A stretch of DNA of 64,000 bases from Halpernia frigidisoli. Lineage in GTDB: Bacteria; Bacteroidota; Bacteroidia; Flavobacteriales; Weeksellaceae. This document shows, piece by piece, positions 1 to 64,000 of this stretch (the stretch's first letter is position 1; every line of letters starts with the position of its first letter). A program made the position numbers and the translations under genes. Where the stretch lies: assembly GCF_900113805.1 (NCBI RefSeq), contig NZ_FOQT01000001.1, positions 1 through 64,000 on the forward strand, read 5' to 3'. The notes beneath the pieces are model-generated. The model did no database searches, had not been told where the DNA came from, and saw only the letters and a list, made by a program, of their open reading frames with translations.

Positions 1-541
1 CGAAAAAACCCAATAATCCTTTAAAAATAATTAGCAATAATAGTCCAATCCACATATATTTTTATTTAACGCTTGTTTTTAAAATGACGCACAACTCTCA
101 AATATACGCAAGTTTTCGAAATCAGCAACAAATTCTAATATTTTGTTATACGCAGATTTTTAGCTTGTTATGTAATATAATTTATCAAATATTAAAAATG
201 CGCAAGTTTGATTATTAAAAATGCGCAAAATTAGTTATGCAAAATACGCATCCTCTTTTTCATAATTATCTTTCACAAAATTATTCCTGTGAAACAAAAT
301 AGTAATCGCCTTTTAGCCCCGATAGAAGCGGCATACTTTTTTGCTTGCTAACTCTATCTTATTATAAATCTAATGTCTGGCAAAAAAGATAGAGCGGAAA
401 GCGGGACGGGTTTTGAAACAATACCAACTTTTCTTGCTCCTTAAAATTAGACAAGAAATTTCCAGAAAACTACAGTTTCAGATTGTATTTGTTGAATCGT
501 GTAAAAGCCGTTATCTTTGCCGCACATTCAAAAATCACATT
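1..541. other. intergenic region upstream of deoD
   Basis: No convincing gene is seen here. Positions 83-250 contain repeated ACGCA or TGCGCA words (near 87, 106, 150, 199, 222 and 245), two of them within a near-direct repeat ATTAAAAATGCGCAA (191-205 and 214-227). Positions 313-441 hold one copy of the dispersed stem-loop element annotated separately. The deoD reading frame stays open back to 413, but that part lies in the repeat and matches no known DeoD N-terminus. Confidence 0.5.
313..441 (+). repeat. dispersed stem-loop element, copy 1
   Basis: The copy starts AGCCCCGATAGAAGCGGCAT, continues with a T-rich arm ending TTTTTTGC, a short loop, the complementary arm GCAAAAAAGATA, then GAGCGGAAAGCGGGA, and ends about 30 bases later at CTTGCTCC. 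The two arms can pair (CCCG with CGGG outside, CTTTTTTGC with GCAAAAAAG inside). Four further copies are at 23008, 28287, 30687 and 37805. I know such elements from flavobacterial intergenic DNA but no assigned function. Confidence 0.75.
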
Positions 542-1252
542 ATGAGCATTCACATTAGTGCAAAAAAAGGCGAGATCGCAAAAGTTGTTTTGCAGCCGGG
601 CGATCCGCTGAGAGCAAAATATATTGCAGAAAATTTTCTTGAAAATCCACGTTTGGTGAGTCAAACAAGACATATTTTATATTACACGGGGATTTATAAA
701 GGCAAAGAAATCACGGTGGGCGCGAGTGGAATGGGCTTTCCAAGTATCGGGATCTATTCTTTTGAGCTTTACACGGAATATGTGGTTGACACGATCATCC
801 GCATTGGGACGTGCGGCGCTTACACTACCGACCTGAAAGTTTTTGATATTTTAAATGTTGAGAATGCCGCAAGCGAAAGCACCTACGCAAAATATGCCTG
901 GGAAATTGAGGAAGAATTATTGCCGCATCAAGGTTCTATTTTTGATGTCATTAATGAAACTGCAAAAGAATTGTCTTTGGTGACGAACAGTACAAATATC
1001 CACAGCAGTGATATTTTTTATAGAAAAAATCCGGCAATTCCTGAGATCGCTACAAAATATAATTGTCCGGCCGTGGAAATGGAAGCTTTTGGACTTTTTG
1101 CCAATGCAAAATATCTGGGTAAAAATGCCGCTACAATTTTGACGGTTTCTGACATTATCCCAAGTGGTGAAAATATTTCTGCCGACCAAAGAGAAACTGC
1201 GTTGAAACCAATGATCGAGCTGGCTTTGGAAGCAGCCTGGAAGACAGTTTAA
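542..1252 (+). CDS. deoD: purine-nucleoside phosphorylase, DeoD type
   Basis: This enzyme cleaves purine (deoxy)ribonucleosides with phosphate to free base and pentose-1-phosphate in cytosolic purine salvage. The 236-residue protein fits the usual DeoD length of about 235-240. His4, Gly20 and Arg24 (QPGDPLRAKYIAE) match the nucleoside and phosphate contacts of E. coli DeoD, RIGTCGA carries the conserved Arg, VEMEAFGLFA carries the ribose-binding Met-Glu, and TVSD followed by QRETAL keeps the catalytic Asp and Arg. The ATG at 542 is chosen because homology begins there; an in-frame extension to 413 lies in repeat DNA. It stands alone, followed by a strong hairpin terminator. Confidence 0.95.
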   Translation: MSIHISAKKGEIAKVVLQPGDPLRAKYIAENFLENPRLVSQTRHILYYTGIYKGKEITVGASGMGFPSIGIYSFELYTEYVVDTIIRIGTCGAYTTDLKVFDILNVENAASESTYAKYAWEIEEELLPHQGSIFDVINETAKELSLVTNSTNIHSSDIFYRKNPAIPEIATKYNCPAVEMEAFGLFANAKYLGKNAATILTVSDIIPSGENISADQRETALKPMIELALEAAWKTV

Positions 1253-1272
1253 GGTTATAAATTTTATAAAAG

Positions 1273-1310
1273 AAAAGCGCTTAATCCGAAAGGAAAAGCG
1301 CTTTTTTCTT
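1273..1310. terminator. bidirectional intrinsic terminator after deoD
   Basis: AAAAGCGC (1273-1280) pairs with GCGCTTTT (1298-1305), followed by a T-rich tail on the plus strand and preceded by an A-rich stretch that serves the convergent gene at 1328. Confidence 0.8.
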
Positions 1311-1327
1311 TTAAAATATCTTTAAAA

Positions 1328-2011
1328 TTATTTCATTTCTTTACTTTTAGCGATAATTTCTTTTCCTTCTTTAATGATTTCCTCGTAAGATTTTACGATG
1401 GTTTTCATATTATAATTTAGATTTTTGTATTTATTTTGGATGCTGTTATCGTTTAAGGAAAGGTAAATTCCTTTTGTGAAAAGATCATTTTCCTGAATTT
1501 TAAGCTGTTCTGTGTTAATGAAATTTGCTGCGCTTACGAGATTTGGAATGGATTGCTGGTAATAGTTTAGAATCTTATATTTTAATTGATCATCTTCTAT
1601 GGTTGCTATTTTCCCGCTGGATTTAAAACCTTCGTAAGTTCCGACGTTCCAGTTTGTGTTTAATATAGAAAAATCCAGATGGTTATAAATTTCACCATTT
1701 TGCACCTGACTTTCCTTTAATGCCAAGATAAAATCGTAATTCTTACTAAGTGCAACCGCTGTGCTCTTGCTTTGTTCCATCAATTTGATGTCAGCCGAAA
1801 TATTTTCCCGTAATTCTACTAAAAACTTGTTCACGTCTTTTTGTTCGTGTCGGTGTTCACTCCAGCTGTGCATCCAGATTGAGAGTGTCACGGCAAAAAC
1901 TATGATAAAGATCTCAATGGCGATCTCTTTTATTTTTTCTGAAAGGGAATGTTTTTTATTTTTTGTTTCCCTGTAGATTTTGGTCGTGTGTTTAGTGATT
2001 TCTTCCTGCAT
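1328..2011 (-). CDS. DUF6090-like single-pass membrane protein
   Basis: This is a 227-residue protein of unknown function. A hydrophilic N-terminus (about 1-27) is followed by one membrane segment around residues 29-48 (EIAIEIFIIVFAVTLSIWMH) and then a long charged, helix-rich domain. The pattern of a membrane helix followed by W/S-x-E-x-R-x-x-Q and a helical tail resembles the DUF6090 family common in Bacteroidetes, for which I know no function. It converges with deoD across a shared terminator and is probably monocistronic. The family call is from memory of the pattern and is moderately sure; that it is a membrane protein is clear. Confidence 0.75.
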   Translation of the reverse strand: MQEEITKHTTKIYRETKNKKHSLSEKIKEIAIEIFIIVFAVTLSIWMHSWSEHRHEQKDVNKFLVELRENISADIKLMEQSKSTAVALSKNYDFILALKESQVQNGEIYNHLDFSILNTNWNVGTYEGFKSSGKIATIEDDQLKYKILNYYQQSIPNLVSAANFINTEQLKIQENDLFTKGIYLSLNDNSIQNKYKNLNYNMKTIVKSYEEIIKEGKEIIAKSKEMK

Positions 2012-2216
2012 ATTTATTTTATAAAGGTAAATTTAGTTTTCCTGATAGTAGTTTTTTGCTTCTCCTGATTGGATTTTCCAAGATACTAATTTTTTAAAAT
2101 TTAGGTGATTAAAATTTATTTTTTGGTTCTTAAATTTTATGTTTAATTCTTAAAGCAAATCCATTTGTATTATTCTTTTATTTCAGACTATTTTATTATG
2201 TTTTAAATTCCCATTA

Positions 2217-2243
2217 AAAAACCACCTCAAAAAAGGTGGTTGT
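2217..2243 (-). terminator. intrinsic terminator of the SDR gene
   Basis: ACCACCT (2221-2227) pairs with AGGTGGT (2234-2240). Read on the minus strand the hairpin is followed by a run of T, just past the stop of the gene at 2276-3058. Confidence 0.75.
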
Positions 2244-2275
2244 ATTTAAAATTTTAATATTTTATCTAAATGATC

Positions 2276-3058
2276 TTACATCGACCTGTGATTTTCCGTT
2301 CTTTTTTTCATGGCATCATACATCGAAGCGGCTTTCTTATCAAACTCTACCGGATTTTCACGGTTTAATTTAATGTTTTCTGCATCGCCCAAAGTAATAT
2401 CAATGTCGTTATTTTTCAAACCTTCGATGGCTTTTTGTGCAACCATTTCCGATGAATGCAAACCTTGAGATTGCGAAGAAGTCATCATCGGCGTGTCAGT
2501 TCCCGTAGGATAAAGCGTCGCCACCTGAATGGGAAAGTCTTTTAATTCTCTGCGCAAGGCTTCAGAAAAAACCTTTACAGCACCTTTCGTTGCCGCGTAA
2601 GGCGCGTAAAATGGCAAACCGATCAATGCCAGATTTGAGGAAACATTTAAAATAGCGGCTTCTTTACTTTCCTTTAAAAGTGGCAAGGCGTATTTAGTAA
2701 GTAAGATCAATCCTGTGACATTCGTGTTGACCTGAGAAATAATATCCTCATCCGAAATTTCGCCAATCGGTCCGGCGCTTACGATTCCGGCATTATTGAT
2801 CAACAGATCTAATGCTTTCCACTTATTTTCAATTTCCTTTGTAAATTCTTTTAAATCTTGTGGTTTTGAAACATCGCCGCTAAAAAGTATAAAACGAGCC
2901 TCCGGAAATTCATTTTTAAGTGCTTCTAATTTATCTGCAGATCTCCCGATTACGGCAAAATCTCTAGTGCCGGCTTTGTATAATTCTGCTATTAGTGATT
3001 TACCAATTCCGCTGCCTCCGCCTGAAATCGCCACCTTTTTATTTTCAAAATTCTTCAT
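2276..3058 (-). CDS. SDR family NAD(P)-dependent oxidoreductase
   Basis: A 260-residue classical short-chain dehydrogenase/reductase, expected to be cytosolic. It has the dinucleotide-binding glycine motif SGGGSGIG (12-19), the NNAG motif (88-91), the catalytic Ser in NVSSN (about 140) and the YxxxK pair Tyr154/Lys158. Length and motif spacing are normal. The sequence is closest in feel to DltE/YqjQ-like SDRs, but substrate cannot be read from it. It has its own terminator and is separated from the GNAT gene behind it by about 150 bases, so it may be transcribed alone. Confidence 0.93.
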   Translation of the reverse strand: MKNFENKKVAISGGGSGIGKSLIAELYKAGTRDFAVIGRSADKLEALKNEFPEARFILFSGDVSKPQDLKEFTKEIENKWKALDLLINNAGIVSAGPIGEISDEDIISQVNTNVTGLILLTKYALPLLKESKEAAILNVSSNLALIGLPFYAPYAATKGAVKVFSEALRRELKDFPIQVATLYPTGTDTPMMTSSQSQGLHSSEMVAQKAIEGLKNNDIDITLGDAENIKLNRENPVEFDKKAASMYDAMKKRTENHRSM

Positions 3059-3212
3059 TGTTTTATTTAAATTTAATTCTAAGAATGAGGTTTCATCAAA
3101 TCAAAATGTAAGCCAGCCACTTTTGACAGTGAAGTTTCATTTTACATAAAATTTTGGATTTTCATTCTTTCAGTAACACGAATTTATTCAGACATTCTAA
3201 AGTTTATTTAGG

Positions 3213-3728
3213 TTAAAAATTGAGCAGCATTTGGTGGTTCAAATTGCTTGTCGTTTTGGTCACAAAAAACTGATGACTGGCAATTGTCTTAAACCCCACT
3301 TTTTTGTAAAAAGAAATCGCTTTGAGATTTCCTACCCAGGTAAAAAGCCAGATTCCGTTTTGATCGTGTTTTTTAGCAAATTCAATATTGTGATTTAAGA
3401 GTTCAAAGCCCAGTTTATGCCCCTGAAATTCTTTTAATAAATAAATTCTATCCAGTTTCACCACATTTTCATCTGCAATTTCGGGATGTTTTGCATTAAG
3501 ATTTATTTTAGAAAAACCAATTGCCTTACCGTTGTAAGTGATGATGTGGTAGATATTTTTGTTATTATTCAATTCTTTTTTAATCGCTTCTTCATTATAG
3601 TTATTCCCAATATATTTCATTAAATCTTCTGGCGCAGAGCTACCTTCATGTGCTTCCGAAACAGAAATTTTGCCAATATCAACAATAGTTTGGAAGTCTT
3701 TTTCAGTGGCTCTAAAGATGGTGATCAT
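3213..3728 (-). CDS. GNAT family N-acetyltransferase
   Basis: A 171-residue single-domain acetyltransferase of the Gcn5-related fold that would transfer an acetyl group from acetyl-CoA to an amine. The central strand VVKLDRIYLLKEFQGHKLGFELLNHN (split here at about residues 88-113) contains the acetyl-CoA loop Q/R-x-x-G-x-G/L in the form QGHKLG, and GIWLFTWVGNLKAISFYKKVGF is the typical motif B with the N-x-x-A-x-x-F-Y-x-x-x-G-F signature. The substrate is unknown. Neighbours give no clear functional link. Confidence 0.9.
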   Translation of the reverse strand: MITIFRATEKDFQTIVDIGKISVSEAHEGSSAPEDLMKYIGNNYNEEAIKKELNNNKNIYHIITYNGKAIGFSKINLNAKHPEIADENVVKLDRIYLLKEFQGHKLGFELLNHNIEFAKKHDQNGIWLFTWVGNLKAISFYKKVGFKTIASHQFFVTKTTSNLNHQMLLNF

Positions 3729-3898
3729 GCTTTAAGAAAATTATTAGATTTATATAAAAATATTTAAGTCAAATTAAAATCTAATAATAAAATATATTAA
3801 ATGGAAGGAATTTCAAAACAAATAAATAACAGATAAAAGCCATATTATTTATACTTTCACCTGCTGTTTTTAATTATCAGTATTTACAAATACCCGTT

Positions 3899-4762
3899 TT
3901 ATTTTTTAATAAATTTTTGCGTTTCTCCGTTATCAAATTTCAGGAAATACACGCCATTGCTTAAATTTCGTATTTTAATTGTTCCGTTATCAGACATCGT
4001 TGCTCCCTTTATTTCAGCGCCAATTGAATTAATAATTTTGTATTGTTCCGATTTATTGAGACCGGTTATTTGAATATAATCGTTTGAAGGATTGGGATAT
4101 AATTTTATTTTAGTTTTATTTTTTGTGGCACTGTCATCCACTGCCAAAGGAACTTCTTTAGCAAAAATACTGAAACTGTAATTTGCATCGTAAATTGAAG
4201 GTGTGCCGTCTGAAGTACCGTAAAGTCCGGGGTTTCCAGGATTAGGGTGGAAGATGGACGTCGCTGCGTTAAAATAGTAAATTCTAAATTCAACAGTCGC
4301 GTTGGCTGTGTTAAGTCCGGTTAAATCAATTGATGTGAGGGTATAATTGGGCGCGGCAAAGGTAAATTCACCTAAAGAAGTTGCAAAATTATTAACGCTT
4401 GATCTTAGCTGTAATTTTACTGAGCGATTAAAAGTTTCCAAAGCATGGATCACAAATCTGTCAAAACGTATAGAATTAGTTGTGGCATTTTTTAAGATAA
4501 AAGAAACATACGGCGCTGTGCTGATATTCAAAGCTGCGGCGCTGTTGTTACTGGTAAATATACCTCTACTGTCATTTACGGTTCCAAGTCCACTGTAATT
4601 CAATACGGCGCTTGTTAGTACAGCGTTATTTTTTGATTGTGCACTGATCGGGAAAGTGTCTGTGGAAGTATTGGCCAAAAACCATCTTGCTACTGATATC
4701 TGTGCATTGAGATTAAGGAAACTAAAAGCCAGAAAGATAAATAGTAAGTAATTTTTTTTCAT
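3899..4762 (-). CDS. secreted protein with T9SS C-terminal sorting domain
   Basis: A 287-residue exported protein. Residues 1-21 form a Sec signal peptide ending LNLNAQ. The middle (about 22-205) is a beta-rich domain rich in Ser, Thr and Asn with no recognised enzyme motif. Residues about 213-287 form a type A T9SS sorting domain: KLYPNPSNDYIQI, then the NG.Y.L motif (NGVYFLKF) and a lysine-rich end. It would cross the inner membrane by Sec and the outer membrane by the type IX system, whose regulator PorX is encoded at 30.9-32.5 kb. The ligand or role is unknown. Confidence 0.9.
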   Translation of the reverse strand: MKKNYLLFIFLAFSFLNLNAQISVARWFLANTSTDTFPISAQSKNNAVLTSAVLNYSGLGTVNDSRGIFTSNNSAAALNISTAPYVSFILKNATTNSIRFDRFVIHALETFNRSVKLQLRSSVNNFATSLGEFTFAAPNYTLTSIDLTGLNTANATVEFRIYYFNAATSIFHPNPGNPGLYGTSDGTPSIYDANYSFSIFAKEVPLAVDDSATKNKTKIKLYPNPSNDYIQITGLNKSEQYKIINSIGAEIKGATMSDNGTIKIRNLSNGVYFLKFDNGETQKFIKK

Positions 4763-5252
4763 TTTGAAATTTTTTAAATTAATGATTTTAAGATTTACTT
4801 TTTTTCATTATAGTTTTTCATGTTGCTTCACAAAAGTAATCAAATTTCAGAGAGATAAATTACAAAATAGAAATTAAAACCTTTGGAAAATGCACATTTA
4901 CAATCTTTTGCGATTCTTCAAAATTTTTTTTTCATCGTGCAGTAAATTGATTTTTTTGGATGATTATAACATTTAAATGGAATTTCGTTTATTAGATTTT
5001 TATTTAAAAACGGACGGTAAAGTTTTAAAAATCTATTTACTTAAAATCTCAGGTTAGAGTTTTCACTAAAAAAAGTTTTGCTATAATTCATTGTTTAAAA
5101 ATTAATTCTGATCGATGATGCATCAATGATTTTTGGTATTTGACTAAGAAATTCCACAAAATTATAAACTTATTATTGTCAACTGGTCACTTTAAAGTAA
5201 TTTAGATATTAAACTTTTAGAAGGATTTTAAAAATATTAAAGCAATTCAATT
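4763..5252. other. intergenic region before the tail-sheath gene
   Basis: This 490-base stretch is very AT-rich and holds no convincing gene on either strand; the longest reading frames are under 30 codons. It should contain the promoter of the minus-strand T9SS cargo gene at its left end. A plausible promoter for the sheath gene is at 5176-5205. Confidence 0.5.
5176..5205 (+). promoter_or_regulatory. putative promoter of the sheath-tube genes
   Basis: TTG (5176-5178), a 19-base spacer and TAATTTAG (5198-5205) closely fit the Bacteroidetes TTG-N19-TAnnTTTG promoter, with one mismatch in the -7 box. The sheath start lies 47 bases further on. Confidence 0.45.
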
Positions 5253-6278
5253 ATGGGAACAAGGAAAACACCCGGCGTGTATATTACTGAAATAAATGCC
5301 TTTCCAAATTCAGCAGTTGCAGTAGAATCTTCCATTCCAGCTTTTATTGGTTATACTGAAAAAGCAATTTATTTAAATAAATCTTATGTTAACAAGCCTT
5401 TACGAATTACCTCTTTTATTGAGTTTGAAATGTATTTTGGTAAAAATTGCCAGACATTATACGATTTGTCCTTAGCGAAACAGGAAACAAAATATGAAAA
5501 TAGTTTTGATTTTATTATAAACAATTTTGGTTATGAAATTATACAAGTCCGGGAAACGAAATTTAATTTATACAATTCTGTAAGATTTTTTTATCAAAAT
5601 GGAGGAGAAGTGATGTATATAATTTCCATAGGAACTTACGAAAATACATCTGATAAGAAGGTTTTTAGTGATCCGGCAATTTTTAAAAAGGCAATTGATC
5701 TGCTGAAAAATGAGGAAGAACCAACATTGCTTGTGATTCCTGAGACGGTTTTATTTGATTCACCAGACTGCAATACGATACAGGAATATATGCTTGCGCA
5801 TTGCGGTAAGGCAAAAAATAAGTTTGCAATATTAGATATTCATGACGGCTTTAAAAATCTAGACGATGCTGATAATAACCCAGTTAAAAACTTTAGATAT
5901 CAAATTACTTCTCAATATTTAAGTTATGGCGCGGCGTATTATCCGTGGGTAAATACGAATATTATCGATTCTTCAGAAATAAGTTTTAAAAATTTAACCA
6001 AAGAAGCGCGGCTAACTTTAGAAGAGATCTGCGAAGATGCCTTCATTAATTTAATTAATGAAAAAAAACAAAAAATAACTTCTGCGTTAGAATCGCTTTT
6101 GGCTTCAGATGATGTCATGGATGAAGCAGATCTAAAGGCAATTCACGAAACTTTGATGACGCTTATTCCGGGTTATAAATCTGTGATGGAAGCAATATCA
6201 GAACAGGAAAATTTATTACCGCCTTCCGGTGGTATTGCAGGGGTTTATACTTTTGTAGATAAATCACGGGGGGTTTGA
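5253..6278 (+). CDS. contractile tail sheath protein, N-terminal part
   Basis: This 341-codon frame encodes the N-terminal two thirds of a contractile-injection-system or phage tail sheath subunit. The start TRKTPGVYITEINAFPNSAVAVE and PAFIGYTEKA is the family hallmark, and the end GGIAGVYTFVDKSRGV is the segment that normally runs straight into W-KAPAN. The frame stops at TGA (6276-6278), exactly where the conserved Trp codon TGG is expected, and homology continues in the same frame. Sheath subunits polymerise around the inner tube and contract. By itself this part lacks the C-terminal domain that makes the core beta-sheet handshake. The start ATG follows an A/T-rich leader. Confidence 0.9.
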   Translation: MGTRKTPGVYITEINAFPNSAVAVESSIPAFIGYTEKAIYLNKSYVNKPLRITSFIEFEMYFGKNCQTLYDLSLAKQETKYENSFDFIINNFGYEIIQVRETKFNLYNSVRFFYQNGGEVMYIISIGTYENTSDKKVFSDPAIFKKAIDLLKNEEEPTLLVIPETVLFDSPDCNTIQEYMLAHCGKAKNKFAILDIHDGFKNLDDADNNPVKNFRYQITSQYLSYGAAYYPWVNTNIIDSSEISFKNLTKEARLTLEEICEDAFINLINEKKQKITSALESLLASDDVMDEADLKAIHETLMTLIPGYKSVMEAISEQENLLPPSGGIAGVYTFVDKSRGV

Positions 6279-6293
6279 AAAGCACCCGCAAAT

Positions 6294-6788
6294 ATGTCAT
6301 TAAACAGTGTTTTATCTCCGGCAGTTTCAATTAATAATGATAAGCAAACAGATTTAAATAATCCCTCAGATGGTAAATATATCTGCGCAATTCGAACTTT
6401 TCCTGTATTTGGTACTTTAATTTGGGGTGGAAGAACGCTCGATGGAAACAGTGTGGATTGGCGCTATATCAACGTTCGGCGCACAATGATCATGGTAGAA
6501 CAGTCTGTACAATTGGCGGTTAAAGCCTATGTTTTTGAACCCAATGATGCGAATACATGGGTGACGGTAAAATCAATGTTAAACAATTTTTTATTCAATC
6601 TCTGGAAACAAGGTGCTTTCGCAGGATCTGCGCCAGAAGAAGCCTTTAGCGTTTCCGTTGGTTTAGGCTCAACGATGACGCCAGATGATATTCTTGAGGG
6701 GAAAATGAATGTAAGTATTCTGGTGGCTATTTCCAAACCTTCAGAATTTATAATTTTTACATTTCAACTACAAATGCAACAATCCTAA
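6294..6788 (+). CDS. contractile tail sheath protein, C-terminal part
   Basis: This 164-codon frame matches the C-terminal sheath domain: GKYICAIRTFPVFGTLIWGGRTLDG, WRYINVRRTMIMVEQSVQ, VFEPND, FLFNLWKQGAFAGSAPEEAFSV and KPSEFIIFTFQ are all family landmarks. It is in the same frame as the N-terminal part, 15 bases past the TGA. The ATG at 6294 lies inside the conserved KAPANMSLN segment and has no evident ribosome binding site, so it is probably an internal Met rather than a true start. If translated separately it could only act as a partner of the upstream piece. Confidence 0.8.
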   Translation: MSLNSVLSPAVSINNDKQTDLNNPSDGKYICAIRTFPVFGTLIWGGRTLDGNSVDWRYINVRRTMIMVEQSVQLAVKAYVFEPNDANTWVTVKSMLNNFLFNLWKQGAFAGSAPEEAFSVSVGLGSTMTPDDILEGKMNVSILVAISKPSEFIIFTFQLQMQQS

Positions 6789-6820
6789 AAAACACAATTA
6801 AATTTAAATAACAATATATA

Positions 6821-7285
6821 ATGGCAGACAACGCGTCAGGAATAGATAATACACAATCCTCATTTCTCCATTTTTACTTCAAAGTGGATTTTGGCAATGG
6901 CATGGGAACTGCGTCTTTTCAGGAAGTTTCAGGGCTGGAAAAAGAACCACAGATTATTAAATACAGACATGGCGACGCTGCCGAATCTTCTTCTGTAAAA
7001 ATGCCAACTGTAGTAAAATACGGCAATATAACCCTTAAAAAAGGCATTATTAAAAAAAACCAAAGCGTTTTGACCTGGTTTTCTATGATGAAAATGAACA
7101 CTATAAAAAGAAGTACCGTTATCATCAGTTTGGTAGATGTTTATGATAAAGTGCAAATGACCTGGACTCTGAAAAATGCTTTTCCGGTTAAAATAGTTAG
7201 TACAGATTTAAAATCTAATGCTAAAGAAATGGCGATAGAAAATATTGAACTAGCCTACGAAAGTTTTACTATGCAAAATATATAA
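6821..7285 (+). CDS. contractile tail tube protein (T4 gp19/Hcp-like)
   Basis: A 154-residue inner-tube subunit of a contractile tail. FYFKVDFGNGMGTASFQEVSGLEKEPQIIKYRHGD is the classic opening of the conserved phage tail region family (gp19-like), and VVKYGNITLKKGI plus the end ENIELAYESFTM complete the beta-barrel fold. Tube rings stack inside the sheath and are expelled on contraction. It starts 32 bases after the sheath gene and is clearly in the same transcript. Length is normal and the frame is intact. No baseplate, spike, LysM, DUF4255 or AAA ATPase gene, which usually accompany such genes, is visible on either side. Confidence 0.92.
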   Translation: MADNASGIDNTQSSFLHFYFKVDFGNGMGTASFQEVSGLEKEPQIIKYRHGDAAESSSVKMPTVVKYGNITLKKGIIKKNQSVLTWFSMMKMNTIKRSTVIISLVDVYDKVQMTWTLKNAFPVKIVSTDLKSNAKEMAIENIELAYESFTMQNI

Positions 7286-7383
7286 TTTGTTCCAATTTTT
7301 AAATATGATATTGAGCAGTATTGATACTTATAAATACAATAAGAAGATAAGTTTAAAACAATTTAAAATTTCATCATCAAGTT

Positions 7384-7414
7384 AAAAAACCATCTTTTTA
7401 GCAGATGGTTTTTC
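7384..7414. terminator. bidirectional intrinsic terminator between tube and amidase genes
   Basis: AAAACCATCT (7386-7395) pairs perfectly with AGATGGTTTT (7403-7412) around a 7-base loop, with T-runs on both strands. It serves the convergent tail-tube and amidase genes. Confidence 0.85.
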
Positions 7415-7437
7415 AATAGATATTTTTTTAAAAACAG

Positions 7438-9060
7438 CTAAGCAAGAAAAGCTTTTTTAAATTCTGGTTTTACGCGGTGTTTCGTCGCTTGCTCAAAAGC
7501 ATAAGCGAAACCAATGATTTCCCCTTCTTTATAGGCGCCGCTAAAAAATGAAAGGCCAATAGGAAGATCATACACTTTGCCGCAAGGCACAGAAATATGA
7601 GGATAACCGCTCATTGCTGCAGGTGAGGTGAGGGAAACTTCGCCCCATTTGTCTCCATAAATCACATCTATACTGCAGGCCGGACCCATTGTCAAACCTG
7701 AAATGGCGTCCAGATTATATTTTTTCATCAAATCATCTATAATTTTTTTACTACCATTATGGCTGCTATTTCGGGCTTTAAGATAGGCCGGATCTTTTAA
7801 ACCTTTTTTTGCCTGACTTTGTTCTAAAAGTTCCTGCTTAAAGGTAGGCATCGCAGCATCTTCATTGTCTTTATTAAATTTAATGACGTCCGCCAAAGTC
7901 TTCATTTCAGCATCATTTTGAGATAAGTAAGAATCAACACCCGCTTTGAATTCATATTTTAATACTTCGGTTTCATCATTTCCCAAAGCGTTTATTTTTT
8001 CTAAATAATCGATCTCAACAATTGTGGCGCCCTGATTTTTTAAAACTTCAAATGCTTTTTCCTGTAATTGATTAAAAAGCTTATTGGAGTATTTTTTCTT
8101 TTCTACACCAATTCTTTTGCCTTTTAAACTGTAAATATTTAGAAATTTCGTGAAATTTTTGTTTTTCCCGTTGCTTTCTTTGGTGATAGAATCTGAACTA
8201 TCAAAGCCTGCCAAAACTTCTAAAAGAATTGCAGCGTCCGTTACCGTCCGCGTCAAAGGTCCTGCAGTGTCTTGTGTACTTGATATCGGAATAATACCGG
8301 AACGGCTCACCAATCCAACGGTTGGCTTAATCCCAACTGTTCCGTTGATAGAAGCAGGACAGGTCACGGAACCGTCGGTTTCTGTGCCGACAGCGATGGC
8401 GCATAAATTGGCGGAAACTGCTGAACCCGAGCCAGCGCTTGATCCGCAGGGAGAATGATCTAAAATATAGGGGTTTTTTGTTTGCAAACCACGGCTGCTC
8501 CATCCTGAACAAGAGCTTGTTGAGCGGAAATTCGCCCATTCGCTGAGGTTGGTTTTGCCTAAAATAACAGCGCCCGCATTTCTGAGTTGCGTCACGATAA
8601 ACGCATCTTTTTTCGAGATATTTCCCACTAAAGCAAGTGCTCCGGCGGTTGTCATCATTTTGTCAGCTGTGTCAATATTGTCTTTTATCACCACAGGAAT
8701 ACCGTGAAGAGGACCGCGAGATTTGCCGGCTTTTCTTTCCTTGTCCATTACTTTGGCGATCTGTAAAGCATCCGGGTTGACTTCTATCATTGAGTTTAGC
8801 TTTGGACCGTTTTTATCAATAGCCTCAATTCTTTTTAAATAAAGCTGGGTAATTTGCGCTGAGGTGTATGTGCCTTGCGCCATTTTATTTTGCAAATCAG
8901 AAATTGTAACTTCATCCAACTCAAAATTTTCATCGGTAATTTCTACTAAACCTTCAGGTTTTTCAACATCTTTTTTTGCGGTAAATGAGTTTGTGGTAAA
9001 TAAAGTGGTGATGCCAACCGCAGCCAAAGCCGTGCTGGCGAGAAATTCGCTTCGTTTCAT
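7438..9060 (-). CDS. amidase-signature family amidase, exported
   Basis: A 540-residue amidase-signature hydrolase that would release ammonia from an amide, possibly from peptides. The Ser-cisSer-Lys triad is visible: Lys126 in VVIKDN, the cis-Ser in CGSSAGSGS (about 207) and the nucleophile Ser231 in TETDGSVTCPAS. The N-terminus MKRSEFLASTALAAVGITTL is a signal-like hydrophobic segment, which suggests export, as in peptide amidases. The length is larger than GatA because of an extended N-terminus, and gatB/gatC are absent, so tRNA transamidation is unlikely. The real substrate is unknown. Confidence 0.9.
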   Translation of the reverse strand: MKRSEFLASTALAAVGITTLFTTNSFTAKKDVEKPEGLVEITDENFELDEVTISDLQNKMAQGTYTSAQITQLYLKRIEAIDKNGPKLNSMIEVNPDALQIAKVMDKERKAGKSRGPLHGIPVVIKDNIDTADKMMTTAGALALVGNISKKDAFIVTQLRNAGAVILGKTNLSEWANFRSTSSCSGWSSRGLQTKNPYILDHSPCGSSAGSGSAVSANLCAIAVGTETDGSVTCPASINGTVGIKPTVGLVSRSGIIPISSTQDTAGPLTRTVTDAAILLEVLAGFDSSDSITKESNGKNKNFTKFLNIYSLKGKRIGVEKKKYSNKLFNQLQEKAFEVLKNQGATIVEIDYLEKINALGNDETEVLKYEFKAGVDSYLSQNDAEMKTLADVIKFNKDNEDAAMPTFKQELLEQSQAKKGLKDPAYLKARNSSHNGSKKIIDDLMKKYNLDAISGLTMGPACSIDVIYGDKWGEVSLTSPAAMSGYPHISVPCGKVYDLPIGLSFFSGAYKEGEIIGFAYAFEQATKHRVKPEFKKAFLA

Positions 9061-9193
9061 AGTGATCAGTTTATTTGGGTAAAAAAAAATTAGAACTTTA
9101 AAAGATTAAAAATACAAAAAAACAGGATTGCTACACAGACCAATTTTTATTTATTAGGCTTTGTAATTTAATGAAAGACATTGCAAATTCAAA

Positions 9194-9703
9194 TTATATA
9201 TTTTTCGGCAGTTCCTTGTGATACGCTCTGCGTGGTGAGCCGCCCATTATGACTTCGCCACAATAGGAATAATTTAATTTATCTAAAATTTTAATCATTG
9301 GCAAATTATCAAAACTAGTATCTACTCTGATGTTATAGATGTTTTCCCGAAGGCAAATATCTTCGATTTTTGCAAATAATGCACTTCCGATGCCTTTTCC
9401 TTTTACAGAATCAGATGCCGCGACACGGTGGATCGTGATGTATTTATTATCATTTAACCACTTGCCTTCAATTATATTATAAGCAGTTTCGATACCTTTA
9501 ATTATTGCAGAGTAGGCAATGATTTTATTTTTATCTGTAAAAACATACGCGGAATTATTAGCGACATCTTCCTGAATTGTTTTCTCATTTGGGTAACCAT
9601 TTTGCCACTGATCGCTGCCGTCTTTTTTTCTTTGCTGAATTCCATGTTGTAAAATTTCCCAAATGAAAGGAATTTCTTCGCTATTGGCTTTCCTTAAAAT
9701 CAT
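9194..9703 (-). CDS. GNAT family N-acetyltransferase
   Basis: A 169-residue acetyltransferase. The acetyl-CoA pyrophosphate loop is visible in HRVAASDSVKGKGIGSALFAKIE (V-K-G-K-G-I-G-S), followed by motif B around NIRVDTSFDNLPMIKILDKLNY. The N-terminal part (ILRKANSEEIPFIWEIL) is the usual first strand and helix. Such proteins often acetylate small amines or protein N-termini, but nothing here points to a substrate. It is a single gene on the minus strand with a gap of about 130 bases to the amidase. Confidence 0.9.
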   Translation of the reverse strand: MILRKANSEEIPFIWEILQHGIQQRKKDGSDQWQNGYPNEKTIQEDVANNSAYVFTDKNKIIAYSAIIKGIETAYNIIEGKWLNDNKYITIHRVAASDSVKGKGIGSALFAKIEDICLRENIYNIRVDTSFDNLPMIKILDKLNYSYCGEVIMGGSPRRAYHKELPKNI

Positions 9704-9907
9704 GATTCTGAGATTATCTTTAAGTAAAATATTATAAAATTGTATTGCGGTATATTATTTTAAAAATTGCTGTTATTTAACCTAATTAACACGATTTTTT
9801 AAAAATAAAATTTTTAAAAAATACTTTAAAACTATTTAAATAAAATGAAAAGTTTTAAGTAAAATCTTTATTTATTATTAATTTAAAAGAAATAATTCTT
9901 CCTAAAA

Positions 9908-10795
9908 CTATACTAATTTCTTCTTAAAAAAATCGATTGTACGCGTCCATGAAAGTACAGCAGCTGCATCATCATATCTTGGCGTAGTGTTATTGTGAAA
10001 ACCGTGATTAACTTTTGGATAAAGAAAAGATTCAAAACTGATATTGTTAGCTTTCAAAACTGCTTCGTAGGCATCTATACCTTCATTTACTTTTGTGTCA
10101 AGGCCTGCATAATGCATCATTAACGGCGATTTTATTTTTGCTGCTTCTTCATCAGAAGGTTGTCTTCCATAGTAAGGAACTGCGGCGCCAAGCTCGGGAA
10201 TTCTGACAGCCAGCATATTGGCGATCCACCCACCAAAACAAAAGCCTACAACACCAATTTTTCCGTTACAGTCTTTGTGATTTTTTAAATAAGAATAAGC
10301 GGCAACAAAATCTTCGAGCATCTCATTTTGATTCCGCTTTTGTTGCATGGCGCGTCCGTCATCGTCATTGCCCGGGTAGCCACCAAGTGGACTTAAAGCG
10401 TCCGGAGCCAAACTGATAAAGCCTTCAACAGCCGTTCTCCTGCCTACATCTTCTATGTAGGGATTTAGACCTCTGTTTTCGTGCACCACAATCACACCCG
10501 CCAATTTGCCTTTCATCGAAGATGGCTTAGATAATAATCCTTTAATTGCGCCGCCACCTTTCGGCGAGTCGTAAGTAATGTAATCAGAATCTATTCTTGA
10601 GTCGTTTTTGCTGACAAGCATTGTGTCTTTATAATTTGGTGACATAAAGCTGAGCAAAGCTGGCAGCGTTAATGTGCCAATAGCAAAAAGTGATAATTTT
10701 TCTAAAAACAACTTTCTGTCTATCTTATTGTGGGCATAATCGTCATACAGGTCAAATACTTCCTGGCTGATGTCTTCTTTTTTGATATTGCTCAT
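9908..10795 (-). CDS. dienelactone hydrolase family protein
   Basis: A 295-residue alpha/beta hydrolase. The catalytic Cys-Asp-His set is visible as Cys186 in GFCFGG, Asp233 in YAGLDTKVNEG and His264 in NHGFHN, with the supporting Glu106 in HENRG, as in dienelactone hydrolase. Residues 33-52 form a hydrophobic segment preceded by basic residues (RKLFLEKLS), so the enzyme is probably exported or anchored in the inner membrane. The 50-residue N-terminal extension is common to the Bacteroidetes members. Natural substrate unknown; no aromatic-degradation genes surround it. Confidence 0.92.
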   Translation of the reverse strand: MSNIKKEDISQEVFDLYDDYAHNKIDRKLFLEKLSLFAIGTLTLPALLSFMSPNYKDTMLVSKNDSRIDSDYITYDSPKGGGAIKGLLSKPSSMKGKLAGVIVVHENRGLNPYIEDVGRRTAVEGFISLAPDALSPLGGYPGNDDDGRAMQQKRNQNEMLEDFVAAYSYLKNHKDCNGKIGVVGFCFGGWIANMLAVRIPELGAAVPYYGRQPSDEEAAKIKSPLMMHYAGLDTKVNEGIDAYEAVLKANNISFESFLYPKVNHGFHNNTTPRYDDAAAVLSWTRTIDFFKKKLV

Positions 10796-11064
10796 AGATC
10801 GGTATTTATTTAAAAAATTGTTTTATTTTGAAAGGAAAATTACAAATAAAAAACGTTTTATTAAAATCTAATTATTCGCTTTTGAAAATAAGGATATAAA
10901 CAAAATTATTAATCTCTGACCTTTCTGAAAATTGTTATTTTCTTTTTTATTTAAAGATAATTGTAAAATATGAAATAGAGGATAAATTTTTATAAGCGAT
11001 TTTTTGAATAGTTTGTATACAGAATTCGTTGCTAAAGAATTTTCTTTTTTCCCTTTTTGAATTG

Positions 11065-11072
11065 TAATTTTG
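11065..11072 (+). promoter_or_regulatory. -7 box of the antiporter gene, nearly leaderless
   Basis: TAATTTTG is an exact match to TAnnTTTG and ends only four bases before the ATG at 11077. Transcription would start at or next to the start codon. No good TTG element is seen 19 bases upstream. Confidence 0.45.
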
Positions 11073-11076
11073 CCGA

Positions 11077-12399
11077 ATGACAAAAACTAACGGCTCTTTT
11101 CTCTCTATTTTACCTTTACTTCTTTTTGTAGGGGTTTTTTTAGGATTTGGAATTTATAATAATGATTTTTACGCACTACCTTCCCCGGTCGCTGCATTGC
11201 TCGGTATTGTCGCTGCATTTGTTTTATTAAATGGTAAAATAAATGAGAAAATAGATACTTTTTTAAAAGGCTGTGGGGATGGAAAGATTCTCACGATGTG
11301 TATTATTTATCTTTTGGCAGGCGCTTTTGCAACAGTTTCAAAAGCCACAGGAAGTGTTGATACGATCGTAAATTTAGGTTTAAATTACATTTCTATACAG
11401 TATTTTCCGGTTGGTATTTTTGTGATCGCGTCTTTTCTTTCTTTTGCTTCCGGTACTTCGGTTGGTTCGATTGTGACCTTAGGTCCGATTGTTATTGATC
11501 TGGCGGAGAAAAGTGGTTCACCTTTGGGTTTAATTGGCGCAGCCTTGCTTTCTGGTTCTATGTTTGGCGATAATCTTTCAGTTATTTCTGATACTACCAT
11601 TGCCGCCACTCAAAGTCTGGGTTGTGAAATGAAAGATAAATTTAGAGCCAATTTTAAACTGGCGCTTCCTGCGGCAATTATTGCCATAATTATTTTAATA
11701 GTTATTGGCGTTAATCAGGAAAGTTCTTCAGTGATTATCGCACAGAAAGATTTTAATTTGTGGTTGATTTTACCTTATTTACTGGTCATTTTGCTTTCCG
11801 TTATTGGTGTCAATGTTTTCGTAGTGCTTTTTGCTGGCTTGGCCTTTGCGGGAATTTTAGGAATTGCAAACGGTACTTTTGGCGTGATGGATTTTGCAAA
11901 AACAACTTACGAAGGTTTTACGGGAATGACGGAGATCTTTTTACTTTCACTTCTGACAGGCGGTTTGGCAGCTTTGGTAGAAAAAGCAGGCGGTATTAAT
12001 TTTCTTTTGAGAAATATAAATAAAGTCATTAATTCACAGAAAACTGCTTTGCTGGGAATTGGCGGTTTGGTCAGCGTTGCCAATTTTTGCGTCGCCAACA
12101 ATACGATCGCCATTTTAATTTCCGGAAAAGTGTCGAAAGAAATTACAGAAAAATATGGTTTGGAACCAAAGGAAAGTGCTTCTATACTGGATATTTTAGC
12201 TTGCTACGTCCAGGGAATTATTCCTTATGGCGCGCAGATTTTAATTCTGATTTCTCTAAGTCATTTTAAAATGGGTTATCTGGAATTAATACAAAATTCT
12301 TTTTATCTTCACCTGCTTTTGATCATCACTTTGATCTCCATCTTTTTTAGAAAAAAAACGGTAGAACGGCAAAAATTAACAACAATAAATTCATTATAA
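11077..12399 (+). CDS. Na+/H+ antiporter NhaC family protein
   Basis: A 440-residue inner-membrane carrier with about 11-12 hydrophobic segments throughout. The stretch SFASGTSVGSIVTLGPIVIDLAEKSG and SGSMFGDNLSVISDTTIAATQSLGCEMKDKF is characteristic of NhaC-type antiporters and related carriers, with conserved Asp residues in the membrane (GDNLSVISDT). It would exchange cytoplasmic Na+ for H+ or carry a small organic anion; the sequence alone does not decide. The next gene (HAD hydrolase) starts at the base after its stop codon, so both are cotranscribed. Confidence 0.92.
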   Translation: MTKTNGSFLSILPLLLFVGVFLGFGIYNNDFYALPSPVAALLGIVAAFVLLNGKINEKIDTFLKGCGDGKILTMCIIYLLAGAFATVSKATGSVDTIVNLGLNYISIQYFPVGIFVIASFLSFASGTSVGSIVTLGPIVIDLAEKSGSPLGLIGAALLSGSMFGDNLSVISDTTIAATQSLGCEMKDKFRANFKLALPAAIIAIIILIVIGVNQESSSVIIAQKDFNLWLILPYLLVILLSVIGVNVFVVLFAGLAFAGILGIANGTFGVMDFAKTTYEGFTGMTEIFLLSLLTGGLAALVEKAGGINFLLRNINKVINSQKTALLGIGGLVSVANFCVANNTIAILISGKVSKEITEKYGLEPKESASILDILACYVQGIIPYGAQILILISLSHFKMGYLELIQNSFYLHLLLIITLISIFFRKKTVERQKLTTINSL

Positions 12400-13011
12400 A
12401 TGGTCATAAAAAATATTATTTTCGATTTCGGTGGCGTTTTGGTAGATTGGGATCCGCGTTATTATTTTAAAGATCATTTTAATGATGATGAAAAAATGAA
12501 CCACTTTCTAAAAAATGTTACCACCGAAGAATGGAATATAGAACAGGATCGTGGCAGAACTTTGGTTGAAGGAACCAATTTTCTCGTCACAAAACATCCT
12601 GAATGGGAAAAGGAAATTCGCGCTTTTTATGACAATTGGACGACTATGTTGCGATCTGAAATTTCCGAAAATGTAGCGGTTTTGCGACAACTTAAAAATT
12701 CGAACTATGAAATTTTTGGCTTAACAAACTGGTCTGAAGAAACTTTTCCTTTCGCTTTTGAGAATTATGATTTTTTTAAACTTTTTGAAGGAAAGATCGT
12801 GGTTTCAGGCACAGAAAAAATGATTAAACCAAATCCTGAAATCTGGAAAATATTACTTCACCGTTATCAAATTAACGCAGAAGAATCTATTTTTATTGAT
12901 GATAATTTTAAAAATATTGAAGCTGCTAAAGACTTAGGTTTTATCTGCATTCACATTAAAAATGAAACAGATCTGGCAAAAGAATTAAGAAATCTTGGCG
13001 TTGATTTTTAG
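12400..13011 (+). CDS. HAD family hydrolase
   Basis: A 203-residue HAD-superfamily phosphatase of the YihX/haloacid-dehalogenase-like group. Motif I is DFGGVLVDWD with nucleophile Asp9; motif II is the Thr of GLTNWSEE; motif III is the Lys in EKMIKPNPEIW; motif IV is FIDDNFKN. A cap domain lies between motifs I and II. It would hydrolyse a phosphomonoester in the cytosol. The start codon directly abuts the stop codon of the NhaC gene. Substrate is unknown. Confidence 0.93.
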   Translation: MVIKNIIFDFGGVLVDWDPRYYFKDHFNDDEKMNHFLKNVTTEEWNIEQDRGRTLVEGTNFLVTKHPEWEKEIRAFYDNWTTMLRSEISENVAVLRQLKNSNYEIFGLTNWSEETFPFAFENYDFFKLFEGKIVVSGTEKMIKPNPEIWKILLHRYQINAEESIFIDDNFKNIEAAKDLGFICIHIKNETDLAKELRNLGVDF

Positions 13012-13140
13012 AAATAATTATCATTTTAGTCGCAAAGACATTGGTGAATTATGATTGGTTTAAAGTTTTCTCTAACTGTATTCTTGGAACAGAAAGCCGC
13101 ATTTTAATTCGCGCAAACTATTTAAATATTTAAAAAATTA

Positions 13141-13719
13141 ATGATGAAATTAAAAATTTTCACTCTTCTGTTTATTCTTTTCTCTGCTTTTATTTTTGCG
13201 CAAAACAAATCTTACGTGGAAGATCAGGCTATCAGAAAATCAGTTGTGTATTTCGCAAATACTATTAAATATAAAAAGCTGGATAAAACGGTTGATTGTC
13301 TTTACCCCAAATTTTTCACGGTATTTCCGAAAAATAAAATGACCCAACTTTTAAATATGACTTACGACAATCCGTTTGCGAAAATTGACATTTTGGATAT
13401 GAAGTTTGCTTCCGTGGGAAAACCTGAACTTATTGACGGGGAATATTTTTCCATCGTCAGTTATTATTTAAAAATGAAAGCGGACGTCAGCCAGATGAAT
13501 GAGGATATGAAAAAGATGATCAGCAACGTACTCATTAGTAAGTATGGGAAAGATAATGTGAACTATCTCGATAAAGACGGCACTTACAATATTACTGCTC
13601 CAACAAAAGTCTGCGCGATATCTTCAGATAAAAAATCCTGGAAACTCGTGCCTGTTGAGCGAGAATTTAAATCACAGTTGGTAAAAGTTTTACCAAAAAG
13701 TATTCTGGATCGTTTATAA
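13141..13719 (+). CDS. secreted protein of unknown function
   Basis: A 192-residue protein with a clear Sec signal peptide (MMKLKIFTLLFILFSAFIFAQ, cleavage expected after about residue 20). Two ATG codons at 13141 and 13144 are both possible starts. The mature part has an alpha+beta pattern (VVYFANTIKYKKLDKTVDCLYPKFF and a later KKSWKLVPVEREFKSQL) that resembles small periplasmic folds such as NTF2-like domains, but I do not recognise a family. It is expected in the periplasm. No close neighbours on this strand. Confidence 0.8.
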   Translation: MMKLKIFTLLFILFSAFIFAQNKSYVEDQAIRKSVVYFANTIKYKKLDKTVDCLYPKFFTVFPKNKMTQLLNMTYDNPFAKIDILDMKFASVGKPELIDGEYFSIVSYYLKMKADVSQMNEDMKKMISNVLISKYGKDNVNYLDKDGTYNITAPTKVCAISSDKKSWKLVPVEREFKSQLVKVLPKSILDRL

Positions 13720-13864
13720 GAGGTAAAAAAATGCTTAAAGAATTTTTTTTTATCTTTCTTATCGCGAAGTAGTAGGCAGTTTCTAAAATATATTATTCTG
13801 AGATTTTGTTGAGATTAATGATAAATTATTTTTACTAATCATAAATACTGAACGGTTTTACAAA

Positions 13865-13894
13865 AAAAAGCCCCATAAATATATGAGGCTTTAT
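13865..13894 (-). terminator. intrinsic terminator of the first fasciclin gene
   Basis: AAAGCCCCAT (13867-13876) pairs with ATGAGGCTTT (13883-13892) with one mismatch. On the minus strand it is followed by a run of T. Confidence 0.7.
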
Positions 13895-13917
13895 AAAAAG
13901 ATTAAATCAACTGAGTA

Positions 13918-14319
13918 TTAAGGTAATAATACAGTGTCGATCACGTGGATCACGCCGTTTGAAGCTTCGATATCAGCCGCAGTAACTGTAGCGTTACCAA
14001 TTTTCACTACGCCATCTTTGATGCTCACTTGCAGTTTACCTCCCTGCACTGTTGTTAATTCCTGACCGTCTGTTAAATCAGCTGCGTTTGCTTTCCCACT
14101 CACTACATGGTAAGTTAAAACATTAGCAAGATCTGCTTTATTTTCTGGTTTTAGTAAAGTATCCACGCTTGACTGAATGTCTGCGAATGCAGCGTCATTT
14201 GGTGCGAAAACTGTGAAAGGTCCGTCGCTTTGTAAAGTTTCTACTAAACCAGCTGCTGTTACTGCTGCTGCAAGTGTTTTACTTTCCGTTGATGCGATTG
14301 TTACAATGTCGTTTGCCAT
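13918..14319 (-). CDS. fasciclin domain protein without signal peptide
   Basis: A 133-residue single FAS1 (fasciclin) domain. The H1 motif appears as GPFTVFAPNDAAFADI and the H2 region as LTYHVVSGKANAADL, followed by NGVIHVIDTVLLP. Unlike its paralogue at 14760-15359 it begins directly at the domain (MANDIVTIASTESKTL) with no signal peptide or lipobox, so it looks cytoplasmic, which is unusual for an adhesion-type domain. It has its own terminator and a 440-base upstream gap. Function unknown. Confidence 0.9.
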   Translation of the reverse strand: MANDIVTIASTESKTLAAAVTAAGLVETLQSDGPFTVFAPNDAAFADIQSSVDTLLKPENKADLANVLTYHVVSGKANAADLTDGQELTTVQGGKLQVSIKDGVVKIGNATVTAADIEASNGVIHVIDTVLLP

Positions 14320-14759
14320 TTTAAAATGTTATTTATATGAGAAGTAATTTTCTCACATGGTAAATATACATACTAAATAGTGAAATATAGTAATAAAACA
14401 TTTTATATTTATTATAGAAAATGTCAATATAAAATCACTGTATTATTAAATCTTATTTTGCGAAATTTAATGGTTTTTTAGTTTTGATATACTTATTGTT
14501 TAGGACTTTATTTTTTAGTTTAGAATAATTTTCTGCGTGCGAATTTATCACCCGAAATCAATATTTAAAATTGAAGAAATAAAATATTTTTTTTAAATTT
14601 TAAAGCTTTCGTAAGAGATTTTTAAAAAATAATTGATCAAGTGTCTATAAGCTTGCTCGCTACGATGATTTTTTTATTTTATCTTAAAAACCAATGATCA
14701 ATTTGCAAAAAAAAACCGCTGTATTTCTACAGCGGTTTCTAAATGAGATATTTAAAATC
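14320..14759. other. gap between the two fasciclin genes
   Basis: This AT-rich stretch holds the terminator of the upstream paralogue (14703-14738) and presumably the promoter of the 133-residue fasciclin gene. No gene or repeat is seen in the rest. Confidence 0.5.
14703..14738 (-). terminator. intrinsic terminator of the fasciclin lipoprotein gene
   Basis: AAACCGCTGTA (14713-14723) pairs perfectly with TACAGCGGTTT (14728-14738). On the minus strand the loop is GAAA and the hairpin is followed by eight or more T. Confidence 0.85.
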
Positions 14760-15359
14760 TTATTTTGGCATTACTACAGTGTCAATTGCGTGTATTACAC
14801 CGTTAGAAGCTGGTACATCAGCCATAACAACTGTTGCCATTCCACCTTTTGCATCTGTCAACATTACTTTACCATCTTTCAAGCTTAAATCGATTTTTTC
14901 ACCTTGAACGGTAGTAACGGTAAATTTTCCGTTTCCTTTGGTAATTGCATCAGTTACAGCTGCAGCGTCAAATTTACCTGCTACAACGTGGTAAGTTAAA
15001 ACTGCTTTCAGTTTTTCCATATTCTCTGGTTTCAATAAACCATCTACCGTTCCTGCCGGAAGTTTATCAAATGCAGCATTTGTTGGGGCAAAAACAGTGA
15101 ATGGACCTGCTCCGCTCAAAGTTTCTGCTAATCCTGCTGCTTTTACTGCAGCTACAAGTGTTGAAAAATCTGCATTTGCAGAGGCAACACCTACAATGTT
15201 TGGCGTTTCAGCCATTGCAGTGTTGTCAGTGGCAGTACTGTCAGTTGCCATTGCTGTAGAATCTGTGTTGTTAACGGATTCTACTGTTTCTTTTTTGTTA
15301 CATGAAGTAGCTATTGCTCCAACTACTAAAAATGCACAAATTGTTTTCACTAATTTCAT
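14760..15359 (-). CDS. fasciclin domain lipoprotein
   Basis: A 199-residue lipoprotein with one FAS1 domain. Residues 1-20 are a lipoprotein signal peptide with lipobox ATSC (Cys20). Residues about 25-55 are a Thr/Ser/Ala/Asp-rich linker, and the FAS1 domain (about 58-199) shows GPFTVFAPTNAAFDKLP and LTYHVVAGKFDAAAV, ending NGVIHAIDTVVMPK. FAS1 domains mediate adhesion or bind small ligands at the cell surface. It is a paralogue of the unsecreted domain protein just downstream, but each gene has its own terminator. Confidence 0.94.
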   Translation of the reverse strand: MKLVKTICAFLVVGAIATSCNKKETVESVNNTDSTAMATDSTATDNTAMAETPNIVGVASANADFSTLVAAVKAAGLAETLSGAGPFTVFAPTNAAFDKLPAGTVDGLLKPENMEKLKAVLTYHVVAGKFDAAAVTDAITKGNGKFTVTTVQGEKIDLSLKDGKVMLTDAKGGMATVVMADVPASNGVIHAIDTVVMPK

Positions 15360-15650
15360 AATTAAAATTTATGGGTTATATTAAGCTACTAAGATAGGTA
15401 AAATTTCTTACAATTTTATTAATTTTAGTAAAAGTTATTACAATTATTTTTATTATCAAATTATGTGATTTGTTTCCACATTTTATTTTTAAGATTTGAA
15501 AAGAATACCTGAAAGAGAGAAGTGTTTACATTATTTTGAAATTGAATTTCTAAAGTTCATCTTCCATCTTAATAAATGAGTTACAAAACAAATTCAAAAT
15601 GCGTGATTTTTAGGAAGTTCAGAAAAATTATTTAAAAAACCGTTTAAAAT

Positions 15651-16256
15651 TTAGTTAACCACAATTGATCTCACTAAAATCTCAAAATTTTCTTCTTTTT
15701 TATTGCCGATCAGTAACTGCATTTCAACTACATTTTCGCCGTTGTAGTTCGGGACGTCTACAACTTCGCCATGGTAAGTGGCCTGCATGGATTTAAATGG
15801 AATCGCGATGCTTTCCCAATCTCCATTATTACTTGTAGAAAATGTCGAAGCGTAAGAATGTCTGCCTTTCGGGGTTCTTATTCGGAAATTATAATTTTTG
15901 CCGTCTCCCTTTAGATTTAAGATAAAAGAATCAGAATTTTCATTAATTGTAAAAGGTTCTTTCTCGGAAGTTTGATGGATAGAGCAGAAACCGCCATAGT
16001 TTTCCAGTGAGACGCGACCGGTAAAAATTGCCTCACTATCGTCAGTCATTTTTAATTGACTTTCAGATTTGCCTCCCATAACCACATCATTTTGTATCCG
16101 CCATTTGCCTTTCCCCTGTTTGGTGAAATCATAAAGCATTTGGCTCTTGTTTTCAGTTTTTGCTACATTTTTATTCGTTGTATCGGAATCTGGATTTTTA
16201 TTTGAATTTGACATACAGGAAATTATTAAAAGTGATAGAATGATTAGTGGTCGCAT
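15651..16256 (-). CDS. CIA30 family lipoprotein
   Basis: A 201-residue predicted lipoprotein; the signal peptide ends in the lipobox LIISC. The mature region (about 40-201) matches the complex I intermediate-associated protein 30 domain: LYDFTKQGKGKWRIQNDVVMGGKSES, GRVSLENYGGFCSI and WESIAIPFKSMQATYHGEVV are family landmarks. The fold is a carbohydrate-binding-like jelly roll. In bacteria its role is unclear; here it is probably in the envelope. It lies 58 bases downstream of the erythromycin-esterase-like gene on the same strand. Confidence 0.88.
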   Translation of the reverse strand: MRPLIILSLLIISCMSNSNKNPDSDTTNKNVAKTENKSQMLYDFTKQGKGKWRIQNDVVMGGKSESQLKMTDDSEAIFTGRVSLENYGGFCSIHQTSEKEPFTINENSDSFILNLKGDGKNYNFRIRTPKGRHSYASTFSTSNNGDWESIAIPFKSMQATYHGEVVDVPNYNGENVVEMQLLIGNKKEENFEILVRSIVVN

Positions 16257-16314
16257 TTTGCTTTTATTGAGTTTAAAAGTACAAAAATAAAAGGATTTTT
16301 ACGCTGGGTTTTTA

Positions 16315-17619
16315 TTAGTAATTTAATGGTAATGGATGAAGCCAATCTGAGTTTCTTATTAAAATGATATACTGATTCCCAAGATCACTATTTATAAAAT
16401 CGCCCACCAATTTTCCCTGGGGAGAAGTTCCGTTTAATAATCTGCCGGATTTTATGAACGGTGACGCAGTACCGTTCAGTTTGAAAAGCGTTGTAGAATT
16501 TGGCAGCGTTAATTCTTTCAAATCTTCAATTCCCTCCACCTTCAGCAAAGAATCATTATCGTACGAAAAAGGTTTTTTATCCCAACTTTTAGTTTCGTCA
16601 TTCCAGACATTGTATTTGGAGTCTAGCGGCAGAGATATGATTGAAATAATTTTTTTTGCGATCGGATGGTCAGAATTAACTAGTTTTGATATAAGATCAC
16701 CGCCAATATATTGAAATGGAACAAGATGTGCATGAAAAAATCCCCACATGCCGTATAATTTTTTATTTTCAAAATGCTTGATCAGATAAAGATTTTTGAA
16801 ATTCCGATAAATTCCTTCGGGTCTGTTAATACCAACTGATTTATCGTCGTAACTCAAGTTTTTTATTAAATATTTAAAAAGAGGATAATCTCTTCCCAAT
16901 AAATTCTGAAAAGCAACTTCATTTTTTTCTACTTTTTGATCTAAATTTCGCGCATATATTGATAAAGAAGCCATATTTGCATCATCATAAGGTTGGTCAA
17001 TTTTCATTTTTAAAGAATCCAGTAACGTGCTGCTTTCTCTGTTTATTATCTTTTGGATTAGTTTCAAATATTCTTCGTGATCCTGAACAACGTCAATTCC
17101 TGTAAAACTGATCTTTTTGTCTTTTGATAAAGTTTTATTCAAATTTCTTATTTTTACGATCTTGTCGTAAAAATCCTGATTTCCCCACTGTGCATGGATT
17201 TTTACCAGATAGCGAAACACTGTTTTTATAGATTTTTGATTACCTGTTTTTAAATAATCATTGATGTTTTCTGCTTGTGCATAATCAAGTTCTGCAATAT
17301 AATTTTTTGTTCCGACCGTTTTATTCAAAAATTTCAAAAGGTTGAAATCGATGAGTTGCGTATTTTGTGCACCATGAGATTCACCAAAAACTATGAGTTG
17401 GTTTTTTTCTGCATCTTCTTTTAAAATTTTCCAGTTAGCATCACTTTTAAGAACTATATTTTCACTATTCTTTGAAAGGTAATTCTTATAAATTTTTTCT
17501 TGTCCGAAAGTATTTAGAAAATTTAAGAATATAAAAAAGACGAGCGATAATTTTGTAATTATATTTTTTCTTTTAGCCTTTCTTAAAAGTACAGCAATAA
17601 TAGTGAATGTGGTTTTCAT
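16315..17619 (-). CDS. erythromycin-esterase-like envelope protein
   Basis: A 434-residue protein with an N-terminal basic region and hydrophobic segment (about 22-40, ending TFGQ) that looks like a signal peptide. LIVFGESHGAQNTQLIDFNLLKF (around 75-97) followed by YIAELDYAQAENINDYLKTG and FTGIDVV resembles the GE.HG and E motifs of the erythromycin esterase superfamily, which includes many proteins with no antibiotic link. The second His motif may be GFFHAHLVPF. Export makes a macrolide resistance role less likely than an unknown envelope role. It lies between a broken LytTR regulator gene and the CIA30 gene. Confidence 0.75.
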   Translation of the reverse strand: MKTTFTIIAVLLRKAKRKNIITKLSLVFFIFLNFLNTFGQEKIYKNYLSKNSENIVLKSDANWKILKEDAEKNQLIVFGESHGAQNTQLIDFNLLKFLNKTVGTKNYIAELDYAQAENINDYLKTGNQKSIKTVFRYLVKIHAQWGNQDFYDKIVKIRNLNKTLSKDKKISFTGIDVVQDHEEYLKLIQKIINRESSTLLDSLKMKIDQPYDDANMASLSIYARNLDQKVEKNEVAFQNLLGRDYPLFKYLIKNLSYDDKSVGINRPEGIYRNFKNLYLIKHFENKKLYGMWGFFHAHLVPFQYIGGDLISKLVNSDHPIAKKIISIISLPLDSKYNVWNDETKSWDKKPFSYDNDSLLKVEGIEDLKELTLPNSTTLFKLNGTASPFIKSGRLLNGTSPQGKLVGDFINSDLGNQYIILIRNSDWLHPLPLNY

Positions 17620-17743
17620 AATTTTTTTGGTTTTAAATTTATATTTAATACAAAGAAAATAAACCTAATTATGCGACAGAAAAATAAGTGACAAAAGTGA
17701 ACCTTATGCCATGAAATTGAATGTTTTGGTGTGAAATTGAGTT

Positions 17744-18555
17744 TTAGGGACGACTTTGAAGATACTCTTTTACCCCTAAAAAGTATTTTGGAGAGATCGG
17801 AACCTCCTCTTTGATGTGACGGATCGCAATAGAACCTTTTCTGGTATTACCCGATATTTTTTCAATTTGGGAAGGATTTACAATGTAGGATCGGTGCACT
17901 TGTTCCGCAGTAGGAATTTCTTTAATAATATTTGATAATGTTGACCGGATCATTTCCTTTCTCAAAACATCATCTTTTAGGTAATAAATGTCTACATAAT
18001 TGGATTGCGCATTTGCCATTAAAAAGTTTTTTTCGCTAAATTTAATGTTTTCGTTTTGGCTATTTCCCTTTATAACAACTTCAGGTTTATTTTCAACAGA
18101 AATTGGTTTAATAATAATTTTACTGAATGCAAATCGCAGATATGCCCAGAAAGGATAAAAATAGGTGCGAAAGGTAAACCAAAAATAAGGCTCCATTTCA
18201 GAATATTTTTCGGCTCAATTTCCAAATGATTGATCACTATTGTATTGTAAAAATAGGAGGCGCTTGAAATAAGCAAAAGGCCGGAAAACAGAACGATAAT
18301 CTCTTGATATAAATACCATTTTTGATTAGTAAATTTAAACCAGGATTCTTCAAAAATATGTACAAACAAAAGAGGAAGTATGATACAGATCCCATAACCC
18401 AATACCTTTATATTTTTATGAGGGATTTCAATTGCGTAGGTATTGAACGGTTGAAGAAAAATCAAAATAAATACAACTAAAACTGCCAATATAGTTGTTA
18501 ACAATAGCGTATGAAACCAATTTGAAGTATAGGCGATAGATCTTTTAAAAGGCAT
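17744..18555 (-). pseudogene. LytTR family regulator with membrane domain, frameshifted
   Basis: Two overlapping frames join into one protein. The upstream frame (18555 down to about 18150) encodes four membrane helices ending GLPFAPIFIL, and the downstream frame (about 18150 down to 17744) continues FWAYLRFAFSKIIIKP and ends in a LytTR DNA-binding domain (KFSEKNFLMANAQSNYVDIYY, VHRSYIVNPSQIEKI). One extra A in the plus-strand A3 run at 18150-18152 would restore a single frame of about 270 residues, the usual length of membrane LytTR regulators. The full protein would sense something in the membrane and bind DNA through LytTR. It may be a true mutation or an assembly error. Confidence 0.8.
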
Positions 18556-18702
18556 TTTTTTTCAATTGTTTTTTCTGTCCACAGAGCAGCACTTTTTTAG
18601 TTGGCTTTTTTCTGATTCCAAAAATACTAAATATAAAAGAATTTTTTCGCTGTGTTTATTTTTTGTCTATTCCAATTGTTTATTTATTGCATTCGCTGGC
18701 GC

Positions 18703-18715
18703 GAGCGTCACGCTC
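18703..18715. repeat. small palindrome in the RAYT flank
   Basis: GAGCG (18703-18707) and CGCTC (18711-18715) form a hairpin around TCA, inside GCTGGCGCGAGCGTCACGCT. It resembles another class of REP sequence. It lies upstream of the broken LytTR gene and downstream of the transposase gene. Confidence 0.5.
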
Positions 18716-18759
18716 TTGTCTTCCAATTTATCTACTAACATCAATCTTTAAAATTTCGC

Positions 18760-18789
18760 CGCTGCCGCACGAATCCTTTCGTGTGGTCA
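18760..18789 (-). repeat. REP hairpin at the 3' end of the RAYT gene
   Basis: On the minus strand this reads TGACCACACGAAAGG, then ATTCGTGCGGCAGCG, with CACGAA pairing with TTCGTG. It is the inverted partner of the REPs at 19424-19584. Its first three bases, TGA, supply the stop codon of the transposase frame. Confidence 0.8.
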
Positions 18790-19366
18790 TAGTAAAAAAT
18801 CAAAAAAATCAAACACCATGATACCATCTAATAATCCTTTCTCTCCTGCATAATCCCTTGCACTGCTGTAAACATAATCTTCTGCTTTATAAACCAAACC
18901 GCTTTCCACAGGATTTTGATGCACGTAATCTATCTTTTGTTTTATGACTTTGTTGCTCCAAAGTTCTATAGGCTTATTGTCGTGACGCCAAAATTGGTGT
19001 CCGTTAACATTAGAACTTTTTCCTGCTTCTTTTTTGAAAAACTCTAAATAAAAATTCTTTTCTGCTTTCTCTGGGATTTTCTGTAATGGCCTTAACTAAA
19101 CTCTTACTGGTAAATCTTTTTAAATCTCCAATCAGTAGTTCTGGTTTTTGCCCTTTTACACTTCTAAAAACCAAATGAATGTGACTTGTCATTATGCACC
19201 AGGCGTGGATTTCTAAACCTTTTTCTTTCTGGCAAAATACCACACTTTCTAAAAACAAATCTTTGTATTCATTTCGTGTAAAAACATCCAGCCAGCCAAC
19301 AACAGCAAAACTTATAAAATATAAACCTTCAGGATTTAAAAATTTGTAATTTCTGCTCATCTGCAA
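18787..19366 (-). pseudogene. REP-associated tyrosine transposase (RAYT), frameshifted
   Basis: This is an IS200/IS605-related RAYT that processes REP sequences. The first frame (19366 to 19010, 118 codons) contains the HUH-type metal site in IMTSHIHLVF. Homology then leaves that frame near RKEF and continues in the next frame with FFKKEAGKSSNVNGHQFWRHD, IELWSNKVIKQKIDYVHQNPVESGLVYK and YAGEKGLLDG, ending at 18787. DYVHQNPV carries the likely catalytic Tyr. One base too many in the A5 run at 19050-19054 explains the shift. REP hairpins lie on both sides. Intact, it would be about 190 residues. Confidence 0.85.
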
Positions 19367-19423
19367 CTTTCAAGTAATAAAGATAGACGAAAATTCCAAA
19401 CTAAAATTTGGTTGCTAATTTAT

Positions 19424-19588
19424 GATGACCACACGATGCAATCGTGCGGCAGCGAAGGAATTAAAAATTTGACTGGTTATTTATTGTGACCACACTATGC
19501 AATCGTGCGGCAGCGGGGCAGCGAAGGAATTAAAAATTTGACTGGTTATTTATTGTGACCACACGATGCAATCGTGCGGCAGCGGGGG
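19424..19588 (+). repeat. three REP hairpins with a 69-bp tandem duplication
   Basis: Copies of the REP core TGACCACACGATGCAATCGTG plus CGGCAGCG lie at 19424-19454, 19486-19515 and 19555-19584. CACGAT pairs with ATCGTG around GCA; the middle copy has CACTAT and so a weakened stem. Positions 19451-19519 and 19520-19588 are an almost exact direct repeat with a 69-base period. They are in inverted orientation relative to the REP at 18760-18789 and are the expected substrate of the RAYT. Confidence 0.85.
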
Positions 19589-19624
19589 AAGGTTTTTAAT
19601 AATATTTAAACTGTTGATTCATTG

Positions 19625-20308
19625 CTAGAGTTCCTTTTCATGAAGAAAACCATTTTCATGATTTTCTATCCTTAAATCAAATTCATGTTTAGTTTTAATG
19701 CCGTTCATTTTCTGACTATTAAGTTGTGGCTTGAATTCGTCAATCATTCTTGATTCGATATCTTCAAGAATTTCTAAACCTAATTTTTTTTCTTTAATAA
19801 ACTCTAAAGGTAGATAGTAATCGTTTGTTGTGTACAGAATTATATTACATAATATTATAGTTTTTTCGTAACCGTCAAATTTTGGATCTAATAGTTTTAT
19901 AGCAGTATTGTGCCCCCCTCTGAATCTTGAAATGTTAGAGGAACTTTTTCCAATGTACACGATTTCTCGATTTTCATCTTTCTTTATGCATATTATATAA
20001 ATTGGATAGGATATATTGGGTGCGTCACCCAAAGCTTCTCTTATATTATATATATCTTCGTGGTCAAGACTAGTACTCTCGTATCGATGCGCTATTTTTA
20101 TAGCTTTATAATAATAAGTTCTATTTTTATCGAACGAATCTGCGAAACCTAATATTTTCTCATCGTTAATTTTGTGCAATGGTATTTCGTCAACTACGTT
20201 AATCCAAAAACCAGTACAATAGTCGGGCTCGCTTTTTATGAGATCATCATAATGCGGAATCATTTCATGTCCATTTAGCCAAGCATCTAAGTATGAAAAT
20301 TTTTTCAT
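19625..20308 (-). CDS. GIY-YIG-type nuclease, third gene of a candidate defence operon
   Basis: A 227-residue protein. The N-terminal 95 residues are not recognised. From about 100 on, the GIY-YIG fold can be read: IYIICI at 103-108 in place of GIY, VYIG at 117-120, Arg128/Arg130 and His133 in SRFRGGH, and an acidic helix ending EFKPQLN (191-197) as in many GIY-YIG nucleases (acidic residue, P, N). It would cut DNA or RNA in the cytosol. It follows the ATPase gene by 37 bases on the same strand and is the likely last gene of the operon. The nuclease call rests on motifs, so it is moderately sure; target unknown. Confidence 0.7.
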   Translation of the reverse strand: MKKFSYLDAWLNGHEMIPHYDDLIKSEPDYCTGFWINVVDEIPLHKINDEKILGFADSFDKNRTYYYKAIKIAHRYESTSLDHEDIYNIREALGDAPNISYPIYIICIKKDENREIVYIGKSSSNISRFRGGHNTAIKLLDPKFDGYEKTIILCNIILYTTNDYYLPLEFIKEKKLGLEILEDIESRMIDEFKPQLNSQKMNGIKTKHEFDLRIENHENGFLHEKEL

Positions 20309-20345
20309 ATATATTCTTTAAAGTATAATTCTGAGTGCAATTAAT

Positions 20346-22766
20346 TTAATTAAATTTCTCATCTAATTTTAGATTTAGATTTCCACAATTACATCTTACA
20401 TATTCCGTGTTACTAATACTTTCATAATGGCAATATGATTTGCAGTCTGGACAATACATTTCAGCTTCAATCTCAAGCCATTTTTTAAATATTGATTCAA
20501 TTTCTTGCGAAGTAAATTGTGAAGATTCATCTTTCCAGTGAGCGCAATAATTCCGAAAGATTGTTCCTTGTTCAAATTCCCCAAACAATATTGAAATTTT
20601 ATGTTGCTTATTTGGAGATTTTAACTTGTCTTTAATTCTCTTTACTAACGGTTCATAAAATTCAGAAAGTGTATATGTGTTTTCTAATTTATACCGCATT
20701 GGTGTTTGTAAATTTTCATTTATAATTCCAAAAACCATTTCAAGATATCTACCTAATTTTTGACCAGCTCCAATGGGATCATCGTCAATAATTAGCTTTT
20801 CTATTTCTTCAGTGTAGTTATTTGAAAAATTACATCTAGGACCAGTTGTATAATCCCAACTGGAAAATTTATACCTATTCCATTGAGGAAAATGTCTTTG
20901 CATTGTATCAAAAAACACTTGGTCGTGAGTAAGCATTAAGATTTGAAAATCACCGAATTTAGCCGCTAATAATTGAGCAACTTTTGGTCTTTTAAAAGCA
21001 TCAAAACTATTTACAACATCATCTAAAATCATAAACTTGAAGTTTGAATTAAAGTGCTTTACAGCCGCTAGAAAAATTGAAAGTCCAAAGCTGTTAATTT
21101 GACTTTCACTCATAAATTTATATGCTGGTGTAATTTTTTCATTTACAAAATCAATTTCTAACTCTACAGCTTTATCTTTTCCAACTACTAATTTTATTTC
21201 AGGATTTTTCAAAAATTGGTTTGTTCCTTCTAGAAAATTATAGCATTCTATTAAATCAGTTTGTATTTGTGTGAAAGTATGTTGAATTTGAGCTTGAATA
21301 AACTCTGTTAATTTCGAAAACAAAATACCAAGTTTGTCGCAGATGTCCGATAAATAATTAATCTTTTTTTCATTTCTTAAGTAGCTTGTGTAAGCTACTT
21401 TCAATTGAATTAAGTTACTAAAATCTATTGCTAATTTTGTGGTTTTTTCATCTTCGGAGAATGACTTAATTAAATCTAATACAAATTGTTTATAAGTTAT
21501 TTCCATATCACTTATATTATCAATTTTTGAGACTTCATCTAATATGCTTAAATCAAGTGAAGTTACATCTTTTAACTGCGTTTTTAATATTGCAAGGATT
21601 TTAGGTATTTCTATTTCTAATTTATCGATATCCTCATAAAACAAAGCAAAACTTTCTTTTACTCTCGGACTTTTTTCTGATTGTATGATTGCTACTTTAT
21701 GATTTAATTGTTCAAATTTTTTTATAAGCGCATCTCTTTTTAAAATGTAATCTTGCCTCTTATTATTTAATTCTTCTAATGCCTTATGTTTTAAAGCAAT
21801 ATGCTCTTCTAAATTTCCTTCAAATAATTTATCACAGATTGGGCAAGTTGATTTGTCTTCAAGATGTAAAAGAGTTTCCTTTGCCGTTGTATATAAGTCT
21901 ATTAGAATTAGTTTGGTAATGTTTGTTTCGTCTTTTTTTAAATCATTGAAAACATTTTCTAAATCTTGCAAATCTTGTTTAACTTTAGAAATAGGGTAGA
22001 ATTGATTTAAACGTAATAAAAATGAATTCCATTCATTTAATGCAGTCGCTATCGGATTTGCCTTTACAATTTCAGAAAGAGCTTTCTCGACTTTATAAAT
22101 GTGTTTGTATTCAGTAATTTCTTCAATATGATATTTTTTTGCAATGTCATTAATAAACAAAATTACTTTTAATTCATCTATTTCTTGTATTTCAGTAATT
22201 GAGGAAATAGCTTTTTTATTTTCTTCAATTTGTACTTTATATTGAGGTAATTGAGTTGAAATCCTTGTGAAACTTGCTTGAATATCTGATTGATTTTTTG
22301 TGAATTTTTCTAAACCAAAAAATTTAGCAATGTATTTATATTTTTCACCTTTAGTTTTAAATACAAATTCTTGTAAGTCAGAATATCTCAAAAAATTTGG
22401 ATATACAGTATAATTCTTAAATTCTGCATATTCTCCTGAATTAATTGGAGAAGTTACTCTTGTTTTATTATATTGAGCTCTTACGGAATTTATAGTTGTA
22501 TGTGAAAAGTCAACATTTACATATACATTATCTCCATTACTTAATTTGTGAGGATAATCCTTTTCAGAAACACCTTCTTTAGTTAAAAATTCAATTTTGG
22601 AATTTATTAACCATTCCCAAGAATCTACTATGGAACTTTTTCCAGTTCCGTTTCTACCGTAAATTAGAGCAGATGTTGAATTATTTCCCTTAACAAAATC
22701 AAGTATTACTGGAGATTTTATCCCGCGAAAATTTTCAACTGTAATTTTATTGATTTTCAGCATCAT
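20346..22766 (-). CDS. SMC/Rad50-like ATPase with zinc motif and HEPN-like C-terminus
   Basis: An 806-residue ABC-type ATPase. Walker A is GRNGTGKS (37-44), the ABC signature SESQINSFGLS (553-563), Walker B FMILDD (578-583; Asp in place of the usual catalytic Glu), the D-loop SFD (587-589) and the H-loop His614 in LTHD. Between them lies a helical, probably coiled-coil arm with CPIC (Cys308, Cys311) and His322/His327, a hook or zinc-finger-like site. The C-terminus is helical (about 660-765) with RNYCAH (Arg738, His743), which fits the HEPN ribonuclease motif RNxxxH, then a zinc ribbon (Cys772, Cys775, Cys792, Cys794). Such a layout recalls RloC- and Lamassu-type defence ATPases. The start ATG overlaps the upstream 66-codon gene by 20 bases. 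Confidence 0.85.
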   Translation of the reverse strand: MMLKINKITVENFRGIKSPVILDFVKGNNSTSALIYGRNGTGKSSIVDSWEWLINSKIEFLTKEGVSEKDYPHKLSNGDNVYVNVDFSHTTINSVRAQYNKTRVTSPINSGEYAEFKNYTVYPNFLRYSDLQEFVFKTKGEKYKYIAKFFGLEKFTKNQSDIQASFTRISTQLPQYKVQIEENKKAISSITEIQEIDELKVILFINDIAKKYHIEEITEYKHIYKVEKALSEIVKANPIATALNEWNSFLLRLNQFYPISKVKQDLQDLENVFNDLKKDETNITKLILIDLYTTAKETLLHLEDKSTCPICDKLFEGNLEEHIALKHKALEELNNKRQDYILKRDALIKKFEQLNHKVAIIQSEKSPRVKESFALFYEDIDKLEIEIPKILAILKTQLKDVTSLDLSILDEVSKIDNISDMEITYKQFVLDLIKSFSEDEKTTKLAIDFSNLIQLKVAYTSYLRNEKKINYLSDICDKLGILFSKLTEFIQAQIQHTFTQIQTDLIECYNFLEGTNQFLKNPEIKLVVGKDKAVELEIDFVNEKITPAYKFMSESQINSFGLSIFLAAVKHFNSNFKFMILDDVVNSFDAFKRPKVAQLLAAKFGDFQILMLTHDQVFFDTMQRHFPQWNRYKFSSWDYTTGPRCNFSNNYTEEIEKLIIDDDPIGAGQKLGRYLEMVFGIINENLQTPMRYKLENTYTLSEFYEPLVKRIKDKLKSPNKQHKISILFGEFEQGTIFRNYCAHWKDESSQFTSQEIESIFKKWLEIEAEMYCPDCKSYCHYESISNTEYVRCNCGNLNLKLDEKFN

Positions 22767-22947
22767 TTTCTGGTTTTAATAATTCATTTATTTCAGTATC
22801 GATTTTTTGCAAACCAATGGCAACTTTTCTTTCAAACTCTAATCCATTGAATCCAGAATCTGAAAAATAAGGTTCCAATTTAATTATGAATGTTTCAAGA
22901 TTTGTATTTTCAATTTTTGTTTGTTCTAGCCAAGTTTTAAATTCCAT
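22747..22947 (-). CDS. small protein, first gene of the candidate defence operon
   Basis: A 66-residue acidic protein of unknown family with helix-like spacing (TWLEQTKIENTNLETFIIKLEPYF, EFERKVAIGLQKIDTEINELL). It has no Cys, no membrane segment and no signal peptide. The frame overlaps the ATPase start by 20 bases, which suggests translational coupling and that the product works with the ATPase, perhaps as an antitoxin-like regulator or small subunit. That role is only inferred from position. A dispersed stem-loop element lies just upstream at 23008-23104. Confidence 0.65.
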   Translation of the reverse strand: MEFKTWLEQTKIENTNLETFIIKLEPYFSDSGFNGLEFERKVAIGLQKIDTEINELLKPENDAENQ

Positions 22948-23007
22948 AGTTGAATTATTATTAATTTAATAAAATGTTTTCTGTAAGTTACAATAACCCT
23001 CAATTCT

Positions 23008-23104
23008 AGCCCCGATAGAAATGGATATCCTTTTTTGTTCGACAAAAAAGATAGGAATGATAGCGGGAACCATCTTCAAAAAAAGCGAAAACCGTCTTGC
23101 TCCT
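23008..23104 (+). repeat. dispersed stem-loop element, copy 2
   Basis: AGCCCCGATAGAAATGG, CCTTTTTTGT, loop TCG, ACAAAAAAG and TAGCGGGA, with CTTGCTCCT about 40 bases on. This copy has a shorter loop than the others, so the inner hairpin is very tight. It separates the accessory operon from tex. Confidence 0.75.
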
Positions 23105-23156
23105 AAAAAATTAAAAGGCTGTTCTGATTTCTAAAATTTCACTTCTAATTTCCGCC

Positions 23157-25280
23157 TCACAAAACCAGCGTCAACTGAATTCTTTTGCGGTCTTCATCTA
23201 CTTCCAGCACTTTTACGGTGACGTGCTGCTGCAGTTTTACAACTTCATTCGCGTCGGACACGAAACCTTCTTTTAACTGGGAAATGTGCACCAGACCGCT
23301 TTCCTTAATGCCCAGATCTACAAAGCAGCCAAAAGCCGTGATATTATTCACGATCCCGGGAACCGTCATGCCCACTTTCAGGTTTTTTATGGATTTCAAA
23401 GTCGGGTCAAATTCAAATACTTTTGCCGATTTCCGCGGGTCTAAACCGGGTTTTTCAAGTTCCTTCAAAATGTCTTTGATGCCTAAAATACCGATGGTTT
23501 CTGAGACGTAATTTTCAGGATCGATGGTTTTAATTTTTTCTTTGTCGCCAATGAGGGCTTCAGATTTTAGTTTCAGATCTTTTGCCATCTTATCTACTAA
23601 AGCGTAAGTTTCGGGATGAACGGCAGAATTATCGAGCGGGTTTTTGGCGTTGTGAATGCGTAAAAAAGCGGAAGATTGCTGAAAGGCTTTTTCACCGAGA
23701 CGCGGGACTTTTTTCAGGTCTTTTCTACTTTGGAAAGCGCCGTTTTCTGTGCGGTAGGTCACGATGTTTTCTGCCATTTTTTCGCCAATGCCGGAAACAT
23801 AACTGAGCAGCGATTTACTCGCGGTGTTGAGGTTGATGCCGACGGAATTGACGCAGCGCATCACCACAGAATCGAGCTCGTTTTTGAGTTTGGTTTGATT
23901 CACATCGTGTTGGTATTGCCCGACGCCGATGGACTTGGCGTCAATTTTCACCAGTTCCGCCAAAGGATCAGACAGTCTTCTGCCGATGGAAACCGCGCCA
24001 CGAACGGTGACGTCATAATTGCCAAATTCTTCCCGCGCAATTTTACTCGCAGAATAAATGGACGCGCCCGCCTCGGAAACCACGAAGACTTCCAGATCTC
24101 TTTCAAAGCGGATCTTTTTAATGAAAAACTCGGTTTCCCGGCCCGCCGTTCCGTTTCCGATCGAGATCGCTTCAATATTATAAGCGCTGATCAGGGATTT
24201 TATTTTCTTTACCGCCATTGCCGTTTCATTTTGGGGCGGATGCGGAAAGATGGTTTCGTTGTGCAAAAGATCGCCTTTTTCATCCAGACAAACGACTTTG
24301 CAACCGGTTCTAAATCCGGGATCAATGGCTAAAATTCTTTTTTCGCCCAAAGGTGGCGCGAGTAATAACTGGCTTAAATTTTCGGCAAAAACCTGAATGG
24401 ACTTTTCATCGGCTTTGGCTTTTGCGTCGGTTAAAACTTCGGTGGATAGGGAAGGTTCGAGCAATCTTTTGTAAGAATCTTCGATGGCTGAATAAATGTG
24501 TTCGGCACTTTCGGAATTGTTTTTAACCAAAGTTTTGTCCATGAAATTTAAGGCTTCATTTTTCTCAACTTCAATTTTTACGTGGACAAATCCTTCTGTT
24601 TCGGCGCGTAAAATCGCCAGCAATCGGTGCGAAGGAATTTTATCTAAACTTTCCTGCCAGTTGAAATACTGTTTGAATTTTTGCGCCGGTTCCTCTTCGG
24701 CTTTTGTCTTGATGACTTTTGATGTAATTAAAGCCGTTTTTTGAAATAAGCGTCGCAGGTTTTTCCGGACATAAATATTTTCATTGATCCATTCTGCCAT
24801 GATGTCACGCGCGCCCTGGAATGCGTCTTCTTCGGTTTTTACGTTTTCATTTAAATATTTTGAAGCCAGCGACAATAAACCGTTTGCGTTTTGCGCCATA
24901 ATGATTCTCGCCAAAGGTTCTAAACCATTTTCCCGTGAAGTATCGGCTTTTGTTTTGCGCTTTTTCTTGTAAGGCAAATAGAAATCTTCCAGTTCCTGAA
25001 GGTCGAAACTTTGTTCAATTTTTTTTTTTAAATCTGAAGTTAAAGCATTTTGTTCTTCAATGGATTTTAAAATACTTTCTTTCCGCTTTTCAATTTCTGA
25101 AAACGCTTTGTTGAGTTTATAAATATCCTCGATCTGCACTTCATCCAGATTTCCGGTTCTGTCTTTTCTGTATCGTGCTATAAAGGGAATGGTACAGTCT
25201 TCGGCGAAGAGTTTTAAAGTGGATTCAATATTATTGGCGAGAATGTTTAATTTTTGCTGGATGAAGTTGAGGTTGCTCAT
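23157..25280 (-). CDS. tex: Tex family RNA-binding transcription accessory protein
   Basis: A 707-residue Tex protein (usual length about 710-780). It has the N-terminal helical Tex domain, the YqgF/RNase H-like fold (EKRILAIDPGFRTGCKVVCLDE), the HhH region (INTASKSLLSYVSGIGEKMAENIV), and a C-terminal S1 domain (LKVGMTVPGIVNNITAFGCFVDLGIKESGLVHISQL). Tex binds nucleic acid and influences transcription. The ATG at 25280 starts MSNLNFIQ and is chosen over an in-frame upstream ATG at 25328, which would add 16 hydrophobic residues not typical of Tex. The gene is visibly richer in GC than the adjacent accessory operon. Confidence 0.96.
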   Translation of the reverse strand: MSNLNFIQQKLNILANNIESTLKLFAEDCTIPFIARYRKDRTGNLDEVQIEDIYKLNKAFSEIEKRKESILKSIEEQNALTSDLKKKIEQSFDLQELEDFYLPYKKKRKTKADTSRENGLEPLARIIMAQNANGLLSLASKYLNENVKTEEDAFQGARDIMAEWINENIYVRKNLRRLFQKTALITSKVIKTKAEEEPAQKFKQYFNWQESLDKIPSHRLLAILRAETEGFVHVKIEVEKNEALNFMDKTLVKNNSESAEHIYSAIEDSYKRLLEPSLSTEVLTDAKAKADEKSIQVFAENLSQLLLAPPLGEKRILAIDPGFRTGCKVVCLDEKGDLLHNETIFPHPPQNETAMAVKKIKSLISAYNIEAISIGNGTAGRETEFFIKKIRFERDLEVFVVSEAGASIYSASKIAREEFGNYDVTVRGAVSIGRRLSDPLAELVKIDAKSIGVGQYQHDVNQTKLKNELDSVVMRCVNSVGINLNTASKSLLSYVSGIGEKMAENIVTYRTENGAFQSRKDLKKVPRLGEKAFQQSSAFLRIHNAKNPLDNSAVHPETYALVDKMAKDLKLKSEALIGDKEKIKTIDPENYVSETIGILGIKDILKELEKPGLDPRKSAKVFEFDPTLKSIKNLKVGMTVPGIVNNITAFGCFVDLGIKESGLVHISQLKEGFVSDANEVVKLQQHVTVKVLEVDEDRKRIQLTLVL

Positions 25281-25480
25281 AGTTTTGGCTTGAATGACAA
25301 AAGTAAGGTTTAGAATTACGAAATGCAATTACGAATTTTAAACGCAGAGAACACAGAAGTTTTTTTAGTATTGCTAATGTTTTAAGTTTCGCAGAGTCAT
25401 TTCATTCAGCAGAGAACTATAAGGATTTTTACCACAAAGTCACAAAGATTATTATTGTTGTAAGCACAAAAGGACACAGA

Positions 25481-25509
25481 GGGAAAATCTGCAGATTTTC
25501 TTGCGCCTT
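25481..25509 (+). repeat. palindromic repeat A
   Basis: GAAAATCT pairs with AGATTTTC around GC, followed by TTGCGCCTT. A second copy is 115 bases on. Confidence 0.7.
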
Positions 25510-25595
25510 GTTTTAAGTGTAAATTTAAAGGATTGCGACTTTGCGTTGGTCTTTAATTATTTTGTATGTTGGAAATTCTCCACCCTTTACAAAAA

Positions 25596-25624
25596 GGGAA
25601 AATCTAAAGATTTTCTTGCGCCTT
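25596..25624 (+). repeat. palindromic repeat B
   Basis: Same 29-base unit as at 25481 with AA in place of GC at the centre, so the stem is kept while the centre differs. Confidence 0.7.
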
Positions 25625-25676
25625 TTATTGAGACAAAAATTATTAGATTTAAGAATGGAATTTAGGTAAAAAAATT

Positions 25677-26063
25677 CTATTTAGTTACAGTGAAATTGAT
25701 AATATTCGGAACTGTGTGGCTATTTACAATACTCTTATTTACATCCTTACAATTAGGCGAAACTGAAGAATAACCTTGAGGAACACCACAACAAACTTTA
25801 TATTCATATCCGTCATCTTTAACAATGTAACTGTAATTACCGTTTTTGTCTGTAGTTAATGAGTCAAATGCTTTATAAATTGCTGGAAAATAAGTTATCG
25901 ATTTTCCCCTTGTTATCAATATTTTGACATCGGAAATACTAACACTATTTTGTTTTGCGACATTTCCCGAAACATTAACGTCTAAATTTTGCTTTTCTTC
26001 AGTTCTGCATGAGGTACAAAAAATAAATATTGACGCAAAAATAAATATTATATAATTTTTCAT
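25677..26063 (-). CDS. small lipoprotein of unknown function
   Basis: A 128-residue predicted lipoprotein with signal peptide and lipobox CTSC (Cys19). The mature part is beta-rich with DVNVSGNVAKQNSVSISDVKILI and TTDKNGNYSYIVKDDG, which looks like a carboxypeptidase-regulatory-like or transthyretin-type fold. The Cys-Cys in YKVCCGVPQ and a later Cys in SPNCKD could form a disulphide. Envelope location is expected; function unknown. The upstream intergenic region is about 340 bases. Confidence 0.8.
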   Translation of the reverse strand: MKNYIIFIFASIFIFCTSCRTEEKQNLDVNVSGNVAKQNSVSISDVKILITRGKSITYFPAIYKAFDSLTTDKNGNYSYIVKDDGYEYKVCCGVPQGYSSVSPNCKDVNKSIVNSHTVPNIINFTVTK

Positions 26064-26376
26064 CTTTTAAAATTTAGTTAGTCAAAGATACTTTAAAATA
26101 TTGTATAAAATCTTGGATTAAATCAAGATTTATTTATTTTGAACTTTGAATTTTCTCTCCCAAGCGAAACGGCTCTGCGAAACTTATATATGAATAATAA
26201 AAAATAAATCTCCGCAAACTCTGCGTTCAAAAATTTATTTAAGTAAAATCACTTAAAACTTTCTGATAATCTTATTGTTAAACTGCTACATTGATAAACT
26301 GTTACATTTTCCCAATTTTAATATTAATAATGATTTACATTAAAAATTACATTAACCATAATTCAAAAAAAATGAT
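26064..26376. other. gap between the lipoprotein gene and typA
   Basis: AT-rich, no gene seen. It contains the divergent promoters of the lipoprotein gene and typA, and degenerate CTCTGCG words near 26171 and 26219. Confidence 0.5.
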
Positions 26377-26384
26377 TACTTTTG
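26377..26384 (+). promoter_or_regulatory. -7 box of typA
   Basis: TACTTTTG is an exact TAnnTTTG match ending 18 bases before the ATG at 26403. The expected TTG about 19 bases upstream is only approximated (TTA at 26352-26354). Confidence 0.5.
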
Positions 26385-26402
26385 CACACGTAAAAAACAG
26401 GT

Positions 26403-28208
26403 ATGCAAAATATTAGAAATATCGCGATTATCGCACACGTTGACCACGGTAAAACAACTTTGGTTGATAAAATTATCCACGCAACAAGTGTCTTCCGAGA
26501 AGATCAGGAAAAAGGCGAACTTATAATGGACAACAACGATCTTGAAAGAGAGCGTGGAATTACCATTTTGTCTAAAAATATTTCTGTGATGTACCACGGA
26601 ACTAAAATTAACGTAATTGATACGCCAGGTCACGCCGATTTCGGTGGGGAAGTAGAGCGTGTATTGAAAATGGCAGATGGTGTACTTTTATTAGTAGATG
26701 CTTTTGAAGGACCAATGCCACAGACAAGATTCGTGCTTTCTAAAGCATTAGAATTAGGTTTAAGACCAGTTGTAGTAATCAATAAAGTGGATAAACCAAA
26801 CTGTCGTCCGGAAGAAGTTCACGATCAGGTTTTTGACCTTTTCTTTAACCTGGATGCAACAGAAGAGCAGTTGGATTTCCCAACTTTCTACGGTTCATCT
26901 AAAAATGGCTGGTTTAATACTTCATTAGAAGAAACTAATAATATTTTTCCTTTATTAGACGGTATTTTGGAACACGTTCCAGCGCCGGAAGCAAAAGAAG
27001 GTCCATTAAGAATGCAGATTGTATCTCTTGATTTCTCCTCATTTTTAGGTAGAATTGCAATTGGTAAAATTATCCAGGGAACTGTAAAAGAATCACAACA
27101 AATTGGTTTGGCGCAGGAAGATGGTAAAATAGTTAGAGGAAAAGTAAAAGAACTTTACGTTTTTGAAGGTCTTGGTAAAAAGAAAGTTCAGGAAGTAAAA
27201 GCAGGTGATATCTGTGCGATCGTTGGTTTTGATAAATTCCAGATAGGTGATTCATTCGTAGATCTTGAAAATCCAGATCCATTGCCAAGAACGGCAATTG
27301 ATGAGCCTACTTTGAACATGACATTCTCTATTAATAATTCACCTTTCTTTGGAAAAGATGGAAAATTTGTGACATCAAATCACTTGAAAGATCGTTTATT
27401 CCGTGAGTTAGAGAAAAATTTAGCCTTAAGAGTTGAGCCAACACAAGATGCGAATACATTTTTAGTATTTGGTCGTGGTATTCTTCACTTATCAGTTTTA
27501 ATTGAAACGATGAGAAGAGAAGGTTACGAAATGACGATAGGTCAACCACAGGTTATTATAAAAGAAATTGATGGCGTAAAATGTGAGCCTTACGAAAGTA
27601 TGGTAGTTGACGTTCCTGCAGAATTTGCTTCTAAAGTGATCGATCTTGCAACGCAAAGAAAAGGTGATCTTTTGATCATGGAAACTAAAGGCGAAATGCA
27701 GCATTTAGAATTTGAAATTCCTTCCAGAGGTTTGATCGGATTGCGTTCTAACATGTTGACTGCAACGGCTGGTGAAGCAATTATGGCACACAGATTTTTA
27801 GAGTACAAACCTTTCAAAGGTGCTATTCCGGGAAGAAGTAATGGTGTTTTAGTAAGTAAAGCGCAAGGTCCTGCAACAGAATATTCTATCGCGAAATTAC
27901 AGGATAGAGGTGTGTTTTATGTAGATCCGGGTGAGCAGATTTATGGTGGTATGATCATCGGTGAGCAAAACAAACCGGGCGATTTGGTTATCAATATCGT
28001 TGAAGCAAAACAATTGAATAACATCCGTGCAGCCGGTAAAGATAAAGACGGAAGCATCGCACCAAAAACATTGTTCTCTTTAGAAGAATGTATGGAATAT
28101 ATTCAGGAAGATGAGGCGATCGAAGTAACGCCAAACTTTATCAGAATGCGTAAAAAAGTCTTAAACGAAGACGAAAGAAAGAGAAATGACAGAATGGCGA
28201 AATCGTAA
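26403..28208 (+). CDS. typA: translational GTPase TypA/BipA
   Basis: A 601-residue ribosome-binding GTPase, normal length for TypA. G1 is AHVDHGKTT (11-19), G2 RGITI (51-55), G3 DTPGH (73-77) and G4 NKVD (127-130). The EF-G-like domains II, III and V follow and the TypA-specific C-terminal domain ends [13 protein letters not shown]. It helps ribosome assembly and translation under stress such as cold. The ORF is monocistronic with its own promoter and a strong terminator, and its codon choice is that of a well-expressed gene. No anomaly seen. Confidence 0.98.
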
Positions 28209-28222
28209 TTCTCATTAAATAT

Positions 28223-28260
28223 AAAATCCGCTTTAATTAATTTTAGAGCGGATTTTTTTT
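28223..28260 (+). terminator. intrinsic terminator of typA
   Basis: AAAATCCGCT (28223-28232) pairs with AGCGGATTTT (28247-28256), followed by T8. Confidence 0.85.
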
Positions 28261-28286
28261 GTCTTTTATTTAAAAATCTTCAGAAT

Positions 28287-28418
28287 TAGGAGCAGAATAT
28301 TTTCGCGTTTTCCGAAGCCTCTTCCCGCTGTCCGCTGTATCTTTTTTGCTTTCGAAATGTTGTTTTAAAAAGAAAATTTAAGTCAAGCAAAAAAGGATGC
28401 CGCTTCCATCAGGGCTAA
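28287..28418 (-). repeat. dispersed stem-loop element, copy 3
   Basis: On the minus strand the unit runs AGCCCTGATGGAAGCGGCAT, CCTTTTTTGCTT, a loop of about 34 bases, AGCAAAAAAGATACAGCGGA and CAGCGGGA, ending near GCTCCTAATT. Its loop is similar to that of copy 4. Confidence 0.75.
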
Positions 28419-28484
28419 AATTGAAGATTTGTTTTTTGTTTCAACTTTTAAAATTGAGAGAAATATAATTTAAATAAAGATTGT

Positions 28485-28523
28485 TTGTCATTCAGAGCGG
28501 AACAAAGTGCAGCGTGGAATCTT
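28485..28523 (+). repeat. short dispersed flavobacterial repeat
   Basis: TTGTCATTCAGAGCGGAACA and GTGGAATCTT is a motif common in flavobacterial and other intergenic DNA. Only one copy is seen in this window and its role is unknown. Confidence 0.5.
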
Positions 28524-28553
28524 AAAATAAGTATTACTTACAATTTTATATCA

Positions 28554-28584
28554 ATAAAAAATCCGATGCAAATTGCACCGGATT
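28554..28584 (-). terminator. intrinsic terminator of the DUF4920 gene
   Basis: AATCCGATGC (28560-28569) pairs with GCACCGGATT (28575-28584) with one wobble. On the minus strand it is followed by T6. It is separated from the gene by the heptamer repeat. Confidence 0.65.
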
Positions 28585-28603
28585 ATAAGTTTTTATTAAT
28601 TTG

Positions 28604-28666
28604 ACAACTAACAACTGACAACTGACAACTGACAACTGACAACTGACAACTGACAACTGACAACTA
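28604..28666. repeat. tandem heptamer repeat ACAACTG
   Basis: Nine 7-base units: one ACAACTA, seven ACAACTG and one ACAACTA. The last three bases (28664-28666) are the stop codon of the minus-strand DUF4920 gene. Copy number is likely to vary between strains. Confidence 0.9.
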
Positions 28667-29152
28667 TTCCACAACTTTAATTCCGCTCGCCATAAAATTC
28701 ACTTCCTGTTTTGGTTTCGTGATCATGGCAATTTCTTCCTTAGATTTTTTCGCATCTTCTGCGTAGTGTTGAAGTTCTTTTACAGACGTCATTTTCATCT
28801 CTGCATTTCCGGTCAAAACAACATTTTTCCCGCGTAATGCCAAAGGAACTAAGAACGCGTGATCTTTTGTTTTAACAAAAAATCTATTTTTACTGTCCGT
28901 TTTTATGGTGAGCCAGCAACCTTCCATTTCGCAAACCTGTTCCACTCTTCCTTTAATGGCGACATTTTCAAGTTTGTTGTTTTTTTGTAATCTTTCTTCC
29001 AATTCTGTCGCACTCACAGCAGTTTTCAAAGCTGAATCAGAAACTTCACTTCCGTAGATTTCACCTAACGAAGCATTTCCTGCAGGTGGACCGGATTGCG
29101 CGAAAATCATTGTTCCTAAAACAAGGCTTAAAGTCAATATTATTTTTTTCAT
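28664..29152 (-). CDS. DUF4920 domain secreted protein
   Basis: A 162-residue exported protein: signal peptide MKKIILTLSLVLGTMIFAQ, then a beta-barrel-like domain of the DUF4920 type with the conserved VCEMEGCWLTIKT (two Cys flanking the M-x-G) and VVLTGNAEMK. The two Cys could bind metal or form a disulphide. Function unknown; periplasmic. Its stop codon lies inside a tandem heptamer repeat and the terminator is beyond that, at 28554-28584. It is divergent from the amino-acid permease across 116 bases. Confidence 0.88.
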   Translation of the reverse strand: MKKIILTLSLVLGTMIFAQSGPPAGNASLGEIYGSEVSDSALKTAVSATELEERLQKNNKLENVAIKGRVEQVCEMEGCWLTIKTDSKNRFFVKTKDHAFLVPLALRGKNVVLTGNAEMKMTSVKELQHYAEDAKKSKEEIAMITKPKQEVNFMASGIKVVE

Positions 29153-29268
29153 TTTTTTTGATTTCTGTAAAAATATAAATTAAATTTTAATTTTCATCAA
29201 ACCTTTTTAAGATCCTTTAACGATTTAGTCGAAAAAAATTTATATTTACGGCTTCAAAACTAAAACTA

Positions 29269-30666
29269 ATGAACAGAAAACTGAAACTTTGGGACGCCGT
29301 AATGCTCGTAATGGGCTCGATGATCGGCTCGGGAATATTTATCGTCAGCGCAGATATGATGCGAAATCTCGGTTCAGGATTTTGGCTCATCGTCGTTTGG
29401 ATAATTACAGGAATAATGACCATCGCCGCCGCAATCAGTTATGGCGAACTTTCCGCCTTGTTTCCAAAGGCTGGCGGACAATACACTTACATCACAAAAA
29501 TTTTCGGGAAAATGACAGGTTTCCTTTATGGTTGGGGACTTTTTACCGTGATACAAACCGGGACAATTGCTGCAGTTGCAATGGCTTTCAGTAAGTTTAC
29601 GGCGTATTTAATTCCAAGTTTAAATGAAGCCGCACCCATATTTCAACAAGGCACTTTTCAAATCACCTGGATACAAATTCTTTCAATAGGAATTATTTTG
29701 TTGCTCACTTTCATCAATACAAAAGGAATGAAAAATGGCAAAATTGTTCAGGATATTTTCACGGCTTCAAAAGTAATTGCACTTCTAGGAATTATCGTTT
29801 TAGGCTTTATTTTGGTTAAAAATTCACATTGGGCAGAAAATATGAGTTTTGGAACGCAGGCTTTTCAAAATCTTAAAAATACAAGTTGGCAACCTATTTC
29901 TGGCGTGACATTATTGGGTGGAATTGCCGCCGCAATGGTCGGTTCCGTCTTTTCCAGTGTTGCGTGGGAAAATGTAACTTTCATGTCCGGCGAAATAGAA
30001 AATCCCAAGAAAAACGTCGTAAAATCAATGGTTTTAGGAACTTCCGTCGTGATGGTTTTATATCTTTTGATCAATTTGGTTTACCTCAATGTTTTAGACA
30101 GAAACGGAATTGCGTTTGCCACAAATGACAGAACTGCAGTTGCCGCTTCCCAACAAATTTTCGGAAGTGTTGGAACTGTAATTATTGCGATTTTAGTAAT
30201 GATCTCAACCTTTGGCTGCATCAACGGATTGGTTTTCGCAGGATCAAGAGTTTTTCAAACTATGGCGAAAGACGGTTTGTTTTTCAAAGCCGCAATAGAA
30301 AATAACAAAAATGACGTGCCGGAAAAATCACTTTGGATGCAGGGCGGTTGGGCGTGCGTTTTGGCTCTCAGCGGACAATACGGCGATCTTTTAGATATGA
30401 TTTCCTTCGTAATCGTCCTTTTTTACATGATCACCGTGTTCGGTGTAATTTACCTCAGATTTAAAAGTCCGGATTTAGAAAGACCTTACAAAACCTGGCT
30501 TTACCCAATTACGCCGTTGCTTTATTTAATCATCGGGACTACTTTTTGCGTCTTGTTAATTTTCTACAAACCGCAATATACGTGGCCAGGATTTATTTTG
30601 ATTTTAATTGGCGTTCCGGTTTATCTCTCTATCAACCGTAATCAGCAAAGTAAGAACGAGCCTTAG
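29269..30666 (+). CDS. APC family amino acid permease
   Basis: A 465-residue inner-membrane carrier with about 12 membrane segments. The first helix carries the APC substrate motif GSMIGSGIFI (16-25) and the second region GELSALFPKAGGQYTYI is the classic amino-acid permease signature. The best fit is the LAT/serine-threonine exchanger or cationic amino-acid branch, so import of an amino acid coupled to H+ or exchange is expected, but the substrate cannot be read. It is monocistronic; a dispersed stem-loop element lies just downstream. Confidence 0.93.
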   Translation: MNRKLKLWDAVMLVMGSMIGSGIFIVSADMMRNLGSGFWLIVVWIITGIMTIAAAISYGELSALFPKAGGQYTYITKIFGKMTGFLYGWGLFTVIQTGTIAAVAMAFSKFTAYLIPSLNEAAPIFQQGTFQITWIQILSIGIILLLTFINTKGMKNGKIVQDIFTASKVIALLGIIVLGFILVKNSHWAENMSFGTQAFQNLKNTSWQPISGVTLLGGIAAAMVGSVFSSVAWENVTFMSGEIENPKKNVVKSMVLGTSVVMVLYLLINLVYLNVLDRNGIAFATNDRTAVAASQQIFGSVGTVIIAILVMISTFGCINGLVFAGSRVFQTMAKDGLFFKAAIENNKNDVPEKSLWMQGGWACVLALSGQYGDLLDMISFVIVLFYMITVFGVIYLRFKSPDLERPYKTWLYPITPLLYLIIGTTFCVLLIFYKPQYTWPGFILILIGVPVYLSINRNQQSKNEP

Positions 30667-30686
30667 GCGCGTACAATTTTTAAAAT

Positions 30687-30822
30687 AAGGAGCCAGAAGA
30701 TTATAGATTTTTTCGAAAATTGTAGCCGTTTTCCGCTCTATCTTTTTTGCTTTGAAAGATTTGTTTTTAAAAAGAAAATTTATTTTAAGCAAAAAAGGAT
30801 GCCGCTTCACCCGGGGCTAAAA
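30687..30822 (-). repeat. dispersed stem-loop element, copy 4
   Basis: On the minus strand it reads AGCCCCGGGTGAAGCGGCAT, CCTTTTTTGCTT, a loop of about 35 bases, AAGCAAAAAAGATAGAGCGG, and ends near GGCTCCTTATT. This copy keeps the outer and inner pairing. Confidence 0.75.
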
Positions 30823-30859
30823 GTCCAGTAAGTTTTTCGTCCGAAGATTTCAATATTAA

Positions 30860-30895
30860 ACAAAAAAAACGGGAAAAATCCAAAGATTTTTCCCG
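30860..30895 (-). terminator. intrinsic terminator of porX
   Basis: CGGGAAAAATC (30870-30880) pairs perfectly with GATTTTTCCCG (30885-30895) around CAAA. On the minus strand it is followed by T8, just past the porX stop. Confidence 0.85.
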
Positions 30896-30926
30896 CCAGG
30901 GCCCAAATACAATAAACTATGAAAAA

Positions 30927-32471
30927 CTATTTGGGTTCAAATGTGCATATCGGAATAATACATTCTTCTAATGAAATTCCACCGTGTTGGTAAGTTTCTT
31001 TGTAATAATTTACAAAATGATTATAATTTTTCGGGTAAGCCAAAAAGAAATTATTCTTTGCAAAAATATATTTTGAACTAAGATTTCCTTTCGGTAAAAA
31101 TAATTTTTCAGGATTATTTACCGCCCAAACATCACTTTTTTCATAAGTTAAACTTCTTCCGGTTTTGTAACGGATATTTGTGGAAGTTTCTCTGTCGCCA
31201 ACAACCTTACTCGGTTTTTTTACATAAATAGTTCCGTGATCTGTTGTCAAAACTAACTTAAAGCCATTTTCCGCCGCTAATTTTATAACCTTTATAATGG
31301 AAGAATTTTCAAACCAGTTTAAAGTAAGCGAACGAAAAGTTTTATCGTCTCTGATCAATTGGTTTACAATATTATTATCCGTTTTTGCGTGTGACAAAAT
31401 ATCGATGAAATTATAAACTATTACGATCAGATCATTACTTTTATGCTGATTAAATTCGTCCAGCACTTTTTTCTCGAAATCAGAATTTAGTATTTTTAAA
31501 TATTTAATGCTTTTTGCGGAAAGGCCCAAACGTTTCATTTGGTCTTCGAGGAAATCACGTTCAAACTCATTTTTATTACCATCTTCATTGTCATTGAACC
31601 ATTTATCTGGAAATCTCTTTTCAATTTCTGAAGGCAAAAGTCCTGCAAAAAAGGAATTTCTTGCATATTGAGTTGCCGTTGGTAAAATACTGTAATAGTA
31701 ATCTTCCGAAGTTTTATTGTAAAATTTAGTGAATAATGGTTCGATCATTTTCCATTGATCGTATCGCAAATTATCAACCATCAAAAGCAAAGTTTTGTCT
31801 TTTTCAACAATTGGTTTCACTTTTTCTTTAAAAAGCGTGTGACTCATCAACGGTTTTTCGTTGCTGTTTAGCCAGTCTTCATAATTATTTTCAATAAATT
31901 TTGAGAACTGAATGTTGGCTTCCTCTTTTTGACTTTGTAAAAGATCAGCGAAATCATTATCAAAAACTTTGTCAAATTTTATTTCCCAAGCCAGGATCTT
32001 TTTATAATATTCTGCCCATTCTGCGGCAGTTTTTAGATAAGAAAGTTCCATACTTAAATTCCGGAATTCCTGTTGGTATTCAGAAATTGTATGTTGCTCA
32101 ACTAAAGTTTCACTCTGCAGATTTTTCTTTAAAGACAATAAAACCTGATTCGGATTAATTGGTTTTAGCAGATAATCTGAAATTTGAGAACCGATTGCCT
32201 GTTCCATTATGTTTTCTTCTTCATTTTTCGTAACCATCACGATTTTTAAAGAAGAATCAATGTTTTTTAAAAGTGGAATAGCTTCAAGACCAGAAATTCC
32301 CGGCATGTTTTCATCAAGCAAAACAAGTTGAAATTTTTCACTAGCTAAAATTTCCAGTGCTTCATTTACGTTGTTGATCGGTTTTACCTCGTATCCTTTG
32401 TTTTCAAGAAAAACAATATGTGGTTTTAAAAGGTCCACTTCATCATCAATCCATAATATTTTTCCCGACAT
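30927..32471 (-). CDS. porX: T9SS response regulator PorX
   Basis: A 514-residue regulator of the type IX secretion system, the usual PorX length. Residues 1-120 form a receiver domain: acidic pocket Asp9/Asp10, phosphoacceptor Asp53 in LLDENMP, Thr81 in MVTKN, and Lys103 in LLKPI. A three-helix linker follows, and residues about 210-514 form the PglZ/alkaline-phosphatase-like domain (LLLMVDNLRYDQW, VLTTDHGTIYV, YQHGGISLEECIIP) that in PorX cleaves oligonucleotides. Its usual partner is the histidine kinase PorY, not seen here. It is monocistronic with its own terminator. A T9SS cargo protein is encoded at 3.9-4.8 kb. Confidence 0.96.
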   Translation of the reverse strand: MSGKILWIDDEVDLLKPHIVFLENKGYEVKPINNVNEALEILASEKFQLVLLDENMPGISGLEAIPLLKNIDSSLKIVMVTKNEEENIMEQAIGSQISDYLLKPINPNQVLLSLKKNLQSETLVEQHTISEYQQEFRNLSMELSYLKTAAEWAEYYKKILAWEIKFDKVFDNDFADLLQSQKEEANIQFSKFIENNYEDWLNSNEKPLMSHTLFKEKVKPIVEKDKTLLLMVDNLRYDQWKMIEPLFTKFYNKTSEDYYYSILPTATQYARNSFFAGLLPSEIEKRFPDKWFNDNEDGNKNEFERDFLEDQMKRLGLSAKSIKYLKILNSDFEKKVLDEFNQHKSNDLIVIVYNFIDILSHAKTDNNIVNQLIRDDKTFRSLTLNWFENSSIIKVIKLAAENGFKLVLTTDHGTIYVKKPSKVVGDRETSTNIRYKTGRSLTYEKSDVWAVNNPEKLFLPKGNLSSKYIFAKNNFFLAYPKNYNHFVNYYKETYQHGGISLEECIIPICTFEPK

Positions 32472-32637
32472 TTTATTTTATTTAAATATTTCTTGCTCAA
32501 AAGTACAATGATTGTTTGGTTTTAAATTGCCAATAAACGCTATTTTAAAGTTAAATAATCGTTAATTATTAAGGCTTTAATAAGTAAATATTATTTAGAA
32601 ATCGGACAAAATATTATCGCTTTGGTTTTATAAGTTT

Positions 32638-32645
32638 TAAATTTG
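32638..32645 (+). promoter_or_regulatory. -7 box of the HD-domain gene
   Basis: TAAATTTG is an exact TAnnTTTG match, 22 bases before the ATG at 32668. Confidence 0.4.
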
Positions 32646-32667
32646 TAGCATCTTAAAAAATGCCTTA

Positions 32668-33882
32668 ATGACCAATAAATTAAAAATCATTAACGATCCT
32701 GTTCACGGATTTATCAAAATTCCTTACGAAATTTTATTTGATGCGATCGAGCATCCAATTTTTCAACGTTTACGACGGATTTCACAAACCGGATTATTAA
32801 ATTTAATTTTTCCCGGCGCAACGCATACAAGATTTCACCATGCTTTAGGTGCGATGCATTTAATGTTTACAGCACTCGAAAATTTAAAATTAAAATGTAT
32901 TGAAATTTCAAAAGAAGAAGAAAAATCGGCGCTTTTAGCAATTTTACTTCATGACATCGGTCACGGTCCATTTTCACACGCTTTAGAAAATATTTTAATT
33001 GAAGACTGGCACCATGAAAAACTGTCCTTATTATTAATGGAACAATTAAATGTGGAATTTGATGGTGAATTATCGATGGCAATCGAAATGTTTAAGGGAA
33101 AATATCATCGTAAGTTTTTTAATCAGTTGGTTTCTTCTCAAATTGATGTTGACAGACTTGATTATTTAAAAAGAGACAGTTTTTTTTCCGGTGTTTCGGA
33201 AGGAAATGTAAATGCACAAAGGATCATTTCAATGATGAATGTCTCGAATGACGAATTGGTGATAGACGTAAAAGGTATTTATTCCATAGAAAATTATCTC
33301 ACCGCGAGAATGTTCATGTATTGGCAGGTTTATTTTCACAAAACAGCATCTTTGGCTGAGCATTTTTTAGTTAAAATTTTACAACGGGCAAAATTTTTAT
33401 GCGCAGAAGGAATTGATCTTCCAGCCTCTGATAATTTGAAATATTTTTTAAACAGAAGTCAGCACTCAAAAGCTAATGCTGAAGATATTGAGCGTTTCAC
33501 AGAACTTGATGATTATGACGTGCTTCTCAGTATAAAAAAGTGGACGAAAAATTCAGATTTTCTATTGTCTTATTATTGTAAGGCCATTATTAACAGAGAT
33601 TTTCCTAAAAGTATTATTTCATCAAAACCTTTTACCAAAGAATTTATTGAAGATAAAATTGAAAAAATTAATCTGCAATTTAATATTGAAAACGGGAAAG
33701 AACTTGTCGGCGAAATAAAAAGAACATTGCTTCCGTATGATGCAGAAAATCAACCTATTTTTTTACTTCAAAAAAACGGCGAAAAAGTAAAACTGGAAGA
33801 TTCTGAAAATCAAATTTTATCTGCGTTCATAATGGGCGAAAACACGAAATATATCCTTTATTTTCCACGGGATATAGCATAA
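32668..33882 (+). CDS. HD domain metal-dependent phosphohydrolase
   Basis: A 404-residue cytosolic HD-superfamily hydrolase similar to dNTP triphosphohydrolases. The HD motif is visible as ATHTRFHHALG (His53, His57 region) and LLHDIGHGPFSHALE (His95, Asp96), with a later Asp in SSQIDVDRLDYLKRDSFFSGV, the usual fourth ligand. The C-terminal 150 residues are the family's helical part. It would remove triphosphate from a nucleotide or cleave a phosphodiester. It lies about 50 bases upstream of lpxD, but a separate lpxD promoter sits between, so its link to lipid A is not assured. Confidence 0.92.
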   Translation: MTNKLKIINDPVHGFIKIPYEILFDAIEHPIFQRLRRISQTGLLNLIFPGATHTRFHHALGAMHLMFTALENLKLKCIEISKEEEKSALLAILLHDIGHGPFSHALENILIEDWHHEKLSLLLMEQLNVEFDGELSMAIEMFKGKYHRKFFNQLVSSQIDVDRLDYLKRDSFFSGVSEGNVNAQRIISMMNVSNDELVIDVKGIYSIENYLTARMFMYWQVYFHKTASLAEHFLVKILQRAKFLCAEGIDLPASDNLKYFLNRSQHSKANAEDIERFTELDDYDVLLSIKKWTKNSDFLLSYYCKAIINRDFPKSIISSKPFTKEFIEDKIEKINLQFNIENGKELVGEIKRTLLPYDAENQPIFLLQKNGEKVKLEDSENQILSAFIMGENTKYILYFPRDIA

Positions 33883-33925
33883 ATATTTCCATATTATAAA
33901 CTATTTCTGTAAAAGAGTTTTTTAT

Positions 33926-33933
33926 TATCTTTG
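33926..33933 (+). promoter_or_regulatory. -7 box of the lpxD operon, nearly leaderless
   Basis: TATCTTTG is an exact TAnnTTTG match that ends six bases before the ATG at 33940. The TTG that could be read as an upstream start at 33931 is part of this box, which is why the ATG is chosen. Confidence 0.5.
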
Positions 33934-33939
33934 CAACAT

Positions 33940-34971
33940 ATGGAATTCACAGCAGCGCAAATTGCCGGCATTATTGCCGGAAAAATTATAGGAAATAAAG
34001 ATGCCGTTATAAATGGCGTATCACCTATAGAGAGCGGCTTAGAAGGCCATTTATCTTTTGTTGGACAGGAGCGGTTTACTCAATATCTGCAAAATTCTCA
34101 ATGTTCTGTTTTAATAGTTTCAGAAAAATTACTTGAAGATAAAAGTTATAATCCAACCATAATTGCTGTGGAAGATGCTTACCTTTCCTTTCAGGTTTTA
34201 ATGAACATGTATCAGGAAATGCAGTCTAAGCGTTCCGGTATTGAAGATGGTTCAAAAATCCATGAAACTGTGGAACTTGGTGATGATGCTTATGTTGGAT
34301 CACACGCCTACATTTCTGAAAAATCTAAAATTGGTGCATCAACACAAATATATCCGCAAGTTTACATCGGTAAAAATGTAAAAATTGGCAAAAACTGCAA
34401 AATTTACAGTGGTGCGAGAATTTATGATTTTTGCGTGATCGGTGATAATTGCGTGATTCATTCAAACACCGTTGTCGGTTCGGACGGATTTGGTTTTCAG
34501 CCTACAAAAAATGGTTTTGAAAAAATTCCTCAGCTTGGAAATGTCATTATAGAAAATAATGTTGAAATAGGTTCTAACTGTAGTATTGACCGTGGTACTA
34601 TTGGCTCAACAATTATTGGCGAAGGAACAAAAATCGATAATTTGATTCAAATTGCACACAATGTGAAAATCGGGAAACATAATGTGATTGCTGCACAAAC
34701 AGGAATTGCAGGTTCAAGCGTTGTAGGTGACTGGAATATGATCGGTGGACAGGTTGGAATTGTAGGTCATATTAAAATTGGTAACAACGTTCAAATTCAG
34801 GCGCAAAGCGGAATTATTAAAAATACAAAAGATGGCGAAATCTTGTACGGTTCACCATCGATGAATGCCAGTGATTTTCGAAGAAACTACGTTCACTTCA
34901 GAAATTTCGCTGACATTGTACAAAGGCTAAATAAATTAGAAAAAAACTCAAACGATAAAACTAATGAGTGA
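33940..34971 (+). CDS. lpxD: UDP-3-O-acylglucosamine N-acyltransferase LpxD
   Basis: A 343-residue trimeric left-handed beta-helix enzyme that adds the second acyl chain (N-linked) to UDP-3-O-acylglucosamine in lipid A synthesis. Residues about 1-95 are the uridine-binding N-terminal domain ([16 protein letters not shown]... [14 protein letters not shown]) and the rest are hexapeptide repeats ([21 protein letters not shown]) with the catalytic His in [11 protein letters not shown]. It overlaps lpxC-fabZ by 8 bases (ATG inside AATGAGTGA), so the genes are translationally coupled. The ATG at 33940 is used because the TTG upstream belongs to the promoter. Confidence 0.95.
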
Positions 34972-36361
34972 TAAGCAAAAAACTATTAATGAAGCAGTTA
35001 GTCTTTCAGGAATAGGTTTACACACAGGAAAAGAAGTTAATGTAACTTTAAAACCAGCGAAGGAAAACACCGGTTTTGTCTTCGTCCGGACAGATTTGGA
35101 AGGTCATCCACAGGTGGAAGCTGATATTAATTTTGTAACGACAACTGACCGCGGCACAACTTTAGAAAAATTAGGTGTGAAAATCCACACTTGCGAGCAC
35201 ATTTTGGCAGCATTAGTTGGAATGGACGTTGACAATTGTTATATTGAGATGAATAATGCAGAACCACCGATCATGGATGGTTCTTCTAAATATTTTGTAG
35301 AAGCCATTGAAAAAGTCGGCACTCTTGAACAAAATATTAATCGTGAATATTTGATAGTAAAGGAAGTTTTAAGTTATGTTGATAATGAAACAGGTTCTGA
35401 AATAACGATCATTCCTTCGGACAACTATGAAATAACGACGATGGTTGATTTTGGAACTAAAGTTTTAGGAACACAAAATGCAACTATAAAAGATATTTCA
35501 GAATTTAAGGATGAAGTAGCGAACGCCAGAACTTTCAGTTTCCTTCATGAGCTTGAAATGCTTTTGGACAATGGTTTAATAAAAGGTGGTGATATCAGTA
35601 ACGCAATTGTTTATGTAGATAAAGAATTAACGCCGGAAACTACAGAAAAATTAAAAAAAGCTTTTGGTAAAGAAAATATTTCAATAAGACCAAACGGCAT
35701 TTTAGATAATTTAACATTGAATCATCCTAACGAAGCAGCAAGACATAAAATGTTGGATGTAATTGGTGATTTAGCTTTAGTTGGTGTTAAAATTAAGGGA
35801 AAAGTAATTGCAAATAAACCTGGTCATCAGGTAAATACACAATTTGCAAAAAAATTAAATAGACAGTGGAAACTTCAAAAAAAGAAAAATGTTCCAGATT
35901 TTGACCTAACAAAACCACCGGTTTTTGATATTGTGGATATCATGCGGATGTTGCCGCACCGAGCGCCTTTTCTTTTAATTGATAAAATTTTGGAGATTTC
36001 TGACAGTCATGTGGTTGGTTTAAAAAATGTATCTGTAAATGAACCTTTTTTTCAAGGTCATTTTCCAAAAGAACCTGTTATGCCGGGCGTTTTGCAGGTT
36101 GAAGCAATGGCACAAGCTGCTGGAATTTTAGTTTTGGCAAGTGTTCCGGATCCGGAAAATTATTCTACTTATTTTATTAAAATAGATAAAGTGAAATTTA
36201 AGAAAAAAGTAGTTCCTGGCGATACTATGATTTTTAAGATTGAACTTTTAGAACCTATAAGACGAGGCATTGTTCACATGCAAGGCTACGGTTATGTAGG
36301 AGATAGTGTTGTAGTAGAAGCCGAACTTATGGCACAGGTTGCTAAAATGAAACAAGATTAA
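34964..36361 (+). CDS. lpxC/fabZ: fused LpxC deacetylase - FabZ dehydratase
   Basis: A 465-residue fusion characteristic of Bacteroidetes. Residues 1 to about 300 are LpxC, the zinc deacetylase that makes UDP-3-O-acylglucosamine: zinc ligands His79 (HTCEHI), His261 and Asp265 (HKMLD). Residues about 320-465 are FabZ, the beta-hydroxyacyl-ACP dehydratase, with [18 protein letters not shown] and the catalytic His366 in [17 protein letters not shown] (Glu380). One polypeptide thus sits at the branch point between lipid A and fatty acid elongation. It overlaps lpxD and is followed after 6 bases by lpxA. Confidence 0.97.
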
Positions 36362-36367
36362 AAGCTT

Positions 36368-37156
36368 ATGATTCACCAGTTATCCGTTGTTGATAAAAGA
36401 GCAAAAATTGGAAAAAATGTCATCATAGAAGCATTTACGAGTGTCGCCGCAGATGTTGAAATTGGCGAGGGAACCTGGATCGGTTCTAATGTAACTATTT
36501 ATGAAGGCGCCAGAATAGGAAATAATTGTAAAATTTTCCCCGGCACTGTAATTTCTGCCGTTCCTCAGGATTTAAAATTTGATGGCGAAGTTACTCAGGT
36601 AATCATCGGAAATGGAACTACTTTGCGAGAATGTGTAACAGTAAATCGTGGAACAAAAGCATTAGGTTTTACAAAAATTGGGGAAAATTGTTTAATAATG
36701 GCAACTTCTCACATTGCGCACGATTGTCTAATTGGTGATAATGTAATAATTGCAAACGGCTGTGGCATCGCAGGTCATGTAGAAATTGGTGATTATTCGA
36801 TTATGGGCGGACTTTCTGCCATTCAGCAGTTTGGGAAAATCGGCAAACACGCCATGATTTCCGGCGGATCACTTATCAGAAAAGACATTCCACCTTACGT
36901 AAAAGTTGGTAGAGTTCCCATCACTTATGCAGGAATAAATTCCGTAGGTTTAAGAAGAAGAGGTTACAGCAATGAAAAGATCTTCGAAATTCAGAAAATT
37001 TACCGCGCGATCTTTCAAATGGGATTAAATGTTTCACAAGCAGTAAGTTACATTGAAAAAGAAATGCTGCCGACCGCAGAAAGAGATGAAATTCTCACCT
37101 TTATTCAAAATTCGCCACGCGGTATTGTAAAAGGTTATGGAACCAGTAAAGAATAA
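36368..37156 (+). CDS. lpxA: UDP-N-acetylglucosamine acyltransferase LpxA
   Basis: A 262-residue first enzyme of lipid A synthesis, adding a 3-hydroxyacyl chain to UDP-GlcNAc. It is a left-handed beta-helix with hexapeptide repeats, catalytic His118 in SHIAHDCLIG (His125 in E. coli), and a C-terminal helical tail. Family length is 255-265. It starts 6 bases after lpxC-fabZ, so lpxD-lpxC/fabZ-lpxA are one operon. The order is the standard one for flavobacteria. Confidence 0.96.
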   Translation: MIHQLSVVDKRAKIGKNVIIEAFTSVAADVEIGEGTWIGSNVTIYEGARIGNNCKIFPGTVISAVPQDLKFDGEVTQVIIGNGTTLRECVTVNRGTKALGFTKIGENCLIMATSHIAHDCLIGDNVIIANGCGIAGHVEIGDYSIMGGLSAIQQFGKIGKHAMISGGSLIRKDIPPYVKVGRVPITYAGINSVGLRRRGYSNEKIFEIQKIYRAIFQMGLNVSQAVSYIEKEMLPTAERDEILTFIQNSPRGIVKGYGTSKE

Positions 37157-37218
37157 ATTTATATTTTAAATAAAACAAAATCAAACGATTTTAACAAAAA
37201 ATAAACCAAGAAAAGTAA

Positions 37219-37782
37219 ATGGCAACAAGCGGCGATATTAAGAAAGGACTTTGCATTGAATTTAACAATGATATCTTTAAAGTAATAGAATTTATGCACG
37301 TAAAACCTGGTAAAGGTCCTGCATTCGTGCGTACAAAATTGAAAAGTGTAACCAATGGAAAAGTATTGGATAACACTTTCTCTGCAGGTAATAAAATAGA
37401 TGAAGTAAAAGTAATTACCCGAAAATTTCAGTATTTATACGATGATGAAAATGGATTTCATTTTATGAATAATGATGATTTTTCCCAACTTTACATCGAC
37501 AAAGAAATGATTGAAAATTCGCAGTTCATGAAACCTGGCGAGGAAGTTACCATCATTTTAAAAGAAGCAGATGAATCTCCACTTTCTGCAGAAATTCCGC
37601 CAACAGTCTATTTAGAAGTGACCGAAGCAGATCCTGGCGTGAAAGGAAATACCGCAACAAACGCTTTAAAACGTGCAACTTTGGAAACTGGCGCAATTGT
37701 AAATGTGCCTTTATTTATTGAAGCTGGAGACAAAATAAAAGTAAATACAGAAGACGGAAGTTATTTGGAAAGGGTTAAATAA
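37219..37782 (+). CDS. efp: translation elongation factor P
   Basis: A 187-residue EF-P that relieves ribosome stalling at proline stretches. The N-terminal KOW-like domain carries the loop KPGKGPAFVRTK with Lys32 at the tip (position of E. coli Lys34). OB domains II and III follow (YLEVTEADPGVKGNTATNALKRATLETGAIVNVPLFIEAGD), ending with the usual DGSYLERVK. It starts 62 bases after lpxA, perhaps in the same transcript. Confidence 0.97.
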   Translation: MATSGDIKKGLCIEFNNDIFKVIEFMHVKPGKGPAFVRTKLKSVTNGKVLDNTFSAGNKIDEVKVITRKFQYLYDDENGFHFMNNDDFSQLYIDKEMIENSQFMKPGEEVTIILKEADESPLSAEIPPTVYLEVTEADPGVKGNTATNALKRATLETGAIVNVPLFIEAGDKIKVNTEDGSYLERVK

Positions 37783-37804
37783 GTTTTTTATGGCAGACAT
37801 TTCC

Positions 37805-37895
37805 GCCTTCCGTTCCCGCTATTTTGCTCAGAAGATTTTCTACAAATATGAAAAGCTTTTAAGCAAAATGAGCTTCACTCAAGTCGGGCTGCAAT
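37805..37895 (-). repeat. dispersed stem-loop element, degenerate copy 5
   Basis: On the minus strand the arms AGCCCGACTTGAGTGAAGCT, CATTTTGCTT and AGCAAAATAGCGGGA match the family in order, but the poly-T arms are shortened to TTTTGCT and AGCAAAA. The shortening is matched on both sides, so the stem is kept. Confidence 0.6.
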
Positions 37896-37965
37896 TTTGG
37901 TATAAAAAGAACAGTTATCGTAAGTTTAAACTACAACCCGTAAACTAAAAACTACAAGCTAAAAA

Positions 37966-38871
37966 ATGACTTTTCAACACCCACAAACATTAAAATCTAT
38001 CGCCGATTTAATTCAGGCAGAATTTATTGGTGATGAAAATTTTGCCATTAATGGAACTAATGAAATTCACCGCGTGAAAGCCGGTGAAATTGTTTTCGTT
38101 AATCATCCAAAATATTACGATAAAGCTTTAAATTCTGAAGCGACCATTATTTTAATTGATAAAAAAGTAGAAGCGCCTGAAGGAAAAGTACTTTTAATTT
38201 CAGACGATCCTTTCCGGGATTTTAATTTGATCAATTCACATTTTACGAAAATAAATCCTTTCATCACAGAACTTCACAATGTGGAGGTCGGTGATAATTC
38301 AAATATTCATCATTCCGTAATTATCGGTAATGACGTAAAAATCGGAAATAATTGCACCATTTTTCCAAATGTTGTTATCGGTGACAGAACTCAGATTGGT
38401 GATAATTGCATCATTCAATCTAACACCGTTTTGGGCGGCGACGCTTTTTATTATAGAAAATTAAACGGTGAATATGATAGAATGATTTCTGTTGGAAATG
38501 TTATCTTAGAAGACAACGTAGAAATCGGAAATAACTGCTGCATTGATCGCGGTGTTACAGATTCAACGATTATTAAAAGAGGTTCAAAACTTGACAATTT
38601 AATTCAGATTGGTCACGACACAGTTTTAGGAAACAGAACCTTAATTGCTTCCGGCGCTTTGATCGCGGGTTGTTGCATTATTGAAGATGATGTCACAATT
38701 TGGGGACAAGTTGCTATGGCTTCCGGCAAAAGGGTGGGCAAGGGCGCCGTAATTTTAGGCAAAACCGGTGTCAACAAAGATCTGGAAGGCGGTAAAACCT
38801 ATTTCGGACAATTGGCTGAAGAATTTCGGGATTATTTAAGAAAAGAAATTAAGATCAAAAATTTAAAATAA
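37966..38871 (+). CDS. LpxD-like UDP-3-O-acylglucosamine N-acyltransferase paralogue
   Basis: A 301-residue left-handed beta-helix acyltransferase similar to LpxD but shorter. It has an LpxD-type N-terminal domain (KSIADLIQAEFIGDENFAINGTNEI) and hexapeptide repeats (IGNNCTIFPNVVIGDRTQIG) with the His motif LIQIGHDTVLG. The tail is a short helix. Bacteroidetes often keep this second copy next to efp or sucD; its acyl substrate is not known. It is 183 bases after efp, which contains a dispersed repeat, so it probably has its own promoter. Confidence 0.9.
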   Translation: MTFQHPQTLKSIADLIQAEFIGDENFAINGTNEIHRVKAGEIVFVNHPKYYDKALNSEATIILIDKKVEAPEGKVLLISDDPFRDFNLINSHFTKINPFITELHNVEVGDNSNIHHSVIIGNDVKIGNNCTIFPNVVIGDRTQIGDNCIIQSNTVLGGDAFYYRKLNGEYDRMISVGNVILEDNVEIGNNCCIDRGVTDSTIIKRGSKLDNLIQIGHDTVLGNRTLIASGALIAGCCIIEDDVTIWGQVAMASGKRVGKGAVILGKTGVNKDLEGGKTYFGQLAEEFRDYLRKEIKIKNLK

Positions 38872-38907
38872 AAAATGACTATTAATCAAGTTTCATTTAA
38901 TATTAAT

Positions 38908-38915
38908 TAAATTTG
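38908..38915 (+). promoter_or_regulatory. -7 box of sucD
   Basis: TAAATTTG is an exact TAnnTTTG match 43 bases before the ATG at 38959. Confidence 0.4.
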
Positions 38916-38958
38916 TGAAAATTAAGGATAAATTAAAAAAATATATAAAAAACAAAAA

Positions 38959-39831
38959 ATGTCAATATTAGTAAACAAAGATTCTAAAGTAATTGTACAA
39001 GGTTTTACAGGTAATGAAGGAACATTCCACGCTGGCCAAATGATAGAATATGGAACCGACGTTGTTGGGGGCGTAACACCGGGAAAAGGTGGTTCTGAAC
39101 ATTTAGGAAAACCTGTATTCAATACTGTTGCAGAAGCTGTTGAAAAAGCAAAAGCAAACGTAAGTATCATTTTTGTACCGCCGCCATTTGCTGCTGACGC
39201 TATCATGGAAGCTGCTGATGCAGGTATTAAAGTGATCGTTTGTATTACTGAAGGAATTCCTGTGGAAGATATGGTAAAAGTAAAACATTATATTTCTGAT
39301 AGAGATTGCCGTTTGATCGGACCAAACTGTCCGGGAATTATTACTTCTGATGAAGCAAAAATCGGAATTATGCCAGGTTTTGTTTTCAAAAAAGGAAAAG
39401 TCGGTATCGTTTCAAAATCAGGAACTTTAACTTACGAAGCTGCAGATCAGGTTGTGAAAGCCGGTTTCGGTGTTTCTACAGCCATCGGAATTGGTGGAGA
39501 TCCAATTATCGGGACTACGACCAAAGAAGCTTTAGAAATGTTCATTAATGATCCGGAAACTGAAGCGGTTGTTATGATCGGCGAAATTGGTGGAAATCTG
39601 GAAGCAGAAGCTGCAAAATATTACGCTGCGAGTGGTTCTAAAAAACCTGTCGTAGGATTTATCGCGGGACAAACTGCACCGAAAGGAAGAACAATGGGTC
39701 ACGCCGGCGCTATCGTAGGTGGGGAAGATGATACAGCACAGGCAAAAATGGAAATTATGAGAAAGAACGGCATTCACGTTGTTGATTCGCCAGCTGATAT
39801 CGGCAAAACAGTTGCGAAAGTTTTAGCTTAA
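38959..39831 (+). CDS. sucD: succinate-CoA ligase subunit alpha
   Basis: A 290-residue alpha subunit of succinyl-CoA synthetase, which makes ATP or GTP from succinyl-CoA in the Krebs cycle. The CoA-binding Rossmann region is [15 protein letters not shown] and the phosphohistidine is His248 in [21 protein letters not shown] and [13 protein letters not shown] are conserved. The beta subunit gene sucC is not next to it. It is followed after 17 bases by an outer-membrane beta-barrel gene, an arrangement that need not be functional. Confidence 0.97.
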
Positions 39832-39848
39832 AATAAACACACACAGAT

Positions 39849-40511
39849 ATGAAAAAATTAATTTTATCCACAGCTTTGTTCAGCGCCGTTTTTTTATCCG
39901 CACAGATAGATTTGCGCAGCACACGTTTCGGAATTACAGCCGGGCCGAATTATTCCCGTGTACAAAATGCGCATAACCCTTCCGGGCCAAGGTATTCGTT
40001 TTATGCAGGCGTTTTAGCATTAATTCCGATCGATAACAACAGCCAGTTTTATCTTCAGCCAGAATTGCTTTATTTGGGCGCGGGTGAAACCGGGAAAGAT
40101 AAAGATGCTAAAAATAAACCGGGATATAATGCAAAGTATTCGAGTAATTATATCAGTGTGCCAATTAATTTTAAAGCTTATTTTTCTGAAGCTGAAAGCG
40201 AATTTTTTGCTTTCGCTGGACCAAGATTTGATTTTTTAGTGAGTCAGACAGTTACTGATACAAACCGACCGGAATCTTACAGTATCGAAAATTTTGGAAA
40301 GGCTGCAACCTTCAATTTTAATATTGGTGCAGGTGTAGGTTATAGTTTCAAAAGACAGCTGGAGTTATCTTTGAAGTATGATGCAGGTTTATCGAACGCT
40401 TATCCGGATTTGAAAAATTCTCCGTCAGAGATTAAAACAAATGATCCTGACGTTGCTAAGAAAAAATCGCAGCAAACGATCAGTGTTGGTTTAAGTTATA
40501 TTTTTCAATAA
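39849..40511 (+). CDS. PorT-like outer membrane beta-barrel protein
   Basis: A 220-residue protein with a signal peptide ending FLSAQ, followed by an 8-strand type beta-barrel pattern (FGITAGPNYSRVQNA, YFAGVLALIPID, FYLQPELLYLGAGETG, NFNIGAGVGYSFKR, LELSLKYDAGLSNAYPD) and a C-terminal aromatic residue (LSYIFQ). This is the opacity/PorT family type fold of outer-membrane proteins. No ligand is known. It follows sucD closely and ends in a perfect 13-bp hairpin terminator. Confidence 0.9.
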   Translation: MKKLILSTALFSAVFLSAQIDLRSTRFGITAGPNYSRVQNAHNPSGPRYSFYAGVLALIPIDNNSQFYLQPELLYLGAGETGKDKDAKNKPGYNAKYSSNYISVPINFKAYFSEAESEFFAFAGPRFDFLVSQTVTDTNRPESYSIENFGKAATFNFNIGAGVGYSFKRQLELSLKYDAGLSNAYPDLKNSPSEIKTNDPDVAKKKSQQTISVGLSYIFQ

Positions 40512-40536
40512 AGATTTTAGCCAAAATATTAAATTT

Positions 40537-40573
40537 AAAACTTAAGTAATTTATTTTACTTAAGTTTTTTTTA
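40537..40573 (+). terminator. intrinsic terminator after the beta-barrel gene
   Basis: AAAACTTAAGTAA (40537-40549) pairs perfectly with TTACTTAAGTTTT (40556-40568), followed by T-rich DNA. Confidence 0.9.
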
Positions 40574-40602
40574 TTTTTAGCCCAAGTTCAAACTAGATTT
40601 TT

Positions 40603-40610
40603 TATTTTTG
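40603..40610 (+). promoter_or_regulatory. -7 box of murF, nearly leaderless
   Basis: TATTTTTG is an exact TAnnTTTG match ending four bases before the ATG at 40615, so the transcript would start at or next to the start codon. Confidence 0.5.
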
Positions 40611-40614
40611 GAAA

Positions 40615-41883
40615 ATGGATGTGAAAGATTTTTATTCTGTTTTAAAAAAGGCAAACAAAGTTTGTATTAACAGCAAAGATGTATCGGAAAATGATGTTTT
40701 TTTTGCTTTTTCAGGTGAAAGTTTTAACGGCGCGTCAAAAGCTTTAGAAGCAATTGAAAAAGGAGCTTTGGCTGTAATCGTGGAAGATCAGTCATTTGAA
40801 AATTCCGATAAAAATATTCTCTTCGTTGAATCAACGTTAAAGTTCTTGCAGGAATTGGCTCTTTATCACCGTTCACAATTAAAAATTCCGGTTATTGGTC
40901 TTACAGGAAGTAATGGAAAAACGACAACGAAAGAATTAATTCACGCTGTTTTATCTAAAAAATTTAAAGTTCAGTATACTTCCGGGAATTTGAATAACCA
41001 CATTGGCGTTCCTTTAACATTGCTTTCAGTAAAAGATTTTCACGAAATTGCGGTCATCGAAATGGGCGCAAATCATCAAAAAGAAATTGAATTCCTCTGT
41101 ACTTTGGCGCAACCAAATATTGGCTATGTCACAAATTTTGGTAAAGCACATTTAGAAGGTTTTGGTGGAGTAGAAGGTGTTATTAAAGGTAAATCTGAAT
41201 TATATGATTATTTGATTTCTAATGATCAGAAAATTTTAATTAATGAAAATGATCCGATTCAGGTTGAAAAAACTAAAAATTATCAGGAAAAAATAACTTT
41301 TGGAAAAGACGAAAGTAAATTTAATTTCGATTTGATCAGAAAAAATACTTTCGTTGGTTTTAAGTATAAAAATGAAGAAATAATGTCGCGTTTGACGGGC
41401 GATTATAATTTTACCAATCTTTGCGCTGCTGCAAGTTTAGGACTAGAATTTGGCATTTCTGCTGAGCAAATAAAAGAAGCAGTTGAAAATTATGAGCCAA
41501 CCAATATGCGTAGTCAGATCATGCATCGAAATGGAAAAATTTTAGTTTTGGATACGTACAACGCAAATCCGAGTTCTATGGTAGAATCTTTGAAAAATTT
41601 TAGTCAGTTTGAAGGTTCGAAGACAGTGATAATAGGCGATATGCTCGAGTTGGGAGATGAAAGTGAAAAAGAACATTTAGAAATTTTAAACTTTGCAGAA
41701 GGTTTGAACTTTGATCAGATAATATATGTTGGCCCAAATTTTATGAAAATTAGACCTGAAAAAAGTTATTTAACGACGCATGATTTAACTGAACAAATCA
41801 GAAATAATCCGGTCGAAACTAAAAATATTTTATTAAAAGCATCCCGTGGAATTGCTTTAGAAAAGATTTTAGAGGTTCTCTGA
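40615..41883 (+). CDS. murF: UDP-N-acetylmuramoyl-tripeptide-D-alanyl-D-alanine ligase
   Basis: A 422-residue Mur ligase that adds D-Ala-D-Ala to the UDP-MurNAc tripeptide. The ATP loop is GLTGSNGKTTTKE (96-108); VIEMGANHQKEIEFL and GYVTNFGKAHLEGFGG are the conserved Mur motifs, and LVLDTYNANPSSMVESLKNF is the Mur C-terminal DTYNANP motif. Length fits MurF. It has its own promoter and converges with the Nudix gene, overlapping it by 15 bases at the 3' ends. Confidence 0.97.
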   Translation: MDVKDFYSVLKKANKVCINSKDVSENDVFFAFSGESFNGASKALEAIEKGALAVIVEDQSFENSDKNILFVESTLKFLQELALYHRSQLKIPVIGLTGSNGKTTTKELIHAVLSKKFKVQYTSGNLNNHIGVPLTLLSVKDFHEIAVIEMGANHQKEIEFLCTLAQPNIGYVTNFGKAHLEGFGGVEGVIKGKSELYDYLISNDQKILINENDPIQVEKTKNYQEKITFGKDESKFNFDLIRKNTFVGFKYKNEEIMSRLTGDYNFTNLCAAASLGLEFGISAEQIKEAVENYEPTNMRSQIMHRNGKILVLDTYNANPSSMVESLKNFSQFEGSKTVIIGDMLELGDESEKEHLEILNFAEGLNFDQIIYVGPNFMKIRPEKSYLTTHDLTEQIRNNPVETKNILLKASRGIALEKILEVL

Positions 41884-42480
41884 TTTTGCCGCTTCTTCCA
41901 GAATTAATTTGATATTCTGAAAAGTTTTTGGCAAAACATCATTTTTTATCATATCGTTGTTTTTCCAGGAAACTTCTTTGATTCCTTCTTCAATTTGTGG
42001 AATCGGGGTTTCATTTCCTTCATAAAGCATTTTAAACCAATTTGTTTTTTTTAAAATTTTTTTGCCGTCTCTTTCCGTATAAATGTGATAAGTTTCGTTG
42101 ATAAAATGTCCTAAAATAAGATGTTTTAAGCCGGTTTCTTCTTCAACTTCCCGCACTGCATTTTCTTCAATAGTTTCTCCTTTTTCAAGTTTTCCTTTCG
42201 GCAGATCCCATTTCCCTAGTCTATGAATAAACAAAATTTCCTTTTTCTGATTATAGACCACGCCGCCCGAAGCCTCGATCTGTTTAAATAATGATTTAAA
42301 ACTATTCCAAATTTCCCCTAAATTTTCACCATAAATATTAATAGCGTCTGATGCCGTGTTTTCCAGAAAATCGACTGCCATTTCAAGGCTATGCGCACCA
42401 TCAAACTTTATGTGCTTTACGTCTAATTCCGGTAATTGTGTTAGACTTAATTTTTTTTCATTCACAAAAACTTTATACAT
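41869..42480 (-). CDS. Nudix hydrolase
   Basis: A 203-residue protein. The N-terminal 70 residues are not recognised. Residues 71-200 are a Nudix domain with a complete box G-x5-E-x7-REU-x-EE-x-GU: Gly96, Glu102, Arg110, Glu111, Glu114, Glu115, Gly117 (GKLEKGETIEENAVREVEEE then TGL). It would split a nucleoside diphosphate linked to another group; the substrate is unknown. The gene ends inside murF. A TATTTTTG box on the minus strand at 42503-42510 is its likely -7 element. It is divergent from the SRPBCC gene across 35 bases. Confidence 0.93.
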   Translation of the reverse strand: MYKVFVNEKKLSLTQLPELDVKHIKFDGAHSLEMAVDFLENTASDAINIYGENLGEIWNSFKSLFKQIEASGGVVYNQKKEILFIHRLGKWDLPKGKLEKGETIEENAVREVEEETGLKHLILGHFINETYHIYTERDGKKILKKTNWFKMLYEGNETPIPQIEEGIKEVSWKNNDMIKNDVLPKTFQNIKLILEEAAKSENL

Positions 42481-42515
42481 TTGCAGGGCTTTAGATTTAA
42501 TACAAAAATATAAAA

Positions 42516-42902
42516 ATGAATTTAGAAGGACGAAAAATTACCGTTAATAAATCACGTGAAGATTTAGTGGCAATGTTAAAAAAACCGGAAGATTACAGAC
42601 ATTTAATGCCGGAATCTCTTCAGAATTTTGAAGCACGCGAAGACGGATTTAAATTTAGTTTAAAAGGAATGCCGGAAATTGCCTTAAAAATAGAAAATGT
42701 AACTGATAATGAGGTCGTTTTAAAATCTGCAAGTTCAAGTCTGGATTTTTCTTTAACAGGGAATTTAAATGACGCTGGTGAAAATAAAACAGAAGTTCAG
42801 CTTTTATTTCACGGGGAATTTAATCCTTTTATCAAAATGATGGTTGAGAAACCTTTGCAGAATTTTATCAATGCATTGACAGACAATTTAGAAAAATTGT
42901 AG
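42516..42902 (+). CDS. SRPBCC/START-like small protein
   Basis: A 128-residue cytosolic protein. The pattern KITVNKSREDLVAMLKKPEDYRHLMPESL, strands and a final helix IKMMVEKPLQNFINALTDNLEKL fits the SRPBCC/START-like helix-grip fold that binds hydrophobic ligands. Similar small proteins are common in flavobacteria. Ligand and role unknown. It is divergent from the Nudix gene and ends at a shared terminator with anmK. Confidence 0.85.
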   Translation: MNLEGRKITVNKSREDLVAMLKKPEDYRHLMPESLQNFEAREDGFKFSLKGMPEIALKIENVTDNEVVLKSASSSLDFSLTGNLNDAGENKTEVQLLFHGEFNPFIKMMVEKPLQNFINALTDNLEKL

Positions 42903-42920
42903 ATTTAAATAATATTTTTT

Positions 42921-42950
42921 AAAAGACTTCAATTAATTTGAGGTCTTTTT
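42921..42950. terminator. bidirectional intrinsic terminator of SRPBCC and anmK genes
   Basis: AAAAGACTTCAA (42921-42932) pairs with TTGAGGTCTTTT (42938-42949) with one wobble, with T-runs on both sides. It overlaps the last base of the anmK stop codon. Confidence 0.8.
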
Positions 42951-43998
42951 ATATTAAAATTCCACTGCTGTGATCGTGCAAACTCCCAGTCGCTGAGCAC
43001 AATACATTATTTTCGCCCCGAAGTTTTAAAACACCCATAAATCCGAAAATCAAAGCTTCTTTGAAATCTATGATTTTATTTTCAGGAATAATTATTTTAC
43101 AATCAGTTTTGGATCTTATTTTTTCTAAAAGAAAATCATTGTAAGTGCCGCCGCCGGTTAACAAAACATTATTTATTTTAAATTTATTTAAAATTTCTGC
43201 AATTTTATCAGCAGCATGTTCAGAAAATGTGGCTAAAATATTTTCTGCGGAATCATTCTTTAACAAAGGAAATATTTCATTTTTGACGAATTCGAAACCC
43301 AAAGATTTTGGCGTCGTATTTTTGTAGAATTCTAAATTATTCAGGTGTTGTAAAATTGATTGATTTACGATTCCAGCTTTTGCAATTTCACCTTTATCAT
43401 CAAATTTTTTGCCTAGTTTTTCTGAAAAATGATTTAAAACGATATTTAAAGGAGAAATATCAAACGCCATTCTCTTTCCCTTTTCTTTAAAGGAAATATT
43501 CGAAAATCCGCCTAAATTTAAACACGCTTCGTACTTTGAAAATAAAATTTCATCACCGATAGGAACTAACGGCGCGCCGTTTCCACCCAGTAAAACATCC
43601 TGACTGCGAAAATCGTAAACAACTGGAAAATTATTTTTGATTTTTATCGCGCGTCCATCGCCAATTTGACAAGTAAATTTTTTCTCAGGTTGGTGATGAA
43701 CTGTGTGTCCGTGGGAAGAAATTAGATTGATTTCCTTAATTTTTTTTAAAACAATAAATTCTGCAATCTGATCTCCTAAATAAAATCCATATTCAGAATT
43801 TAATTCCAAAAGATCTGTGGCGGAAAGATTAATGGCCTCTTCCAGTTTTTCTTTCCAATTTGAGGAATAGGGAATTGTTTGAGCTTCAAGAATTTCAAAA
43901 TTCCAAATTAAATCTTTCAAACTAAATTTCGCGTAACAAATATCCAGACCATCCAAACTGGTTCCAGACATTAATCCTAAGGCAAAATAAGTATTCAT
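42949..43998 (-). CDS. anmK: anhydro-N-acetylmuramic acid kinase
   Basis: A 349-residue kinase that recycles anhydroMurNAc from the wall to MurNAc-6-phosphate. The signature GLMSGTSLDGLDICYAKF lies at 8-25, SSHGHTVHHQP, DFRSQDVLLGGNGAPLVP and LTGGGTYNDFLLEKIRSKT are the conserved family blocks. Length fits AnmK (about 350-370). It lies 21 bases downstream of the lptC gene and may be cotranscribed with it. With murF it completes a peptidoglycan theme in this stretch. Confidence 0.96.
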   Translation of the reverse strand: MNTYFALGLMSGTSLDGLDICYAKFSLKDLIWNFEILEAQTIPYSSNWKEKLEEAINLSATDLLELNSEYGFYLGDQIAEFIVLKKIKEINLISSHGHTVHHQPEKKFTCQIGDGRAIKIKNNFPVVYDFRSQDVLLGGNGAPLVPIGDEILFSKYEACLNLGGFSNISFKEKGKRMAFDISPLNIVLNHFSEKLGKKFDDKGEIAKAGIVNQSILQHLNNLEFYKNTTPKSLGFEFVKNEIFPLLKNDSAENILATFSEHAADKIAEILNKFKINNVLLTGGGTYNDFLLEKIRSKTDCKIIIPENKIIDFKEALIFGFMGVLKLRGENNVLCSATGSLHDHSSGILI

Positions 43999-44019
43999 CA
44001 GCTTTTGGTTAAAATAATA

Positions 44020-44613
44020 TTACCGCTGTCCTTCCGGAATTTTTTTGGCATTAATATCCCCGGAATTATTGTAAAAAGTGTAAGCCGAAAAGTCGTCTTT
44101 CGCCGTCATTCCATTCGCTCCAATTAGTGTTGATCCATCTTTATCAGTGACAAAAACGGTATCACTGGTGTACATTTTTTTATTTTTTTTGTCCCAGTAG
44201 ATAGATTGTGTCGCAAAAATCTGGCCTTCATTAGTTACGATTCTTACGTTGCCTTTTGCCTCATAGAATTGTTTAGACTCAATAATTTTTGCATATTTTG
44301 CTTTAATTGTTCCAGGCTTTTCTGGCTTTTTCTTGTCAAAAAACTGGATGTAAATTCCCTTTCTTGCCTCAATGTAAGGAGAATCGATAAGTTCGTATTT
44401 TTCTATCAAAACCGCCGTAGCGCGTATTTTAACAAACCCGGAATCGCGCTGGATAATTTGAGCACCATTTATAACCTGAGATGGAAAGTTGAGTTTTTTT
44501 TTGCCTACGGCATTTGTCAAATCTTCTTCACAGGATGTTAAACAAAAAAATATAGCGACACTTAAAAAAGCCGCTATATTTTTATATTTTATTTGTTTTA
44601 AGAAAAACCACAT
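44020..44613 (-). CDS. lptC: LPS export periplasmic protein LptC
   Basis: A 197-residue bacteroidetes-type LptC. Residues about 12-27 are hydrophobic and end in lipobox LTSC (Cys28), so it is probably a lipoprotein rather than a membrane-anchored protein. The mature part has the beta-jellyroll pattern FVKIRATAVLIEKYELIDSPYIEARKGI, GTIKAKYAKIIESKQFYEAKGNVRI and GQIFATQSIYWDKKNKKMYTSDTVFV. It receives lipopolysaccharide from LptBFG and passes it to LptA. It lies 2 bases after the outer-membrane protein gene and just before anmK. Confidence 0.92.
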   Translation of the reverse strand: MWFFLKQIKYKNIAAFLSVAIFFCLTSCEEDLTNAVGKKKLNFPSQVINGAQIIQRDSGFVKIRATAVLIEKYELIDSPYIEARKGIYIQFFDKKKPEKPGTIKAKYAKIIESKQFYEAKGNVRIVTNEGQIFATQSIYWDKKNKKMYTSDTVFVTDKDGSTLIGANGMTAKDDFSAYTFYNNSGDINAKKIPEGQR

Positions 44614-44615
44614 TT

Positions 44616-45884
44616 TTAATCGTAGTAACGTTTGTTAAACCATTTATCGGCAAAATTAATTCCTATTTTCAAATTAACAAAATTTTGGTTGATCAAATTA
44701 TTTTGAAGTGTTCCACGTTTCCCGATTTCTAATCCAAGATCTAAAGAACTTGCAGCATTTACTTTGCCACCAAAAGGAACCGTTACGCCGCCTGTAAGTG
44801 CAAATTCATTAATATTTTTGTTGTTTAAATATAAATTGCCCTTTTCATAATAAGCACCATATCGATAGGTGATCTTTTGAAGATAGTTTCTAAAATTATT
44901 AAAATCAGGTAAATACCAGCCGCCGACTGAAGCTTTATAAGAGTCTTTATACTGAAAATCCTGACCTAAAAAAGCTGCCGATTGTCCTTGCTTGTAATTT
45001 AGCTGACCACTTAGAAACCATTTTGCTTCTTTTCCATAACCCACACCTACAGAAGCCTGCATTGGGAACAGATTATTTTCTTTCCTAATCGTGCTTTCGA
45101 TAATAAATTCATCCTGTAATGCGCCGGCAGGACCATTAAAGTAAGTACTGTTCTTATAAGCGGTAACCGTATTTCCTGTTGCTCCGAACGTGTAAGTTGC
45201 TCCGGCAGTAAATTTGTGGTCGTCTTTTAATTTTTTCTGATAAACCGTACCTGCTGTAAAATCAAAAGTTTTTATTCTGTTTCTGGTTTCAAAACCGTTA
45301 ATTAAAGTGGCATCTGTATTAGTTATTTCTTCATTATTGAACAAATTCCCAAAATAGAAATTGCTTCGTAAACCAAGCGCAAAACCTGGAATGATTTGGT
45401 ATGAAAGTCCGGCCTGTACTGTACTTACAGTTCCCGTTCCGGTAAAAGTATTCAAAGTTGTAACGGTACCGTTCGTTTCAAAATTTTGAAAACTGTAGTT
45501 TTTACTGCTGTAAGGCTGAAAACCAAGACCGAATTTTACACTTTTAGAAAGTGGAAATGCGATCGATATATTTGAAAGATAAGTTGAATGTTTTGTAACC
45601 TTCGTACCGTCAAAATTAGTTTTGAAAAAATTATTCTCATTTGTAGCTTCAACTTTTATGGATGTAAGCTCCATATTGATGTTCGCCGCAGGATTTGTAA
45701 AGTTGTAAGAGTTTGTAAAATCAGAAATATAAGCTGTAGAAATCCCTCCCATTGCATTAATATCCGTCGTGTTATCATATTTCACATCTCCGATCCCAAA
45801 AGAGGCATAAGGAGAATTTCCGATACTTTGAGCCTGTAAAACATACCCTGCAGCAAGGAAAGATATAACAAAAAATCTTTTCAT
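44616..45884 (-). CDS. outer membrane beta-barrel protein
   Basis: A 422-residue protein with signal peptide MKRFFVISFLAAGYVLQAQ. The start IGNSPYASFGIGDVKYDNTTDINAMGGISTAYISDFTNSYNFTNPAA resembles the outer-membrane proteins with FadL/OmpP1-like features that stand next to lptC in flavobacteria. Amphipathic strands fill the rest (KYDAGL-type alternation, ending FVNLKIGINFADKWFNKRYYD). It probably sits in the outer membrane as a 12-14-strand barrel. Cargo unknown. It is cotranscribed with lptC. Confidence 0.9.
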   Translation of the reverse strand: MKRFFVISFLAAGYVLQAQSIGNSPYASFGIGDVKYDNTTDINAMGGISTAYISDFTNSYNFTNPAANINMELTSIKVEATNENNFFKTNFDGTKVTKHSTYLSNISIAFPLSKSVKFGLGFQPYSSKNYSFQNFETNGTVTTLNTFTGTGTVSTVQAGLSYQIIPGFALGLRSNFYFGNLFNNEEITNTDATLINGFETRNRIKTFDFTAGTVYQKKLKDDHKFTAGATYTFGATGNTVTAYKNSTYFNGPAGALQDEFIIESTIRKENNLFPMQASVGVGYGKEAKWFLSGQLNYKQGQSAAFLGQDFQYKDSYKASVGGWYLPDFNNFRNYLQKITYRYGAYYEKGNLYLNNKNINEFALTGGVTVPFGGKVNAASSLDLGLEIGKRGTLQNNLINQNFVNLKIGINFADKWFNKRYYD

Positions 45885-46122
45885 AAATATTTTTAAAAAT
45901 AATGCGCAAATATCCTACTTTATAATGGATTGAGAAAATATACCGCCGTTAAAGTTTGTTAAGTATCAACTTTAAAAAATAAGCGTTAATAAGGCCTGCA
46001 ATATTTTATTTGATTTAAAGAATTATGGGTGAAATTGAAATCTTTAAAATATTCAAACTTTTATAAATAAAATTCCAGTCTTCTAATTTCCTGAATTTTG
46101 AGATTTAAAATATGTTTTTCTT

Positions 46123-46130
46123 TATCTTTG
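46123..46130 (+). promoter_or_regulatory. -7 box of holB, nearly leaderless
   Basis: TATCTTTG is an exact TAnnTTTG match ending four bases before the ATG at 46135. Confidence 0.5.
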
Positions 46131-46134
46131 AAAA

Positions 46135-47247
46135 ATGGATTGGAACGCGGTCATCGGGCAGGAAAATATAAAATTAACTTTGCAGCAAAGCATTGCAGAA
46201 AAAAGGCTGAGTCATGCTCAATTATTTGTGGGAAGATCTGGTTACGGTGTTTTACCAATCGTTTTATCTTTTGTCAAGGAAATTTTTAAACAGGAAAAAG
46301 CAGGTTCCGGTTCCAAAGTTGACCATCTTAATCATCTTGATCTGCATTTTAGTTTTCCCATTTTTACTGAAAATAATAAATCTGTGAGCAACAGATTGTT
46401 TTCCGAATTTCGCCAGATGATCTTAGACAATCCTTACGCGGAATTCAACGACTGGAAGGATATTTTGGATTCCCAGAATAAGCAGCTTTTTATTTCTGCC
46501 GAAGAAATTGAGGAACAAAATGCCAAATTTTCCTTAAAAAGTTTTGAAGGTGGAACAAAAATTTTAATTGTTTGGCAGGCCGACAAAATGAATAACGCAG
46601 CGGCTAATAAATTTCTCAAATTTCTTGAAGAACCGCCAAAAAATACTTTAATTTTTCTCATCGCGGAAAATATTGATGATATTTTGCCCACAATTTTATC
46701 ACGTTGTCAATTAATAGATATTCCGCGCATTTCTGATGACGCGTTGAAAAGTGCCTTAAAAGAAAATGGAGTTTCTTCAGAAAAAGCAGAGGAGATCATT
46801 TTTTCAGCTGAAGGAAATTGGAATCAGGCGAGAAATTTAGTAAAAGCCGATCATTCTGTTTCAGAATTTGAAATGCTTTTCGTGGCTTGGGTAAGATTTG
46901 CGTTTCAGGCAAAAAAAAATCCTTTAATGCTAAAAGAGCTCGTGAAATGGGGGAGAAATATTGCAGTTTGGAATAAAGAAAAGCAAAAGCAATTTCTGGA
47001 TTATTGCGCAGAAATGTTTCGCCTGGCTTTAATGCAAAATTATGGAGTAGAACAGTTGGTCTACAAAAAAATAGAGCAAAATTTCAAATGGGAAGGTTTC
47101 TCAAAATTTATCCACGGGAATAATATAGAATCTATTATAGAGGAGATTTCTGCGGCAGATTATCATCTTTCCAGAAATGCCAATTCTAAAATTGTCTGGA
47201 CGGATTTGGGAATTAAATTAACGAGATTTATTCATCGTACAGCTTAG
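46135..47247 (+). CDS. holB: DNA polymerase III subunit delta-prime
   Basis: A 370-residue clamp-loader subunit that opens the sliding clamp with gamma/tau and delta. The N-terminal AAA+ fold starts MDWNAVIGQENIKLTLQQSI (residues 1-20) and continues RLSHAQLFVGRSGYGVLPI, a degenerate Walker A without Lys-Thr, as expected for non-ATPase delta-prime. ADKMNNAAANKFLKFLEEPPKNTLIFLIA and the arginine-finger motif ILSRCQLIDIP follow. Length is normal. It is a single gene. Confidence 0.94.
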   Translation: MDWNAVIGQENIKLTLQQSIAEKRLSHAQLFVGRSGYGVLPIVLSFVKEIFKQEKAGSGSKVDHLNHLDLHFSFPIFTENNKSVSNRLFSEFRQMILDNPYAEFNDWKDILDSQNKQLFISAEEIEEQNAKFSLKSFEGGTKILIVWQADKMNNAAANKFLKFLEEPPKNTLIFLIAENIDDILPTILSRCQLIDIPRISDDALKSALKENGVSSEKAEEIIFSAEGNWNQARNLVKADHSVSEFEMLFVAWVRFAFQAKKNPLMLKELVKWGRNIAVWNKEKQKQFLDYCAEMFRLALMQNYGVEQLVYKKIEQNFKWEGFSKFIHGNNIESIIEEISAADYHLSRNANSKIVWTDLGIKLTRFIHRTA

Positions 47248-47376
47248 AAATTATTTAAAATCATCCTTAATCGTTTTTATCCTAAGTTTTTAATCCAATT
47301 TTTTAGACAATTTATTTTTTCTAAACTTTATTAAAATCATCTATCACAATCATTAAAAATAAAATCAATCAATCGT

Positions 47377-47405
47377 TTGATTTATTAAATTTTTTTGTAG
47401 TTTTG
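47377..47405 (+). promoter_or_regulatory. promoter of the efflux operon
   Basis: TTG (47377-47379), an 18-base spacer and TAGTTTTG (47398-47405) match the Bacteroidetes promoter well. TATTAAA and palindromic bases nearby could be the TetR operator: AATCAATCAATCGTTTGATTT (47362-47382) contains an imperfect inverted repeat AATCAA...TTGATT. Confidence 0.55.
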
Positions 47406-47424
47406 CACAGTCAAAAAACAACAG

Positions 47425-48048
47425 GTGATTTCAAAAGAACATAACATATTATTTGCGGCGGAAAAATTATTTTCCGAAAAAGGCTTTGATGGAACTTCCA
47501 CAAGGGAGATCGCGACTGCCGCAAAAGTGAATGTTTCGATGATATCTTACTATTTCGGATCAAAGGAAAAACTTTTAGAAAGTCTTTTTGAAACAAGAAT
47601 GGCAGAAGCCCAATCTTACATGACGGAAATTGTTGCGAGAAAAGATATTAATGAGTGGCAAAAAATTTCTTTGATAATCGACCGCTACACAGACCGCGTA
47701 AGAGAACTAAAAGTTTTTTACAACATCATGCAAACTGAGCAGTTGACCAATAAAAATAAAACAATTGTCAATTTTCTGAAAAATTCTAAGCTGGGTTATT
47801 TGAAAGTTTACGAAGATCTGGCAAAGAAGGGTTTTGAAAGTAAAATTTTTAAAAAACAGCCAAACATTGCCTTTATGCATTCTACTTTAATTGGGACAAT
47901 GTTTTATGCAATGAATGGTTTAACACTATACAAAGAGTATTTTCATAAAACAGCAGAAGATATTTCTTTTGATGACGACTATTACACGGAACTAAACATA
48001 CATATTAAACAAGTTTTAAAAAACCTTTTGGGTTATGAAGAAAATTAA
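47425..48048 (+). CDS. TetR family regulator of the efflux operon
   Basis: A 207-residue repressor. The TetR helix-turn-helix is at about 9-50 (ILFAAEKLFSEKGFDGTSTR, EIATAAKVNVSMISYYFGSKEKLLESL). The C-terminal helices form the ligand pocket and dimer face. It starts at GTG (47425), 19 bases after the promoter box; no ATG is in frame nearby. It overlaps the TolC gene by 14 bases, so it is the first gene of the operon and probably represses it until a drug or bile-type compound binds. Confidence 0.93.
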   Translation: MISKEHNILFAAEKLFSEKGFDGTSTREIATAAKVNVSMISYYFGSKEKLLESLFETRMAEAQSYMTEIVARKDINEWQKISLIIDRYTDRVRELKVFYNIMQTEQLTNKNKTIVNFLKNSKLGYLKVYEDLAKKGFESKIFKKQPNIAFMHSTLIGTMFYAMNGLTLYKEYFHKTAEDISFDDDYYTELNIHIKQVLKNLLGYEEN

Positions 48049-49348
48049 TAAAAGCCTTTTTGCTTTTACCTTATTTCTGGGTTTTTCATTTTTGAATGCA
48101 CAGGAAACGAAAATGCTTACATTGGACGAAGCCATTGAAATGGGCATTAAAAACAGCAAAAATTTAAAGATCGATCAGGCGAAAATTTCGCAGGCAACGG
48201 CAGATCTTTTGGAGGCAAAAAACAGAAAGTTACCGGATTTCAATCTTTCCGGATCTTATTTGAGATTAACGAATGCAAATGTTGACCTTAAATTTTTAAA
48301 CCCTACATCAGGTAACAAAACGCCGTCGCCATCCTCTGCGTTGATTGGTCAGGCGAATTTATCTTTGCCACTTTATGCTGGTGGAAGAATAAAATACGGT
48401 ATTCAATCTGCTGAATATTTGATGGAAGCTTCAAAATTAAAAAATGAAAACAATCAGCAGGCAGTAACTTATAATATCGCGCAGGCTTATAATAATTTGT
48501 TTAAGGCCAACCAGGCGATAAAAGTTTTAGAGGAAAATCTTTCAGCTTCTGCAAAAAGGGACGAAACGTTTTTAAAACTGGAAAATAATGGTTTACTGGC
48601 CAGAAATGACCGTTTGAAAGCTAATCTTCAAACTTCAAACATCGAGCTACAACTTTTGGAGGCACAAAATAACTATTCAATTGCGACCATTAACATGGAT
48701 CTGCTAATTGGGTTAAAAGAAAATACAATTTTGCAGGTTGATCCAAATTACATCAGTGAGCAAAAAGATCTCAATTTTGTGGATTATTATTTAACACAGG
48801 CGCAGCAAAACCGTAAAGATCTTCAGTCATTGGCAATGCAAAGAAAAGCGGCAGAACTTGGAACTAAATCAGCAAAAGCGGAATATTTACCAAGTATAGC
48901 ATTAACAGGTGGTTATGTTGCAGCAGATGTGCCAAAAGTTTTAACTGTTTATAATGCGGTAAATGTTGGATTGGGAATTAAATATAACCTCGGAAATCTT
49001 TGGAAGAAAAATTCAGGATACATAAAATCGCAGGCGATTGAAGAAGAATTAGCAGCCAATAATGAGCTACTTGATGACCAGATAAAACTGGAAGTGAGCA
49101 GAGATTATCAAAATTTAAATTTCTCTAATCAAAAGATAAAAGTTTATCAGAAAGCACAAGAGCAGGCAGCAGAAAATTTTAGAATTACAAAAAATAAATA
49201 TGACAATGGTCTTTCTAATATTACAGATCTTTTAGATGCTGATGCAGCAAATACTTCCGCGGAAGTTAATATTGTAAATGCGCAGGCAGATGCAGCTTTA
49301 GCTTATAGAAAATTATTACAGACCAGCGGAATTTTAATTAAAAACTAA
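48035..49348 (+). CDS. TolC family outer membrane efflux protein
   Basis: A 437-residue outer-membrane channel. The signal peptide ends FLNAQE. TLDEAIEMGIKNSKNLKIDQAKISQATADLLEAKNRKLPDFNLSGSYL and ANLSLPLYAGGRIKYGIQSA are the typical outer membrane efflux protein repeats, with a second half (QRKAAELGTKSAKAEYLPSIALTGGYVA). Three copies make a tunnel through the outer membrane. It overlaps tetR and is followed by the EmrA-like gene after 19 bases. Confidence 0.95.
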   Translation: MKKINKSLFAFTLFLGFSFLNAQETKMLTLDEAIEMGIKNSKNLKIDQAKISQATADLLEAKNRKLPDFNLSGSYLRLTNANVDLKFLNPTSGNKTPSPSSALIGQANLSLPLYAGGRIKYGIQSAEYLMEASKLKNENNQQAVTYNIAQAYNNLFKANQAIKVLEENLSASAKRDETFLKLENNGLLARNDRLKANLQTSNIELQLLEAQNNYSIATINMDLLIGLKENTILQVDPNYISEQKDLNFVDYYLTQAQQNRKDLQSLAMQRKAAELGTKSAKAEYLPSIALTGGYVAADVPKVLTVYNAVNVGLGIKYNLGNLWKKNSGYIKSQAIEEELAANNELLDDQIKLEVSRDYQNLNFSNQKIKVYQKAQEQAAENFRITKNKYDNGLSNITDLLDADAANTSAEVNIVNAQADAALAYRKLLQTSGILIKN

Positions 49349-49367
49349 TAAATAAGAAAAAATAATA

Positions 49368-50477
49368 ATGGAAAATAACGTAGAAAACGAGGAATTGTTC
49401 CCACAGCCAAAAAAGAAAAAAAGTTTACTTTTTCCGATACTTTTAGCTGTATTGATTTTAGTAGGTGGTTTTTTCGGCTACCGCTATTACAAATTTAGCC
49501 AGTCTCATGAAGATACGGACGATGCACAGATCGCGGCAAATCTAAGTCCGGTTATCTCAAAAATTTCAGGTTATGTCAATGAAATAAAAGTTAAAGATAA
49601 CCAGTTTGTAAAAAAAGGAGATACTTTAATTGTTTTGGACAATACCGACCAAAAATTAATGGTTGATCAGGCGAAAGCAGCTTTAGGAACGGCACAAAGT
49701 AATATATCAGGAGCAAGAGCTTCTTCCGCTGCGGCAGGTTCTAATATTAATACTTCCCGCGCGGCAGTTGTGACAGCGAATTCACAGATCGAAGCAGCGA
49801 GAGTCAATGTCCGCAGAACTTCTCAGGATTTAGGAAGATATGCAAATTTAGTAAAAGACCACAGCATCACTCAACAGCAATATGATGTTGCTTTAGCTGC
49901 AAAACAAACAGCAGACGCACAATTAAGAGTTTTAATAGATCAGCGAAATCAAATTTCTCAGCAAACGGGAGTTGTAAATTCTCAAACTGCTGCAAGCTCT
50001 GAGCAGATTGGCGTGGCGACTTCTATGGCAAAGCAAAAAGAAGTTGAGGTTGAGAATGCAAAACAACAGCTTTCTTACACAGTGATAGTTGCAGCTGAGG
50101 ATGGATATGTTTCAAAAGTAAATATTCAAAGTGGCCAGTTTGTTCAGGCAGGCGCACAATTATTTAGTATAATAGTTGACAACAGCAAATGGGTGGTTGC
50201 CAATTTTAAAGAAACGCAGTTAACCGAAATGACTGAAGGTCAAAATGTTGAAATAGAAATTGATGCTTATCCAGGTAAAAAATTCCAGGGTGTAGTAAGT
50301 TCATTTTCACCGGCAACAGGTTCTACATTCTCAATTTTGCCTCCGGATAATGCGAGTGGGAATTTTGTGAAAGTAGTACAAAGATTACCTGTAAAAATCA
50401 CATTTAAAAACCTTGATGAAAAAACGGAAAAGAAACTTTTCGCAGGTATGAATGTGAAAGTAACGGTTGATCTGTAA
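49368..50477 (+). CDS. HlyD/EmrA family efflux adaptor
   Basis: A 369-residue periplasmic adaptor with an N-terminal membrane anchor (about 21-40, LLFPILLAVLILVGGFFGYRYY), the biotinyl-lipoyl half-motif DDAQIAANLSPVISKISGYVNEIKVKDNQFVKKGDTLIVLD, a long helical hairpin (about 90-215), and the second lipoyl half and beta-barrel (EDGYVSKVNIQSGQFVQAGAQLFSII, VVANFKETQLTEMTEGQNV). It joins the MFS pump to the TolC-like channel. Operon position and spacing match the EmrAB type. Confidence 0.95.
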   Translation: MENNVENEELFPQPKKKKSLLFPILLAVLILVGGFFGYRYYKFSQSHEDTDDAQIAANLSPVISKISGYVNEIKVKDNQFVKKGDTLIVLDNTDQKLMVDQAKAALGTAQSNISGARASSAAAGSNINTSRAAVVTANSQIEAARVNVRRTSQDLGRYANLVKDHSITQQQYDVALAAKQTADAQLRVLIDQRNQISQQTGVVNSQTAASSEQIGVATSMAKQKEVEVENAKQQLSYTVIVAAEDGYVSKVNIQSGQFVQAGAQLFSIIVDNSKWVVANFKETQLTEMTEGQNVEIEIDAYPGKKFQGVVSSFSPATGSTFSILPPDNASGNFVKVVQRLPVKITFKNLDEKTEKKLFAGMNVKVTVDL

Positions 50478-50575
50478 GGACTTAAGTATAAAAGAAAAAT
50501 AAATGATGGACTTTAAAATTGGAAAGTATTTTCTATTATTTAAAGTCTAAAATTTAAAATTTAAAATAATTTAAA

Positions 50576-52156
50576 ATGCAGGATGATTCACTGGTAGAAT
50601 ATGGCGCAAGACGCTTTATTATTACCATCACCGCAATTTTGTGTGCGCTCTTAGAAATTGTAGATACTACGATTGTTAATGTCGCATTGCCGGAAATGAA
50701 AGGAAATCTTGGCAGTACTTTGTCGGAAGTTGGCTGGGTGATCACCGCTTATGCGATCGGGAATGTAATTATTGTACCGATGACGAGCTGGCTTTCCCAA
50801 CAGTTTGGACGTAGAAATTATTTCGCCGCTTCAATTCTGATCTTCACTTTATTCTCTTTTATGTGTGGAAACGCCACAAATTTATGGGAACTTGTAGGTT
50901 TTAGATTTTTGCAGGGCGTTGGTGGCGGTGCACTATTAGTGACTTCTCAAACTATTATTACAGAATCTTATCCTTTAGCAAAACGAAGTATGGCGCAGGC
51001 GATATACGGTTTGGGGGTGATTATAGGTCCAACTTTAGGTCCACCTTTGGGCGGTTATATTGTAGACAATTACAGTTGGCCATTCATTTTTTACATCAAT
51101 ATTCCTATTGGGATTATTGCCGCGATTATGACCATTCAGTTTGTCAGAAGTCCCAAATTTTCGGAAAAAAGGAGTGTTTCAGATGTTGATTGGTTTGGAA
51201 TTGCGCTTCTTGCAATTACCGTTGGTTCTCTACAGTTTATTTTAGAACGCGGTCAGGAAGATGATTGGTTTGACAGCAGCACGATCATAATGTTTACTGC
51301 TTCCGCTATTTTAGGATTTGTTTTCTTTATTTGGCGGGAACTCACTTTCCGATATCCAATTGTTGAATTAAGGGTTTTAAAAAATGGAAATCTTCGTTTA
51401 GGAACGATCATGTCATTTATTTTAGGTTTTGGGTTATATGGTTCCACTTTTATTGTTCCGCTTTACACGCAAACAATTTTAGGTTGGACAGCGCTTGAAT
51501 CTGGTGCTTTAATGATTCCCGCAGCCTTAACAACCGCCGTAATGATGCCTATTATTGGTAAACTTTTAACGGCAGGTGTTAAACAGCAATATTTAGTAGC
51601 AGGAGGTTTATTGCTATTTTTCATTTACAGTTTTTGGGGTTACAAAATTTTAACGCCAGATACAGGAAAAGACGCTTTTTTCTGGATGCTGATCGTCCGT
51701 GGAATGGGCTTGGGAATGTTATTTATTCCAATTACTTCATTGGCTCTGAGTACTTTAAAAGGTCAGGAAATTGGTCAGGGCGCTGCTTTTACCGGAATGA
51801 TGCGTCAGTTGGGCGGTTCATTTGGTGTGGCGTCGATCACAACTTTTATGGCAAATAAAAATGTAGATTATGCCACGAATCTTGCCTCCAAATTTGATGC
51901 GAGCAGTTTAATGGTTCAGCAAAGAATTGAAGGATTAAAAAATATGTTTATTTCTAAAGGATTGGCGCCCGATGTTGCTTTGCAATCTGCGTATCAAACT
52001 TTGCGTTATTCTGTAACAAAACAGGCGGCAGTACTTTCTTATATGGATGTTTTCCTTTATTTGGGTCTAATGTTTCTGTTCTGTATTCCATTTATTTTGC
52101 TGGTAAAAGAAAGAAAAAGCAAAGAAAAAATAGATGTTGGTGAAATGATGCATTAG
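50576..52156 (+). CDS. DHA2 family MFS drug efflux pump (EmrB-like)
   Basis: A 526-residue inner-membrane pump with 14 predicted segments. DTTIVNVALPEMKGNLGSTLSEVGWVITAYAIGNVIIVPMTSWLSQQFGRRNYF holds the DHA2 signatures, and GLGVIIGPTLGPPLGGYIVDNYSWPFIFYINIPIGIIA is motif C. It would export drugs using the proton gradient, through the adaptor and TolC-like channel of the same operon. It ends at a hairpin terminator (52173-52206). Drug spectrum unknown. Confidence 0.95.
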   Translation: MQDDSLVEYGARRFIITITAILCALLEIVDTTIVNVALPEMKGNLGSTLSEVGWVITAYAIGNVIIVPMTSWLSQQFGRRNYFAASILIFTLFSFMCGNATNLWELVGFRFLQGVGGGALLVTSQTIITESYPLAKRSMAQAIYGLGVIIGPTLGPPLGGYIVDNYSWPFIFYINIPIGIIAAIMTIQFVRSPKFSEKRSVSDVDWFGIALLAITVGSLQFILERGQEDDWFDSSTIIMFTASAILGFVFFIWRELTFRYPIVELRVLKNGNLRLGTIMSFILGFGLYGSTFIVPLYTQTILGWTALESGALMIPAALTTAVMMPIIGKLLTAGVKQQYLVAGGLLLFFIYSFWGYKILTPDTGKDAFFWMLIVRGMGLGMLFIPITSLALSTLKGQEIGQGAAFTGMMRQLGGSFGVASITTFMANKNVDYATNLASKFDASSLMVQQRIEGLKNMFISKGLAPDVALQSAYQTLRYSVTKQAAVLSYMDVFLYLGLMFLFCIPFILLVKERKSKEKIDVGEMMH

Positions 52157-52172
52157 CATATTTGAAAAAAAC

Positions 52173-52206
52173 AAAATCGGTTTGTAACTTTGCAGACCGA
52201 TTTTTT
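52173..52206 (+). terminator. intrinsic terminator of the efflux operon
   Basis: AAAATCGGT (52173-52181) pairs with ACCGATTTT (52196-52204), followed by more T. Confidence 0.8.
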
Positions 52207-52238
52207 ATGCTAAAATTTTGAATTCTAATTAATTAAAA

Positions 52239-52409
52239 TCAGGACTTTAACCGTTCTAAAATTTCTTTGGTTAACTTCAAATTTTCATTAGAGTTTTTGA
52301 GCATTTTTACCATCCAGTAAATAAAGAAAACCACAGGTAAAATGTAAAGTAGTGCTATTAGAAGAAATAAAGAAATGTGTGGTAAAGAAACAGCCAAAAA
52401 TGTGATCAT
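52239..52409 (-). CDS. small membrane protein, 56 aa
   Basis: A 56-codon frame that starts at ATG 52409 and stops at TGA 52239. Residues about 3-35 form one or two membrane segments (ITFLAVSLPHISLFLLIALL and YILPVVFFIYWMV) and the last 20 are a charged amphipathic helix (KMLKNSNENLKLTKEILERL). Its composition is that of real small membrane proteins rather than noise. It fills an otherwise empty gap after the efflux terminator. Function unknown. Confidence 0.6.
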   Translation of the reverse strand: MITFLAVSLPHISLFLLIALLYILPVVFFIYWMVKMLKNSNENLKLTKEILERLKS

Positions 52410-52467
52410 AGTTTTTATTTTTTAGATTATTAAATTTGTTATTAATGATGATGTTTTAAAATGGAAA

Positions 52468-53733
52468 TTATTTTAAATTGTCAAATTTCTGTGACATTGT
52501 CGGATTGCCTTTCGTAAGTTTTTTTATTGTTAGATCTTCGGCTTTATTGTTGGCAAGACGCAGATTATTAACGGAAGAAAGCAAATTGTCTTTTGTTTTT
52601 TGTAGATGATCCATCGTTTTGTCAATTTCTTCGATGGCAGTTTTAAATTGGCGGCTCGCGAGATCATAATTTTTTGCAAAACCTGTTTTAAAAGCATTTA
52701 CATTGTCTTCAAAATTTGTAATGTCAATATTTTGATTTTTAATTAAGCTAAGTTCCGCTTTATATTTCATTGAATTTAGCGCCGCATTCCGTAAAAGCGT
52801 AATGATTGGGATAAAAAATTGCGGACGAACGACGTACATTTTTTCATGTTTGTGTGATACATCAACGATCCCGCCGTTATAAAGTTCATTTTCAGCTTCC
52901 AAAAGTGTTACCAAAATCGCGTATTCACAGTTTTTTTCAGTTCTGTCTTTATCTAATTCTTTAAAAAAATCTTCATTTCTTTTTTTTGTGGCCGTTTCAT
53001 CACCTTCGTTTTTCATTTCAAACATGATTGAAACTATTTCGTTGCCGTTTTCATCGCTTTCGCGGTAGATAAAATCGCCTTTGCTTCCAGAGCGTGAATT
53101 ATTATCTTTCTCAAAATACGCCTTTTGAAATGCAGATGAACGCAGTTTGTTAAATTCCGTCTCACAATGCTGTTCCAGAGTTTCCCCGATCATTTTTGTG
53201 GAAAGTTTCAGCTTCATATCTTTTCGAAGCGCAATTTCCTCATCTTTCATTTTGATGATGTCGTCTTTGGTTTTTAATGCAATGGCGTATTTTTCACCTA
53301 AAGATTTTTCTAAAAGCTGCTTTTCAGATTCTTTCAGTTTGATGTCATTTGCCAAATAATCGCGCTCTTTTTCAATCTGCTGAACAGCTTCCGTCACCGA
53401 AAGTTTTTTTAAAATTTCAGCGTTTTCGAGTTTTGCTTTTAAAGTTTGAAGTTGAGCATCTTTTTCAGATAATTGTGTAGATAATTGCCTTTCGCTGCTT
53501 GATTTTAGTCTGAAAATTTCCTGATCTTTATTCGCAATTTCTGTCTGAAGTGCATTTTTAAAATTGGCTTCTGCTAATTTTACAGCATTTTCTTTATCTC
53601 TATTGGCGAGATTTAGTCTGGTCTGTAATTCTTCATCAAATTCCGCATCTCGCACCTGTTTTAGAATATCGGCAAAACCTGTTTCATCTATTTTAAAAGC
53701 CTTATTGCAGTTTGGGCAAATGATCTCGTTCAT
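52468..53733 (-). CDS. DUF2130 family coiled-coil protein with nuclease-like domain
   Basis: A 421-residue cytosolic protein. The N-terminus has a small zinc-ribbon-like CPNC motif ([11 protein letters not shown]). Residues about 25-190 are a long coiled coil rich in Lys, Glu, Gln and Leu. The C-terminal half carries [11 protein letters not shown] and [28 protein letters not shown], which reads like a PD-(D/E)XK core (Asp, Glu, Lys), and matches the DUF2130 family. Function unknown; a role in DNA handling is inferred only from the motif. Confidence 0.88.
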
Positions 53734-53907
53734 GTTTTTAAATTTCTTTGGTTAAATTTAAATAAAAACTTTAGTTAAATCTATTTTTTATCAAATCTAA
53801 AATTTAAATATTGTCAATTTAAGTAATGTGGTTAAGGGTTTCTATAAATAGTATAATTTCTATACAAAATAACTTTTTAATTATGTATGACTTAAAATAA
53901 TTTTATT

Positions 53908-53915
53908 ATATTTGA
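53908..53915 (+). promoter_or_regulatory. -7 box upstream of the large secreted protein gene
   Basis: TATATTTG is an exact TAnnTTTG match, but it lies 113 bases before the ATG, leaving a long leader. Confidence 0.35.
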
Positions 53916-54027
53916 CGGATGTTTAAAAATAACTAATTATTACAATATATTATTAAAATTTATTAATTTTTCATAAATAGTAGGATTTCTTTTCAAGACT
54001 CGATTATTTATACTCAAAACTTTTATT

Positions 54028-55494
54028 ATGACAAATTTCAAGATTCTTTTTTTCAGCGTTTTATTCTCAGTTTTAGGTAATGCTCAGGTCGGGATAAACA
54101 CCGCATCACCGGATCCTTCAGCAGTTTTGGATCTCCAGTTCAAAACAGGAACGCCTGCGGGAATGTTAACTCCAAGAATGACAACGGCGCAAAGATTAGC
54201 AGTTTCTCTGCCCGCAAACGGATTATTAGTTTATGATACTGATTTAAAAACTTTTGTTTACAATTCCGGAACATCTGCTGTTTCAGTGTGGACACCAATA
54301 AATAGTGCTGTTACGGGTCGTTTAAATTTTAAAAGGATAAAATCAACTGATGTTTTATCAACAGTATTAGCGGCAGAACTTACAGCAGGAGCTGGCTCCA
54401 AATATAAATTAAATACAAACACGCTCTACGAAATCAATGGAACGGTTTCTTTGGACAAACCCATCGATTTAAACAACGCATACATTCAGGGAATTGATTC
54501 AGGTGAAGATAGATTGACTTCAACAGGTAATATTTTTGATGGAACTACCGGAGGAACTATAAAGGGTTTAACACTTATATCCAGCGGAAAGGTTTTTAAT
54601 ATTACTGGTGCAACTAAAGCAGAAAATTTAATTTTTAGAGATTGCATTGTGGCAAGTTCGGCAAATGTAGGTACTATTGATAATATGGGTCTTGTGTTTT
54701 TAAGCATTGTTCAATTTTCTGGAAATACAACAGGAATTACTTATAGCAATATCAACCAACTTTTATTAAGTAATATGGGTTGGTTTGGAAATAATGCAGG
54801 AACGTTTGAAACCTTAACAGGAACATTTGGTCTTGTTCAGAAACAAGGTGGCTTTAGTCAGGTAGAGGCAATTGCGACAGCGGGATTTGATGTTTCTTCC
54901 AATCCGACAATAAATGGTGATGCAGTAATGGAATCTGTTGTTTTTACAGGTGCGAATACTGCGGCGTACATCAAACCATATACAACAGGAACTTACACAG
55001 GATATAATTTTAACAATAAGTGGAATATCCGAAGTGCAGGCATTCCAATAGAGACGGACGCGGTTTCTGTCGGTGATGTCAACTTAGATTCACCTTACGG
55101 AACTGGTGTTACTACAGCTTTAACAACCGGAACAGCAGTTAAAATTGGAGGAACTACGGTTTCCAATAATTTCTTTAGGGCTTCAAATGATGGCGTAGAT
55201 AATCGTTTAAAATATTTGGGAAGTAAAAAACGTTTTTTTACGGTTAATGCTGTTGCCTCTTTTAGAGGAACCGTTAATGCAAACACTATTTATGTTTTTT
55301 ATATCGCACTTAATGGCACACCTGTTCAAAGATCGAAAACTTACATATTCACAACTAATAGTGTAGATGTTGTTGCCGTTCCGGTTCAGTCGATCATCGA
55401 ATTAGCACCAAATGATTACGTTGAGGTTTTTGCGCAGCGATATAGTGGAAGCAGCGACATGCTTACCGTTTCTTTGAGTTTATTTATGAAATAA
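54028..55494 (+). CDS. large secreted protein with TNF/C1q-like C-terminus
   Basis: A 488-residue exported protein with a signal peptide ending LGNAQ. Residues about 21-100 match the Bacteroidetes adhesin-type start (VGINTASPDPSAVLDLQF, GMLTPRMTTAQRLAVSLPANGLLVYDT). A long beta-helix-like middle of Thr/Gly/Asn-rich repeats follows. The C-terminal about 90 residues (KRFFTVNAVASFRGTVNANTIYVFYIALNGTPVQ, DYVEVFAQRYSGSSDMLTVSLSLFMK) resemble the TNF/C1q jelly roll seen in phage tail and surface fibre proteins. No T9SS tail is present. Surface adhesion is a guess. Confidence 0.8.
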   Translation: MTNFKILFFSVLFSVLGNAQVGINTASPDPSAVLDLQFKTGTPAGMLTPRMTTAQRLAVSLPANGLLVYDTDLKTFVYNSGTSAVSVWTPINSAVTGRLNFKRIKSTDVLSTVLAAELTAGAGSKYKLNTNTLYEINGTVSLDKPIDLNNAYIQGIDSGEDRLTSTGNIFDGTTGGTIKGLTLISSGKVFNITGATKAENLIFRDCIVASSANVGTIDNMGLVFLSIVQFSGNTTGITYSNINQLLLSNMGWFGNNAGTFETLTGTFGLVQKQGGFSQVEAIATAGFDVSSNPTINGDAVMESVVFTGANTAAYIKPYTTGTYTGYNFNNKWNIRSAGIPIETDAVSVGDVNLDSPYGTGVTTALTTGTAVKIGGTTVSNNFFRASNDGVDNRLKYLGSKKRFFTVNAVASFRGTVNANTIYVFYIALNGTPVQRSKTYIFTTNSVDVVAVPVQSIIELAPNDYVEVFAQRYSGSSDMLTVSLSLFMK

Positions 55495-55528
55495 AATCAC
55501 AGTAAATCACTGTATTTTATTTATGTTG

Positions 55529-55592
55529 AGAATTTTCAGAAAAAGAATTTGATTTTTTAGTTAAATTTTTTTTCCTGAAAATTCTTTTTTTT
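55529..55592 (+). terminator. possible intrinsic terminator of the secreted protein gene
   Basis: AGAATTTTCAG (55529-55539) can pair with CTGAAAATTCT (55575-55585), followed by T8; the loop is long (35 bases). Confidence 0.4.
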
Positions 55593-55597
55593 AAATC

Positions 55598-56566
55598 TTA
55601 TTCAGAATCGGTCCAGCGCGCTTCTTTCCACTCTTTTTGTTCAGCTTTAGAAAGGAAAGACCACGCCACTATTCTGCTTACTTTATTGCCGGTTCCCATT
55701 GCGATAGTTTTTACCTGAGTATTTTCAACCTGCGAAAGCGCTCTGTAAATACCTTTTAAATTCGATTCTTTTGAAACTAAAGTTGAAAACCAGTAGCAGT
55801 TTTTTTCAAAATTTTTACTTTCAGCGATCATATCGTGGATAAAAGTATGCTCGCCGCCTTCATAAATTAACTCATTATTGATGCCGGCAAAATTTAGATC
55901 CGCTGTTTCCACTTTTTTCCCGGAAAGATTTTGCACTTTTCTGCGGCTGCTTTTTTCGGCTTCTTCCGATGAAGTATGAAATGGCGGATTACACATCGTG
56001 AAATCAACTTTTTCTTCCTTATTTAAAATTCCCTCAAAAAATGATTTGGGATCTTTCTGTAATCTGATCTCTATTTTATCTTTCAGCTGTTCGTTTGAAT
56101 CAATAATTTTTTTGGAAGATTCTACAGATTCAGCATTAATATCTGAACCAATAAAATTCCAGTCATATTCTGTAACGCCAATAATTGGATATATACAACT
56201 TGCGCCAACTCCAATGTCCAAACCTGTTATTTTTTCCCCTTTTGGAAGCGATCCAAAATTACTTTGAGTAATCAGATCTGCCATATAATGCAGATAATCG
56301 GCTCTTCCCGGAATTGGGGGGACAAGATTTTCATCCGGGAAATCCCAGTTTTTTATACCGTAGTAATAATTTAACAAAGCTTTATTAAGCAGTTTTACCG
56401 CGGAAGGATTTGCAAAATCTATAGAATCTTCACCATTTTTATTTGGTTTTAAATGATCTTTAAGTTCGGGTACAGCTTCTGTCAAAGCTTTTAAATCATA
56501 TCTTTCTCTGTTTTTATTTCTGGCGTGAAGTCTTGTTTTTTCCTGAAGATTTTTTTCTGCGGACAT
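55598..56566 (-). CDS. rlmF: 23S rRNA (adenine(1618)-N6)-methyltransferase RlmF
   Basis: A 322-residue methyltransferase that modifies A1618 of 23S rRNA using S-adenosylmethionine. The N-terminal RNA-binding stretch LHARNKNRERYDLKALTEAVPELK is diagnostic for RlmF. The SAM loop is LDIGVGASC (116-124) and the catalytic NPPF motif is at 193-196 (CNPPFHTS). Length is typical (about 300-335). It is a single minus-strand gene. No anomaly seen. Confidence 0.95.
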   Translation of the reverse strand: MSAEKNLQEKTRLHARNKNRERYDLKALTEAVPELKDHLKPNKNGEDSIDFANPSAVKLLNKALLNYYYGIKNWDFPDENLVPPIPGRADYLHYMADLITQSNFGSLPKGEKITGLDIGVGASCIYPIIGVTEYDWNFIGSDINAESVESSKKIIDSNEQLKDKIEIRLQKDPKSFFEGILNKEEKVDFTMCNPPFHTSSEEAEKSSRRKVQNLSGKKVETADLNFAGINNELIYEGGEHTFIHDMIAESKNFEKNCYWFSTLVSKESNLKGIYRALSQVENTQVKTIAMGTGNKVSRIVAWSFLSKAEQKEWKEARWTDSE

Positions 56567-56670
56567 ATAGTTGAAAATTTTAATATCGTTTTAAATAACT
56601 TTCAAAGGTACGGAAGAATTATAAAAAGTAAAATGCGCTTTTTTAAAATTAGATTTAAATGAAATTTTAT

Positions 56671-57351
56671 TTATTGACTCATTTTCGAAGTCCGTGAAAA
56701 TTTTCCAAATAGGAATTTTAATATCCAAAAGCAAAATATTAACCAGGCAATTCCCAAACAATATCCGGCGATAACATCTGTTGCATAATGAACTCTTAAA
56801 ATTATTCTGCTCAAACCGATCATTAAAGCAAAGAACAGAAATAAAAATGAGATCGTATATTTTCTAATTTTTGAAAGTGAAGTCTGCCATAGCAGAAAAG
56901 TTAAAATACCGAATAAAACTGCTGCAGAAATTGAATGACCACTCGGAAAACTGTAATTTATAAGCGATTTTATCAAAGAAGATTCCGGGCGAGTTCGTTG
57001 AAAATAATTTTTTAAAAAATTAGTAAAGATTGCGCTTCCCACTGAAATAAAGCCAATATTTAATACTGAAAATTTGTCTTTTTTAATGATAAAATAAACA
57101 ATTATTAATATATAGGTCGGCAACAAAAATGCTGATGACCCGAAAAAAGTAACGACATTCATTAATTTGACTAAGAAAGGCGATGTGAGACTGGTTGCAA
57201 ATTTTAAAACAGCGTTGTCTAATGTGAAGTTTTTTTCTATGGCAACATTATAAGCCAAAAACATAAAAATTAGTAAAGCCACAGAAAATAGGATTGCAGA
57301 GATATAAATTACTGCAGAATTTTTAGATTTTAATTCAAAATTGTCGGTCAT
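56671..57351 (-). CDS. PAP2 family lipid phosphatase
   Basis: A 226-residue inner-membrane phosphatase with about six membrane segments. The three PAP2 motifs are complete: KNYFQRTRP (114-122), SFPSGHS (134-140, catalytic His139) and SRIILRVHYATD (181-192). It would dephosphorylate phosphatidate, undecaprenyl pyrophosphate or a similar lipid at the periplasmic face. It follows the lipid kinase gene on the same strand by 10 bases, so the pair is likely an operon. Confidence 0.94.
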   Translation of the reverse strand: MTDNFELKSKNSAVIYISAILFSVALLIFMFLAYNVAIEKNFTLDNAVLKFATSLTSPFLVKLMNVVTFFGSSAFLLPTYILIIVYFIIKKDKFSVLNIGFISVGSAIFTNFLKNYFQRTRPESSLIKSLINYSFPSGHSISAAVLFGILTFLLWQTSLSKIRKYTISFLFLFFALMIGLSRIILRVHYATDVIAGYCLGIAWLIFCFWILKFLFGKFSRTSKMSQ

Positions 57352-57361
57352 TTAAGAAAAA

Positions 57362-58252
57362 TTATTTAGGTAAAACCAATGTGATTGCAGCTTTCACAAT
57401 ATCAGCTTCCACTTCCGTTACCTTCCCTAAATATTCGCCATCCACCTGAAAATGCATTTTTCTGGAAAGTTTTATGTTAAGTTTTTGCGCCTGTAAAATC
57501 TCAATTTTATGCGGATTAAAGGGTTTGTGCGAAATAAGCATTTTAAAAACCTCACTCACAGAGATCTTTTTTATGATCACGATCTCAAAAAGATCATCTT
57601 CAATATCACCGATCGGGTTGATCACCGCGCCAATTCCATATTCCCGCGCATTTGCAATTACTACCATTCCCGCTCTTCTTCGGACTGTTTCGCCGTCGAT
57701 CTGCATCGTCATTCTGGCCATCGGATTGATAAATAAAACATTCCAGGCCACTTTTAAATTTGCTTTAAAATAACCAAAAAATCCGCGTGTGTTGTCAGCT
57801 TCAAATTCTTTAATGATCCAGGCGTTAAAACCAACATCGCTCAGGTGAATGCATAAATTTCCGTTCACCATGATCACATGGATTTTTTTATGAACACCTT
57901 TTGCAACTGTATTTATGGCTTCTTGCGGAATTTCACTGATGCCAAGTTCTTTCGCCATGCCGTTTGCCGAGCCGGAAGGCAAAATTCCCATTGCAATATC
58001 TTTATTTAAAAGACATTCTGCCACAAGACTTATCGTGCCGTCGCCGCCGACTGCCACCACTTTTTGTGGATCAAAAATTTCTATTTTTTCCTTAATTTCC
58101 TCGATTTTAAAATCACCTTCCAAAAGATAAAGTTCTATCGTAAAATCTAAATTTTTAAAATAAGTCTCAATTTCTTTTGACCAGTTGATGGAATGGCTTC
58201 CAGAACCGGGATTTATAATGAAAAGAATTTTCTCGCTTTTGCCTGTTTCCAT
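57362..58252 (-). CDS. diacylglycerol/lipid kinase family protein
   Basis: A 296-residue YegS/DgkB-type lipid kinase. NPGSGS (14-19) and the ATP motif GGDGT (69-73) are intact; LPSGSANGMAKELGI and AREYGIGAVINP are the usual later motifs. It would phosphorylate diacylglycerol or another lipid in the cytosol. It opens a short operon with PAP2 and is divergent from the App1-type phosphatase gene at 58365, which acts on the same lipid class. Confidence 0.94.
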   Translation of the reverse strand: METGKSEKILFIINPGSGSHSINWSKEIETYFKNLDFTIELYLLEGDFKIEEIKEKIEIFDPQKVVAVGGDGTISLVAECLLNKDIAMGILPSGSANGMAKELGISEIPQEAINTVAKGVHKKIHVIMVNGNLCIHLSDVGFNAWIIKEFEADNTRGFFGYFKANLKVAWNVLFINPMARMTMQIDGETVRRRAGMVVIANAREYGIGAVINPIGDIEDDLFEIVIIKKISVSEVFKMLISHKPFNPHKIEILQAQKLNIKLSRKMHFQVDGEYLGKVTEVEADIVKAAITLVLPK

Positions 58253-58364
58253 GTGAATTGTATAATAGTTTTAAAAATTTTGCAGTGCCAATATAAGGAT
58301 GTTTAAAGATTTTTATTTATTTTGGAACAAAATTTACTGCTAAAATATTACTTAATTTTAAAAG

Positions 58365-59351
58365 ATGGCAAAAACCGATAAAAATTCTAACGCAGCAGTA
58401 AAAATTTATAATGGTTACGGCAAAGCTGAAAATCTCGTTATTTATGGTCATGTTTTAAAAGGCAAATATTTTATTCAACGAAAATATACCCGAAATGCAC
58501 TGATCAATATTATCAATATTTTCAGGTTATTCTTTATAAGACCAATATCCAACGCCAAAGTAAAACTAAGTTGGAGAGATCAAAACTTTTACGCCATAAC
58601 AGAAAAAGACGGTTTTTTTACCTTCGAATGGAAGCCTGAAACACCTGTTTTAGCTGGATGGCACGATTTAAAAGTTGAGTTAATAGATGAAAATGAAAGT
58701 ATTTCGGCTTGCGGTAATGGTAAAATATTAGTACCAAATAGTACGCAATATGGATTTATTTCAGACATTGATGATACCGTTCTTATTTCACATTCCGGAC
58801 GAACGCACAAAAAACTGTGGTCGATGCTCACCAAAAATCCGCGACGGAGAAAAACTTTTTCGGACGTTGTTAATTATTATCAACTTCTTAGCAAAGCGCA
58901 TACGGAGGCGTCTCTTCCAAATCCATTTTTTTACGTTTCAAGCAGCGAGTGGAATCTGTATGAATATTTATGTGAATTTTTCAAGTTTAATGAACTTCCG
59001 GACGGAATCTTTCTTTTAAGTTCCATTAAAAAATGGTACCAGCTATTTAAAAGCGGAAACACAAAACATCTGACAAAATTTAATAGAATTGCAAGAGTTT
59101 TAGAGGTTTTCCCTGATCAAAAATTTATTTTGCTAGGTGATAATTCTCAAAGTGATCCGGAAGTTTACAGACTGATTTCGGAGAAATACCCAAATCAGAT
59201 TTTTGCGATTTACATTAGAAATATCAATTCGAAAAAAGAGGATTTTACGGAAGAAATTTTTAAATCAATTGAAAACAAAGTCATTCATACACTACAATAC
59301 ATCCATACAAATGAAGCGATCTCGCATTCTAAATCTGTTGGTTTGATATAA
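58365..59351 (+). CDS. App1 family phosphatidate phosphatase
   Basis: A 328-residue cytosolic protein. Residues about 1-125 are a beta-rich domain (NAKVKLSWRDQNFYAITEKDGFFTFEW) and residues 126-328 are the App1/DUF2183 phosphatase domain of the HAD type: nucleophile DIDDTVL (134-140), YVSSSEWNLYEYL, and GDNSQSDPEVYRLI. App1 enzymes remove phosphate from phosphatidate and related lipids. It is divergent from the lipid kinase and PAP2 pair across 113 bases, so the three form a phosphatidate-handling cluster. Confidence 0.93.
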   Translation: MAKTDKNSNAAVKIYNGYGKAENLVIYGHVLKGKYFIQRKYTRNALINIINIFRLFFIRPISNAKVKLSWRDQNFYAITEKDGFFTFEWKPETPVLAGWHDLKVELIDENESISACGNGKILVPNSTQYGFISDIDDTVLISHSGRTHKKLWSMLTKNPRRRKTFSDVVNYYQLLSKAHTEASLPNPFFYVSSSEWNLYEYLCEFFKFNELPDGIFLLSSIKKWYQLFKSGNTKHLTKFNRIARVLEVFPDQKFILLGDNSQSDPEVYRLISEKYPNQIFAIYIRNINSKKEDFTEEIFKSIENKVIHTLQYIHTNEAISHSKSVGLI

Positions 59352-59476
59352 AATTAAATAGCAAATTAGCGTTTTTTAATCATAATGAAATCTGCATTTA
59401 GTAATTGAAATTTCATCTTCCTGATATTTATAAATTACTGTTTATTTAGAAATTGATTTTTATTTTCTCAAAATAT

Positions 59477-59632
59477 TCACTTTCCACAACCATTCAAAAG
59501 ATCTGCGCCAAAATAAAAAACAGCCAGCCACAGTAATCCTTTTACGGTGAAGAAAATTACACCGGCAATCCCTACTTTTTTAAACCAGGATTTTAGTTTT
59601 TCATTCCTGCTGTTTTTTGGGTGCTCTTCCAT
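59477..59632 (-). CDS. small membrane protein, 51 aa
   Basis: A 51-codon frame starting at ATG 59632: a basic N-terminus MEEHPKNSRNEKLKSWFKKV, then a membrane segment (GIAGVIFFTVKGLLWLAVFY) and a short tail with Cys and Lys (GADLLNGCGK). Similar proteins of 45-55 residues with K-W-F-K-R and a hydrophobic segment are, to my memory, common in flavobacteria. It lies in a 599-base gap between App1 and the dehydrogenase. Function unknown. Confidence 0.65.
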   Translation of the reverse strand: MEEHPKNSRNEKLKSWFKKVGIAGVIFFTVKGLLWLAVFYFGADLLNGCGK

Positions 59633-59950
59633 TTTTGTTTTTTGCTGTTTCAAATTTAAACATTTCTAAAGTTTTAAAAACTTGTTTTTAAACAAAATTA
59701 TATAAGAAATTAAATTCTGCACGATTTTATTTTAACATAATTTTAACATTTTTTAGTTTTTTAAAATTTAATTAATAATTACTAATTTTCTAAAATGTGC
59801 CACTAAAACTTTTAATCAATACTTTTTAAAAATAAAGAATTTCACTACTATTTTTATTTATTAAAATTTAAAATTATTTCGTTAAAACTGCCTACAAATT
59901 GCTTGGTTAAGCATTAATTTTTAACTTAGCAAGAAACCAAAACGTATAAA
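59633..59950. other. gap before the aldehyde dehydrogenase gene
   Basis: AT-rich, no gene seen. It contains a plausible promoter for the dehydrogenase: TTG (59899-59901), 20 bases and TAACTTAG (59922-59929), one mismatch from TAnnTTTG. Confidence 0.45.
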
Positions 59951-61501
59951 ATGACTCAAAGTTCATCAATTTCAGATATGGAAACTGTCTTAAAAAATTT
60001 AGGAATTCACGCAGAAAATAAAGGTTCATCAACTGGTTCAGAATTTTTCTCAAATGGAGAAACCATCGAAAGTTTTTCACCTACAAACGGAAAATTAATC
60101 GAGAAAGTGCAAAGTTCAAGTTTGGAAGATTATGATAAAGTTTTAGAAAAAGCAAAAGCCGCATTTTTAGAATTTAGAAAAGTTCCTGCGCCAAAAAGAG
60201 GAGAATTAGTCCGTCAGTTTGGAAATAAATTGAGAGAAAAAAAACAGGATTTAGGCAAATTAGTTTCCTACGAAATGGGAAAATCTTTTCAGGAAGGTTT
60301 GGGCGAAGTTCAGGAAATGATAGATATTTGTGATTTTGCGGTTGGACTTTCTCGCCAACTTCATGGTTTCACGATGCATTCCGAACGTCCCGGACACAGA
60401 ATGTACGAACAATACCATCCGCTGGGAATTGTAGGAATTATTTCCGCATTTAATTTTCCGGTTGCGGTTTGGTCCTGGAATACAGCGCTTGCCTGGATCT
60501 GCGGAAATGTAACGATTTGGAAACCTTCCGAAAAATCTCCGCTTTGTGGTGTTGCTTGTCAAAATATTATTGCCGAAGTTTTAAAAGAAAATAATTACCC
60601 GGAAGGAATTTCTAATTTATTGATTGGAAGCCATGAAATTGGTAAGAAAATGACGTCCGATAAAAATGTCAATTTGGTTTCTTTTACAGGTTCTACGAAA
60701 GTTGGAAGAGAAGTTTCGTCTACAGTTGCAAATAGATTTGGAAAATCAATCTTAGAATTAGGCGGAAATAATGCGATCATTATTTCAAAAGACGCTGATT
60801 TGGATGTTTCAATTATCGGCGCAGTTTTCGGCGCAGTAGGAACTTGTGGACAAAGATGTACTTCTACGAGACGATTAATTATCCATGAAGATGTTTATGA
60901 AGATTTTAAAAACCGTTTGGTAAAAGCCTACGGACAATTAAAAATTGGAGATCCATTAAATGAAAATAACCATGTTGGACCACTTATCGACCAGCATTCT
61001 GTAAAACAATATTTAAATTCTATTGAAAAATGTAAAAATGAAGGCGGAAGTTTCATTGTTGAAGGCGGCGTTTTGGAAGGTGAGAATTATGAATCCGGTT
61101 GTTACGTAAAACCTTGCGTTGCAGAAGTTGAAAACTCTTTCGAAATCGTACAACATGAGACTTTTGCGCCCATTCTTTATTTAATTAAATATAAAACTTT
61201 AGATGAAGCAATCGCTTTACAAAACGACGTTCCGCAAGGTTTGTCTTCCGCAATTATGACCAATAATTTGAAAGAAGCAGAAGCATTTTTATCTTTTGCT
61301 GGTTCAGATTGTGGTATTGCAAACGTCAATATCGGAACTTCGGGCGCAGAAATTGGCGGTGCTTTTGGCGGGGAAAAAGAAACCGGTGGCGGTAGAGAAA
61401 GTGGTTCTGACGCGTGGAAATATTACATGAGACGCCAGACTAATACAATTAATTACACCGATAATCTGCCTTTGGCGCAAGGAATTAAGTTTGATTTGTA
61501 G
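59951..61501 (+). CDS. amaB: ALDH7 family semialdehyde dehydrogenase
   Basis: A 516-residue NAD-dependent aldehyde dehydrogenase of the antiquitin (ALDH7) type, acting on 2-aminoadipate semialdehyde/piperideine-6-carboxylate. Landmarks are GIISAFNFPVAVWSWNTALAW, WKPSEKSPL, FTGSTKVGREVS, the general base Glu in LELGGNN and the catalytic Cys in GQRCTSTRR, with EIGGAFGGEKETGGGRESGSD near the end. It is followed after 50 bases by the lysine 6-aminotransferase, which makes its substrate. Name is by family match; confidence in the amaB symbol is moderate. Confidence 0.92.
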   Translation: MTQSSSISDMETVLKNLGIHAENKGSSTGSEFFSNGETIESFSPTNGKLIEKVQSSSLEDYDKVLEKAKAAFLEFRKVPAPKRGELVRQFGNKLREKKQDLGKLVSYEMGKSFQEGLGEVQEMIDICDFAVGLSRQLHGFTMHSERPGHRMYEQYHPLGIVGIISAFNFPVAVWSWNTALAWICGNVTIWKPSEKSPLCGVACQNIIAEVLKENNYPEGISNLLIGSHEIGKKMTSDKNVNLVSFTGSTKVGREVSSTVANRFGKSILELGGNNAIIISKDADLDVSIIGAVFGAVGTCGQRCTSTRRLIIHEDVYEDFKNRLVKAYGQLKIGDPLNENNHVGPLIDQHSVKQYLNSIEKCKNEGGSFIVEGGVLEGENYESGCYVKPCVAEVENSFEIVQHETFAPILYLIKYKTLDEAIALQNDVPQGLSSAIMTNNLKEAEAFLSFAGSDCGIANVNIGTSGAEIGGAFGGEKETGGGRESGSDAWKYYMRRQTNTINYTDNLPLAQGIKFDL

Positions 61502-61551
61502 ACTTCAATTAAACGATTATAACAAATTAAACGAATAAAAAATTAAAAATT

Positions 61552-62886
61552 ATGAATGATGCAATCGCTTCTTATCCGCAAAAAACCAATACTGTAAAGG
61601 AAATTCTTGGAAAACACATGCTCGCAGATGGTTTTGATTTTATAATGGATTTCGAAAAATCCCACGGCTCTTATATATATGACAGTTTTACGCAATCTGA
61701 ATATTTGGATATGTTTTCTATGTTTGCTTCCACGGCGATCGGTTATAATCATCCTTATGTAAAAGAAAAATCAGCGTGGCTGGGAAATTTAGTGGTAAAT
61801 AAGCCGACTTTGGCAGATGTTTACTCGCAGGAATATGCAGATTTTATGGAAGTTTTCGAGCGTGTTTTAATTCCAAAAGAATTGCAATATTGTTTCTTTA
61901 TTTCCGGCGGCGCTTTAGCTGTAGAAAATGCGATGAAAGCTGCTTTCGACTGGAAAACGCGCAAAAATTTTGAGAAAAATATTGATAAAGAAGCAGGAAT
62001 ATGTGTGCATTTCAGACAGGCTTTTCACGGCAGATCTGGTTATACATTATCATTGACGAATACTGCTGATCCACGAAAACACCAGTATTTTCCAAAATTT
62101 AACTGGCCTCGTATCGAAAATCCAAAGCAATATTTTCCCATTGATGAAGCTTCTTTAGCCAAAACAATGAAGTATGAAAATGTAGCAATTTCTGAGATTA
62201 AAAAGGCGATACTTGAGAAACCCAATGAAATTGCCTGTATAATCATTGAACCAATTCAGGCGGAAGGTGGGGATAATCATTTTAGAGATGAATTTTTTGT
62301 TGAATTGCGTAAGATCTGTGATGAAAATGAAATTCTCTTGATTTTTGATGAAGTACAAACCGGCGTTGGTTTGACGGGAAAGATGTGGGCTTTTGAGCAT
62401 TTTAGTGTATCACCGGATATTATTTCTTTTGGTAAAAAAACCCAGGTTTGTGGGATTTTAGCCAACAGAGAAAAATTAGATCAAATTCCAAATAATGTTT
62501 TTAAAGAAAGTTCCAGAATTAATTCCACATTTGGCGGAAACTGGGCAGATATGCTTCGTTTGCAGTTAATTTTAGAAGTGATCGAGAAAGAAAATTTAGT
62601 TGAAAATGCCAGAAATATGGGTGTTTTTTTGCTGGATGGTTTAATAAAAATTGAGCAAAAATTTCCTATTTTAATTACAAACGCGAGAGGTCGCGGTTTA
62701 ATGTGCGCATTTGATCTTCCAACACCTGAACTGAGAAATGCTTTACAAAAAGTTCTTTATGATCATAAATTGATCGTTTTAACCTGTGGCACGCAAAGCA
62801 TCAGGTTTCGTCCGCACTTAAATGTTTCTTCGGAAGATTTGCAAAAAGCCTTAAATATTATTGAAAACGTTTTAGAAACGATGTAG
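61552..62886 (+). CDS. lat: L-lysine 6-transaminase
   Basis: A 444-residue PLP-dependent class III aminotransferase that moves the epsilon-amino group of lysine to 2-oxoglutarate and gives 2-aminoadipate semialdehyde. The usual blocks are visible: FISGGALAVENAMKAAF, FHGRSGYTLSLT, IIIEPIQAEGGDNHF, LIFDEVQTGVGLTGK and the PLP lysine in SFGKKTQVCG. It lies 50 bases after the ALDH7 gene; together they convert lysine to 2-aminoadipate. The pair is standard in flavobacteria. Confidence 0.94.
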   Translation: MNDAIASYPQKTNTVKEILGKHMLADGFDFIMDFEKSHGSYIYDSFTQSEYLDMFSMFASTAIGYNHPYVKEKSAWLGNLVVNKPTLADVYSQEYADFMEVFERVLIPKELQYCFFISGGALAVENAMKAAFDWKTRKNFEKNIDKEAGICVHFRQAFHGRSGYTLSLTNTADPRKHQYFPKFNWPRIENPKQYFPIDEASLAKTMKYENVAISEIKKAILEKPNEIACIIIEPIQAEGGDNHFRDEFFVELRKICDENEILLIFDEVQTGVGLTGKMWAFEHFSVSPDIISFGKKTQVCGILANREKLDQIPNNVFKESSRINSTFGGNWADMLRLQLILEVIEKENLVENARNMGVFLLDGLIKIEQKFPILITNARGRGLMCAFDLPTPELRNALQKVLYDHKLIVLTCGTQSIRFRPHLNVSSEDLQKALNIIENVLETM

Positions 62887-62942
62887 ATTTTATTTTTTGT
62901 TTATTTTTTTCGTAAATTTGAAGTGAATTAAAAATTAATGTA

Positions 62943-63182
62943 ATGGAAGAAATGACAAGAGTTTCAGTTTTTGAAAGCACAAATCAACAGGAAGTTCAGC
63001 TTATAAAATCAAAATTAGAGGAAAAAAATATCACTGCAACTGCAGAAAACTCTTATTTAACTTTTTTGAGTACGCCTACGGCAAATAATATAAAGTTGAT
63101 GGTAAGTTTGAAAGACGAGCAGGACGCATTTAAAATCATAGATGCTTACATACAGCAAAGCGATCTGGACATAAAAAACTAA
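62943..63182 (+). CDS. DUF2007 domain protein
   Basis: A 79-residue cytosolic protein with one DUF2007 domain (VSVFESTNQQEVQLIKSKLEEKNITATAENS, ending IKLMVSLKDEQDAFKIIDAYI). The fold is thought to be like that of GlnB-type small signal proteins, but no role is known. ATG 62943 or 62952 can start it. It is followed by a hairpin terminator and lies 56 bases after the lysine aminotransferase gene. Confidence 0.88.
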   Translation: MEEMTRVSVFESTNQQEVQLIKSKLEEKNITATAENSYLTFLSTPTANNIKLMVSLKDEQDAFKIIDAYIQQSDLDIKN

Positions 63183-63202
63183 ACAATAGATTTTATAAAT
63201 GA

Positions 63203-63232
63203 AAGTAACTTTTTTAAGTTGCTTTTTTTTTG
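63203..63232 (+). terminator. intrinsic terminator of the DUF2007 gene
   Basis: AAAGTAACTT (63203-63212) pairs with AAGTTGCTTT (63217-63226), with a wobble, followed by T8. Confidence 0.75.
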
Positions 63233-63266
63233 TCCTTTTGGTTCGGTTTGTTTAGAACCAATTTCT

Positions 63267-63274
63267 TAGATTTG
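63267..63274 (+). promoter_or_regulatory. -7 box of the MarR/GbsR-type gene
   Basis: TAGATTTG is an exact TAnnTTTG match 19 bases before the ATG at 63294. Confidence 0.4.
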
Positions 63275-63293
63275 CTTCTTGAAAAAAATAGTA

Positions 63294-63770
63294 ATGGTAA
63301 AAACCTTAGAAATTGATGATCAGATTTTCCACAAGCTGGTCAATTTTTCCATGAACAATTTTCAGCTTCCGCCTTTAGCGGCAAAAATCTACGCGTATCT
63401 CACTTTTGATTTCGAAATGAACGGTGTTTCTTTTGAAGAACTCGTTGAAGATTTGAAAGCAAGCAAAAGTTCCATTTCTTCTAATCTGGAAATTCTTCTA
63501 AAAAGCAAATACATCACAACACTAAATAAAATCGACGAAAGGAAAAGATATTTTACCTTAAATCCTGATTATGTGAAAATTAGATTTGGTGGAATAATTG
63601 ACAGGCTGGAAAGGGAAGTTGATATATTAGAAGACCTTCAGGTTTTGGTAAAAAGCAGAAAAGTTGAAGAAAATTCCAGTTTTTATATTAACAAAATGGA
63701 CATTTATACTGAACTATTGAAATCAAATATAATTCAGTGCACCAATACTTTAGATGCATTGTACAAATAA
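63294..63770 (+). CDS. MarR/GbsR-type transcriptional regulator
   Basis: A 158-residue DNA-binding protein. FQLPPLAAKIYAYLTFDFEM, VSFEELVEDLKASKSSISSNLEILLKSKYI and KRYFTLNPDYVKIRF fit the winged-helix of GbsR/MarR-type repressors; the C-terminal helices form the dimer. ATG 63294 (MVKTLEIDDQIFHKL) is preferred over a TTG in frame at 63279. It is followed after 89 bases by an RND efflux adaptor gene and probably regulates that operon. Confidence 0.9.
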   Translation: MVKTLEIDDQIFHKLVNFSMNNFQLPPLAAKIYAYLTFDFEMNGVSFEELVEDLKASKSSISSNLEILLKSKYITTLNKIDERKRYFTLNPDYVKIRFGGIIDRLEREVDILEDLQVLVKSRKVEENSSFYINKMDIYTELLKSNIIQCTNTLDALYK

Positions 63771-63859
63771 TTAAAATTAAAAAAATGTAAAATAGAAGTT
63801 TAAAAAACTGAAAAATTTTTACTCTGCTTGATTACAAATTAAAAAAATAAATAACAAAT

Positions 63860-64000
63860 ATGAAATCTCATTTAATTTTATTTGCGACTGCTTTAGTCCT
63901 CTTTACTTCTTGTAAGAAAAAAGAAGCACCAAAGGATACGGGCCCAAAACCTTTTCCGGTAGTACAGGTTGAAACAAAAAATTTAACAGGTTACCAAACT
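63860..64000 (+). CDS. RND efflux periplasmic adaptor, 5' part only
   Basis: The window ends after 47 codons of an open frame. The N-terminus is a lipoprotein signal (MKSHLILFATALVLFTSCKK, lipobox FTSC, Cys18) followed by EAPKDTGPKPFPVVQVETKNLTGYQT, the typical beginning of an RND membrane fusion protein. It would join an inner-membrane RND pump to a TolC-like channel. It is likely controlled by the MarR/GbsR-type gene just upstream. The 3' part is outside the window. Confidence 0.8.
   Translation, partial: MKSHLILFATALVLFTSCKKKEAPKDTGPKPFPVVQVETKNLTGYQT

Follow-up and report, generated by a model that had tools for sequence, protein, structure and literature searches.

Three tightly packed minus-strand genes of Halpernia frigidisoli, which the initial annotation had taken for a candidate anti-phage cassette of a small protein, a Rad50/SMC-like ATPase and a GIY-YIG nuclease, raise the question of which of them belong together and which would carry the effector. 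The window, i.e. the whole stretch of DNA that was analysed, comprises 64,000 nucleotides of contig NZ_FOQT01000001.1. The three reading frames, their sizes, the overlap of 20 bases between the small gene and the ATPase gene and the gap of 37 bases between the ATPase gene and the GIY-YIG gene are all as described there.

22747..22947, minus strand: gene of a small acidic protein of 66 aa which opens the duo (small protein and ATPase), assigned solely on its position, size and charge
20346..22766, minus strand: gene of a Rad50-like zinc-hook ABC ATPase with a putative RloC-like C-terminal domain and a zinc ribbon, 806 aa
19625..20308, minus strand: gene of a GIY-YIG-like protein of 227 aa that belongs to phrog_16890; a neighbour probably outside the duo
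23004..23074, plus strand: Flavo-1 RNA element (RF01705); the edge of homology with a sister genome lies at 23002

The AT-richness of the locus was confirmed, as the GC content is 0.272 for the ATPase gene and 0.259 for the small gene, whereas tex has 0.42 and the whole window 0.337. The element noted before as a dispersed stem-loop is the known Flavo-1 RNA. REP-like repeats are indeed present at 19387-19585, while the RAYT part of the supposed REP/RAYT debris is a reading of a 118 aa ORF at 19010-19366 which looks like a RAYT fragment. In a sister Halpernia genome the homology to the window downstream of tex ends at the Flavo-1 edge and other genes are found beyond; that genome is rearranged past 23002, so no empty site can be drawn. 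The ATPase is absent from this sister genome, the only other one of the genus examined. The locus is therefore variable.

Pairs of an ATPase and a nuclease are common in defence. The three genes could form one defence operon resembling Lamassu or Septu, in which DNA is sensed by the small protein and the ATPase and the nuclease effector is supplied by the GIY-YIG gene; the common strand, the short gap of 37 bases and the conserved residues of the GIY-YIG protein speak for it. P-I-Y, Y-I-G, R128, E185 and N197, which we take to be GIY-YIG-type residues, are invariant in both small alignments of that family, and a phage endonuclease PHROG matches the protein (3.1e-4). By Pfam the GIY-YIG assignment is weak, the model GIY_YIG_2 staying below its cut-off (18.2 bits, cut-off 22.4); this model is matched at E<=0.1 by all four family members scanned, with 0.0026 as the best value. 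The predicted structure (pLDDT 68) has no Foldseek match at E<=0.001, the GIY-YIG domain of UvrC being a weak match only (E about 0.1). Over nearly its full length (residues 7-224, E 4e-27) the protein matches phrog_16890 and belongs to this uncharacterised phage family, whose members occur on a Klebsiella plasmid and on viral contigs without the duo. However, the GIY-YIG profile finds nothing in the loci of the ATPase relatives, the family is found without the duo in all five other loci opened, and the GC3 of its gene (0.263) differs from those of the duo genes (0.175 and 0.134). The trio as a unit is rejected for these three reasons. Two of these five further loci do have some ATPase gene within about 3 kb, but neither the 381 aa AAA ATPase of the one (L011) nor the Rad50-annotated 639 aa protein of the other (L012) matches the duo ATPase profile, and an effector-like domain is already present within the ATPase of the window. 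Thus we consider the three-gene operon distinctly unlikely; most likely, the GIY-YIG gene is a passenger unconnected with the duo.

The conserved unit is the duo and not the trio. Of 44 family members, that of the window among them, 40 have a small ORF where the ATPase gene begins, compared to 38 of 230 control ORFs, which are open reading frames of at least 300 aa and not curated genes; in four shorter relatives the small ORF is absent. The 44 members omit nine ATPases for which the FRG motif gave no start, L041 (near a contig end, where the small ORF is present), the window copies L001, L002 and L068, L045 as a near-duplicate, L069 on the reverse strand and matches of 150 bits or less. Typically the small gene stands just before the gene of an ATPase of about 800 aa and usually overlaps it. 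The small proteins are mostly acidic (41/47 net negative, median charge -5), and the one in the window has a net charge of -7. Their subfamilies are for the most part joined by profile comparison (5.5e-9, 6.9e-8 and 7.9e-4), two pairs only at 0.044-0.048. The small protein of the window does not match the family profile by sequence (0.1 bits) and is assigned to the family by its position. Single-sequence scans found no relatives; alignment-based searches found them. PADLOC gave no family at E<=10 for the small protein or the GIY-YIG protein. Of the proposed cassette and its conserved neighbourhood, the variable, defence-type locus and a real small partner kept next to the ATPase are therefore borne out, and the association with the GIY-YIG gene is not.

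That the large protein is SMC/Rad50-like was claimed correctly, since it matches Pfam SMC_N with 51.7 bits (cut-off 40, E 9.7e-14), and among solved folds the heads of Rad50 and SMC proteins rank best for its predicted structure (Z about 25; Foldseek E 2.7e-13). All of its PADLOC matches end by residue 628, with the models PtuA, AriA and GajA matching ABC-head regions; the tail is covered by no PADLOC match and no Pfam match above cut-off. Before the tail, the protein is read as an SbcC/Rad50-like ABC head with a coiled coil that carries the CPxC zinc hook. The following features were assigned within the ATPase gene.

22635..22658, minus strand: Walker A GRNGTGKS, residues 37-44
21834..21845, minus strand: CPIC zinc hook, residues 308-311 (CPxC in 43/43 rows)
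20457..20849, minus strand: RloC/PrrC-like (HEPN-type) domain, about residues 640-770, assigned by remote sequence similarity
20739..20750, minus strand: R673-Y-L-E676, putative active-site helix, E676 invariant
20538..20555, minus strand: R738-N739-Y-C-A-H743, HEPN-type Rx4H motif (definition in PMC3710099), N and H invariant
20385..20453, minus strand: C-terminal zinc ribbon C772-x2-C775 ... C792-x-C794 (pattern in 38/43 rows)

The tail itself is not easily recognized. Of 33 Pfam families obtained for 34 tails, the 25 listed include no HEPN family, the tails gave nothing convincing against PDB sequences, and AAA_13 does not match the window ATPase at E<=10. As a stand-in for RloC we used 20 fetched proteins of Pfam AAA_13 (PF13166), a family without a match at 1e-20 in the H. 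frigidisoli genome; one of these RloC-type proteins gave no PDB chain at E<=0.001. In a single hhalign comparison the tail profile matches the RloC-type profile with a score of 33.7 (E 1.1e-4, HH probability 56%), compared to a maximum of 16.4 for 40 column shuffles and 10.5 for the reversed profile. Only RloC slices containing the C-terminal domain match, those not reaching it score 17.9 at most. R-x3-E lies within the 43 confidently aligned columns, and N-x3-H comes into register once the alignment is extended. The similarity is carried by the 23 rows outside the R-M-embedded/Hymenobacter group, the window included, which give E 4.8e-4, the 11 rows of that group alone giving E 0.21; the label 'R-M embedded' was set for 12 rows, for L042, L050, L055, L071 and L080 by gene layout and not by displayed family matches. 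The profile of the 20 RloC-type proteins matches 15 of the 43 duo-family members (best 8.9e-10), and in the reverse search the duo-family profile matches only one of the 20. These similarities suggest a remote homology between the C-terminal domain of the ATPase and the anticodon-nuclease (HEPN) domain of RloC/PrrC.

The mutationally tested triad of RloC is given as R692, E696 and H737, i.e. R-x3-E...H, in the accessible part of PMC2610378. R-x3-E followed by [N or H]-x3-H is present in 17 of the 20 RloC-type proteins, with N in 15 and H in two. In the duo family E, N and H (E...N-x3/4-H) are invariant in 43/43 aligned rows, which include the near-identical pairs L013/L040 and L025/L078, and each row has exactly one Arg in addition, never both and never neither. 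This Arg is at E-4 in 28 rows (R-x3-E...N-x3-H) and at N-1 in the other 15 (RN...H). The window ATPase belongs to the latter class and has no Arg at E-4. HEPN motifs are defined as Rx4-6H with a polar residue after R in the part of PMC3710099 consulted; R738-N-Y-C-A-H743 agrees with this at the level of the motif; in the predicted structure the putative active-site stretch 735-744 has pLDDT <50. A plain canonical HEPN site in all members was rejected, as 28/43 rows lack the Arg of RNx3H; the alternative Arg at E-4 resolves this.

At E<=1e-20 the ATPase is found in seven of 395 genomes of the phylum, the window's own included, and three of the seven are partial. Across many phyla the duo stands by itself on plasmids and chromosomes; in other cases it is embedded in BREX-5 (in the order pglX-[duo]-pglZ), type I and type III R-M and DrmD-like operons. 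The nearest neighbours (77 proteins; 78 were chosen and one open-ended ORF, L046:2-4060, was dropped) match 185 PADLOC models at E<=1e-20, 25 of which were listed, and 80 control genes match three, numbers which refer to partly overlapping models and not to proteins, and to controls from Bacteroidota only with neighbours from many phyla. Many stand-alone copies adjoin non-defence genes, for example those for ribonucleotide reductase, UvrB or conjugation, and 'double-strand break repair' is the automatic GO tag of several copies on plasmids.

Such UvrB and ribonucleotide reductase neighbours and the GO tag would suit a mobile housekeeping or repair factor of the SbcC/Rad50 kind. The ATPase is, however, rare and patchy, missing from the genus mate, carried on plasmids and placed inside BREX and R-M operons, and we regard a repair function as highly improbable. 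The Rad50 and SMC heads among the solved folds would also agree with an SMC-like protein that clamps or loops DNA without being an enzyme, with a kleisin- or DndE-like small protein and a structural or ligand-binding E-N-H, and a pair of CxC ATPase and DndE with a disordered small protein is described in the accessible part of PMC10853773. Yet the strict alternation of a single Arg beside the three invariant residues, together with the alignment to the tested RNase triad, is more than a structural role needs; a clamp is therefore unlikely.

We favour, with some reservation, the reading that the small gene and the ATPase gene form a two-gene RloC/PrrC-like defence module. Judged from its sequence, the likely effector is the ATPase's own RloC-like C-terminal domain. 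From the comparisons we infer an RNase activity, its substrate, the role of the small protein, the trigger and the function in phage defence. The small protein would probably hold the ATPase enzyme off or sense the trigger, and the ABC/zinc-hook part may be a sensor of DNA or of a lost restriction system. On infection the RNase would be freed and cut tRNA or other RNA, so that phage growth is halted. The duo is probably a back-up to restriction systems. More tentatively, it could represent an undescribed ABC-HEPN RNase family whose toxins have a zinc-ribbon tail and, in nearly every case, a small acidic partner of their own acting as silencer or phage sensor, in which the catalytic Arg hopped between two helices and so links the RloC/PrrC triad (R-x3-E...H) to the HEPN RNx3-4H motif, and which serves as an interchangeable fail-safe in BREX, type I, type III and DrmD-type systems and on plasmids. 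If this is true, a broad family joins the tRNase-type back-up toxins, and there is an explanation for the pair annotated 'AAA family ATPase + hypothetical protein', which recurs in BREX/R-M operons and on plasmids and is today tagged as repair. It would further offer a natural experiment, in which a HEPN active site was rebuilt with the Arg on either of two helices, and a candidate off-switch or sensor in the small protein.

No named system with this gene content was found, in agreement with the initial annotation. The pair is not described in the accessible portions of the literature searched, including PMC12839542, PMC10853773, PMC2610378 and PMC3710099; the ABC ATPase classification of Krishnan et al. 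2020 may mention it. A look-up of Menshen gave nothing relevant. Lamassu LmuB is the best PADLOC match of the ATPase (1.1e-20) and is also among the Foldseek matches, both via the SMC-type head, but the match spans residues 3-282 only. The Lamassu/Septu plan did not hold up, as PADLOC and Pfam gave no match to LmuA, LmuC or the HNH protein PtuB in the two adjacent genes, and likewise AriB TOPRIM of PARIS and GajB of Gabija are not matched there. The labels Lamassu and MADS were rejected because the matches end by residue 628 and mad3 also matches 3/80 control genes.

PbeABCD, the CxC ABC ATPase-DndE system, resembles the duo in combining a zinc-hook ABC ATPase with a fast-evolving small protein next to helicases and methylases, according to the part of PMC10853773 available. 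Its hook is CxC, whereas the duo has CPxC, a HEPN-like tail and a zinc ribbon. PbeC models match the window ATPase within residues 3-101 only, and the 19 neighbour proteins scanned by Pfam contain no DndE or HKD domain.

RloC is close to the duo ATPase in length (722-794 aa in the 20 fetched) and shares the ABC head, a single CxxC hook in the first half and, with 28 of the 43 duo-family rows, the C-terminal R-x3-E ... N-x3-H. In contrast, RloC has no small upstream gene (0/19), which nearly all duo ATPases have, no second CxxC in 19/20 and hence no such ribbon, and an E-to-H spacing of 41 compared to 66-85. RloC-family members are reported in Pgl operons 'in a few instances' in the consulted part of PMC3710099. 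From the same source, PrrC is an anticodon nuclease encoded within PrrI, a type Ic R-M locus, where it is kept inactive by the R-M enzyme, and this ABC-HEPN toxin inside an R-M operon is a second line of defence, an arrangement to which the R-M-embedded duo corresponds. PrrC is without the zinc-hook insert of RloC as far as the accessible part of PMC2610378 goes, whereas the duo ATPase has the hook. In contrast to PrrC, the duo is also found in BREX-5, in type III R-M operons and alone on plasmids, and it comes with a small partner gene.

The window locus belongs to a widespread two-gene unit, a duo of a small, mostly acidic protein and a Rad50-like ATPase, and not to an ATPase and GIY-YIG trio. 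The initial annotation, which had read the three open reading frames as one candidate anti-phage cassette, was exact on their lengths, on the overlap of 20 bases and on the gap of 37 bases:

22747-22947, minus strand, small protein of 66 aa
20346-22766, minus strand, zinc-hook ABC ATPase of 806 aa
19625-20308, minus strand, GIY-YIG-like protein of 227 aa

The window's genome measures 3.02 Mb in 11 contigs. At 0.175, against a background of 0.307, the ATPase gene has the lowest GC3 of 56 listed window genes. The small gene lies outside that list and has a GC3 of 0.134; the GIY-YIG gene, with 0.263, does not rank among the ten lowest. A fragment at 19010-19366, RAYT-like by reading, is located beside REP-like 69-base repeats at 19387-19585. 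Three plus-strand genes at 5253-7285 resemble contractile-tail (sheath/tube) proteins and may form a cluster of the injection-system or tail-like kind.

A genome-wide scan with the ATPase alignment revealed 48 loci, and the duo loci named in the tree span at least ten bacterial phyla and one archaeal phylum. The ATPase family is found in seven of 395 genomes of the phylum at E≤1e-20, a count which includes the window's own genome and three partial matches. By tblastn it is present in 44 plasmid records, 15 of which match over 80% or more of the ATPase in one place; the full-length matches among those listed share about 19-23% identity with the window protein. A short "hypothetical protein" gene is annotated across the ATPase start in nine of ten such plasmid regions opened, and the tenth contains an unannotated small ORF at the ATPase. 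An ORF of 50-100 aa ending within -30 to +60 bases of the start was found for 40 of 44 family members versus 38 of 230 control ORFs (other ORFs of at least 300 aa from the same loci); the four members without it are shorter ATPases of 584-613 aa. The 47 collected small proteins are mostly negatively charged (41 of them, median -5), and profile comparison joins most of their subfamilies (5.5e-9, 6.9e-8 and 7.9e-4; two pairs at 0.044-0.048 only). Because the profile of the other 46 does not recognise the window small protein (0.1 bits, rank fifth among 112 small ORFs), it is assigned to the family by its position, overlap, size and charge. The conserved unit is the small protein together with the ATPase.

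The GIY-YIG gene probably does not belong to this unit. The GIY-YIG profile found no homologue in the duo loci of relatives, within flanks of at most about 7 kb, and the duo is absent from all five GIY-YIG loci opened, so that a new trio acting as one unit was rejected. Another ATPase gene lies within about 3 kb in two of these five, neither fitting the duo profile. The window protein is a member of phrog_16890, a family of unknown function, with relatives in seven plasmid records (one Alkalihalophilus, six Klebsiella) and three viral contigs. It was found in no other of 385 genomes of the phylum, and among 395 genomes of the order one other genome gave a single weak partial match (8e-4). At the loci numbered L012, L075, L076 and L077, in viral contigs and in a Klebsiella plasmid that also has a RepFIB gene, phrog_16890 GIY-YIG genes stand as single genes.

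The ATPase is missing from the one other genome of the genus examined, which retains typA-tex and the Flavo-1 stretch. Homology with this sister genome ends at 23002, which is 55 bases short of the small gene, with different genes beyond. A Flavo-1 RNA (RF01705, 63.6 bits) is located at 23004-23074, and the homology ends at its edge; the sister genome has many short stretches similar to Flavo-1.

In the archaeal locus L018 the duo is embedded in a BREX-5 operon, where pglX and pglZ flank it; no mention of this pair was found in the available part of PMC12839542. Elsewhere it follows an HsdM gene (L047), lies immediately upstream of an HsdR gene (L063), or is flanked by a DrmD-like helicase, of SNF2 type together with type III Mod and Res in L051 and together with an AIPR/AbiU-like protein in L070. 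Stand-alone copies adjoin mixed genes (conjugation, RNR, UvrB, MmeI-type, PIN-TPR, TniQ, DarT/RES). Among the nearest neighbours 77 proteins match 185 PADLOC models at E≤1e-20, compared with only three models for 80 control genes from 20 arbitrary Bacteroidota stretches. The model mad3 (PDLC04135) looks unspecific, matching three of the 80 control genes at that threshold (best 4.8e-48).

A recurrent order of large helicase-sized gene, small protein, ABC ATPase and type III Mod (with or without Res) is seen in L051, L061, L080, L055 and L059, from Acidobacteria, Bacteroidetes, Nitrospira and a viral contig. This layout, for which L051 was scanned in full, L061 for Mod only and the others assigned from gene sizes or pooled scans, may represent a distinct R-M-like system. 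In the tree the window protein clusters with stand-alone copies (support 98/97), though on a long branch. Since the operon-embedded label, in some cases assigned by gene layout, requires at least four changes and stand-alone plasmid copies are nested among embedded ones, the duo seems to move into and out of BREX/R-M-type operons.

As far as the literature was searched the duo is undescribed, and it is probably an RloC-like toxin, with an inferred RNase activity and with a small partner whose role is likewise inferred. The AlphaFold model of the ATPase (mean pLDDT 78.7) comprises a Rad50/SMC-like head, a coiled coil, a helical C-terminal domain and a ribbon; its top structural match is Rad50 (Z about 25), and Foldseek matches also include Lamassu LmuB and JetABC. 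All 43 aligned rows share E676, N739 and H743 in the tail, and an Arg stands either four residues before the E (28 rows) or directly before the N (15), never both and never neither. Its placement reflects few events: there are two main clades, and the window protein sits with the first but has the second form. The 43 rows are therefore not 43 independent observations.

The triad R692-x3-E696...H737 of RloC was tested by mutation, according to the available part of PMC2610378. Among 20 RloC-type proteins gathered via AAA_13, 17 have R-x3-E followed by N-x3-H, two of them with H for N. Profile comparison of the RloC-type tail with that of the duo ATPase gave a score of 33.7 (E 1.1e-4, probability 56%), while 40 column shuffles reached at most 16.4 and the reversed profile 10.5. 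The highest score was 17.9 for RloC slices not reaching the tail-matching domain and 16.4 for slices of the new family without the tail. R-x3-E falls within the 43 columns aligned with confidence; once the alignment is extended, N-x3-H meets N-x3-H. The signal is carried by rows outside the R-M-embedded/Hymenobacter group (4.8e-4), which by itself gives 0.21. The available part of PMC3710099 gives RNx3-4H, the second Arg form, as the canonical HEPN motif, and describes how a type Ic R-M partner silences PrrC until phage disables this partner and PrrC is freed. The R-M and BREX contexts of the duo suggest that it may follow a similar logic, in which the putative toxin would be silenced by the partner system and released on phage attack, as in PrrC.
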